Positions 1 through 31,846 of a DNA stretch of 31,846 bases are shown here, one piece after another. The notes beneath the pieces were generated by a model that was not told the origin of the DNA, did not search any database, and saw nothing but the letters and a program-made list of their open reading frames with translations. Each line of letters begins with the position of its first letter. Position 1 is the first letter of the stretch. Source of the DNA: a virus; the IMG/VR virus record IMGVR_UViG_3300037502_000200, positions 1 to 31,846 of that record; one strand, given 5' to 3'. A program made the translations under genes and the position numbers.

Positions 1-126
1 GTAACGATGCGCGCCTATCCCTCAAGATTTGCCCCTACCGCCGTAATAACCTGGGGTATGCCGAGGAGTGCGCGTGTTAGTGCGGATTATCCGCTCGAGT
101 TATCGCGGTTTAGATCTCAAAGTAAA
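1..126. other. left-end non-coding segment, candidate end/cos flank
   Basis: No convincing reading frame is visible. A perfect inverted repeat (GCGGAT and ATCCGC around one T) lies at 82-94. It is not followed by a T-run on the minus strand, so it is a poor terminator. It lies downstream of the last minus-strand gene, an HNH endonuclease. If the window ends are the genome ends, this segment plus 31783-31846 would form the packaging-site region. That is inference from gene order only. Confidence 0.3.
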
Positions 127-459
127 TTACGAATTAGTTAGCGGCTTATTACCCCGCCTTGAGTTACAGGTCTTATGAGCTGGCGCTAGGGGAGAGGTCG
201 GATCTCCTGGTATTAGGTGGTCTGCGGTTATCTCTAGCCGGTCTATAAAAGGCTCTTTACAAATATGACAATGAGTTGCGTTAGCCCTAATTACTTTAGC
301 TATTGCTCTATAACTAGAACTATAGAGTAACCGCTTTCTCTCGAGTCTTTTAGGGTCGCTCTCTCTTTTCCTGTCTCGAGCCTTGCGGCAAATACTGCAG
401 TAGTCTCCCTTATCGGTATGGAGAGTCTGGCAGTCTAAGCATGGTCGAGGAAACCGCAT
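127..459 (-). CDS. HNH endonuclease
   Basis: A 110-residue HNH nuclease, which cuts DNA using a metal held by a beta-beta-alpha fold. Two zinc-binding pairs appear near the N-terminus (CLDC and CSIC) and a third, CHIC, near residue 69. The HNH core follows with ADHLIP near residue 79 and a closing segment with TCNSRRG near residue 97. It is the last gene of the leftward operon and starts inside the neighbouring nuclease-like gene (25-base overlap). HNH proteins are often encoded next to phage cos sites and can help terminase cut the packaging site. That role fits here only if the window ends are joined. The family assignment is strong; the packaging role is inferred. Confidence 0.88.
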   Translation of the reverse strand: MRFPRPCLDCQTLHTDKGDYCSICRKARDRKRESDPKRLERKRLLYSSSYRAIAKVIRANATHCHICKEPFIDRLEITADHLIPGDPTSPLAPAHKTCNSRRGNKPLTNS

Positions 460-890
460 AGGTCTAATTTACGATACAGTTTGCCATCTGGCCACTGGCC
501 TATCTCTTTAGACTCCTCATAGGCTTTCTTTACCGAAGATACCCGCCGCCAAAATAATTCTCTAGGTAAAGCAAAAACATAATAAAGACGGCACTTTTCA
601 GAATCATAGGCCTCGGCTAATTTATCGAGAAGTAGATACTCTTTCTCTTTTAGATTTAGAGATCCCTTTACATTTACTAGCGTTACCTTCTCCTCGCTTT
701 GAACTATAAAGTCGGGAAGATTTCTTACTAGATCGGGTAGGTCGTAGAACCTATCCACCGGAGCTTGCTTCTCATCGAAGCCTAAGCGAGTTACCTTTAG
801 GCCTTTACTCTCACACCATCTAAGGAAGATCTCTTCTCCCTGATTGGTCTTTATAGAGTTTCGCTCTCTATAGGTATTAGTGCCTTTCAT
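435..890 (-). CDS. putative PD-(D/E)XK-like nuclease
   Basis: A 151-residue protein that looks like a small restriction-like (PD-(D/E)XK) nuclease. Around residues 59-61 is LPDFIV, giving the PD of the motif. About a dozen residues later comes TLVNVKGS, in which NVK takes the place of the usual ExK. The substitution of the acidic residue by Asn leaves catalytic activity uncertain. The ATG overlaps the stop of the upstream zinc-ribbon gene (ATGA), so translation is probably coupled. It sits between an FmdB-like zinc ribbon and an HNH nuclease at the end of the early operon. The fold is my reading of motif spacing; the function is not known. Confidence 0.5.
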   Translation of the reverse strand: MKGTNTYRERNSIKTNQGEEIFLRWCESKGLKVTRLGFDEKQAPVDRFYDLPDLVRNLPDFIVQSEEKVTLVNVKGSLNLKEKEYLLLDKLAEAYDSEKCRLYYVFALPRELFWRRVSSVKKAYEESKEIGQWPDGKLYRKLDLCGFLDHA

Positions 891-1063
891 TTGTCCGTAG
901 AGTAGAAGCCTCTCCCATTGAAGCGGATAGACATAAAGCCATAGTCTCTTCTCATCATCTCTTCACAGATACGGCAGAAGGGAGTAACTATCTTCTCTTC
1001 TAACCCTGCGTGGAAGGTTTCTCGCTCTTCGCAGGTATCACAGACAAACATATAGGTAGGCAT
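887..1063 (-). CDS. FmdB-like zinc-ribbon protein
   Basis: A 58-residue open frame. The protein begins MPTYMFVCDTCEERE, has a second pair CRIC near residue 30, and ends RGFYSTDK. This is the layout of the FmdB family: PTYxFxCxxC, then CxxC, then a C-terminal G-x-GFYxTD. The zinc ribbon is clear, but the role of this family in phages is unknown. The ATG overlaps the stop of the metallophosphoesterase gene (TAATG), and its TGA overlaps the next ATG (ATGA). Such tight coupling on both sides supports it as a real gene. Confidence 0.85.
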   Translation of the reverse strand: MPTYMFVCDTCEERETFHAGLEEKIVTPFCRICEEMMRRDYGFMSIRFNGRGFYSTDK

Positions 1064-2208
1064 TAGAACTTTCTTACCTCTCCAGAGAAGGCTCTATCTT
1101 TCTCGATCTCGATAGTAAGGATTCCGGTAGTCGAATCTTCTCCGGCTACTCTTCGATACCAATCGCTACCGGCATCGGAGGTTGGGCATTGAACCCAGAA
1201 CTTAGATCCTTTGCCATCGAAGCGCTGGCCTAGCTCTTCTACTCTTAGATGGTGAAAGTGCGCGGTAATTAGTAGATCGCAAGGTTGAACCCATTGGTTA
1301 CCGAAGGTCGATTGTTGCCACCATTTCTTTATTCCTTCGGGGAGCTTAGCTTGATGCCCATGGACTACCCCGATGGTATTTATTCCATAGCGGAAGGCAA
1401 ATCCCTCATCCTCGGGTTGCGGTATTAGATACTCGACATCGAGGCCTAGCTCTTTAGTAACTCTTCTAAGTTGTTGGAGGATTACTATTCCCCAGTCATC
1501 GAGTCCAGGCTTTCCTACTTGCTGACCTTTGAAGCGATTTTGGCAATGGTTAGAGGCAACTGATCCGTAAGTTACCGGAGCATACTTACTAGCTCGCTTG
1601 ATTAGATCGAGCATAAGTGAAGCGGCCACATCGGTTTGTTGCATCGGCGATAGATCATTAGTTGCTAATTGCGCATAGTGGGCCTGATTGGATACCGACT
1701 CGATAATATCTCCGAGGTCGAGCAAGTAGATTCTTTCGTATTTACCTGCCCTCATCCTTTCCTCGATAAGGTCGAAGCTAATAAGCACTCGCTCTATTAG
1801 CTCTTTAGTTCCACCGCGGCTACCGGTTTTACCTACCTGTAGATCCGCAGGGCAAACTATTAGCGCTTTATCGGAAGGCTTTAGAGACTTAGCTTTACCT
1901 ACAGACTTTCTAGCTTCCTTCATTAGAAGAGGAAGATCTATCTCGCTATTCTTTCTTCTAAAGCTAAAGCGGTAGGAAACTAGCCAATCTCCTCCCTCTC
2001 TTTGTTGCCATCTAGAGGTTCTAATCGGAGGGATTACCTCGATCTCGCTCGGTTCGATTCCGGCGCTTCTAAGAAACTCATCGAAGTTTTCAGGCTCTTT
2101 CGCATAAGCCGGAGTAGTAGCGATTCCCTCGACTCCATCGAACTCGATAGCCGGTCTAAAATTCGGAGCGGTCTGTAGCTTCTCCGCAGGTTCTAGATTT
2201 TCTAACAT
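1063..2208 (-). CDS. calcineurin-like metallophosphoesterase
   Basis: A 381-residue protein with the ordered metal-binding motifs of the metallophosphoesterase fold: ADLQ at 121-124, LGD at 165-167, SNHC at 219-222, VHGH at 282-285 and AHFHH at 316-320. The family includes SbcD/Mre11-type nucleases and phosphatases; the motifs do not decide which. The first 110 residues carry no motif I recognise. It follows a small helix-turn-helix-like gene with the start and stop touching, and both proteins begin MLE-x-LEP. A DNA repair or DNA-end role fits the nuclease neighbours but is inference. Confidence 0.8.
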   Translation of the reverse strand: MLENLEPAEKLQTAPNFRPAIEFDGVEGIATTPAYAKEPENFDEFLRSAGIEPSEIEVIPPIRTSRWQQREGGDWLVSYRFSFRRKNSEIDLPLLMKEARKSVGKAKSLKPSDKALIVCPADLQVGKTGSRGGTKELIERVLISFDLIEERMRAGKYERIYLLDLGDIIESVSNQAHYAQLATNDLSPMQQTDVAASLMLDLIKRASKYAPVTYGSVASNHCQNRFKGQQVGKPGLDDWGIVILQQLRRVTKELGLDVEYLIPQPEDEGFAFRYGINTIGVVHGHQAKLPEGIKKWWQQSTFGNQWVQPCDLLITAHFHHLRVEELGQRFDGKGSKFWVQCPTSDAGSDWYRRVAGEDSTTGILTIEIEKDRAFSGEVRKF

Positions 2209-2432
2209 TAGTTATAGCAGGAGCAAAGTTTGCGCCTATGCCTTCCTATCGACTCATTAGATAACTGAATTCCTCTTTGCCCTAAAGCTACTGATAATCC
2301 TTTATCGCTCCACTTAGAAGTATCTAGTAAAGCGGAGACTAGGATTTCTCGATCCTTATCCTCTAGGCCATCTAAAGTAAATCGAGTTTTGCAAGAGCGC
2401 TTAGTCTTTACTGGCTCAAGATCCTCTAGCAT
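2208..2432 (-). CDS. small helix-turn-helix-like protein
   Basis: A 74-residue basic protein. Residues about 25-68 (LEDKDREI through SNESIGRHRRKL) read like a compact DNA-binding helix-turn-helix with a basic recognition helix, followed by a CSC tail. A CK pair near residue 14 could pair with it for metal binding. It overlaps the upstream gene by 17 bases and abuts the metallophosphoesterase downstream, which shares its MLE-x-LEP opening. It may be a small regulator or a DNA-binding partner of the phosphoesterase. The family is not firmly identified. Confidence 0.5.
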   Translation of the reverse strand: MLEDLEPVKTKRSCKTRFTLDGLEDKDREILVSALLDTSKWSDKGLSVALGQRGIQLSNESIGRHRRKLCSCYN

Positions 2433-2670
2433 TTTTTATCCCCTGTTCTGCTTCGGTTCTAATCTCTATTTTCGCTTTCTCAATAAGAATCTTTATCTCA
2501 TCGGTGCGGAGAGTCCGATTCCCATTTTTTACCTGTTCGGTAAGTATTTCTCTAGCTAGAGCTAAAGCGCCTAAGTGCGCGCCATACTCGACAAGATTTA
2601 GGGCTATCTCCGCAAATTTATCCTGGAAGGCCCAACTAGCGTAGAGATCTTCGGGAGTAAGGTCGGACAT
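2416..2670 (-). CDS. hypothetical helical protein
   Basis: An 84-residue, largely alpha-helical, charged protein of unknown function. It has no cysteines and no membrane segment. The ATG follows the upstream stop codon directly, with the GGAGA ribosome site lying in the end of that gene. It ends 17 bases inside the next gene. Gene packing supports it being real, but I recognise no domain. Confidence 0.65.
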   Translation of the reverse strand: MSDLTPEDLYASWAFQDKFAEIALNLVEYGAHLGALALAREILTEQVKNGNRTLRTDEIKILIEKAKIEIRTEAEQGIKNARGS

Positions 2671-2892
2671 TTAGTCTCCTATAGATAAATCATTTTCATC
2701 GGCTATTAGGGTTTCGACTATTCGCGTTAGTGTCGGGGTTCTATATCCCTTCGCTAAAGCCTCCTCGAGGTATTCGGCTAGATCCTCTCTAATGCAGTCG
2801 AGATCCGCCGACCAGACTAAATTCTTATCTCTTAGTAGGGCCGCGGCTTGTTGAAACTCTGCTCGGATTCTTAGATTTCTTTTATCTATCAT
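2671..2892 (-). CDS. hypothetical small protein
   Basis: A 73-residue, acidic, predicted helical protein with no recognised domain. The segment from residue 28 (WSADLDCIRED) to 62 looks like two amphipathic helices. It overlaps the metallopeptidase gene by 11 bases at its start and abuts the next gene at its stop. It is supported by operon packing only. Confidence 0.62.
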   Translation of the reverse strand: MIDKRNLRIRAEFQQAAALLRDKNLVWSADLDCIREDLAEYLEEALAKGYRTPTLTRIVETLIADENDLSIGD

Positions 2893-3232
2893 TTTCTAGA
2901 AGCCACTCTGTAAATTCCGGATTCGCTTGTAATACGAGCGGGATCGTATTCTCCCAGATTCCGATAAAGTAATGCTCCCACTCCTCATAGTCGGCTTTCT
3001 TCGGCCTCTCAGTCTCGAAAACAAAACGGATAGCGTGGAGTATTTCGTGAAAGACAACTGTTCTTTTCTTGCTCTCAGGGAGATCTCGGTCAATGACGAT
3101 AATGTTTCGGGCATCTTGGGTATAGCCATAACTAGAATCTGTGAGTAGTGCGTCATCTTTGGAGTTGAGTTGGACAATGCGAAACTCTTGGATACCGATT
3201 TTGATAGCATCAGGACACCTTAGTTTCTTCAT
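2882..3232 (-). CDS. zincin-like metallopeptidase
   Basis: A 116-residue protein with a zinc-protease signature, HEILH, at residues 62-66, followed by a glutamate-rich helix (YEEWEHYF) that may supply the third ligand. The layout matches short zincin-like proteins found in many phages: beta strands, then VFHEILHAI, and a C-terminal NPEF segment. Such proteins lack a signal peptide and act inside the cell; their substrate is unknown. The gene lies among small early genes, suggesting a host-takeover or counter-defence role, which is inference. It starts 23 bases inside the upstream gene. Confidence 0.7.
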   Translation of the reverse strand: MKKLRCPDAIKIGIQEFRIVQLNSKDDALLTDSSYGYTQDARNIIVIDRDLPESKKRTVVFHEILHAIRFVFETERPKKADYEEWEHYFIGIWENTIPLVLQANPEFTEWLLENDR

Positions 3233-3422
3233 TATCTAGCTCTCTTAGTAGATCCTCTAGGTCGGTTAGGTAAAAGTATTCACCATGCTTATTGGCTTCG
3301 GCTTTCCAGTCTAGGGCTTTTAGGATTTTCTCCCGCTCTAGCTTCCGGCCTTCCTTTATTCCTGTATCGAAGGCTACCCGACACGCTCTGTGAATAACCT
3401 CTTGAAACTCGCTATTTGTCAT
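3210..3422 (-). CDS. hypothetical small protein
   Basis: A 70-residue, charged, helical protein. It contains FDTGIKEGRKLERE near residues 18-31, a G-x2-EG-x helix pattern seen in many small phage early proteins and also, more weakly, in the gene at 3783-4067. A strong ribosome site (AGGGGA) precedes the ATG and lies in the end of the 30-codon gene upstream. No function can be assigned. Confidence 0.6.
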   Translation of the reverse strand: MTNSEFQEVIHRACRVAFDTGIKEGRKLEREKILKALDWKAEANKHGEYFYLTDLEDLLRELDNEETKVS

Positions 3423-3504
3423 CTTCCCCTGCTCCTGTCTTTAGTAAAAGTATCGCTATAAGTAAAGTATTGACCACCGACAATATAAGGATGTACTCAA
3501 GCAT
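3412..3504 (-). CDS. tiny membrane protein (30 residues)
   Basis: A 30-codon frame. It begins MLEYILILSVVNTLL and continues hydrophobic to about residue 21, ending in the polar tail KTGAGEDDK. That makes a single membrane helix with a short soluble C-terminus. Its start overlaps the end of the glutaredoxin gene by 8 bases and its stop overlaps the next gene by 11 bases, filling an otherwise empty gap in a packed operon. Function unknown; an early inner-membrane effector is possible. Confidence 0.55.
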   Translation of the reverse strand: MLEYILILSVVNTLLIAILLLKTGAGEDDK

Positions 3505-3805
3505 CTTCCGCTACTTCCTCAGCTATTTGCTTTATCGGTTCTAGCGGAACATTTATCCCATGCGCTCTTTCATTTTTTAGGTGAGTCTCGAGGCTCTTTA
3601 TCTTCTCGAGGCGGAATCCGCTCCATCTTCTATCATCGGTTTCGACTATTGGAGCGGCGCTAAGTCCGAGATCTAAGAATCTTTCTACAGCCTTCGGAGA
3701 CTTATCAAGTCGGCGGGTTTTATAAATAATTCCTCTTTTATCGAACTGCCTAGCTGTAGCTTCACACTGAGAACACCCAGGCTTAGTCCATAAAACGATT
3801 GACAT
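3497..3805 (-). CDS. glutaredoxin-like protein (NrdH type)
   Basis: A redox protein of about 102 residues. From the preferred ATG it reads MSIVLWTKPGCSQC, so the redox pair CSQC is at residues 11-14. A cis-proline segment (SAAPIV) and an FR-containing C-terminal helix complete a glutaredoxin/NrdH fold. A longer frame begins at 3847, but the ribosome site AACAGGAG lies 9 bases before the ATG at 3805, so I prefer that start. Family members reduce ribonucleotide reductase; no reductase is encoded here, so a host enzyme would be the partner. The gene overlaps the upstream one by 23 bases. Confidence 0.8.
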   Translation of the reverse strand: MSIVLWTKPGCSQCEATARQFDKRGIIYKTRRLDKSPKAVERFLDLGLSAAPIVETDDRRWSGFRLEKIKSLETHLKNERAHGINVPLEPIKQIAEEVAEDA

Positions 3806-4067
3806 CAACGCTGGCTCCTGTTCTAAGTTTGATTTCTTTTCGCTCATCTCTCATTACCTCAATAGCTTTCTGGTATCCGGATTTTTCTGTTTTAGTCATC
3901 TTTACTCGATCTAGGTTTATCTCGACTCGGAAAGATAGCCATTGGGTTGCGTAAGCTGCTCCCTCTTTCATCCCTAGTCGATAAGCCTCATCGAGTTCGT
4001 ATTCAAATAAGTTATCGGCGATCCAATACTTGATTTCTCGCCAGGCCTCTCTAACTGATATTTTCAC
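3783..4067 (-). CDS. hypothetical protein
   Basis: A 94-residue protein with no recognised domain. It has a tryptophan-containing N-terminal helix, then EAYRLGMKEGAAYATQW, which resembles the G-x2-EG segment of the gene at 3210-3422, and a basic C-terminal half. It overlaps genes on both sides (17 and 23 bases). The repeated helix pattern hints at a small family of early proteins, but similarity is short. Confidence 0.6.
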   Translation of the reverse strand: MKISVREAWREIKYWIADNLFEYELDEAYRLGMKEGAAYATQWLSFRVEINLDRVKMTKTEKSGYQKAIEVMRDERKEIKLRTGASVDVNRFMD

Positions 4068-4239
4068 CTTTTAGCTCCTTTACTGCCCATCGCAACGCCT
4101 CGGCGAGCGCCGGATTCCCTTTATTATGTGCCAGATTAGATAGCTCATCTAATCCATCTAAAGCGGCCTCAAAGCCGCGATTGAAAGAGAACATCTCTAG
4201 CTTGTCGAGTTCCCTTTCTATGTCATTCCTTAGTTGCAT
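4051..4239 (-). CDS. hypothetical small protein
   Basis: A 62-residue acidic helical protein. FNRGFEAALDGLDEL near residues 19-33 has the same spacing of glycine and aromatic residues as neighbouring small genes. No domain is recognised. It overlaps the DUF7249-like gene upstream by 10 bases and the next gene by 17. Confidence 0.6.
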   Translation of the reverse strand: MQLRNDIERELDKLEMFSFNRGFEAALDGLDELSNLAHNKGNPALAEALRWAVKELKGENIS

Positions 4240-4640
4240 TCGGGTACATCCCTTTCTATAAGATCGAGAATTAGACCGAGGCCTAATCCGCTATAGCCAT
4301 CTTTCTCTAGTGCTTTTAGCATCTTTATTAGGTCTTTAGTTTCATAGACTTTTTGAGCTATTTCCATCGGCAAGTAATGACTCGGTAGTTCTAAGTTTGG
4401 AAGCTCTTTATGGTCGCTAACCATCTCATCTAGCTCTTCATAATTTAGATCGTCGCTTAGATAGCCAATGCCATCTCCGGTTTTCTCTCCGATAAGCCCT
4501 ATCCTCGCTATAAATCCTTTATAGGTAGGATTTATAGTTGTATTTGCGTAATGCTCTAATGCGTGGTGAATATTCTCATCGCTAGATAGCGCGGTAGCAA
4601 TATTCCAAGTCGGATAATTAGCCCATCCTTGATAAGTCAT
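4230..4640 (-). CDS. DUF7249-like protein
   Basis: A 136-residue protein whose opening, GWANYPTWNIATALSSDEN, matches the NYPTWN hallmark of a family of phage and plasmid proteins of unknown function (DUF7249, from memory). The rest is acidic and helical. A good AGGAG site lies 7 bases before the ATG. It follows the 36-residue membrane-like gene with a 4-base overlap. The biochemical role is unknown. Confidence 0.65.
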   Translation of the reverse strand: MTYQGWANYPTWNIATALSSDENIHHALEHYANTTINPTYKGFIARIGLIGEKTGDGIGYLSDDLNYEELDEMVSDHKELPNLELPSHYLPMEIAQKVYETKDLIKMLKALEKDGYSGLGLGLILDLIERDVPECN

Positions 4641-4747
4641 TCTTTATCTCCTGTCTCGTAGTGATCGACACTAAAGTTCGCTCCGAAGTGAGCCATAATC
4701 GCGCCGATTAGAAACGGAAGGACAAAAGCTAGTCCTAGTAGATCCAT
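4637..4747 (-). CDS. tiny membrane protein (36 residues)
   Basis: A 36-codon frame: MDLLGLAFVLPFLIGAIMAH followed by a polar tail ending TGDKE. One membrane helix spans residues about 3-20. A very good ribosome site (AGGGAGG) lies in the end of the upstream gene, the ATG overlaps the upstream stop (TAATG), and the TGA overlaps the next ATG. These signals make it a real gene despite its size. No function can be assigned. Confidence 0.65.
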   Translation of the reverse strand: MDLLGLAFVLPFLIGAIMAHFGANFSVDHYETGDKE

Positions 4748-4917
4748 TACGCGACCTCCCTAACTGACTTCACGCTAATAAAAGGATTGAAAGCATTTAT
4801 TAGAGCGATAGCTTTATCCTCTTCCGCAATCGCAGACTCGAGGGAGGAAGAGCTTACATAAAGTTCTGTTTCGACTTTCTTTATAGCGTTGTAGTAAGTA
4901 ACTATAAAAGTTTTCAT
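4747..4917 (-). CDS. hypothetical small protein (56 residues)
   Basis: A 56-codon frame beginning MKTFIVTYYNAIKKVE and ending SVKSVREVA. It reads as a small soluble beta-alpha-beta-like protein. Its ATG overlaps the stop of the upstream gene by one base (TAATG) and the next gene overlaps its stop in the same way. It fills a gap of about 170 bases in an otherwise packed operon. No family recognised. Confidence 0.6.
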   Translation of the reverse strand: MKTFIVTYYNAIKKVETELYVSSSSLESAIAEEDKAIALINAFNPFISVKSVREVA

Positions 4918-5105
4918 TATGCACCTAATTCCATCTTTAGAGCGCGGTCGATTCTTAGAGTTGCGCCTAGTATCGTGTCTGCTTTTCTATAGAGCGTGCT
5001 AGTTCCGTGCGCATAAACCCAGGATCTTCCCCACTTGCGGATAGTAAATCCTCGGTATTCGTAAAGTCCTGCGGCGATTCTTCTAGTCTGTAGATCTTGA
5101 TTCAT
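4917..5105 (-). CDS. hypothetical small basic protein
   Basis: A 62-residue basic protein. The core GLYEYRGFTIRKWGRSWVY suggests two or three beta strands, as in small phage nucleic-acid-associated proteins, but no family is recognised. A ribosome site (AAAGGAAG) precedes the ATG. It is the first gene after an 86-base non-coding gap, so it may head a transcription sub-unit. Confidence 0.6.
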   Translation of the reverse strand: MNQDLQTRRIAAGLYEYRGFTIRKWGRSWVYAHGTSTLYRKADTILGATLRIDRALKMELGA

Positions 5106-5191
5106 CTCGGCTTCCTTTCTTTGCCTTAGAACTCAGATTAGGCTGTGAAACCGACTTTTATCCTGCACATTTTCGCGTTGTTATAAAGCTG
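5106..5191 (-). promoter_or_regulatory. intergenic gap with candidate control elements
   Basis: This is the longest gap inside the early operon. On the minus strand a TAATCT hexamer could be an actinobacterial -10 box (TANNNT), with no good -35. A 9-base direct repeat (CTTTATAAC on the minus strand) occurs at 5180-5188 and 5191-5199, 11 bases apart, the second copy running into the end of the RusA gene. One helical turn of spacing would suit an operator. Evidence is weak. Confidence 0.25.
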
Positions 5192-5584
5192 TTATAAAGG
5201 GAAAATCCTTATAATTGCGCCTGTTTCGCGGTCATCCGCGTAGAACTTCCTAGCCGCTATCTCGATAATCTGCGAGTCATCTCCCCAAATTACGCCGGAT
5301 TGCCCAATTCCGTCACCGACTCCACGCACCAACTTATCCAGATCGGGAGGCTTTATAGGGAAAGGCCTAGAGGCGAAAGAGACTGTCTTAGGCCGCTCTA
5401 AATAGAAATCTACCTCGAGCCGGACTGGTCCGAGGTAGATCTCTTTATTGTAAGACTTACAGGCTACTTCGATAGCCTTCCGCCATTTCTTTAGACTCCC
5501 TGACTGCGCTTCGATAATACGGCCATTTATAACTTTCTTCGAACCCTGCGGAACAGGTCGGCCGAATACCTCTAGCTCTATCAC
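5192..5584 (-). CDS. rusA: RusA-like Holliday junction resolvase
   Basis: A 130-residue endonuclease of the RusA family, which cuts four-way DNA junctions made during recombination and replication. The family's acidic residues are visible: PPDLDKLVRGVGDGI at residues 79-93 (D81, D83, D91) and WGDDSQI at 100-106. The opening FGRPVPQGSKK is also typical. Length matches the family. It lies after the SSB-like gene in the replication and recombination operon, as in many phages. Confidence 0.9.
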   Translation of the reverse strand: MIELEVFGRPVPQGSKKVINGRIIEAQSGSLKKWRKAIEVACKSYNKEIYLGPVRLEVDFYLERPKTVSFASRPFPIKPPDLDKLVRGVGDGIGQSGVIWGDDSQIIEIAARKFYADDRETGAIIRIFPL

Positions 5585-5593
5585 CCATCTATT

Positions 5594-5866
5594 TTAGAAG
5601 GGTAGGTCATTTTTCTTTATAGTCGGGTTATTTACATTTAGGGAAACCTTGCTAGCGGACTTCCCTTCCTTAGTTGTGTATTCATCGAGCTTTGCGGTTA
5701 GATCTCCGGTAACTTCTACCGAATCTCCTAGCGTTACGCTGTCTTTAGTCCAAACTGTTACATAGGCTTTGTACTCCTCGCCATCGCGAGTCTTGCGAGT
5801 CTCATAGCCTTCAAAGCCGTATCCCTCGATAAGTCGAGATACCACTAGTTCTGCTTTTACCTTCAT
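5594..5866 (-). CDS. small single-stranded DNA-binding-like protein
   Basis: A 90-residue protein that looks like a minimal OB-fold single-stranded DNA-binding protein. The body is beta-rich (KAYVTVWTKDSVTLGDSVEVTG) and the C-terminus ends KKNDLPF. That ending resembles the acidic, hydrophobic-tipped tail (DDIPF) with which SSB proteins recruit partners. It lies between the replication initiator and RusA genes, and the ATG overlaps the upstream stop (ATGA). The tail and context make the assignment likely, although overall similarity to classical SSB is low. Confidence 0.68.
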   Translation of the reverse strand: MKVKAELVVSRLIEGYGFEGYETRKTRDGEEYKAYVTVWTKDSVTLGDSVEVTGDLTAKLDEYTTKEGKSASKVSLNVNNPTIKKNDLPF

Positions 5867-6111
5867 TTATTTTCCTTTCTGTGTGAAGGATTTACGCAAT
5901 CCGAGTGTCCGCAGGTAGAGATACCTTCGAGCACCGGAGTTCCATCTTCCTTTATAGGGGTTACTAGATCCTCGGCATACATTCCCTGCCAAATCAAGCA
6001 CTCCCCAATCTTTGTTTGCTTTCTTGCCCTGCAACCTTGACAAACATCCGGAGGTTTTCGGGTAGTAAGTATCTCCCATACTATTCCGCATCTCGGACAT
6101 TGTTTCTGCAT
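5863..6111 (-). CDS. zinc-ribbon protein with degenerate HNH-like tail
   Basis: An 82-residue cysteine-rich protein. The N-terminus has CPRCG (residues 5-9) and a second pair CQGC near residue 24, forming a zinc ribbon. The C-terminal part, STCGHSDCVNPSHRK, looks like the metal-binding end of HNH/His-Me nucleases (C-x-H-x2-C-x-NPxH). The protein is too short for a full nuclease, so this may be a trimmed homing-type nuclease domain serving as a DNA-binding module. It starts one base after the initiator gene's stop. Confidence 0.55.
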   Translation of the reverse strand: MQKQCPRCGIVWEILTTRKPPDVCQGCRARKQTKIGECLIWQGMYAEDLVTPIKEDGTPVLEGISTCGHSDCVNPSHRKENK

Positions 6112-6112
6112 T

Positions 6113-6856
6113 TCATAAGCCTAGCTCTTTTCTTAGAGAGTCCGGCATAGGTGCGGCTCTCTTTTCTAATTCCCGCATCTCCTCGAGATAGCGCTTAGTT
6201 CGATCTCTTTCCTTAGCTAGCCAGTCAGCATAAGCGGCTCGAGCTTCGGGCAGGGTCGCGGCATTTTCCCAAGAGCAAGCATTTAGCCAGCTAGCCGGAT
6301 ACTTAGTAAAGTCCGGGTTTCGAGTCGGATCATTTCGGTAGGCGATAGCTCCGGCGATAATATCCTCAAACTTTGCTTTCTTTAGTGCGCTCCGGAATGC
6401 TCTAAAGGCCTTAGCCTTATCGACTTTCCTCGGATAGAGATTCCAAAATTCGTCAAACTTAGGCTCTAAATCGCTAATAGTGTTCTTAATATTGTTTTCT
6501 TTTATATTGTTATTCTTATAGAGCGGGTTTTCCGACAACGGATAATCCGACAACGGAAAATCCGATGGCTCTTTAGTAGTCCAGATAGTCTCTCCGAATC
6601 GGCCATTTTCATTCTTTTGCTCTCTCTCTAAATAGCCAAACTTCTCTAGCTCCGCGATAGCGCTCCGGATAGCATCCTTACCTTCCTGGCTATCCTTAGC
6701 TATAGATCCGATAGTCAAAGACCATCCCTGTCGGTGGCTCATAAGCATTACCAAAAGGCCTCTAGCCTTTAGGCTTAGCCGGCTATCCCGAACCCAGTCA
6801 TTCGGGATCTGAGTAAAGTTATCGTCAAAGCTATGCGCTCCCCTAACTAATGGCAT
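6113..6856 (-). CDS. phage replication initiator-like protein
   Basis: A 247-residue protein with a winged-helix N-terminal domain of the replication-initiation type: FTQIPNDWVRDSRLSLKARGLL at residues 14-35 (read in two parts) and a second helix pair ending LEKFGYLERE. A repetitive linker follows at about 98-120 (SDFPL, SDYPL, SENPL, then Asn/Lys-rich). The C-terminal domain has FDEFWNLYPRK near residue 135, common in phage replication proteins that load a host helicase. It lacks any Walker motif. The linker DNA holds candidate iterons and an AT-rich tract, as in the lambda O gene. Neighbours are SSB-like, RusA, exonuclease and annealing genes. Confidence 0.75.
   Translation of the reverse strand: MPLVRGAHSFDDNFTQIPNDWVRDSRLSLKARGLLVMLMSHRQGWSLTIGSIAKDSQEGKDAIRSAIAELEKFGYLEREQKNENGRFGETIWTTKEPSDFPLSDYPLSENPLYKNNNIKENNIKNTISDLEPKFDEFWNLYPRKVDKAKAFRAFRSALKKAKFEDIIAGAIAYRNDPTRNPDFTKYPASWLNACSWENAATLPEARAAYADWLAKERDRTKRYLEEMRELEKRAAPMPDSLRKELGL
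6481..6568. repeat. candidate origin: iterons plus AT-rich tract inside initiator gene
   Basis: Two exact copies of TCCGACAACGGA occur at 6531-6542 and 6546-6557, with a partial third (TCCGATGG) at 6561-6568. The period is 15 bases. Each copy has its own dyad (TCCG and CGGA around ACAA). Immediately to the left, 6481-6520 contains only 6 G or C in 40 bases. Iterons beside an AT-rich unwinding tract within the initiator gene is the lambda ori arrangement. The repeats also encode a peptide repeat, so protein-level repetition is the alternative. Confidence 0.5.
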
Positions 6857-7067
6857 CTTTCTCCCCTAGTGCTACTCTCTCAAAGGCCTCTTTAGCGTTA
6901 CGATCTCTCGCGCCTCCGGCCCATCTTCCGGCGTGAAAATAAAGTTTCTTTAGAGCTTCTAGCTGATCCCTTCTCCGCTTCACTTCGGCTAGATCTTCCT
7001 TTTCCTCTTCTCGCTCTACCCTAAGAGCGTTTTCCCGCATCTTGCGGGCTAGTTCCTCGATATCCAT
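6843..7067 (-). CDS. hypothetical charged helical protein
   Basis: A 74-residue protein from the preferred ATG, beginning MDIEELARKMREN. The middle is very rich in Glu, Lys and Arg and probably forms a coiled coil (about residues 8-45). A longer frame opens at 7139 inside the HNH-like gene, but the ribosome site AGAAGGG is just upstream of 7067. It overlaps the initiator gene by 14 bases, so the two are co-translated and may act together. No family recognised. Confidence 0.6.
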   Translation of the reverse strand: MDIEELARKMRENALRVEREEEKEDLAEVKRRRDQLEALKKLYFHAGRWAGGARDRNAKEAFERVALGEKDAIS

Positions 7068-7075
7068 AATCCCTT

Positions 7076-7417
7076 CTAAATTAGATAGTTCGGCGGATCG
7101 GCTTTTATCTTCTCCCCTGCCTCGGTCAATGTATACCAAGTCATCTCTACTCGGTCGTAATAGGGATGATCGAAGCTATCCCATTGACCTAACTTCCAGC
7201 CCATATCCCGAGCTTCTCCGGCTACTGCCGAATCCGACTCCATCGCATAGTTTAGGTAAGCGCAGACTCTGAGGAGGTTATCGAACCGGTCTAAGAGCTT
7301 AGAGCTTCCCATTCCTCGATTCCGGCGATGGTGAGTTTGTAATCCCTCGGTAGCGCCACAATGCGGGCAATAAGGATGAGCCTCTACTGCCCGCTTTAGC
7401 GCCTGTGTTCGATTCAA
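7076..7417 (-). CDS. HNH-like protein
   Basis: A 113-residue protein. It opens with a CPHCG zinc knuckle (residues 17-21), then LQTHHRRNRGMGSSKLLDR near residues 26-44, the HH core of an HNH nuclease. A later segment DNLLRVCAYLNYAMES gives the second half. The typical final H or N is replaced, so activity is uncertain. The only start joining the upstream gene is TTG at 7417, overlapping the previous stop as TTGA. It lies between recombination and replication genes. A homing or recombination-associated nuclease is possible. Confidence 0.65.
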   Translation of the reverse strand: MNRTQALKRAVEAHPYCPHCGATEGLQTHHRRNRGMGSSKLLDRFDNLLRVCAYLNYAMESDSAVAGEARDMGWKLGQWDSFDHPYYDRVEMTWYTLTEAGEKIKADPPNYLI

Positions 7418-7737
7418 AGCCTAGATTCCTGCCCGATTAGCTTTGCTTGGGTTGCTAAGACCATCGAAGCGGTTTCAATAGCTTTTATCTTCTGCCTAAT
7501 CCTCGAGAGTTCGGCTTTCCGTAGATCTCTCTGTAGCCTAGCTTCGGCGGATTCCAGCCTTGCGATAGATTGCCTATCGGCAACAGTCCCAGCGGCCTTT
7601 AGAAAGGATTTCGACTCGATTAGGTCTAAATCGTATTCGGCTTCGGCTAAAGCCTTCTCAGCCTCGAATAAGGCCGTAGAACCCCTACTATTTTCCGCTA
7701 TTAGATCCGCTAGCTGTTCCTGGATCTCTCGAATCAT
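7414..7737 (-). CDS. hypothetical coiled-coil protein
   Basis: A 107-residue protein rich in Ala, Glu, Leu and Arg, almost entirely predicted helix, with heptad-like leucines from residue 5 to 95, so likely a coiled coil. No catalytic motif is visible. It is overlapped at its start by the 60-residue gene at 7688-7870 and at its stop by the TTG start of the HNH-like gene. It could be an accessory of the recombination genes upstream, which is a guess. Confidence 0.6.
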   Translation of the reverse strand: MIREIQEQLADLIAENSRGSTALFEAEKALAEAEYDLDLIESKSFLKAAGTVADRQSIARLESAEARLQRDLRKAELSRIRQKIKAIETASMVLATQAKLIGQESRL

Positions 7738-7870
7738 TCAGAACCCCTAGTAAAAGCTCGATTAGTTCCCGATTCCAAAATTGCGCCTCTTCCTCTCTAC
7801 CCCGATACCTCGCTATCAGGTAAGCCTCCTCCAACTCCCGAAGTTTGGCTGTCTGCGAAGCGCTTAGCAT
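7688..7870 (-). CDS. hypothetical small protein overlapping the annealing gene
   Basis: A 60-residue frame whose middle, AYLIARYRGREEEAQFWNRE, reads like a genuine amphipathic helix pair. Its first 24 codons overlap the 3' end of the annealing-protein gene in another frame, and its last 50 bases overlap the next gene. There is no strong ribosome site. Without it a 59-base gap would be left. Moderate support only. Confidence 0.45.
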   Translation of the reverse strand: MLSASQTAKLRELEEAYLIARYRGREEEAQFWNRELIELLLGVLNDSRDPGTASGSNSGK

Positions 7871-8330
7871 AAAGTTTTAGCCCATCTAATACTTGCTTAG
7901 AGGCATTATTAGCTTTAGCTTGCGTATAAAGATCTCTCAATCCCTCGATAGAGCTAATACTAGCCGCTTGCTCTAGCCAAGAATCGAGTCGAGCTACCTT
8001 TTCCATCTCTGCTCGAGAAGGTCGAGGAGTTCCATCTAGTTTCTTCTGCCCTGTCCATAGCCAGTTAGCTAGACATCTTCCGATCGAGGATGTCTCGCAA
8101 CGCTCGAGAGCGAAAGAATCGGTATTAGCCTCGCTAGCCCATCCGGTTACTTTAGGTAGATCCGCGGCCTGATCTCCGGCGGATAGGTAGAGTCGAGTCT
8201 CAATAATAAAAGACTTCTCATCCTTAGAGTGATTTATAGTTACGATTCGCGCATCATTTGATAACTCATCCGACCAAAAAGCGCGGAGGCGCTCTTCTAC
8301 TGTCGCATACTTCGATAGATCGAATTTCAT
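7797..8330 (-). CDS. putative single-strand annealing (Erf/RecT-like) protein
   Basis: About 177 residues from the ATG at 8330 (MKFDLSKYATVEERLRAFW). The segment ALERCETSSIGRCLANWLW, near residues 73-91, matches a conserved block (ALENxETSAIGRAL) in a family of actinophage proteins encoded beside YqaJ exonucleases. Those are thought to be single-strand annealing proteins. A longer frame starts with GTG at 8345, but AAAGGA lies 6 bases before the ATG, which I prefer. The pair exonuclease plus annealing protein would form a Red-like recombination system. The family function is inferred from context. Confidence 0.62.
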   Translation of the reverse strand: MKFDLSKYATVEERLRAFWSDELSNDARIVTINHSKDEKSFIIETRLYLSAGDQAADLPKVTGWASEANTDSFALERCETSSIGRCLANWLWTGQKKLDGTPRPSRAEMEKVARLDSWLEQAASISSIEGLRDLYTQAKANNASKQVLDGLKLYAKRFADSQTSGVGGGLPDSEVSG

Positions 8331-8341
8331 TTGTTTTCCTT

Positions 8342-9223
8342 TCACTTATGAACAATTAGGTAAGGGAGTCCATCTCTCTTAGCCTGTCTCGATGCTACTT
8401 TTCTTCTCTTTGCTTCAATTACTGCATAGGCGAACTTAGACTTACCCATCTTGTCTAATACTTCGCTTTTGCATTGTCTTAGCTTTTCATTAGCTAAGTC
8501 GTATTCCCGCTGTAAAGTCAAAAGGTTTTCTAAGCCTTCTATCTCTACCTCGGAATCCTCGATTTGCGGGTGCTGGTATCTAACCGCTTCATAAGTCGAT
8601 TCTGAGCCATCCCACTCCGGCCTCTGGTCTGCGAAGATACAGGTCTGGAAGTCGATAGCCTTCTGTCGAGCTATCTCGATCTCAAAATCATCTCGCTCTA
8701 TCCAGAAGTCATACCAAGTCATCCCTGCTACAGCGACTAAAGCGGCCTTCTGTAGCCCTAAGACATCGAGGTAATGCTGAACTTGCGCGTAGTAACCGGC
8801 AGGTAATTCTTCCCAAGTTTGCCTTCCGGTCTTGACCTCGATTACTATCCATTCGCCAGTTTCTTTATGCCTAGCTAAGGCATCGGGGTTTGCGTGTCTA
8901 AAAGGTAAGAGCGAATCTTGGTAAGTGCCGGTAGTAAAGATCTCATACTCCGGATGTTCTTCCTGCCATAGTTTTAGAATCGGATACTCGAAGGCTTTGC
9001 CGAATCGGACAGCCCAATTAGGCTCTATCGAGCTAGGTATCTTTCCGGTTTTCTTTGCCCAAAGAGCGTATGGTGACTCGAAAGGATTGAGTCCTAGAAT
9101 CGTAGAGATCTCACTGCCACCTATGGAATCCTTCCGAGCGGCGTGCCACTCTTCGGAATCGGCCTCGAAAATCCCTAGTAAATTAGCGGTGTTTATCTTT
9201 TCTGGTGCGTATATTTCGAACAT
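8342..9223 (-). CDS. YqaJ-like (lambda Exo-type) exonuclease
   Basis: A 293-residue nuclease of the YqaJ family, which chews one strand of double-stranded DNA to make tails for annealing. The family opening SIGGSEISTILGLNPF is at residues 33-48. The PD-(D/E)XK centre is visible as NPDAL (D114) and VIEVKTG (E129, K131), followed by the glutamine-rich YYAQVQHYLDVLG. The length fits. It is the first gene of the leftward early operon, just after the divergent promoter region, with GGGGAGAAG and GG before the ATG. Confidence 0.9.
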   Translation of the reverse strand: MFEIYAPEKINTANLLGIFEADSEEWHAARKDSIGGSEISTILGLNPFESPYALWAKKTGKIPSSIEPNWAVRFGKAFEYPILKLWQEEHPEYEIFTTGTYQDSLLPFRHANPDALARHKETGEWIVIEVKTGRQTWEELPAGYYAQVQHYLDVLGLQKAALVAVAGMTWYDFWIERDDFEIEIARQKAIDFQTCIFADQRPEWDGSESTYEAVRYQHPQIEDSEVEIEGLENLLTLQREYDLANEKLRQCKSEVLDKMGKSKFAYAVIEAKRRKVASRQAKRDGLPYLIVHK

Positions 9224-9272
9224 ACCTTATCTTCTCCCCTGCCTCCGACATTTTTGATTCTAGGCTGTTGAA
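9224..9272. promoter_or_regulatory. divergent promoter region between exonuclease and whiB
   Basis: A 49-base gap between diverging genes. On the minus strand TAGAAT (9262 to 9257) matches the -10 consensus in five of six positions. On the plus strand TAGGCT (9261-9266) fits the actinobacterial TANNNT -10 box. The two boxes overlap on the palindrome CTAG. The plus-strand box lies 6 bases before the GTG of the whiB-like gene, so that transcript may be leaderless. No good -35 is visible for either. Confidence 0.45.
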
Positions 9273-9524
9273 GTGGGCCATTTCGACCAAAAGCACTATA
9301 GGCTTCTCAAGGCTATTCACGCCTCCGGCGGAGTTCCCTGCGAGTCTTTTCCGGAGCTATTCTTTCCGGAGGAGATAAGGGATGAAACTCGCCGAAAACT
9401 AGCGAGCCTTATAGCTAAAAGGATGTGCTCTACCTGCCCCATAGTCGAAGAGTGCTTTAGATATGCGATCGAGTCGGGGCAGAAATATGGCATTTGGGGA
9501 GGAACATCCCCTAATGAGCGTTAG
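9273..9524 (+). CDS. whiB: WhiB-like iron-sulfur regulator, lacking basic tail
   Basis: An 83-residue WhiB-family protein, the only gene on the plus strand. The four cluster cysteines are C23, C52, C55 and C61 (MCSTCPIVEEC), and the GIWGG turn is at 73-77. Host WhiB proteins use the cluster to bind sigma factor SigA and usually carry a basic C-terminal DNA-binding tail. Here the protein ends NER, so that tail is missing. The only in-frame start is GTG at 9273, with a weak ribosome site and a -10 box just upstream. Its stop overlaps the end of the convergent holin gene by 4 bases. It probably redirects host sigma-dependent transcription; a dominant-negative action, as reported for the phage TM4 WhiB, is inference. 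Confidence 0.92.
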   Translation: MGHFDQKHYRLLKAIHASGGVPCESFPELFFPEEIRDETRRKLASLIAKRMCSTCPIVEECFRYAIESGQKYGIWGGTSPNER

Positions 9525-9715
9525 TCCTTTTTGAAGGCTACCGAGGTAAGGATGCTTAGCAATCCCGCGCCTAGCGATACCGAGGCAAGGCCCGCCCAGT
9601 CGATAGTAAATAGACCAATAGATCCCGAACCTAGAAAAGCAAGAGCGGCCTGAGCAACTGTCTTTATTGCGCGCTCTCCGGAATACGACCAAAATTCAAT
9701 ACTAAAGAATTTCAT
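9521..9715 (-). CDS. holin (r1t-type)
   Basis: A 64-residue membrane protein. After a polar start containing GERAIKTVAQAALAFLG come hydrophobic stretches at about residues 17-35 and 41-58, and a basic KKD end. ERAxKT followed by a glycine-rich helix is typical of r1t-type holins of actinophages, which form holes that release or activate the endolysin. It ends convergently with whiB, sharing 4 bases. It overlaps the upstream membrane gene by 14 bases. Confidence 0.78.
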   Translation of the reverse strand: MKFFSIEFWSYSGERAIKTVAQAALAFLGSGSIGLFTIDWAGLASVSLGAGLLSILTSVAFKKD

Positions 9716-9926
9716 TATCTTCTCTCTTTCTATTCTTTACATCTTCATAAGTAGCAAAGCCAGTATAAGCGGTAAGGATAATCGAGATAAGAGCAACACC
9801 GCCGATAATTAGCTCTCTGCTTACCGAGGAATCTGAGCGGTAGGTAATAGCACCGAAAATTACCATAAAGGTCGATAGCCCGAAAGATAAATAGATTAGC
9901 CGCCGGCGATGTTTCCAACTAGGCAT
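9702..9926 (-). CDS. small lysis-cassette membrane protein (second holin or antiholin)
   Basis: A 74-residue protein with a basic N-terminus (KHRRRL) and two membrane helices (about 11-28 and 38-57), then a charged tail. It lies between the M23 endolysin and the r1t-type holin, overlapping both. That position and topology suggest a holin or antiholin partner, as actinophages often encode two small membrane proteins next to lysin. Which of the two is the true holin cannot be told from sequence. Confidence 0.7.
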   Translation of the reverse strand: MPSWKHRRRLIYLSFGLSTFMVIFGAITYRSDSSVSRELIIGGVALISIILTAYTGFATYEDVKNRKREDNEIL

Positions 9927-10335
9927 TTTGACGAGCCATCCACTTTATAGGATCTACCGGAGTTTTACCGCGGACTTCCCAATGTAAGTGGATTCCAGTC
10001 GATGCGCCAGTAGTTCCCATAACCCCTAGCTTTTGACCTTGCTTTACTCTTTCCCCTGCCTTTACGCCTAGAGATCCCTCTTCTAGGTGGGCCATAAGAT
10101 GCGTAGCGCCGCTTACTCCGCGATACTTTACAAAGTAGCCATAGCCGCCGCCTGGGGCTGTAGATTTTCTAGCCTCAATTATCAGGCCAGCCTCGGGAGC
10201 AATAATCGCCGTATTCTTTCTACCGGTTACTAGATCTACTCCGGCGTGCAAGCGCCTCTTTCCGGTTATAGGATGCTTTCTAAAGCCAAAGGGAGAGGTA
10301 ATAGTGTATTTACCCTTTACCGGAGGGATAATCAT
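9919..10335 (-). CDS. M23 peptidase endolysin
   Basis: A 138-residue zinc endopeptidase of the M23 (lysostaphin/LytM) family, which cuts peptide cross-bridges in peptidoglycan. From the ATG at 10335 (MIIPPVKGKY) the zinc ligands are H30 and D34 (HAGVD) and H118 (HLHWEV). TSPFGFRKHPITGK precedes them, as usual in the family. A longer frame to 10413 exists, but the ATG at 10335 overlaps the XhlA-like stop (ATGA), so I prefer it. No signal peptide or separate wall-binding domain is seen, so exit must depend on a holin. This is a single-domain lysin, small for an actinophage. Confidence 0.88.
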   Translation of the reverse strand: MIIPPVKGKYTITSPFGFRKHPITGKRRLHAGVDLVTGRKNTAIIAPEAGLIIEARKSTAPGGGYGYFVKYRGVSGATHLMAHLEEGSLGVKAGERVKQGQKLGVMGTTGASTGIHLHWEVRGKTPVDPIKWMARQNA

Positions 10336-10574
10336 CTTAGAAGCGCCCACAGAGCCGCTATAAAGCCAGTTATGCCCGAGCCTAAAGCGGTAAATACTAG
10401 CTTCTCGATCCACTCCATCCGAGCTAGCTTTTGCTCGACTCGGTTCATCCTCGCAGGGAGATCCTTTAGATTCTTTATATCCGAGACTAGCTCGATCTGT
10501 ACGGCCTGTAGCTCGATTAGTTTCTCGTAGATATCGCGTTGCGTAATTCTTACGCCATTGTGTTCCTCAGCCAT
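10332..10574 (-). CDS. XhlA-like lysis-associated protein
   Basis: An 80-residue protein with a soluble helical part (about 10-55, coiled-coil character) and one C-terminal membrane helix (about 58-78). This is the layout of XhlA/hemolysin-type proteins, which assist holin-driven lysis from the cytoplasmic face of the membrane. It lies directly before the endolysin, with ATGA coupling. The order fits the lysis cassette; exact function is inferred from topology. Confidence 0.68.
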   Translation of the reverse strand: MAEEHNGVRITQRDIYEKLIELQAVQIELVSDIKNLKDLPARMNRVEQKLARMEWIEKLVFTALGSGITGFIAALWALLR

Positions 10575-10576
10575 GA

Positions 10577-10825
10577 CTAGCCTAGAAGTGCAAGTATCTC
10601 GGCCTCTGATAGACCTAGTGCTTCGAGCTTTGCCTTTGCACTTTCTTTGTTTGCCTGTTTCTGAGCCTCGGCGGCTTCCCTCTCGGCCTGTTCGATAGCG
10701 TATTGTGCGGCTTGTGCCTCACGCTCAGCTATCTCAGCATCGGTTAGGGGAATAATCTGCACCTTGTCAGGGTGGCCTTCGGGAAGGCTGCAATCTACAA
10801 CTAGGCGTGTCGGTCTGTCTGTCAT
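10577..10825 (-). CDS. small tail-associated protein
   Basis: An 82-residue protein. The middle is a highly charged Ala/Glu/Gln-rich helix (LTDAEIAEREAQAA and on to about residue 65), followed by a short helix EALGLSEAEILALLG. Proteins of this type are commonly placed at the end of phage tail-fibre genes, before lysis genes. It may be a fibre-attachment or chaperone protein; that is inferred from position only. Confidence 0.55.
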   Translation of the reverse strand: MTDRPTRLVVDCSLPEGHPDKVQIIPLTDAEIAEREAQAAQYAIEQAEREAAEAQKQANKESAKAKLEALGLSEAEILALLG

Positions 10826-10844
10826 GTTTTTATTCTACCTGTTT

Positions 10845-11378
10845 CTAACTAACTGTAACTCCACCGCTTGAACCCTTTGTTATGCCGTAGAGGGTTGCGG
10901 ATGAATATTGAACAAATGTCGGGCTACTGCCAAGTGGAACAAGCTGAATTTTTGTAATAGCAGCAGTTTGGTCCCACAGTCCAGCGAAAATACTTGTTAT
11001 TTGCGGGTCTGCTCCATTATTCGGGGCAACAGTATCAACTGAGTAAGACTTAGCAGTTGAGCCAGCATAATTAGGAATATAAATCAAAGTGCTTCCGAAG
11101 GTGTTTGCGGTGAATCCGCTTCTTGTTAGCTGATAATCCTCGGAGACAGAATCAGATGAAGCTGTTGTCCCTTCTCCAACCAATCTTCTTCTTGTGTATG
11201 TTCCGCCAGAAGTATTGAAAACGATTTTTCCAGCACCAGTTCCAGCACTATTTCTCGCACATAAAAGAATTGCTAGGTCGGTATAGGTGCTAGGAATATT
11301 TCCAACTGACAGAAATGTAATGTCAGCAGCTCCGCCGCTTCCGACCTCAACATGGCTAATAACTGTCCAAGCACTCAT
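10845..11378 (-). CDS. fibre-like minor tail protein, third tandem copy
   Basis: A 177-residue beta-rich protein, third of three tandem related genes. It opens MSAWTVISHVEVGSGGAA, has a conserved ITF-x-TYTDL segment near residues 20-34, and a late SATLYGITKG that matches the YGL/YGI endings of its neighbours. A Gly/Ser-rich tail follows. Such repeated proteins are likely distal receptor-binding or fibre subunits outside the cell. Base composition here is more AT-rich and poor in CTAG than flanking genes. Confidence 0.62.
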   Translation of the reverse strand: MSAWTVISHVEVGSGGAADITFLSVGNIPSTYTDLAILLCARNSAGTGAGKIVFNTSGGTYTRRRLVGEGTTASSDSVSEDYQLTRSGFTANTFGSTLIYIPNYAGSTAKSYSVDTVAPNNGADPQITSIFAGLWDQTAAITKIQLVPLGSSPTFVQYSSATLYGITKGSSGGVTVS

Positions 11379-11380
11379 GT

Positions 11381-11872
11381 CTAGCTCACTATTCCGTAAA
11401 GAGAAAAAGTTGTTCCAGAATCAAAGTTATTTCCCATAAAAACTTCAATTGAGTTAATAGCGTTATTACTATCCCATCTGAAGTATCCAGCAGCAATCGG
11501 CTGATTTGCTGTATTTGCAGGAGTATTTCCACGAACTAAAACAGATTTGCTTTTATCTGTTGCAGAATAATCTATGAAATTAGATATATGCACAAATGAA
11601 TTATTTGCTCCTATTGCGAAACCTGTGTCAATGTATTCGGATGAGCCACCCGTGTAAGAAGTAGTTGTTGAACCATTACCTGCCATGGCAATACGAGAAT
11701 AACCAGTCGCACTTGAGTTCAGTTTCATGGCAAAGAATCCACCACCAGTTGAACTACCAGAAACTACTAAAACCAAATCTCGGTAGGTTGCAGGTATAGA
11801 GGAAAAAGTTATTGAGCTGTCTCCTGAGCTTAGCGTTAGATTAGCAAGAGCAATATAAGTAGCAGTAGGCAC
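11381..11872 (-). CDS. fibre-like minor tail protein, second tandem copy
   Basis: A 163-residue beta-rich protein, second of the tandem set. It shares an early SITFSSIPATYRDLVLVV block with its relatives and ends FSLYGIVS. The sequence is Ser/Thr/Asn-rich and low in charge, as in exposed fibre tips. Its start overlaps the upstream stop by one base and its stop is 2 bases from the next gene. Likely a receptor-binding subunit; the family is not named. Confidence 0.62.
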   Translation of the reverse strand: MPTATYIALANLTLSSGDSSITFSSIPATYRDLVLVVSGSSTGGGFFAMKLNSSATGYSRIAMAGNGSTTTSYTGGSSEYIDTGFAIGANNSFVHISNFIDYSATDKSKSVLVRGNTPANTANQPIAAGYFRWDSNNAINSIEVFMGNNFDSGTTFSLYGIVS

Positions 11873-12444
11873 TATGAACTCCTCAATCCATAAATTGAAA
11901 TTCGAGTTCCAATAATAAGATTTCCGCCTTCATTGTCTGAAAAGACAATAGAAGATAGGGCATTAGTGCTTCGCCAAACATTTGACCAAAGAACTATCTC
12001 AGCACCAGTTCCACTCAAACTACGAAAAGTAGTATTTTTAGAAGTTTCAAATGGGTCAAGAACATCCATTACTGTTATTCCAAATTCAGTCCTACCAGTT
12101 CCAGGCTGACGACCAGCATAGGCATAATTTGAATTAGTTATTGCTTCAGATGCAACATTTGAGCCAGCACCATATAGTCCATGCCAAGTGTAATTTGTCC
12201 CTGTATCTCCATTAACTTGGAAACGCAATCTGCTATTGCTTGCACCAGAGGCAGATGATTTAGATGCAATACGGAATTGAAGATGCTGGTAGGTGGAGGA
12301 ATAGTTGGTGTCAAGGTTTGAAAAAGTAACAGAAGCTACTGCTGTGCCTAATACCTGCGTCTCAAGCCACTCATAGGCATTACCCGCTGGAACAGGAGCA
12401 ACCCCTGCTCCCGCAACAGCAAGAACTCCTAAAGGAATAGGCAT
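11872..12444 (-). CDS. fibre-like minor tail protein, first tandem copy
   Basis: A 190-residue protein and the first of three related genes. It has a small hydrophobic opening (PLGVLAVAGAGVAPVPAG), then the shared VTFSNLDTNYSSTYQHLQF block, and ends SIYGLRSS. RLRFQVNGDTGTNYTWHG in the middle is typical of phage fibre proteins with a lectin-like beta fold. It starts where the minor tail protein ends (one-base overlap). Receptor binding is inferred. Confidence 0.65.
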   Translation of the reverse strand: MPIPLGVLAVAGAGVAPVPAGNAYEWLETQVLGTAVASVTFSNLDTNYSSTYQHLQFRIASKSSASGASNSRLRFQVNGDTGTNYTWHGLYGAGSNVASEAITNSNYAYAGRQPGTGRTEFGITVMDVLDPFETSKNTTFRSLSGTGAEIVLWSNVWRSTNALSSIVFSDNEGGNLIIGTRISIYGLRSS

Positions 12445-12995
12445 TATGCAGTTATCTTTCCAACTACTCGGTAGGTGTTAGCTGCAACCTTTTGAACAGT
12501 TGCGGCATTGTAGGTCTGGTCGATCTTGAACACAACGGAAGTTCCGGCTGTACCGGCACCAGCCCAGGAGGTCACGCCCGAACCCGCTACTATAGAGACT
12601 GTTCCGCCGTCATTACGCCAGATGTCGATTCGATCGTAGATATCTAGAACATCGGGAATCGTAATAGTTACTGTTCCGGAGGATACATAGATAACCCCAT
12701 TAGCTAGGGAGGAGGTAGCGGTCATAGAAGTAGTTACCGCAGTTCCCTCGGTTACAACATCCTTGGCGAAGATAGTTCCGGCGCTAGAAGGCCAGACCTG
12801 CTCCCAGGTAGTTGTATAGACCTCGATTTTATTAGAGTCGGTAAGGTAAGAGATCATTCCCTCGGTCGCTGTACCGATTTGAGATCCTCGAGCGGCTGTA
12901 CCGGAAAAGACCATGACCGCCTGATCCATAAGAAAGTCTTGAACATTTGCGGCGGTGAGCACCTCACCGGCGGTAAAAACTTTGCGGCCTGACAT
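12444..12995 (-). CDS. minor tail protein
   Basis: A 183-residue structural protein. The opening VFTAGEVLTAANVQDFLMDQ, followed by a segment with GTAARGSQIGTATEGM, is common in actinophage minor tail proteins. The C-terminal half is beta-rich with repeated VT/IV strands. A good AGGAGAA site precedes the ATG. It sits between the large baseplate protein and the tandem fibres and may serve as their attachment point. Confidence 0.7.
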   Translation of the reverse strand: MSGRKVFTAGEVLTAANVQDFLMDQAVMVFSGTAARGSQIGTATEGMISYLTDSNKIEVYTTTWEQVWPSSAGTIFAKDVVTEGTAVTTSMTATSSLANGVIYVSSGTVTITIPDVLDIYDRIDIWRNDGGTVSIVAGSGVTSWAGAGTAGTSVVFKIDQTYNAATVQKVAANTYRVVGKITA

Positions 12996-13002
12996 ATTTC
13001 TC

Positions 13003-14235
13003 CTAGAAGGCTAGCGCGTTGCCAGCATCTAGCTTACCAAACTGCTGGTCATCTAGAACAAACAACGCAAAGTCTAGGGTAGAGAACCCAAGACTCATAA
13101 TGTGATTATTTAGGTCGATGCTGTTATCTATTCGGATAATCTCGGCGAACTTCTCGATCGCGGGGCTTATGCCGTTAGGGGTAAATTTGATAGAAACTAC
13201 ATCCCCGATTTCCAGCCCCAACAGATCTTGCTGATCTGCTAAGGAAAGCTCATCGACAATAATCTCTACCGACTCGAACCGATACTCAGGCTGAGCGTAT
13301 TTATTAGCGTAGAAGGTAGCTAGTTCGGCTACATCTGTATCGGAGGCTATTAGGAGATCTTCCCTAGTTAGGTTGAAGATTCCGTAAGTATCTATAGAGT
13401 CGAGATCTAGGGCTATAGCCTCATTATTAGTTATAGCCGAAGAGATAACTATTTCATTAGCTAGAAGCTCCGAACCATATTGAACCTTTAGAGACTGGTA
13501 GGGGATTCCTGTTCCATCGTCAGCCAGCGTAATTCCTGCGGAGGTAGGTGCGGCGATTCGGTCGCGGAAGATAACATTACCGGCCTTACCGATAAAGAAA
13601 GCGCCTGGCTCGGACTGCTCTACTAATCTAAGATAACTAAGAGCATTTATGTTATCCGGAATAACATCCGCACCGAGAGTCATTAGACCGGTGTCTATAT
13701 CTCTAAGGCTAGCCGGCCAATTTATTTCAGGCAGGTCAAGGATTGTATTTATTCTTTCCCCTGATTTCTGCTCCGCATTAGTTCGAGTTGCTAGGGTTTG
13801 GGTAGCAAAGCTCGAGGTAGCATCCGAACAAGCGGCGGCAGCTATAGAGTCTCCATTAGGCTCATAGGAAAGATTCCAGTCATCTACTAGGCCAACAAAT
13901 TGGACTATTCCTCCGGAGCTTATTCTTACCTGTCTCTTGGGAACAATCTGGCCCGCATAGGGAGATAGCGAGTATTCAGGGTCGAAGGTTCGATCATTAT
14001 TATTGAAAACTATATTTGCTAATCCAGAATCGAACTGGTCTAACTGCCTATTCTTACCGCGCTGTATCGCCACCGATTGAACTAGATTAGTTACATCGAA
14101 GAATAGAACACCGGCTAAGAGGTATTCGGTATTATCTAGTTTTCCCTTTATCGGATCGTCGAGGATAAAATAAGGCCCAAGACCGGATGAAAGGATATCG
14201 AATCCGATCTCTACCTTTTGTACTGGCTGACTCAA
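13003..14235 (-). CDS. tail hub / baseplate minor tail protein
   Basis: A 410-residue beta-rich protein just after the tape measure gene, the position of distal tail and baseplate hub proteins. The first half has VQSVAIQRGKNRQLDQFD near residues 52-69 and DRTFDPEYSLSPYAGQIVP, matching a widespread class of siphovirus minor tail proteins. It overlaps the tape measure by 4 bases. It likely forms the ring or hub closing the tail end and carrying fibres. No enzyme motif is visible. Confidence 0.75.
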   Translation of the reverse strand: MSQPVQKVEIGFDILSSGLGPYFILDDPIKGKLDNTEYLLAGVLFFDVTNLVQSVAIQRGKNRQLDQFDSGLANIVFNNNDRTFDPEYSLSPYAGQIVPKRQVRISSGGIVQFVGLVDDWNLSYEPNGDSIAAAACSDATSSFATQTLATRTNAEQKSGERINTILDLPEINWPASLRDIDTGLMTLGADVIPDNINALSYLRLVEQSEPGAFFIGKAGNVIFRDRIAAPTSAGITLADDGTGIPYQSLKVQYGSELLANEIVISSAITNNEAIALDLDSIDTYGIFNLTREDLLIASDTDVAELATFYANKYAQPEYRFESVEIIVDELSLADQQDLLGLEIGDVVSIKFTPNGISPAIEKFAEIIRIDNSIDLNNHIMSLGFSTLDFALFVLDDQQFGKLDAGNALAF

Positions 14236-17063
14236 TTTGTCGGACTTACTAGGACTTGGCCTCCGGCGGAGACATACTTAGTAATCGTATTACCGAGGCT
14301 CTTACCTACCATCGCTAGAGATTGGGTCGAGTCGGTCTTTACATTGATATTTATAACTGTTCCTACCGCTCCCGCTCCGGCGGCTCTAAGTCCAGCGGCC
14401 TGGCTTCTAAATAAGTTTCTGCTCTCTATCGCACTCATAGCGGCGGCGGTATTACCTGCGATAGCGGCTCTATTAGCAAACTCATTAGCGGCAGTAATTC
14501 TCTCGGTTAGATACTCTAAGACCTTGCCGATATCCGAAGCTGAGTCGATAAGGATTCCGGTCGCATCGGTAATAGCCGAAGCCGCCATATTTACTCCGGT
14601 AAGTCCTCCGGTAGTCGCTCCGCCGGTCGCACCTGGGCCAGTAGGAGAGGTAATCTTTTCGATTCGAGCATCGGCCTCAGATTCGACTTTTCCGAGTTTC
14701 TTCATAAACTCATCGACTACTTTTCCGAGGCCTCCGAGATCTCCCTTCATAGATTCGATGTTGTCGGTAAAGGCTGTTCTAATTTCTTTTACTGCCTCGA
14801 TTAGAGCCTTGTTAGCTTCGATTACCTCATCATTGAAGGTTTGCTGTAAATCTTTTAGGGCTATCTGTAGATCATCTTGAGTCTTTGCATAAAGATCCTT
14901 TAGGGCTGTAGTAGCTAGGCCGGCATCTTCATAAATCTGCTTAGCTAAAGCATCCATACCAGATTCAGATTCGGACTCGATAGCTTCGAATAATCCTCTA
15001 AGCTCTCTTTGGGTTTCCGGAGTGGCCGCTAAAATCGCTCCTGCGAGTTCATTACCGGTTTCTGTACCCGCGGCTACTATTTGCTCTATAAAGGTCTGTG
15101 AGAAGCCCTGGGAGGCTAAAGCGGCACTATTAGAGAGTAGTTGCCTAGAAGCAATTAGCTTAGCCCTAAGCTCTTCGATTAGGACATTTACCGGATTCTC
15201 TTTAGTTAGCCCTGCCTCGACTACTTTATTCAGCCTCTCGAACTCGCTCTTAGCGGTTTCATAGGCCTTAGTAGCGGACTCTAGCTGTCTCTTTGTACTC
15301 TTAGGGTCGGCTAGGGTTTCTTTTAGATTTTCATCCGCATCTCTTAGCCGCTCGGTGGCGGTTACTAGATCCTCGGTAGCTTTATCGTAAGCCTCTTTAC
15401 GCTTAGCCTCTTCGGTCTTGAAGGCATCAAAGAGCGTAGCTACATTTGTAGCAACTGCGGCCTGGTAAGCGTTTCTAAGTCGATCCTGAGACTGCCTAAC
15501 TATATCGGCTAACTTATTAGCAAAATCTTGCTCGGTCTTTACTATCGAATCTGCGTATTTCTTCTGTGCCTTAGCTACTGTCTCGCTATAGGCATCTTGC
15601 GCTTTAGCTAAATCTTTCTGCGCTTCCTTTATAAACTTGCGGACTTTCTCCGCAGCGCTCTCGCCTTTCTCTGTTGTAGTAGTTGTAGTAGTAACTACCG
15701 GAACAATGGAAGCGGCTATGTTTCTGAATCTATTTAGCTCACCGGCGGTATCTCTAAGCTGATTCCTTAGCCCATTTAGTTGCAAATTATTTAGGCGATT
15801 TATTTCTCCCGCGGTAGCATCCGCGCTACCTCCGGCGGCCTTTAGTCGAGCATTTAGTTGGTCGAGCTTAGCCCTAAATTTATCCTGCGGAATAAGCCCA
15901 TCGGCATACGCCTCTCGGAGTAATCTAATCTCCTCTTCGATAGCTCCGGTAGCCGCCGCATTTTTATTAGCTTCGGCTGTAGATTTAGCGGCATAGTCAG
16001 CTACTAGAGCCATACCTCCGGCTAAAGCGATTAGAGCAGTAGCGGCGATTACATATGGGTTTGCGCGGACTGCGGTATTGAAGATTAGTTGTGCGGTAGT
16101 CGCAAGCTCGAGAGCAGTCTTTAGGATCTTTAGCGCGGTAACAAAGGCAGTAACCTTTACAGCGACATCTATTAGGGTATCGAGATTCTTTACTATAAAC
16201 TCAAAGAAATCACCGATAGCGTTAGCGGTATCTTCTATTACTTTCTTACCCTGCGGGCTAGCTAGAAACTTTCCAAAATCCTCGAATACCGGCATAAGTC
16301 GATTACCGACTTGATTTACTAATTCTGTAACCGCCGGTAATAGTGCTGTTCCAATTTCGGCCTGTAGATCTACAAATCGCGCTCTTAGGATTCTTTGAGA
16401 GTTAGCTAGTCCATCCGAGGTATTAGCAAAGTCTCCCTGAGTCTTAGCGGTCGATTCGAGAAGTAATCCGTATCGAGCCTGGACTTTCTGCTGTTCGGTC
16501 ATAGTCTCGCCAACAGCTATTAGGCCCGATCGAAGCGCGTAAGCCTTTACCTCGGACTCTAGAAGATTTATACCAAAGCGCTTTAGAGGTTCGGCCTCTC
16601 CCGCTAGACCTGACTGGAATACCTGTAGCGCTTCCGATACCTCGATGTTGAACACCGAAGCAAAGTCCGCGGCTCTAGTCGTAATATCTCGAATAAAGCC
16701 GGCTACATCGCCACCTTCTCCGACTACTCTCTCCGCAAAGGCAGAGAATCTAACCGCCGCCTGATTGAACTCGGATTGAGCAAGACCTAGAGATTCCGCG
16801 GCATTTTCGCCTATCTTTAGAACTTCCCTAGAAGCTCTTCCAAAAGAAACATTTACCGCGTTAGTAGATTCGGCTAGATCCGAGGCTTGCTTTATAGCAT
16901 CGACTCCGAACTTACCTATAGCGGCGGTAGCGATACCAACCCCGATAGTTACGGCGCGGAAGGCCTTATCTATTCCCTCGCCTAATTTGCTAAAACCATT
17001 TTGAGCTTGCTTTAGTCCGGCATCGTCAAAGACTGACCGGAGAACAACTCTTACTTGCGCCAT
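14232..17063 (-). CDS. tail tape measure protein
   Basis: A 943-residue protein, the longest gene, which sets tail length and sits in the tail lumen. It has Ala/Gly-rich helical repeats, long coiled coils (about residues 470-650) with many Lys, Glu and Gln, and hydrophobic stretches (about residues 330-355) suited to membrane passage. A threonine run (VVTTTTTTTEK) precedes the coiled coil. At the usual 1.5 angstrom per residue the tail would be about 140 nm. No lysozyme or peptidase motif is seen. It follows the chaperones and a gp10-like gene, as expected apart from the intervening terminator. Confidence 0.92.
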   Translation of the reverse strand: MAQVRVVLRSVFDDAGLKQAQNGFSKLGEGIDKAFRAVTIGVGIATAAIGKFGVDAIKQASDLAESTNAVNVSFGRASREVLKIGENAAESLGLAQSEFNQAAVRFSAFAERVVGEGGDVAGFIRDITTRAADFASVFNIEVSEALQVFQSGLAGEAEPLKRFGINLLESEVKAYALRSGLIAVGETMTEQQKVQARYGLLLESTAKTQGDFANTSDGLANSQRILRARFVDLQAEIGTALLPAVTELVNQVGNRLMPVFEDFGKFLASPQGKKVIEDTANAIGDFFEFIVKNLDTLIDVAVKVTAFVTALKILKTALELATTAQLIFNTAVRANPYVIAATALIALAGGMALVADYAAKSTAEANKNAAATGAIEEEIRLLREAYADGLIPQDKFRAKLDQLNARLKAAGGSADATAGEINRLNNLQLNGLRNQLRDTAGELNRFRNIAASIVPVVTTTTTTTEKGESAAEKVRKFIKEAQKDLAKAQDAYSETVAKAQKKYADSIVKTEQDFANKLADIVRQSQDRLRNAYQAAVATNVATLFDAFKTEEAKRKEAYDKATEDLVTATERLRDADENLKETLADPKSTKRQLESATKAYETAKSEFERLNKVVEAGLTKENPVNVLIEELRAKLIASRQLLSNSAALASQGFSQTFIEQIVAAGTETGNELAGAILAATPETQRELRGLFEAIESESESGMDALAKQIYEDAGLATTALKDLYAKTQDDLQIALKDLQQTFNDEVIEANKALIEAVKEIRTAFTDNIESMKGDLGGLGKVVDEFMKKLGKVESEADARIEKITSPTGPGATGGATTGGLTGVNMAASAITDATGILIDSASDIGKVLEYLTERITAANEFANRAAIAGNTAAAMSAIESRNLFRSQAAGLRAAGAGAVGTVININVKTDSTQSLAMVGKSLGNTITKYVSAGGQVLVSPTN

Positions 17064-17729
17064 TTATCTATCTCCGTATGCCTTATCAAAATACTTTTGT
17101 ACTACTTCATCTATCTCTCTAGCGACTACATCTATCTTTCGCTCTAGAGCTTCCCATCCAAACCTAGAGGGAGATCCGTAGCGCTGGACTAGCTTTCGGA
17201 TAAGGTTCGCTCCCTGCCCATTTACCCTATGCCTTCTAACGCCTAATTCTCCGTTGCGCTTTCTATAGGCATAAGCCCTAGAGGTAGTGCCGTAGTTACC
17301 GCTTCCGCCTCGGCCTGCCATATCGGCCATCGCTACTGCGGGAGACATAATAATTACCTTAGCTATCGGAGTAGTAAGGCTTTTACCGGAAGGCTTTATA
17401 GCGCTTGAGATCTGTAGAGCCTTTGGGCCTTTGCCTATAGCCTTAGATTCGCCAATAGAGTTCTGCCCTGTTCCCTGCCAGTTTAGCCGGCCTTCATTTA
17501 TCGAGTAGAGGAGAGATCCATCCCTGCGGCTCTTACGCTGTATAACAAAGCCCATGCCCGATAGGGGAGGCTGATTGGGGATATTCTGCTTTATCTCATC
17601 CGCAACCGGCTTAGCGATTTTCTTTATTTCTTTCCGGTATTCTCGAACTAGGCTAGGCTCCATATCCTTTAGCTTTTTTAGCATCGCTTTCATATCGCTC
17701 GAGTCGATATCTAGAACACGAAAAGTCAC
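17064..17729 (-). CDS. HK97 gp10-like / minor tail protein
   Basis: A 221-residue basic protein. The N-terminal part (MKAMLKKLKDMEPSLVREYRK) and the later ADEIKQNIPNQPP resemble the HK97 gp10-like fold of head-tail joining and minor tail proteins. Its place is unusual, between the chaperones and the tape measure, and longer than a typical gp10. The start is GTG at 17729, with AGAGGTG just before it. A terminator lies between it and the chaperone gene, so expression depends on read-through or its own promoter. Confidence 0.6.
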   Translation of the reverse strand: MTFRVLDIDSSDMKAMLKKLKDMEPSLVREYRKEIKKIAKPVADEIKQNIPNQPPLSGMGFVIQRKSRRDGSLLYSINEGRLNWQGTGQNSIGESKAIGKGPKALQISSAIKPSGKSLTTPIAKVIIMSPAVAMADMAGRGGSGNYGTTSRAYAYRKRNGELGVRRHRVNGQGANLIRKLVQRYGSPSRFGWEALERKIDVVAREIDEVVQKYFDKAYGDR

Positions 17730-17763
17730 AGGCCACCTCTAGAACATTCTACCTAATAGAAAA

Positions 17764-17781
17764 CCGATCCCGAAGGATCGG
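17764..17781 (-). terminator. Rho-independent terminator after the tail chaperone genes
   Basis: On the minus strand the arms CCGATCC and GGATCGG pair perfectly around a TTCG tetraloop, followed at once by TTTTCTATT. It lies 3 bases beyond the stop of the frameshifted chaperone and before the gp10-like gene. It would lower expression of the tape measure and baseplate genes relative to the major tail protein. Confidence 0.85.
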
Positions 17782-17784
17782 CTT

Positions 17785-18188
17785 CTATTGCTTACTAATT
17801 TCTTGCGCTCGCCAGATTAGGTATCTACCCATTGTCCATAGCATCCGCTCATCTAGCTCGAGTAAGTCTTTAGGACTTATTTTGTATTCATAAGCTAGAG
17901 AAACTAAATACCAGTGGGCAGAGCTTGCGCCTAATCCTTCGATGCTTTTGGGTCGCTAGCTCCGATAGAGGCTACTGTTTCTGTCCACTTATCGAAGTCT
18001 AGAGAAATCTGCTTCTCTCTAGTTAGCGCCGACCAAGCAAGCCAGAGCAGGTGAGTAACTTTCATCTCCTGCCCTAGCTTGGCTATGCTTAGGTCAAATT
18101 TCGATTCGAATCGAACCATATCGGCCATTATTACTTTGACCTCTTTAGTCGATCCATCGTTGTATTCAACATCAAGTTGCATACGCAT
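17785..18188 (-). CDS. tail assembly chaperone, long form by -1 frameshift
   Basis: A 134-residue fusion made when ribosomes slip back one base at 17946-17952. The first 81 residues are the short chaperone; 53 more come from the -1 frame, which stops at 17785. The added part contains ELDERMLWTMGRYLIWRAQE, the acidic and tryptophan-rich helix typical of the lambda gpGT-type extension. Long and short forms together chaperone the tape measure and tail tube in siphophages. The -1 frame has no good start of its own, and its stop falls just before a terminator, which supports the fusion. Confidence 0.85.
17931..18188 (-). CDS. tail assembly chaperone, short form
   Basis: An 85-residue protein directly after the major tail protein gene, the normal place of lambda gpG-like chaperones. 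It opens with MRMQLDVEYNDGSTKEVKV and has an Asp/Trp-rich later part (FDKWTETVASIGASD). It ends at a TAG a few codons past the slippery site. It should be made in excess over the long form. The GGAG ribosome site precedes the ATG. Confidence 0.85.
   Translation of the reverse strand: MRMQLDVEYNDGSTKEVKVIMADMVRFESKFDLSIAKLGQEMKVTHLLWLAWSALTREKQISLDFDKWTETVASIGASDPKASKD
17946..17952 (-). promoter_or_regulatory. -1 frameshift slippery site
   Basis: The minus-strand heptamer CCCAAAA is read C CCA AAA in the zero frame, fitting X XXY YYZ. A shift here joins codon 81 of the short chaperone to the -1 frame. No strong pseudoknot was found by eye downstream. Confidence 0.82.
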
Positions 18189-18214
18189 TTTTGGTCTCCT
18201 TTCTTATTTAGTTA

Positions 18215-18625
18215 TTAGGACTCGTTGCGAGCGATAGCACCCGTGATGGTCCAGGTGAGATTCTGGACTGCCAAGTCACCCACCGCACCACTAACTGGGG
18301 TTAGGTTGTCGATCAGAGCAGTGAATTCATACTCAGGGGTCGAGGTTCCAGTTGGGGTTCCAGCAGGATTGATTGTTACAGTCGCGATTGTGTTGAACAG
18401 CGACCATAGAACATCGTCAAGAGCGGTGTTCGCATAGTCATTGTGGAAGCTCAAAGTAACCGAACCGGACTTGAGGCCACCCTTGTATGTTCTGAATCCA
18501 GAGTCTCCGAAGGAAGTGGTCTCAATTGCATCTGCGGTTACAGATAGCTCCACGCTATTTACCGACTGAGAGATTGCAGTTCCATTTAGAGCAACTACAA
18601 CATCTGTCAGAATTTGCTTTGCCAT
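18215..18625 (-). CDS. major tail protein
   Basis: A 136-residue beta-rich protein, the tail-tube subunit. It opens MAKQILTDVVVALNGTAI, includes AIETTSFGDSGFRTY near residues 33-47 and a YEFTALIDNLTPVSGAVGD end, all typical of compact siphovirus tube proteins. It lies between the tail terminator and the chaperones. Codon use differs from neighbours: few CTA leucine codons and no CTAG within about 400 bases, as in the capsid gene. High expression would explain this. AGGAGAAATAA precedes the ATG. Confidence 0.87.
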   Translation of the reverse strand: MAKQILTDVVVALNGTAISQSVNSVELSVTADAIETTSFGDSGFRTYKGGLKSGSVTLSFHNDYANTALDDVLWSLFNTIATVTINPAGTPTGTSTPEYEFTALIDNLTPVSGAVGDLAVQNLTWTITGAIARNES

Positions 18626-18641
18626 TTATTTCTCCTATGTG

Positions 18642-19049
18642 TTAGCTAGCTAAAACACGAACATTGAACTCGGCTGCCAGATAAGTAACATCTGAAATTA
18701 CAACCGCGCCATAATTCGTCATTTCGGTTACTATCGTGTCGAAGGCCTTGCCCGATAGCTTCCTATCAGATTCTACAGCAAGAGATATCGAGTAGTCTCC
18801 GGTGCTTGAGCAATAAGAATCTAAAGCGCGTTGTGCTGTTCTTTCATCTACCCTGCCGACAATAACTTGAACAGCGAAGTTATATTCGGTCATACCGCGT
18901 TGGAAGTCTTGGTGATAGGCAACTCGACTTAGCTGGACTACCGCAATAGGAGGACTCGGATTATCTGGAATAGTAGCTCCGACTCGAAGACCTGGGATTG
19001 TAGCTAAGTTTGCGGCAAGCCCATCTCGGAGATCCGTAATGCTAGCCAC
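18642..19049 (-). CDS. tail terminator / tail completion protein
   Basis: A 135-residue alpha-beta protein (DLRDGLAANLATIPGLRV at 6-23) between the connector and the major tail protein, where tail terminator proteins (lambda gpU-like) are found. The start is GTG, overlapping the upstream TAG. The motif pattern fits phage proteins with a short N-terminal helix and a PP-x-AVV strand. It should cap the tail tube and join it to the head. Confidence 0.68.
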   Translation of the reverse strand: MASITDLRDGLAANLATIPGLRVGATIPDNPSPPIAVVQLSRVAYHQDFQRGMTEYNFAVQVIVGRVDERTAQRALDSYCSSTGDYSISLAVESDRKLSGKAFDTIVTEMTNYGAVVISDVTYLAAEFNVRVLAS

Positions 19050-19642
19050 TAGGCCATCCTAATTTTGCGGTAAGGCTCAATTAGGTGCTGAACATCGGGA
19101 TCTAATCTAAAGCCGACTCGCATCGAGCCAAGCTCTCCGGAGATAATTCCTAGAGGAGAATCGAGTCTCTTGAAGATTCTAGATCCGAGAATAATTGTGG
19201 CTTGAGTAATAGCAATAGGAACACTAGACCACCCCCAAACTCCGGTTAGCCGAGCGGTAGCCTCACCTTCCCTAACTGGGAATAGATAGTTATCGACCGC
19301 TCTAATCTGGGTATAGGAGGTTACTAGGCCTCCGGCCAGGTTGTTTAGAGGCTCTGCTTGCCAGTCTGTAGCCGACCATTCGGTATCCCAAGACTCGCCA
19401 TCCTCGGAGGTTTCTACCTTAGAGAGACTAATAAAGTCATCGGTAGGAAGAACATAGTTATCTAGCGGGCTATAGATCCTTACCGCTGTTCCTGCATTAT
19501 AAAAAACTCTTTCGGTATAGCTGTCGATTTGCCTAGAGGCCGATTCGATAGCCATCTCCAATAGGCTATCCTCGAAGCCATCTGCGATTCCTATCGCCGC
19601 TTTTATCTGCTGTAATGTGGCATAGCCATTAGTAATCGCCAT
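19049..19642 (-). CDS. head-tail connector protein
   Basis: A 197-residue protein. The first half (YATLQQIKAAIGIADGFEDSL, read across residues 7-27, then ASRQIDSYTERVFYN) matches the gp6/gp15-like adaptor that sits below the portal. The second half is beta-rich and Trp-rich (GVWGWSSVPIAI), common in actinophage connectors. It is separated from the capsid gene by the sugar-gene cassette, which is unusual for this gene order. Confidence 0.78.
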   Translation of the reverse strand: MAITNGYATLQQIKAAIGIADGFEDSLLEMAIESASRQIDSYTERVFYNAGTAVRIYSPLDNYVLPTDDFISLSKVETSEDGESWDTEWSATDWQAEPLNNLAGGLVTSYTQIRAVDNYLFPVREGEATARLTGVWGWSSVPIAITQATIILGSRIFKRLDSPLGIISGELGSMRVGFRLDPDVQHLIEPYRKIRMA

Positions 19643-19655
19643 TATTCCTCCGGAT

Positions 19656-20456
19656 TTATTCTACCTGCATCGAACTTATTAGCTGATAAATACTAGGTGG
19701 ATACTTATAGCCGGCCTGTTGCCAGAGAAGGTCATTTACAGCGGGGTAAGTAGTAGATAACCTTCGATCTACCTTCTCGGTTATCTTCGGGATAATTGTC
19801 AGGTCATCCCTGCCTAGCCTTTCGGCTATCGCCATAATTAGCTCATACTTTGTTACCCAACCCAGGGGTATAAGGTGCTGAGTTCCCGCTATAAAGTAAT
19901 TCTGCTCTAGGAGGCCTCTAACTACTTCGGCAAAGGCATCGGTTGTAACTCCATTCCAATAGTGATTTATAAAGCCGTAAATAGTCGCGCCTCTAGGCTG
20001 ATTTTTTACCCACTCAAAGAGGCTTTTCTTTCCGGTTAGCTCCGATCCAATAATCGAGGTTCGAAGATTCATCCAATCGGTAGCCTTTACTTCTCCCTTG
20101 ATTTTAGAAACCCCATAGGAATCGGAAGCATCTTTCTTACTATGCTCCGAATACCAGCCATCTTTACCGCTATAGGCGCAGTCGGTAGCTATTTGGATTT
20201 TATAAGTTTGCGGATAGTTTTTTATAAAATGCGGAAAATCGCTATTTATCTTTTCCTGTAAATCCGGATTTGTATTCTTCTGCGGAATAATTCCGATGCA
20301 ATTTATAATTACATCCTCGGACTTTAGGCCGAATCTATCTAGAGAATCAAAGGCCTCATATTCTTCTCGAGTAGGCGCTATTAGATCAAAGTCGGAGAGC
20401 TTATCTACTAAGCGGTGGCCAAGCATCCCCGAAGCTCCGAGGATTAGGACTTTCAT
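19656..20456 (-). CDS. dTDP-sugar reductase-like (RmlD/SDR family) protein
   Basis: A 266-residue short-chain dehydrogenase-type protein. LILGASGMLGHRLV at residues 3-16 gives the GxxGxxG nucleotide-binding loop. SYGVSKIKGE near residues 108-117 carries the YxxxK catalytic pair. NCIGIIPQ and ATDCAYSG fit the RmlD (dTDP-4-dehydrorhamnose reductase) group. It is last in a three-gene sugar cassette and its ATG overlaps the upstream stop (ATGA). It probably completes a nucleotide sugar for the two transferases, but the sugar is not known. Confidence 0.8.
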   Translation of the reverse strand: MKVLILGASGMLGHRLVDKLSDFDLIAPTREEYEAFDSLDRFGLKSEDVIINCIGIIPQKNTNPDLQEKINSDFPHFIKNYPQTYKIQIATDCAYSGKDGWYSEHSKKDASDSYGVSKIKGEVKATDWMNLRTSIIGSELTGKKSLFEWVKNQPRGATIYGFINHYWNGVTTDAFAEVVRGLLEQNYFIAGTQHLIPLGWVTKYELIMAIAERLGRDDLTIIPKITEKVDRRLSTTYPAVNDLLWQQAGYKYPPSIYQLISSMQVE

Positions 20457-21163
20457 CTAAGAGCCTTCGCTAGTTGCCTAATTTGCTCAATGCCTTCTGT
20501 TCTATCCTGAGCAGAGATTGAAGCTCCGGATAGAGTTACTCGATCGTAACCGCGGTCATAGACAATTCGTATCTCAGAAGTCCTGTATGGCTTTACTAGA
20601 CCAGTTTTCCTCATAAGTAGGGCTAAACCCCAATCTGCGAATCTTATGCCTTCTGGGAAGCCACCAGAGGCCTCCCAGAGGTCTTTAGTCATTGGGTTAG
20701 CTCCTCCTAAATCAAAAGTGTGATTTAGATCGTCAGCTACCCAATTTGTATAAAGGATATGGTCACTACCCTTAGTCCTAATAGCATCACAGACTAAATT
20801 AGATCCGCGCTTTTCAGCCTCGAGAATAGAATTTATCCCTTTAGGTAAAAATTGATCATCGACATTACAGATAGCTACCCACTTAGTTGAACATAGTTTT
20901 ATAGCTAAATTCCAATACTCGGCGTAGTTTTCTAGATCTCTTTTTACGACCTTAGTTATCGACCAGTCTTGAACACTCTCAAATACCGCAGGATAGTTTT
21001 TACTATCCGTAACTATTACTATCTCATCCGGTTTAGTTTCTAGGGATAAAACCCCATCCCACCACTGCTCTAGGAACTTAGAGTATCCCTCTCCCCAAAT
21101 AGCTAAAGGTAGCCCAATGGTTACACGAGGGTTTTTAGGAAGGGAAGCCAATAGTGATTCCAT
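20453..21163 (-). CDS. GT-A family (GT2-like) glycosyltransferase
   Basis: A 236-residue transferase with a GT-A fold. RVTIGLPLAIWGE near residue 13 gives the first strand, PDEIVIVTDSKN the second, and NVDDQF near residue 95 the metal-binding DxD-like motif. Late residues GFPEGIRFADWGLAL match the donor or acceptor side of GT2-like enzymes. It starts 43 bases inside the previous gene. The likely role is adding a sugar to a phage protein or lipid; the target is not known. Confidence 0.8.
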   Translation of the reverse strand: MESLLASLPKNPRVTIGLPLAIWGEGYSKFLEQWWDGVLSLETKPDEIVIVTDSKNYPAVFESVQDWSITKVVKRDLENYAEYWNLAIKLCSTKWVAICNVDDQFLPKGINSILEAEKRGSNLVCDAIRTKGSDHILYTNWVADDLNHTFDLGGANPMTKDLWEASGGFPEGIRFADWGLALLMRKTGLVKPYRTSEIRIVYDRGYDRVTLSGASISAQDRTEGIEQIRQLAKALR

Positions 21164-22323
21164 ACTTTTACATTATCGAATTGCTGAGCGAACTTCCTCG
21201 AAGTCTCGGAGTATCTGCCTTCGGACTTCGATACCTCATAAGCGTTTTCTAGCTGAGTAATAATAGAAGCGATGTAGGGAGTTTTCCACCAAGCAATCTG
21301 CGCCTCATCCCAAGATAACTGGCCTTGAACCTTGAAGCCATCTTCGGCTACTAGATCTCTTGGCCCAGTCCAATCTGTTCCGATTACTCGAGTCCCACAG
21401 GCCTGAGCCTCAATTATTGGAATCTCAAATCCGCCTCCGAGGGATAGCTGTAAAGCTACATCGGCGGCGGAATAGAATCCCGCTAGGTCTTTAGGATCCA
21501 CTCCTAGTCGATAGTCGATTGGGTCAGGGAAGATAACTGCCGATAGGTCTAAACCGCAAGCCTCCGCAAGTCTAGGAAGATGGAAGCCTCCATAGATTCC
21601 TTTAGGTTCAGTATGGATATAGAGATAAGCATTAGGCACTTTCTTCCTAAAAGCGGCGAAAGCCATAAGAGCTTCACCAAATGCTTTGCGGTGAATCGAC
21701 TTATTAGCTTTATTAGCGGAGTTCATTACTACTAGAAAATCGTCATCCTTTAGCCCAAGAAATTCTCTAGCATCTTGCTTACCAATTTTTTCGGTCGGTT
21801 TGAAGGTGGAGATCGTATCTACTGAGTGAGGGATGTATATACCCTCGATTCCAACCTCGGTCATTTGCTCGAGACCGAAGGGAGACATCGCGATGGGAGT
21901 TACATTATCTTTCTCGAGCCATCTCTTTACCGCAGGGGGCATAGAGATATGGTCTAGTGGAACCCAACTTAGGATATTAGGAAACTCCTCGGTAGGCCAC
22001 ATCTCGGGCTTTAGAACCCAGACATCGCAAAGAGTAAGGATGTAATCTTTCCAATCTTGCTTACTCATCTGCAACTTGTGTGCAACTGCTAGGGCATCTT
22101 GAGACATCGGCTCATAACCGCGGGCATAATGAGGGATCTCTCCATAGGGAGTTTTATGTGTCGAGTTATTACCCTCGAGTCCATAATTCGAGACATGGGC
22201 TACATTTACCGAGTGCTTAGCTAAGTTATCTACTACCTGCCCTATTTGCATCCCATAGCCGGTTGGCTGATAGGGAGAATTTGAGAAGGTGGTAATAGTT
22301 AGATCTAGATTTTCTACTTTCAT
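21121..22323 (-). CDS. GT4-like (GT-B) glycosyltransferase
   Basis: A 400-residue glycosyltransferase. TGYGMQIGQVVDNL near residues 21-34 is the sugar-nucleotide loop of the first Rossmann domain. GGGFEIPIIEAQACGTRVIG near residues 294-313 is the GT4 signature with the E-x7-E pair. PHSVDT and FYSAADVALQLS in between are also typical. It is first in the cassette after the capsid terminator, so it may need read-through or a separate promoter. Candidate target: capsid or tail. Confidence 0.85.
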   Translation of the reverse strand: MKVENLDLTITTFSNSPYQPTGYGMQIGQVVDNLAKHSVNVAHVSNYGLEGNNSTHKTPYGEIPHYARGYEPMSQDALAVAHKLQMSKQDWKDYILTLCDVWVLKPEMWPTEEFPNILSWVPLDHISMPPAVKRWLEKDNVTPIAMSPFGLEQMTEVGIEGIYIPHSVDTISTFKPTEKIGKQDAREFLGLKDDDFLVVMNSANKANKSIHRKAFGEALMAFAAFRKKVPNAYLYIHTEPKGIYGGFHLPRLAEACGLDLSAVIFPDPIDYRLGVDPKDLAGFYSAADVALQLSLGGGFEIPIIEAQACGTRVIGTDWTGPRDLVAEDGFKVQGQLSWDEAQIAWWKTPYIASIITQLENAYEVSKSEGRYSETSRKFAQQFDNVKVWNHYWLPFLKTLV

Positions 22324-22351
22324 ATTTTCCTTTCTACCTAGAGAATAGCAA

Positions 22352-22378
22352 AAACCCTCGGATTTTGTCCGAGGGTTT
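22352..22378 (-). terminator. Rho-independent terminator after the capsid gene
   Basis: Arms AAACCCTCGGA and its exact complement TCCGAGGGTTT (11 base pairs) enclose a 5-base loop. On the minus strand a T-rich tract (extending the arm to TTTTT) follows. It lies between the capsid stop and the GT4 start. Confidence 0.88.
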
Positions 22379-22395
22379 CGCTTAGATTTCTAAGA

Positions 22396-23568
22396 CTAGG
22401 CTGCGCTACCCTTGAAAATCTTGAAGTGCTCCTGGTGGCTAAGGTCACCATCCACGCGAATCATGAACCTGAATACGCTGAGATCATTGGCGAATTTGTA
22501 ATCATCGCTTCTGTCTACTCTCAGGCCTCCGGCAAGGCGAACCTTGTATGAAGGCAGGTATCCAAAGCCCACGCTTGCGGCAGCTGAACCAACAGCGGCC
22601 ACCGCTGGATTCTCAAATACTGGGAATCCAAGTAGCGTGTCTGGGGTTGCGGCTGTTAGAGCTGGCTGGAACAGATACTGTCCATCGTTGTCCTTGAGCT
22701 TGCGTGCGTTGCGGATAGCAGATGGAGACATCATGAATCCAGTTCCCTGCAATCTGCGAACAGCGCCATCAACGGAATATACGAGGTCAATGAGCTGGTC
22801 TGCCGTAAATAGTCCGCCTGCGATCGTGCCGGATACACCAGTTCCAGCGGCAGTAAATAGACCATTTGGCTTTGCGTTTCCGTCACCAGTGGTAAGTGCA
22901 GCATTTACTGCATAACCAATTGCGTTACCGGCCTGGCGTGCGAGAACTTCTGCAATATCCACTCCCGCATCATCGATAAGCTCACGAGCCACCGGCACCA
23001 AGAAAGCGTATTTGTATGCCTGCAAGGTAATGGATGAGAAAGTAGGTTCGCTCTCGTCAATCTCCGCACCTGCGGCCTCAAGTCCAGCAGTGCTGTAAGC
23101 AGTGAGCACAGGAATCTTGAGATCTTCGCCAGACTGCGTGTCGAAGCGGTCGGATACATCGAGCATCGGTCCAACTTCACGAGCCAGATCATATACACGA
23201 GCCACAAAGCTCTGTGGAACTAGACCGGAAGATCCCGATGGGGTTAGGGTTCCACGAGTCTCAAAAGCGTGAGAGCGAATCTCACCCTTTGCGAGTGCGC
23301 GGACATAGTCATAATCTGACTTGGTAACTTCTGCTACCTCGAATCCGCTAGTAGCTGCGGCGGCCTTTGCCTCGCGCTCTTCTGCCTTGCGGATTGTCTC
23401 GATAGCGGCTGCTCGCTCGTCAAGATCCTTATTGATGCGGTCGAACTTGTCCTGCTCTTCTGCAGTTAGGTCGCGCTTCTCGGATGCGGCTGTGTCAAGA
23501 AGTGCCTTCGCTTCTTCCCACGCCTTTGATCGAGCCTCAGCCTGTGCCTTGATAAAGGACTGTGACAT
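22396..23568 (-). CDS. HK97-type major capsid protein
   Basis: A 390-residue capsid protein. Residues 1 to about 75 are a charged coiled coil (AEARSKAWEEAKALL and on), the delta-type scaffold segment removed by the prohead protease. The rest is the HK97 fold: TPSGSSGLVPQSFVARVY near residues 107-124, LTAYSTAGLEAAGAE, and a C-terminal FRFMIRVDGDLSHQEHFK. AGGAGAA precedes the ATG. Codon use is distinct (few CTA leucines, few CTAG), fitting high expression. Terminators lie on both sides, so it forms its own transcription unit. Confidence 0.95.
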   Translation of the reverse strand: MSQSFIKAQAEARSKAWEEAKALLDTAASEKRDLTAEEQDKFDRINKDLDERAAAIETIRKAEEREAKAAAATSGFEVAEVTKSDYDYVRALAKGEIRSHAFETRGTLTPSGSSGLVPQSFVARVYDLAREVGPMLDVSDRFDTQSGEDLKIPVLTAYSTAGLEAAGAEIDESEPTFSSITLQAYKYAFLVPVARELIDDAGVDIAEVLARQAGNAIGYAVNAALTTGDGNAKPNGLFTAAGTGVSGTIAGGLFTADQLIDLVYSVDGAVRRLQGTGFMMSPSAIRNARKLKDNDGQYLFQPALTAATPDTLLGFPVFENPAVAAVGSAAASVGFGYLPSYKVRLAGGLRVDRSDDYKFANDLSVFRFMIRVDGDLSHQEHFKIFKGSAA

Positions 23569-23679
23569 TTGGCTTTTCTCCTATGTTATTTAGAAAACTC
23601 AGCCGCGCTAACGCGATACTGAACAGGTGGCGCTAACGCTCAACCATAGTTTTATGTTACACCATTCTTACAAAAGGAA
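23569..23679 (-). promoter_or_regulatory. leader and candidate promoter of the capsid gene
   Basis: An intergenic stretch of 111 bases between a terminator and the capsid start. The 9-mer CGCTAACGC (plus strand) occurs at 23606-23614 and 23631-23639, 25 bases apart, with weak dyad character. Upstream lies TTGTAA and, 19 bases on, TATGGT, a weak -35/-10 pair on the minus strand. Position makes a promoter very likely; the exact boxes are uncertain. Confidence 0.5.
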
Positions 23680-23714
23680 ACCCCGCAGGTAGAAAGGATA
23701 AGACCCTGCGGGGT
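23680..23714 (-). terminator. Rho-independent terminator upstream of the capsid unit
   Basis: Arms ACCCCGCAGG and CCTGCGGGGT are perfect complements (10 base pairs) with a 15-base loop. On the minus strand they are followed by TTTCCTTTTG. It ends the terminase-to-protease unit, 23 bases past the small gene that follows the protease. Confidence 0.8.
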
Positions 23715-23737
23715 GGATGCTCGCTAAAACCTTGCGC

Positions 23738-23962
23738 TCAGGGGTTGCGCGTTTCAGTAGGTTTGATAATGCGAGTTTCCTTTATAGCGGCGCTCGCCGA
23801 TTGGCCGCTGTTATTATCGCTGTCCTCTTTGACTGCGACATCTTTGTTATCTAGTTTCCAGATAGCCTCTGCCCACTTATCGCTAAGAGAGTAGATAGCG
23901 CCAACGGAAGGATTACCCGCTAGATCGAGAATTACTTTTTTGATTTGTTCTTTGCTTGCCAT
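23738..23962 (-). CDS. small head-module protein
   Basis: A 74-residue protein between the prohead protease and the capsid gene. The N-terminal half is helical (KEQIKKVILDLAGNP), the C-terminal half is polar and likely disordered (DSDNNSGQSASAA). It starts on the protease stop (TAATG). Its position could suit a minor scaffold or capsid accessory, but no domain is recognised. Confidence 0.6.
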   Translation of the reverse strand: MASKEQIKKVILDLAGNPSVGAIYSLSDKWAEAIWKLDNKDVAVKEDSDNNSGQSASAAIKETRIIKPTETRNP

Positions 23963-25452
23963 TAGTTCCTCTTTAGTAGTAGGTCAAGTTGCTTACGCTT
24001 TAGGTCTAGTAGAGAAGGCTCTTCTACCTTTTCCTCTTCTACCTGCGGAGTAGGGGAAAGGGTATCTACAACTTTCTTGATAATCTCGGATTCTTCCTCG
24101 GTAAGGTTAGCGCCTTCCTCGAGCTTTAGAACTACATCGGCAAGAGTATCGGCATCTACTCCGGTGCGGATAGCGAGTTTATCTAGCGCTCTTACACTTG
24201 CTTCGGTTTCCTGATATGCGGGGAAGCTCACGATTGAGACCTCAAATAGTCTTACAGACTTTAGGGTTCGCTGAGTCATCTCAGTATTCCAAGCATCGCG
24301 CTTTACTGAAAATCCAAAGCTCATTTTAGATAAGTCACCGCGGCGGAGCAGTTCTGCCATATCGCGGCCATCGGTCGTATTAGGGAGATCGGCCTCGACT
24401 CTTAGGCCTTTCTCATCTTCCATTAGTCGGAGAGTTTTAGCTCGAGATGAAGCTAGAACCCTTCCGGTATCGTGATTTACTAATAGCTTTACATCATTCC
24501 GGCTCTTTAGCGAACTTCTAAAAGCTCCTGGCTCGATAGTCTCGACAAATCCGCCTAGATCTTCGGAAGGCGAATTGAACCTTGCGGCATAGCCAACAAA
24601 GGTCATTCCTTCACCTTGTTGCCGAATCTCAAAATCGGCGTCAAAGTTTCTCTGCTCTTGTTTCATTAGCGCTCTTTCCTGCTCTGCTTCTAGTCTAGTA
24701 ACAACACCTTCGGCATATGCTTGCGCACGCCGAGCAGATCTTTTAGAAATACCTCCACCCCATAGAGCCATAGCTACAACTCCTGGCGATGGGAAGTTAT
24801 CGGAGTTAGGGTTAGCATCGGGAGAATCTAGATCTACTATGTGCCTAGCAATCCAAGCGGCTATTCTCTTCCACTTATCGGCGGATACTGTTCCTTCCGC
24901 CATTAGTCGAGCTTCTCTAATAGTTCGATCTACTAGACCATCTCCGCCTAATCCTTCGGAATACCACTCGAGGCCTCTTCTCGCGCTAGCGCGCATATAG
25001 CTAGGGGCTTCTAGATTTACTTGTCTATTTTCCCTGTCCTCTAGAGAATCTATTTTTGTAAGAGTAGAAAATTTATGTCCTACTAAAGTATCCGTTTCTT
25101 CCCATCCCTCTGAGCCTTCTCGCCAAATTCTAATAAGAGCTGCTGGATCGTCGGGAGTTCCAGTAATAACTACGGATGAGTTAGGAACATCTATCTCTCC
25201 ATCTCTAACTATGCGCTCGATTTGTCCCCTAGCCCTGCCGCCCGAGGAGTTCCAAGATACAAAATCGCCAAGTTCAAGACTATCCGGAGTAGCTCTTTCT
25301 CCGCCTGGCTCCATACCTTCGGAGATAGAAACAGCAACCATTTGATCGATAGCAGATTGCTTAGTGTTATGGCAACCGATAACTTCTCCATCGGCCTTCT
25401 CGACAGCCCAACCATCGCAATCGGGATTGGTATCAGAAATAAAATATGGCAC
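23962..25452 (-). CDS. multidomain prohead protease
   Basis: A 496-residue protein, far longer than a typical prohead protease. Domain 1 (residues about 1-48) has MPYFISDTNPDCDGWAV and KQSAIDQMVAVS. Domain 2 (about 55-137) is Tudor-like (LGDFVSWNSSGGRARG). Domain 3 (about 150-255) starts YMRASARRGLEW and includes MALWGGG. Domain 4 (about 268-420) is the HK97-type serine protease, with H327 (VNHDTG), S378 (KMSFGF) and E404. A Glu/Lys-rich tail follows. It matures the capsid by removing the delta segment. The first three domains also occur with phage head proteases, from memory; their role is unknown. Confidence 0.88.
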   Translation of the reverse strand: MPYFISDTNPDCDGWAVEKADGEVIGCHNTKQSAIDQMVAVSISEGMEPGGERATPDSLELGDFVSWNSSGGRARGQIERIVRDGEIDVPNSSVVITGTPDDPAALIRIWREGSEGWEETDTLVGHKFSTLTKIDSLEDRENRQVNLEAPSYMRASARRGLEWYSEGLGGDGLVDRTIREARLMAEGTVSADKWKRIAAWIARHIVDLDSPDANPNSDNFPSPGVVAMALWGGGISKRSARRAQAYAEGVVTRLEAEQERALMKQEQRNFDADFEIRQQGEGMTFVGYAARFNSPSEDLGGFVETIEPGAFRSSLKSRNDVKLLVNHDTGRVLASSRAKTLRLMEDEKGLRVEADLPNTTDGRDMAELLRRGDLSKMSFGFSVKRDAWNTEMTQRTLKSVRLFEVSIVSFPAYQETEASVRALDKLAIRTGVDADTLADVVLKLEEGANLTEEESEIIKKVVDTLSPTPQVEEEKVEEPSLLDLKRKQLDLLLKRN

Positions 25453-26855
25453 TAGCCAAGCCTCGCTTCCACAATTATTGTTCCACCTAAAGCAACTGCC
25501 GAGCCATTTATAGTTATGCCTCCGGCATTTAGATCTAGAGAAATACTTTGGGTTTCCGCTGTATAAATAAGCGGAGAGCTAGCGGTAATAACTCCCGATG
25601 GGCCTTGCGGGCCAGTAGCTCCGGTAGCACCTTGCGGCCCAGTCGCGCCTTGTATACCTTGCGGGCCTTGAGGACCAGTTGCGCCAGTAGCGCCGGTTGC
25701 CCCAGTCGGGCCAGTATCGCCGGTATCTCCCTTATCGCCTTTATCTCCCTTATCGCCCTGTATGCCCTGTATTCCTTGCGCTCCCTGTGCGCCTTGTGGG
25801 CCTGTTGCTCCGGTTGGCCCAGTATCCCCTGTATCACCTTTCGGGCCTTGGATACCCTGCGGGCCTGTTGCACCAGTTGCTCCAGTTGCTCCGGTGTCTC
25901 CCTTATCTCCCTTTACGCCTTGCGCGCCTTGAGGCCCAGTCGCTCCGGTTGCACCCGTCGCTCCGGTATCGCCTTTATCGCCTTTAGGTAAGACAAAGTT
26001 TAGAGTTTGACTAGGCGCTGTTCCAGAAACTGTTACCGCGGCAACTGTTCCACTAGTAACTGTTCCGACAGATAAGACTGTGGGTTGCCCTAAGACTGTT
26101 TCATTTACCCAAAGATTAGTTGCCGTGTCATAAACAAGCGATTGCCCATTAGTCGGACTTGTGATTTTTACATTATGTAATTCTTCTAGTTCATAGCCAT
26201 TCTGAATATTTACATAAATTACGCCGTTATTTTGATTAGATCTTACGCAATAGCCGATAAAAACAGCGTTGTCGGGTGCGGTTGGCTTTGTCGAAGTTAG
26301 GCCACCTGGGACTGTAGGAGAAAGCCATACCGCTGCGCCTTCGGTTAGGGCCAGCGTGTTTATGTTGCGAACAAGTCCAAAGGTTGCAGCAAAGCCTTTG
26401 TTTCCACCGCTGATTGTCTCTGCCATAACTGCGATAGTTTTAGAGCTTGCGGCTTCTGTGTTTCCCTGTGCGTATGCAACAAGTTTGTTGTTCCCGTCTG
26501 ATCCTGTAACATAAACAGCCTTACCCTTAGTGCGCTCGCTACCATCCGAAGACTTTGCCAAGATGAAAAGCTCTTGCCCGACATTCTGATTTACAGTCGG
26601 GGTCATGCCTAGCTCTAGGGTTTTATCGGCATCATTCCAGCCAATGCGACCTACTTGGATCGAGGGAACAGAATTTACATTGAATTGGATATAGGCAGGT
26701 TCGGCGATTGCGGTAGCGCCAATGATGTTATCTATTAGCGTTGCTTGATTTTGATTTACAGTCGCGCTAAAAGTTCCACTAGTCGTAATAGTTGCGGTGT
26801 TTGGCGCCGTAACTTCGACAATGCTAGTACCGCTAGTAACTCTTATTACACTCAC
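25452..26855 (-). CDS. collagen-like head fibre or decoration protein
   Basis: A 467-residue protein in three parts. Residues 1 to about 290 form a beta-rich N-terminal domain; about 291-421 is a collagen-like Gly-x-y repeat ([13 protein letters not shown] and similar); about 422-467 is a short beta-rich end ([19 protein letters not shown]) that may trimerise. Collagen-like stalks form trimers outside the virion. It lies between the portal and protease genes, so a head fibre or decoration is likelier than a tail fibre, although that is inference. Translation couples to the 115-residue gene upstream (ATGA). Confidence 0.8.
25593..25985 (-). repeat. collagen-like Gly-x-y coding repeat
   Basis: About 131 codons of glycine triplets with frequent GATGPQG, GPQGIQG and GDKGDTG blocks. 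The repeats are similar at DNA level, so they could expand or shrink by recombination. Many Asp-Lys pairs should stabilise a triple helix without hydroxyproline. Confidence 0.9.
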
Positions 26856-27199
26856 CGAGTGACCTCGGGATCTACATTGAAGTTACCCTCGAGTAATCGA
26901 GTTACATAGCCTCCCGAGGTTACTAGCTCTAAATCATAAACATACTGACCGGATGGAACTCCCGCGGTTGTAGTTGCGCTCGCTTCGATAAGAATCGAGC
27001 CGGCTGTTCCTCCGAGAGTAATTCCTGTTCCGCTAGTAAGGCTAATTACCGCGGTATGCGCATCGTAGCTTTCTCTTACCTGCATCCTTGCGGAGTAGCC
27101 GGTTAGATTTACCGCAGTTCCATTTAGTAGCCAAGTAAGGTTGTAATCAAAAGATGCGCCTTGCCAGCAATTTAGATTTAGAGTCGCGGGTGATTGCAT
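26852..27199 (-). CDS. beta-rich structural protein paired with the collagen-like gene
   Basis: A 115-residue protein. The order [38 protein letters not shown] and a C-terminal EVTR matches a family of small phage structural proteins usually found beside fibre genes. It probably forms the base or collar of the collagen-like fibre. Start and stop codons couple it to the portal (overlap of one base) and the fibre gene. Confidence 0.62.
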
Positions 27200-28554
27200 T
27201 ATCCCTCCGGATAGATTGACTGCGGATCTTCGGGATTTAGTTGCGCTAATCCCTGTAGCTGAACACTCGGAATACCGGTATGCGCTATCGGAGGTAATCC
27301 CATAGCCGCTAAAGTTTCAGCGGGATCGAAGCCGGCAACAATAAGTCTCTGCGCCATTAGGACTCTTTTATCGGTAGCAGATAGATCGGCGGCATCGATA
27401 TTCACATTGGCTAGGGGAACTCTTAGAACATCGCCTCCCTCGATCTTAGAAAGACCTTCGGCTACTCGAGCATCATTAGAAGTCAAAACCCCGGCCTGGA
27501 TACCTTGCGAGTAAGCGGCGAATCGAGACTGAGCATCTCCTCTTAGAAGGCTGTTCATATTGAACTCGATAAAAGCGCCTTGCCCATTTGGATAAACCTG
27601 TAGCAAAGTGGAAAGAGTATTCTCGATAATCGCCACATAGGGCCTGAGCGTATGTGTAACAAACTCTATTTGTGTGGCCTCAACCGATGAATAAGTATTA
27701 GTTCCAGGCAGGTTCATCATATGGCTAGGGATGTTCCAGATTCGGCATAAATCTTCTATGAACATTCTTCGAGAATCTAGTAGCTGAGTCTTTTCTGGAT
27801 CTACTCCGATATCTTTGATATCTAATCCGGAGTGCAGAACTAAAGTCTTATGCGCTTTTCTCCAACCGCCATGCCTAGCATCTACCGACTTAGCAAGGGT
27901 CTTAGCCTGATCCTCGGTAAGAGACTGCGGAGTTACTAAAGCATAGTTACCGGAAGTTCCCTGCCCAAAGAATCTTTGAGCGTAAGCATCGAGAGCTAGC
28001 CCTAGACCTAAAGCATCTTTCATTTCTTCGACTCGAGATACGCCGCGGATTTGCCCTGGCCTCATTACCGATTCAACAATGTGGAGAATCTGATCTGAGG
28101 TATAAACCTTGTTATCTTCCTCATAGCGGAAAACTACTCGGCCATTTCTACCGCGCTTTACTTCTATCTTTGTAGGGTTTAGGACTACTAGATTTATCGG
28201 TAATCCCTCTTCATCGCGGAAGATTCGGATAAAAGCGTTTCCATCCAGCATAAGACTCGAGATAATCGAGCTAATAAAGGGAGTTCTATCCACAAAAGAG
28301 ATATCTGGTCTATTTACCCAGTCTGGCTTAGGCCTCATTAGTAGCTTCTGACCATCTCGCCTAATCCAAGCATCCATTGGCAAGGTTGAGATTGTTCCAG
28401 CGATTAGAGAGATCGCGGCTGATACTCCGGAGAGCTTATAAACATTTTCTTCATTTATAAAAGTGCCGGAGTTATTCTGTAGCTCGAAGTCAAGTCCTGC
28501 TCCCCAAAGGGTATTAGGGGTAACTGCTCTCTTCTCGAAAAGATTATTTAGCAT
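27199..28554 (-). CDS. HK97-type portal protein
   Basis: A 451-residue portal, the dodecameric ring through which DNA enters the head. YKLSGVSAAISLIAGTIS near residues 40-57 and WIRRDG are typical of the family's first part. Later WNIPSHMMNLPGTNTYSSVE near residues 270-290 is the hallmark of HK97-type portals. FIEFNMNSLLRGD follows. It comes after the terminase with a 50-residue membrane gene squeezed between, and it overlaps that gene by 11 bases. Confidence 0.93.
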   Translation of the reverse strand: MLNNLFEKRAVTPNTLWGAGLDFELQNNSGTFINEENVYKLSGVSAAISLIAGTISTLPMDAWIRRDGQKLLMRPKPDWVNRPDISFVDRTPFISSIISSLMLDGNAFIRIFRDEEGLPINLVVLNPTKIEVKRGRNGRVVFRYEEDNKVYTSDQILHIVESVMRPGQIRGVSRVEEMKDALGLGLALDAYAQRFFGQGTSGNYALVTPQSLTEDQAKTLAKSVDARHGGWRKAHKTLVLHSGLDIKDIGVDPEKTQLLDSRRMFIEDLCRIWNIPSHMMNLPGTNTYSSVEATQIEFVTHTLRPYVAIIENTLSTLLQVYPNGQGAFIEFNMNSLLRGDAQSRFAAYSQGIQAGVLTSNDARVAEGLSKIEGGDVLRVPLANVNIDAADLSATDKRVLMAQRLIVAGFDPAETLAAMGLPPIAHTGIPSVQLQGLAQLNPEDPQSIYPEG

Positions 28555-28696
28555 TTCGCCTCTCTAGCGCTAAACCGAATAGGACAGCGAATACCCCTAG
28601 AGTCATAATCCCGATAGGTAGATAAATTAGGCCTACACCTAAACTAATTAGCGCCGCTCCCGCAATTTGAAGCCCTATTACTAATTTAGAAAACAT
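28544..28696 (-). CDS. small membrane protein between terminase and portal
   Basis: A 50-codon frame. It begins MFSKLVIGLQIAGAAL, stays hydrophobic to about residue 44 with a break at residues 22-28 (two short membrane helices), and ends LERRNAK. It overlaps the terminase end by 11 bases and the portal start by 11 bases, filling the gap exactly. Membrane genes at this place are seen in some actinophages; the function is not known. Confidence 0.6.
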   Translation of the reverse strand: MFSKLVIGLQIAGAALISLGVGLIYLPIGIMTLGVFAVLFGLALERRNAK

Positions 28697-30197
28697 AGAC
28701 ACCTGGGGTAAGTTGTTCGGGTTCTATTCTACTTGTAGTCGCTCTATCGAAGGCAATTACGGCAGATACAGCCGCATCTATCCTCCTCGAGGATGCTCTA
28801 TTCTCTTTCACTATTCTTACTCCTAGATTGTCGGTTTTTACTACAGCATTAGAAAGATGCCTGGCTAGTAAGGGATCTCCATCTTGTATTACCCTGCCCT
28901 CGACTACAGCATCAAAGAATTTCGCACACGCCGGCACCATGCGCCTCGCATTAGTGGAAGGATACTCCACTATTGGGTAGCCCTCCTCGGCTAGAACCTG
29001 CATTGAGCGTTGCCAGCGGTAGGGGTCGCAGACTATCTCTTTTACATTAGGATTCGCTGCGACAAACTCCCTAATCTTGTTTTCGACATCGAGGATATCT
29101 ACACGCCAAGTATCATCGTGGATATTCGGGTCTTTCTCCCAGGCTTTTATCATAAAGATTTGCGGAGTCTCTTCGATAGTTACTCCGACTAGAACAGTCG
29201 AGTCACCCGAGAAAGAGCCATCAAATCCGATTATGTAGTCTTTATCTTTTAGATCTACCTCTCCGGCGCAAGCCTCCCAAGAGCCTGTAGGTAGCCAACT
29301 AATAGCACTAGATACCCATTGACCACATCGCTTAGTTCTAAATTCTGGCTCGGGAGTTCTTCTAACTGCCGACTCAAAATCTTCGGCGGAACAGATATCG
29401 CCGTAGCCTGGGTTAGAAATCTCCCAAGTTTCCGGTAGTCGGTGGTCTGCTTCTATAGGTGCTTCCCAAGAGGCCATAAAGAAAGTTGGATCTTCAATCT
29501 CTCCTCTAGCGATTCTCTGCCCATACTGGTAGAGAGTAAATGCGATTGAGTCCTTGCCGGTGCTATCGGTGCGCACTCCTGGGGTAGTTATTGCTATAAG
29601 CGTTGCTAATCGACCTCTTGCTCCCATAGCTAGAGACATAACATCGAATAGCTCTCGATTAGGTTGCGCGTGAAGCTCGTCAAAAATTACCGCCGAAGGG
29701 TTTAGACCTTCCTTCGAATATGCCTCCGCCGATAAGACTCGATAGACAGATCCAGTAGAGGGAACTTCAATAGCATCTCTATAAAGTCTGGTCATAGAGC
29801 TAAGCTCTGGCGATGCTTCGACCATACGCTTTGCATCCGAGAAAACAATTCGAGCCTGTTCCTTTTCTGCGGCCACCGAATAAACCTCATTACCGCCGCT
29901 TCCTCCTCCGAGGATAAGAGAGTAGAGTCCAAAAATAGAGCCAAGAGCGGACTTGCCATTTTTGCGCGGCATGAGAACTAGTGAGATAGCGTGTCTATAT
30001 CCATTTTCATCCCCTGCGAAGATGTTTCTAATTAGCTCTTTCTGCCAGTCTCGCAGTATTAGCGGCTCTCCGGCTCGACCGGCTATCGAATCTTTAGTAA
30101 TAATCCCGAAGGCTTCGGCAAAGTCAATTACTAGCTCACCCTCGCCAGACTCAATTAGATTCGGCGGAACTGGGGTTAGCCATTGTGGAGGCCACAC
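28686..30197 (-). CDS. terminase large subunit
   Basis: A 503-residue packaging motor. The Walker A-type motif is PRKNGKS at residues 77-83 and the Walker B is IFDELHA at 171-177. TTPG near 204-207 is the coupling motif. The nuclease half has FDGSFSGD near 325-332, a second Asp at 390 (VCDPYRW) and a third at about 473 (RRIDAAVSAV). Start GTG at 30197 follows AAAGG. It overlaps the small subunit by 47 bases. All catalytic residues seem intact. Confidence 0.95.
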   Translation of the reverse strand: MWPPQWLTPVPPNLIESGEGELVIDFAEAFGIITKDSIAGRAGEPLILRDWQKELIRNIFAGDENGYRHAISLVLMPRKNGKSALGSIFGLYSLILGGGSGGNEVYSVAAEKEQARIVFSDAKRMVEASPELSSMTRLYRDAIEVPSTGSVYRVLSAEAYSKEGLNPSAVIFDELHAQPNRELFDVMSLAMGARGRLATLIAITTPGVRTDSTGKDSIAFTLYQYGQRIARGEIEDPTFFMASWEAPIEADHRLPETWEISNPGYGDICSAEDFESAVRRTPEPEFRTKRCGQWVSSAISWLPTGSWEACAGEVDLKDKDYIIGFDGSFSGDSTVLVGVTIEETPQIFMIKAWEKDPNIHDDTWRVDILDVENKIREFVAANPNVKEIVCDPYRWQRSMQVLAEEGYPIVEYPSTNARRMVPACAKFFDAVVEGRVIQDGDPLLARHLSNAVVKTDNLGVRIVKENRASSRRIDAAVSAVIAFDRATTSRIEPEQLTPGVYVF

Positions 30198-30639
30198 GCT
30201 TTGCCTTTCTTGCTTGCAACTCTTCTAATTTACTCATAGCTTTTACTTCGGCTACTCCTAGCTTGCTTCGATCCGCAGGAGTAAAGCCTAAAAGACTTAG
30301 ATTAGAGATTATTAGTCGATCTAGTTCCCTAAGCCCGCGGCGTAGTCTTGCGTCATCGGTGCTCATAACCTTTACTCTGAGATTCCAACGCTCATCGACT
30401 AACTCGCAGGTCATAAGTAGGAGTTCATAGTCGGTATTAGCTGAGATCCAACTAAGGCCGTAAGCCCAGACTCGATCCCATAGCTCTTGTCCATACTTTA
30501 GAAGCGGTCTAGTTGGCTCTGGTATTTCATTTGATTTTGGCAGAACCTGAATCGCATCGGCTTTTGGAAGCGCCCGCTTGCCAGGGTTTCCTAATAAGCG
30601 CTTTTGCTCTATCGGTTTAGATGGCCTTCCCGCTGGCAT
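30151..30639 (-). CDS. terminase small subunit (P27-like)
   Basis: A 162-residue protein that recognises the packaging site. It opens with MPAGRPSKPIEQKRLLGNPGKR, the basic, Gly/Pro-rich start of P27-type small terminases (residues 1-22 with the GNPGKR mark). A middle helix region (LSWISANTDYELLLMTCELVDE) and SLLGFTPADRSKLG follow. ATG overlaps the Mom gene stop (TAATG). Confidence 0.88.
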   Translation of the reverse strand: MPAGRPSKPIEQKRLLGNPGKRALPKADAIQVLPKSNEIPEPTRPLLKYGQELWDRVWAYGLSWISANTDYELLLMTCELVDERWNLRVKVMSTDDARLRRGLRELDRLIISNLSLLGFTPADRSKLGVAEVKAMSKLEELQARKAKRVASTMANPSSAESN

Positions 30640-31292
30640 TATTTCTCACTTAGAGCGGTTGGCTGGAATTGCACCGGCACTTCGGTAAGGGAATTACCGC
30701 GGCTTACTTCTAAGCCCTCAACCGCATTTGGATAAGGCAGGGCTAGCTTAGCTAATCTTCTGCGGAATTGCTTATCTAGTGGGTAGATATATCTAAATTT
30801 TCCTGGGGATACCCGCGTAGGCGCTATCGAGCGCTCTTTATGGTGATAAGCGCCTCGAGTATGAACCCATCTTCCGCCAATAAAATACTCGGTTACTGGA
30901 TTAGAGCTACCTGTAAAGATCCAGTTTCCGGCCTGATAGATTCCTCCCTTATGGCCTTCCTTCGGATCTGCAAAAGAGATAACACATCGCAGACCAGGAT
31001 TTGTCTCTTTTAGTATTTTGAAAGATTCGGCTAATAGCTGGCTTACTGGGGTTTTGTGCTTATCTAAGGCAACTCTAGTTAGTTCGCATAATTCGGTTTG
31101 GTCTAGCTGTAGTGCTGTTCCGAGATGCGGAGAAGCTCCTCGACTAAAGATAATAACTCCGATAAATTTGCTCTCCTCGAATACGCCGATCTTGACTAAC
31201 TTTCCAGTCGGCAGGATTCTCGAGTAATGCCAATTCTTTACCGCAAATTCCGCAGCTTGAGCATTTACTAGCTTTAGCTCAAACAATCTCAA
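30639..31292 (-). CDS. mom: Mom-like DNA-modification protein
   Basis: A 217-residue protein resembling the phage Mu Mom family, GNAT-fold enzymes that convert adenine in DNA to N6-methylcarbamoyl-adenine (momA) and so block many restriction enzymes. Visible marks: NWHYSR at residues 20-25, GVIIFSRG at 45-52, ELCELTR at 67-73, SFADP at 106-110 and HKGGIYQAGNW at 114-124. A His-rich AYHHKER follows. It overlaps the ParB-like gene by 14 bases and stops on the small terminase start. Expression with terminase suggests late modification just before packaging, as in Mu. The assignment is good; the exact modification is inferred. Confidence 0.82.
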   Translation of the reverse strand: MRLFELKLVNAQAAEFAVKNWHYSRILPTGKLVKIGVFEESKFIGVIIFSRGASPHLGTALQLDQTELCELTRVALDKHKTPVSQLLAESFKILKETNPGLRCVISFADPKEGHKGGIYQAGNWIFTGSSNPVTEYFIGGRWVHTRGAYHHKERSIAPTRVSPGKFRYIYPLDKQFRRRLAKLALPYPNAVEGLEVSRGNSLTEVPVQFQPTALSEK

Positions 31293-31782
31293 AACCCTTA
31301 GCAGTCTGCCTAAACTCGCATCCGCATTGTGGGCAACTTATGCTATTCCGCTGATCGAGTCTCGGAGCATCGGCTTCTGTAAATAGGTCATCCGGCATCT
31401 CTAGATTCTTTATCTCAAATCCCAATTCGGCTAGTGGGATAGAAGTTAGCTTTAGCTCCTGTAGCTGAGCATTTAGAACCTCGGTCTCCCAAGAGGCTAA
31501 TTCTGCGGTGCGGTTATCTGCTAGGGCATAAGCCTTTATGCGGTCGCTATCCCAATCCTCGGGAACTCGAACAATATCTATCTCTTTCCATCCGAGGCGC
31601 TTAGCCGCTTCGATCGTGCCGTTACCGGCAACTACTACGCCATCGGCGGTTACTACTATCGGCTTTCTTTGCCCGAACTCTCTTAGGCTAGCCTCGATAG
31701 CTCTTAGATTCTTTTCATCGTGGGATCTAGCATTAGCCGGATCTGGGGTTAGATTCCCTATAGCGATGCGCTCGATTTTCAT
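31279..31782 (-). CDS. ParB-like nuclease-domain protein with zinc-knuckle tail
   Basis: A 167-residue protein. PDPANARSHDEKNL near residues 13-26 and VVAGNGTIEAAKRLG at 50-64 are the two main boxes of the ParB/sulfiredoxin-type domain. The C-terminus carries CPQCGCEF at 150-157, one zinc knuckle. Short ParB-domain proteins in phages commonly accompany DNA-modification genes. The gene is first in the leftward late operon, with AAAGG before the ATG, and it overlaps the Mom-like gene. A DNA-sequence-guiding or regulatory partner for Mom is likely but inferred. Confidence 0.8.
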   Translation of the reverse strand: MKIERIAIGNLTPDPANARSHDEKNLRAIEASLREFGQRKPIVVTADGVVVAGNGTIEAAKRLGWKEIDIVRVPEDWDSDRIKAYALADNRTAELASWETEVLNAQLQELKLTSIPLAELGFEIKNLEMPDDLFTEADAPRLDQRNSISCPQCGCEFRQTAKGFEIV

Positions 31783-31846
31783 ACTCTACCTTTCCATTTT
31801 TAGCCTACATCAAAATCAGATAATTTCGCGGATGCCTACACAGACT
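31783..31846. promoter_or_regulatory. right-end segment, candidate late promoter
   Basis: Sixty-four bases before the ParB-like gene. On the minus strand TAGGCT, preceded by TTGATG, fits a TANNNT -10 box about 20 bases before the ATG, with no good -35. GGAAAGG follows as ribosome site. The same TAGGCT hexamer serves as the candidate -10 of the whiB-like gene. The segment may also be part of a cos or terminase-binding region. Confidence 0.35.

Follow-up and report, generated by a model that had tools for sequence, protein, structure and literature searches.

The DNA analysed here (hereafter the window) is a viral IMG/VR record of 31,846 bases. A WhiB-like regulator encoded on its plus strand (9273-9524) points to an actinobacterial host. 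The structural genes are located on the minus strand, in the order terminases, portal, protease, capsid, cassette, connector, and tail genes. The cassette, which comprises a GT4-type glycosyltransferase, a GT2-type glycosyltransferase, and an RmlD-like reductase, lies on the same strand between the capsid gene and the head-tail connector (Table 1). These three open reading frames and their families are as the initial annotation described them: the coordinates match, and the Pfam scores all exceed their cut-offs. That annotation also had the three genes overlapping one another. The 4-nt overlap between the RmlD-like and GT2 genes (ATGA) was confirmed; the 43-nt overlap between GT2 and GT4 is uncertain, because an identical ATG inside the 3' end of GT4 also precedes unrelated downstream genes and because residues 1-9 of the GT2 model are of low confidence. 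Elsewhere in the window, genes for a Mom-like DNA modification protein (PF25680, 4e-46) and a ParB-like protein (30639-31292 and 31279-31782) were located ahead of the terminase genes, and a 467-aa protein whose sequence includes a long collagen-like GXX repeat is encoded between the portal region and the protease (25452-26855).

Table 1. Features of the capsid-to-connector region of the window, with the evidence for each.
Feature	Position	Strand	Evidence
Major capsid protein, HK97 fold, proposed sugar acceptor	22396..23568	-	Phage_capsid PF05065 1.3e-56, phrog_10
Capsid Thr243 codon, candidate O-glycosylation site	22840..22842	-	computed from ORF start
Capsid Ser328 codon, weaker second candidate	22585..22587	-	Ser/Thr covariation
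Hairpin with T-run 3' of capsid gene, intrinsic-terminator-like	22350..22378 (about)	-	fold
GT4-type glycosyltransferase, conserved core gene	21121..22323	-	Pfam GT1/GT4, phrog_2170 9e-35
GT2-type glycosyltransferase, first gene of exchangeable module	20453..21163	-	PF00535 5.7e-9
RmlD-like SDR reductase, second gene of exchangeable module	19656..20456	-	PF04321 2e-12
gp6-like head-tail connector, far border of exchangeable slot	19049..19642	-	PF05135 8.4e-7, phrog_442

The terminator that had been noted after the capsid gene is borne out by folding, as a strong hairpin behind the stop codon (-22.5 kcal/mol). In relatives, 112 of 112 capsid-GT4 spacers contained a hairpin that reached at least -9 kcal/mol. 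A simple terminator scan of the window missed it, probably because the T-run pairs into the stem. Relatives with an empty site retain a GC-rich hairpin-like stretch between capsid and connector, as read from their sequence, and the hairpin thus probably belongs to the capsid gene and not to the cassette. The same empty sites, with the hairpin kept, bear out the earlier description of the cassette as inserted between the two genes.

The GT4 product scored above the cut-offs of PF13692 (39.5 bits, cut-off 27) and PF00534 (31.6 bits, cut-off 26.4), with a profile E-value of 8.6e-10. Its AlphaFold model (pLDDT 93.8) has a GT-B fold and matched GT4-type enzymes over the full length (Z 27-33), including sucrose-phosphate synthase (Z 33.2), 3oy2 (31.6), BshA (31.6), and MshA (31.2). 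Chloroviruses glycosylate their own capsid, and 3oy2, among the best of these matches, is a glycosyltransferase of chlorovirus NY-2A (rmsd 3.0, 356 residues); at 15% identity and tied with the bacterial enzymes, it shares only the fold. The EX7E motif of the window's GT4 reads GGGFEIPIIE, with Gly in place of the first Glu; the second Glu (E304) is invariant. The window's clade and its sister branches have lost the first Glu and gained a Glu three residues on, whereas other GT4 branches have the canonical GEGFGxPxxE. For this reason the protein is named GT4-type here and not a canonical GT4, and without the first Glu the activity of the window-clade enzyme is not assured.

The GT2 product (PF00535, 36.6 bits, cut-off 23.3) retains as invariant residues an Asp pair of the DxD type (D101/D102) and D176/W177. 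Its AlphaFold model (pLDDT 89) has a GT-A fold, with matches to the fucosyltransferase WrtF, SpsA, RmlT, TarS, and TarP. As modelled, the folds of the two transferases do not tell the acceptor and are also common to cell-wall enzymes. The third protein belongs to the superfamily PF04321 but reached 45 bits against the equivalog TIGR01214, for which 224 are required. A true RmlD (dTDP-4-dehydrorhamnose reductase) was ruled out by this score, and RmlD-like reductase is the right name; its relatives keep the GxxGxxG and YxxxK motifs. No RmlA, RmlB, or RmlC was recognised beside this single reductase, and the host must therefore contribute to the donor pathway. Membrane segments were not seen in any of the three proteins. 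Among 408 slot genes, one exceeded the hydrophobicity threshold, at the core strand of a GT2; the slot products thus look soluble, and no flippase or membrane protein was found in any slot. The features of a Gtr-type cassette (a GtrA flippase, a polyprenyl-linked GtrB with membrane segments, and a temperate phage) were likewise not found.

We collected relatives from IMG/VR by querying with GT4, the capsid, the connector, and the epimerase. The counts given here are of distinct sequences, not of separate lineages, and are influenced by the choice of seeds. The 211 capsid-to-connector intervals comprised 179 with GT4, 26 that were empty (84-144 bp), and 6 with GT2 only. A first survey seeded in GT4-rich branches had found 2 of 128 sites empty, as compared to 26 of 211 after reseeding from an empty-site phage; survey fractions are therefore not population frequencies. 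Behind GT4, the slot held GT2a with the RmlD-like gene (the window's type) in 22 intervals, GT2b with an epimerase in 26, and GT2c with a cytidylyltransferase in 38. Other contents included a methyltransferase or GT2 alone, and GT4 was the only recognised gene in 22 intervals. The cassette sought in related phages was thus present, with GT4 behind the capsid gene in those 179 intervals (the isolate phiPsal1 included), but not as the single three-gene unit originally described: it consists of a fixed GT4 and an exchangeable slot. The description of a cassette with its own nucleotide-sugar enzyme survives only as far as one RmlD-like reductase. Because its gene is part of an exchangeable module and most relatives lack it, GT4, and not this gene, must be regarded as the core of the system.

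A recent and exact exchange of the slot is seen in two phages, L052 and L173. Their sequences share 95.9% identity as far as five bases beyond the GT4 match, and identity resumes, at 95.0%, 22 bases before the connector. Within these flanks, one carries GT2b and the epimerase, the other GT2c and the cytidylyltransferase. Module type changed 15-17 times on the capsid, GT4, and connector trees (74-92 labelled rows), as compared to a shuffled mean of 36-45, which indicates that modules are inherited for a while and often replaced. GT4 itself was retained, with 40-100% identity, in most of the intervals sampled, and three comparisons gave dN of 0.07-0.10 against saturated dS; because dS was saturated in most comparisons, no exact dN/dS is given. 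On ten contigs (7-30 kb) without GT4 at the site, GT4 was not found elsewhere; a separate single-protein search recovered it in 13 of 13 carriers. A nucleotide search of the region among annotated phages returned no match, and a pattern search of bacterial genomes found no relative of the RmlD-like protein. The sole close match to GT4 in bacterial genomes (43%) was located on a contig of a Microbacteriaceae bin, on which the genes follow the same order as in these phages (capsid, GT4, GT2, connector). L308, a phage-like contig from a bin assigned to Microbacteriaceae, has an MptE-like gene (weak, below cut-off) between GT4 and GT2 (7175-7834).

Were a virion protein the target of GT4, its acceptor residues would be expected to persist in phages with GT4 and to be free to change in phages without it. 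The question was posed for Ser/Thr before column 243 of the capsid was known and with one empty lineage in hand, and that single lineage was the reason for an extra search for GT4-free phages. In empty-site phages, 28% of cells in conserved Ser/Thr columns of the capsid had lost the residue, as compared to 3.5% in phages with GT4; for other residue classes, the loss in empty-site phages was 3-7%. Most of the Ser/Thr loss is carried by the column of residue 243, which is Ser or Thr in 94% of 145 capsids from phages with GT4 and in 0 of 29 from phages without it, where Ala, Glu, or Leu is found instead. Eight capsids accompanied by GT4 have no Ser/Thr at 243, so either the site is dispensable to some extent or these phages use another acceptor. 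The GT4-free capsids form four groups, separate on the tree, and the three with more than one row are fully supported branches. The nearest GT4-carrying relative of each group has Ser at 243, and the independent contrasts show the residue in agreement with GT4 in four of four cases when the IQ-TREE tree is used; the scan on the FastTree tree gave a mean of 3.7 of 4.

We ranked 3,474 capsid column-properties by their difference and tested the top 90 on pairs. Ser/Thr at residue 243 was the best of them all, followed by Ser/Thr at 328 (2.4 of 4 contrasts; 95% of capsids with GT4 and 24% of those without). The best columns of the tail terminator (2.0 of 5), tail tube (2.5 of 4), and connector (1.7 of 3) were not comparable. 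When a simple two-state model, the one model used, was fitted and simulated on the tree, 0 of 20,000 runs gave a difference as large as that seen at 243. The contrasts number four (sign test p = 0.125), and many columns were searched. Capsid columns 219, 17, and 263 likewise differ strongly by lineage. Within the window's clade, in a gappy alignment, the capsid covaried with module type (A, B, or C) no more than other proteins did. Among the intervals with GT2 but no GT4 (L350, L353, L438, L437, L444, and L447), the four that were scored have Glu at capsid residue 243.

The nearest known function is virion glycosylation in mycobacteriophages, whose capsid and tail proteins are glycosylated by phage enzymes; Che8, Corndog, and Myrna are named in the account of Freeman et al. 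(2023) given in PMC12363180. Shared with these are phage-encoded glycosyltransferases in actinobacterial tailed phages and a capsid target (here only proposed, from sequence) and, with Che8, two or more transferases side by side. The enzymes here are unrelated to those of Che8, where a GT2-methyltransferase fusion, a GT2, and a GT25-like protein (gp108-110) are encoded at the extreme right of the genome and not behind the capsid gene, in a cluster with no nucleotide-sugar gene. For the pairs compared by hhalign (GT4 with gp108, GT2 with gp109 and gp110), the probability was under 1%, i.e. no relation. The nearest isolate, Pontimonas phage phiPsal1 (MG835450), has a genome of similar size (31 kb) with capsid, GT4 (45%), GT2, and neck protein ordered and positioned as in the window. 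It differs in that a methyltransferase gene on the opposite strand replaces the RmlD-like gene and in that its GT2 is of another type; the phage was judged lytic, and its genes are not discussed in its paper. Microcystis phage Mae-JY09 (PP395641) has a GT4 relative (33%) behind its capsid genes; next come an unassigned gene, an epimerase, and the connector region. There an epimerase stands in place of the RmlD-like reductase, the recorded host is a cyanobacterium, and our capsid query missed the capsid. The freshwater Planktophila phages E7 and F5 and the G2/G3 actinophages resemble the window's phage by gene types, with WhiB and glycosyltransferases, and the role proposed for the latter is DNA protection or a superinfection block (PMC10202952).

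The fixed GT4, together with the repeated loss of Ser/Thr in GT4-free phages, suggests a virus whose own shell is given a coat of changeable sugar. We consider it probable that this is a virion-glycosylation locus, in which GT4 would O-glycosylate the capsid protein (residue 243 being the probable site) and the slot would set the rest of the glycan. The sequence of events we infer is as follows: GT4 would be made together with the late structural genes and would transfer a sugar to the major capsid protein in the cytoplasm, with a linkage most likely O-linked at Ser/Thr243, in the loop ahead of the TADNLIDL helix. In the window's phage, GT2 would then add a second sugar, and the RmlD-like reductase may carry out the last step in making a nucleotide-sugar donor from host precursors. 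Since GT2 and the RmlD-like gene are one of several interchangeable modules, relatives would be expected to show different glycans on one capsid, in the manner of serotypes. With about even confidence, we propose a capsid 'serotype' system in these terms: GT4 would prime one Ser/Thr, and a recombination slot would swap sugar modules while the shell protein stays unchanged. The benefit may lie in evading some agent by which the shell is recognised or bound.

The initial annotation had likewise favoured a virion coat sugar, with a change of the host surface as its alternative. The first idea is supported in part, by the conserved place behind the capsid gene and the covariation of GT4 with Ser/Thr243 in four contrasts. 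The second emerged as the weaker, and we regard it as unlikely: the enzymes would glycosylate a host wall polymer late in infection and so block superinfection or keep progeny from sticking to debris, as was proposed for the glycosyltransferases of the Planktophila phages (PMC10202952). Consistent with such a role are the resemblance of the GT2 model to RmlT, TarS, and TarP, among others; the glycerol-3-phosphate cytidylyltransferase-like gene in some modules, an enzyme of teichoic-acid type; the polyrhamnose wall sugars reported for Pontimonas, host of the nearest isolate (PMC6106888); and the modification of wall teichoic acid by prophage-encoded TarP (PMC9650247). A wall target does not, however, predict a tie of GT4 to one capsid Ser/Thr, and the lack of a flippase or membrane protein in every slot also speaks against it. 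Lasting conversion of a lysogen is unlikely, because no integrase-sized unassigned ORF was seen in the window and phiPsal1 was judged lytic.

Glycosylation of another structural protein, such as the tail tube or a fibre, is quite unlikely. The slot adjoins connector and tail genes, and mycobacteriophage enzymes are described in PMC12363180 as acting on tail tube proteins as well, but among the three proteins compared (tail terminator, tail tube, and connector) no column compares with capsid 243. It is highly improbable that the enzymes glycosylate DNA and so shield the phage genome from nucleases, as proposed in PMC10202952: the phage does encode the Mom-like protein, but the cassette lies among capsid genes far from it, the ORFs searched in the window yielded no recognisable gene of the hydroxymethylase or thymidylate-synthase-like kind to supply an acceptor base, and a tie to capsid residues would not be expected. 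Neutral passenger genes at a tolerant intergenic site, to which the empty sites and freely exchanged modules might point, are equally improbable given the retention and low dN of GT4.

Glycosylated phage shells are documented in a few mycobacteriophages, and the explanation offered is antibody escape. The phages described here were recovered from aquatic metagenomes, a setting in which selection by antibodies is not obvious, yet their sugar modules are exchanged as though diversity were being selected for. If capsid glycosylation is the correct reading, something else in the water (host surface, competing particles, or grazers) would select for shell sugars, and aquatic actinophages would alter the shell glycan while holding the shell protein constant. 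Residue 243 would then be an acceptor site predicted purely from phages with and without the cassette, offering a testable site, one residue on one protein, in place of the guesses of DNA protection or superinfection block made for freshwater actinophages.

Two departures from the usual arrangement were observed among the relatives. In L125-L129 and L133, the epimerase of the GT2b module was located just ahead of the large terminase gene and not behind the capsid gene. In one contig (L031/L079), the capsid gene and cassette occur in an unusual order and in opposite orientation, the product of either an assembly artefact or a rearrangement.

Follow-up and report, generated by a model that had tools for sequence, protein, structure and literature searches.

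The mom gene of the virus described here carries a tRNA-Gly-like element nested in its 3' end, and a glycine tRNA in the tail of this gene suggests that the enzyme takes the glycine that it puts on DNA from a tRNA. The stretch of DNA analyzed (the window) is the whole of IMG/VR record IMGVR_UViG_3300037502_000200, a virus sequence of 31,846 nt that is classed as linear and may thus be a fragment; only 64 nt of the contig lie beyond the start of the ParB-like gene. The original prediction described a ParB-like and Mom-like pair at the head of the terminase operon and overlooked the main feature of the locus, the tRNA-Gly inside mom. We consider, with a probability of about 0.7, that the parB-like gene, mom and the tRNA-Gly element form a Mom cassette, through which the phage supplies the carrier RNA of the donor together with the enzyme.

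Table 1. Features at the mom locus of the window (positions are those of the 31,846-nt stretch)
Feature	Position	Strand	Remarks
ParB-fold gene	31279..31782	(-)	167 aa; C-terminal CPxC motif; the visible operon starts here
mom ORF	30639..31292	(-)	217 aa; TTG start
tRNA-Gly(UCC)-like element	30654..30725	(-)	nested in mom 3' end, mom residues ~190-213
Anticodon UCC (positions 34-36) of the tRNA-Gly-like element	30690..30692	(-)	
Terminase small subunit	30151..30639	(-)	phrog_83 E 3.6e-16; Pfam Terminase_7 E 1.9e-6
Terminase large subunit (TerL)	28686..30197	(-)	phrog_9 E 2.3e-114; TerL_ATPase E 2.1e-19

On the minus strand, the order is ParB-fold gene, mom, small terminase and large terminase, with an overlap of 14 nt between the ParB-like gene and mom and of 1 nt between the end of mom and the small terminase gene, so the pair lies and overlaps as predicted, directly ahead of the small terminase. 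The link to packaging genes was borne out in part. They are adjacent here, and terminase small-subunit families top the list for the 66 ORFs found first downstream in element-bearing loci (phrog_83 15, phrog_309 10, phrog_57 6; further families include “Rnase E” with 8 and minor tail with 7), where one ORF may match more than one family and three loci (L021, L056 and L094) are without a downstream ORF. The link is not universal, since the mom genes of Arthrobacter phage Sonny and Microbacterium phage Appa have no annotated terminase within ~4.5 kb on either side. A coupling in time of modification and packaging had been read from gene order and is unproven.

The mom ORF encodes a Mom protein, and profile searches place it far above chance. 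Its residues 4-188 match positions 2-201 of the 202 of Pfam PF25680 (E 4e-46, 157.7 bits against a cutoff of 27.1), it matches phrog_1384 with an E value of 3.9e-53, and the comparison by sequence with Mu Mom (PDB 8bv8) gives an E value of 7.6e-14. The motifs NWHYSR, FSRG, SFADP and HKGGIYQAGNW, on which the first identification relied, are all present in the translation. The AlphaFold model (mean pLDDT 86) has 8bv8 as its best match (Z 19.1, rmsd 3.1, 187 residues aligned), followed by GNAT acyltransferases at Z ~12. It consists of a folded GNAT core (approximately residues 1-189) and a tail (191-217) with no confident fold, the only part with pLDDT values <50, which is weak evidence given that few alignment rows cover the tail. 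Window and Mu proteins thus belong to the same family and share the fold over 187 residues, with H22, Y23, E70, R73, S84, S106, D109, Y119 and Y168 (window numbering) common to both. All of these except S84 are near-invariant over the 106 mom clusters described below, and position 84 is S or T in 104 of 105 letters; S84 probably corresponds by alignment to Mu S124, which is replaced in the inactive mutant (S124A) of structure 8bv8. In both systems, the upstream gene overlaps mom. However, this gene is Com in Mu and codes for a ParB-fold protein in the window, where no Com zinc-finger gene was found upstream of mom. From its identity by homology, the window Mom likely has an anti-restriction role.

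The upstream protein was rightly called ParB-like. It matches phrog_620 (E 1.1e-38) and the N-terminal part of phrog_498 (E 9.9e-34), with Pfam ParB_N remaining below its cutoff (21.3 versus 26.3 bits). The best structural match of its AlphaFold model (mean pLDDT 88) is the CTP-binding domain of Myxococcus xanthus ParB (Z 15.8), the values for ParB bound to a CTP analogue or to CDP being 15.8 and 15.7; lower-ranked matches are sulfiredoxin and free serine kinase. All 66 element-bearing loci scanned have a ParB-like ORF ahead of mom (66 of 69, as L018, L057 and L086 have no usable upstream ORF), and these ORFs match phrog_498 in 66 of 66 and phrog_620 in 65 of 66 cases. For this count, the ORF before the first copy was taken in tandem moms (L014, L055 and L094), and that of L002 and L004 was chosen by hand, L002 having one small gene between the ParB ORF and mom. 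A ParB-like gene adjoins Mom by annotation in phages Appa, phiEf11, Y8A and Wyborn and by match in B2_17, and in Sonny one small gene stands between the two. In a 39-row subset, the upstream ORFs share an invariant C-terminal LD...CPxC motif; the window ORF has a short tail with one CPxC pair. No ParA was named among the 42 scanned ORFs of the window, a contig that may be partial. Since phrog_498 is annotated as a DNA methyltransferase of which only the N-terminal part is matched, such ParB-like domains apparently occur repeatedly next to DNA-modifying enzymes or as fusions with them. This was also the only methyltransferase family to be matched over the 42 window ORFs (by PHROGs and/or Pfam), and only by the ParB-like protein. 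The proposal that Mom is the sole defense against restriction is not established by this, as the 42 ORFs are a part of those in the window and the contig may be a fragment.

Directly behind the Mom core, where the Pfam match ends at residue 188, ARAGORN reports a tRNA-Gly(UCC) on the mom strand (30653-30725), the only tRNA that it found in the window. The minimum-energy fold of the element RNA alone is the cloverleaf (z -2.5; 4 of 200 shuffles fold as well). The element has 20 of the 21 stem pairs, with one mismatch in the T-stem. Covariance model R1, which has the window in its training set, gives it 87.1 bits (E 2.1e-18). The element carries G1-C72, C2-G71, G3-C70, C35, C36 and U73. Its core reads A8, A18-G19 and G55, where the usual tRNA core is U8, G18-G19 and U55, and the Rfam tRNA model gives no match to it at the gathering score. 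We refer to it as tRNA-Gly-like, because it has the cloverleaf and the glycine anticodon and departs from the standard tRNA core.

To see how far the element recurs, relatives of Mom were taken from 26 loci found with the window protein, from the best 80 of at least 591 found with a profile, from bacterial genomes (33) and from named phages (17). The 157 mom copies fall into 106 clusters at 90% identity; for four loci (L144, L145, L148 and L152), the HMM match lacks the mom C-terminus. The first viral scan used one peptide pattern within the element's own translation, which the later profile scans did not, and the sampling favored Moms resembling that of the window, so that the share with the element is not a share of all Moms. 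A cloverleaf scan of the mom 3' end that ignored the anticodon gave a score of at least 11 in 78 of the 106 clusters, with an NCC anticodon in 69 of these, 68 of which have U73. The same score was reached by 46 of 525 dinucleotide shuffles (one NCC, none with U73), made from 105 clusters because L133 lies too near the contig end for the scan, and by 335 of 1444 other ORF ends of the same loci (26 NCC, three with U73), with the control ends of loci holding two mom clusters counted twice. At a score of at least 17, the figures are 47 of 106 clusters (46 NCC) versus 0 of 525 shuffles and 8 of 1444 control ORF ends (two NCC). One of these two NCC control matches is Appa's own tRNA-Gly, on the opposite strand.

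Covariance models, and the counts of compensatory changes given below, were based on 56 of the 69 NCC elements of the scan, divided into class I with a full cloverleaf (24 rows), class IIa (18) and class IIb without a D-arm (14). The rest were dropped for other lengths, as near-copies or for misplaced gaps (L002, L018, L118 and L126 from class I; L057, L067, L096 and L107 from class IIa; L083, L089, L098, L103 and L153 from class IIb). A search of 100 cluster-representative loci (637 kb, E up to 0.05; L133 and L154 left out) yielded matches at 82 distinct places, 80 of them at the mom 3' end, in 79 of the 100 loci, including 23 loci outside the training sets. The models recovered elements that the plain scan had missed in L003, L015, L031, L033, L079, L095, L117, L127, L141 and L142, that of L015 being weak (E 3.6e-4, one model), and the Appa element lies on the opposite strand. 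The two places away from mom, both in L030, coincide with tRNA-Met and tRNA-Trp genes called by ARAGORN. The class IIa model was also run on 20 whole bacterial genomes, with the top 150 candidates of each genome scored. Of its 20 matches, 14 are directly behind mom and 5 fall in ordinary tRNA clusters (four Gly, one Arg), so these models also score ordinary tRNA genes. The remaining match is a tRNA-Gly-like element ~4 kb upstream of mom (L137), which appears from translations to sit between an HNH-like and a TerL-like ORF.

No element was found by the covariance models in 21 of the 100 loci. These comprise phages Mu (no tRNA or covariance match in 3.2 kb around mom), JD024, Listeria A511, Staphylococcus phiSA_BS1, Proteus ASh-2020a, Salmonella FSL SP-049, Enterococcus phiEf11 and vB_EfaS_159, and Microbacterium BarnCat, together with six Pseudonocardiaceae, Yersinia, Serratia, L115, L131, L137 (the locus with the distant element) and L139. 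To our knowledge, Mu is the only one among them for which the modification product is known. The Mom tree has 104 rows, and elements occur throughout the 94-row clade that includes the window, 13 rows of which are labeled as having none; since each locus was given a single label, the two copies of a tandem do not differ in it. Only Psychrobacter phage Y8A has an element among the 10 rows outside this clade, and the placement of its long branch is unsure. The covariance models find two elements in tandem behind the mom of Y8A. ARAGORN reported no tRNA on this stretch, and the Y8A genome paper reports no tRNA genes (PMC10434257), so standard gene finders can miss such tRNAs.

The elements show covariation. 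Class I has two-sided compensatory changes in 16 of its 21 pairs, class IIa in 15 of 21 and class IIb in 11 of 17, with 98.6%, 97.9% and 97.9% of the cells paired, respectively. Shuffles, which ignore relatedness, reach the observed measures in 0 to 1 of 500 cases, and sliding the partners, a control that keeps relatedness, lowers pairing to 27-48%. Class II elements have an invariant bulged A on the 3' side of the T-stem (41 of 41 scan elements), and with it bulged, all five T-stem positions pair in 18 of 18 (IIa) and 14 of 14 (IIb); a G.A mismatch, considered for this stem, was overturned by folding and by the recount with the bulged A. Chance as the origin of the elements was also considered and is ruled out by the shuffles, the control ORF ends, the slid pairings and the 80 of 82 places that fall at mom.

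The bases that matter for glycylation are conserved as well. The bacterial GlyRS identity set is given as G1-C72, C2-G71, C35, C36 and U73 in the part of PMC9976931 that deals with it. All of these are present in the window element and invariant in alignment A3; C35 and C36 are also invariant in A4, as are the two matching C residues in A6. The same source adds C50-G64 for Thermus thermophilus GlyRS (PMC9976931), a pair that is not kept in class II. Over the 69 scan elements, position 34 is U in 43, A in 21, C in three and G in two, position 8 is A in 62, the D-arm region measures only 11-13 nt in 19, and CCA is encoded in 42; positions 18-19 of class I are GG in 14 and AG in 11 of 25. Identity bases that are kept while N34 and the tRNA core drift are expected of an RNA selected for charging, not for decoding. 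It is quite improbable that the element is an ordinary phage tRNA aiding the translation of phage genes. Phages often carry tRNAs, ARAGORN calls nine elements tRNA-Gly in the 26 loci, and more than half of the class I elements retain G18-G19, all of which would fit such a function, but the short D-arm regions, A34, A8 and the bulged A of class II would not, and neither would the repeated occurrence beside mom with a glycine anticodon of what is in the window the only tRNA called by ARAGORN.

In 55 of the 69 cases, mom can be read through the whole element without a stop; the stop lies inside the element in 10 and before it in 4. Nine class I relatives were compared in 18 ungapped pairs. Nucleotide similarity is higher in the element than in the 180 nt of mom before it in all 18, and the similarity of the translation is lower in the element than in the Mom core in 9, which leaves the protein side equivocal. 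A signal for RNA processing or regulation, by which a cut by RNase P/Z would separate mom from the terminase mRNA or limit Mom and no glycine would be donated, would fit the place of the element between mom and terS, on the same strand and usually within the open frame, so that cutting there would truncate the mom mRNA. Mu mom is itself under translational control, by Com (PMC6483171). Such a signal needs neither a glycine anticodon nor U73, yet both are found at the frequencies given above (69 of 78 and 68 of those 69), and it would not account for the Appa element on the opposite strand, so we regard this explanation as unlikely.

tRNA genes are common attachment sites, and the element might be the remnant of one, carried along as a copy by a phage that integrates at a host tRNA-Gly. 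The arrangement of parB, mom and a tRNA-Gly-like locus is in fact already known, from the ssrA islands of Dehalococcoides (McMurdie 2011, PMC3146451), where a 76-bp tRNA-Gly-like locus is embedded in mom, and prior notice belongs to that study, which reported it for 16 Dehalococcoides islands and one marine fosmid. There, the tRNA locus is described as part of the integration modules, which would favor an attachment site, and was used as a primer target; the passages of PMC3146451 concerned with it give it no role and draw no link to Mom chemistry. They locate it within the initial 150 bp of gene five of the module, but these genes run in reverse orientation, and the position may thus equal the mom 3' end described here. 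We consider an attachment-site remnant very improbable. The insertion site in Dehalococcoides is ssrA and not a tRNA-Gly, no integrase-named family was matched among the 42 scanned window ORFs, and compensated full cloverleaves and D-arm-less forms are not copies of host tRNAs.

The GNAT fold is also that of the toxin TacT. In the relevant part of PMC9976931, TacT recognizes Gly-tRNAGly by U73 and G71 and acetylates the glycine on the tRNA, with no DNA substrate named. By analogy, Mom might act on glycyl-tRNA itself in an attack on translation, rather than, or besides, on DNA. This has a very low probability in our view, since the homology of the window protein to Mu Mom extends over its length and takes in the presumed S124 position, and a toxin would have no use for a target RNA dedicated to it. 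The non-proteinogenic tRNA-Gly of Staphylococcus aureus, which serves FemXAB, provides the other precedent. It is a dedicated tRNA-Gly with altered D-loop and T-stem that feeds nonribosomal glycyl transferases, and the EF-Tu features of the tRNAGly that S. aureus reserves for its cell wall are weak (PMC4052509, PMC9976931). The acceptor is peptidoglycan and not DNA, the enzymes are different, and so are the alterations of the tRNA (A49-U65, A51-U63, and UU or CU at 18-19; PMC4052509, PMC9976931).

From the linkage of the element to mom, the kept GlyRS identity bases, the glycinamide product of Mu and these two precedents, we think that Mom takes its glycine from glycyl-tRNA. In the proposed mechanism, host tRNA processing would cut the tRNA-Gly out of the mom mRNA, host GlyRS would charge it, and Mom, with its GNAT fold, would accept glycyl-tRNA in place of acyl-CoA and transfer the glycine to N6 of adenine in phage DNA. 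By a rearrangement, the glycine amine would then attack C6 and the original N6 would become the amide, giving N6-carbamoylmethyl-adenine (glycinamide), the product already known; the title of Swinton 1983 names the Mu product alpha-N-(purin-6-yl)glycinamide. The odd features of the tRNA (altered or missing D-arm, bulged A in the T-stem, A8) may keep it off EF-Tu and the ribosome, the ParB-like protein could be the DNA-binding partner, and Moms without an element would use host glycyl-tRNA. We think it fairly probable that the system is one of aminoacyl-tRNA-dependent DNA modification, with a dedicated translation-evading glycyl-tRNA, partly D-arm-less, nested in the gene of its glycine-transferring enzyme.

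Several observations speak against glycyl-tRNA as the donor. The 21 of 100 loci without an element, Mu included, would need host Gly-tRNA, and enzymes with a GNAT fold mostly use acyl-CoA. A simple acyl transfer would yield N6-glycyl-adenine, which is why the extra rearrangement has to be postulated. The additional C50-G64 read by one GlyRS is not kept in class II, one element is ~4 kb away from mom, and, as the mom frame is mostly open through the element, ribosomes would cross it.

The source of the group added by Mom has been assumed rather than shown in the review PMC7824862, where the passage on Mom takes the donor to be an acyl-CoA, “such as glycyl coA.” A literature search that did not extend to preprints or to most subscription journals brought up no statement of tRNA use by Mom, and publication elsewhere is possible. 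As the gene of the enzyme contains a glycine tRNA, the donor question becomes directly testable, and glycyl-tRNA as the donor predicts the outcome of a one-pot assay and a distinct nitrogen-labeling pattern. The elements are also a sizeable natural collection of minimal bacterial tRNAs, some of which have no D-arm. If the proposal is true, a DNA base modification would be drawn from a charged tRNA, which would explain the glycinamide product of Mu Mom, and charged tRNAs would feed DNA modification besides proteins, cell walls and lipids.

The gene of the Mu-Mom-like DNA-modification protein (mom) is present as tandem copies in five of the loci collected around its relatives (L014, L055, L061, L079 and L094). 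The tRNA-Gly-like element lies behind the downstream copy, and none was found behind the upstream one; for L061, both results come from the plain cloverleaf scan only. In Salinibacter phage B2_17 (L004) and in L033, the recorded mom is split between reading frames, with the element still kept. Psychrobacter phage vB_PmaS_Y8A carries a tandem pair 3' of mom; its published genome description reports zero tRNA genes (PMC10434257).

Tandem tRNA-Gly-like elements of phage vB_PmaS_Y8A (locus L153)
Element	Coordinates	Structure	Location
First	3093-3157	D-arm-less	behind mom
Second	3165-3230	D-arm-less	behind mom

One strong element (L157 1501-1573, equivalent to G019:C46 6920-6992) does not adjoin mom, being flanked by HNH-like and TerL-like ORFs, with mom ca. 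4 kb downstream.

In the window, two glycosyltransferase-like genes and one RmlD-like gene (19656-22323) lie between the major head and head-tail connector genes. The gene at 25452-26855, whose protein matches tail-fibre and collagen-like families, is flanked by those for the portal and the head protease. The window also has a direct repeat of 24 nt, its two copies (7105-7128 and 9227-9250) being 92% identical and 2.1 kb apart.

The Mom-linked ParB-like proteins (window 31279-31782 and 38 relatives, aligned) share an invariant C-terminal LD...CPxC motif, located at the junction with mom; this motif is possibly half of a zinc site.
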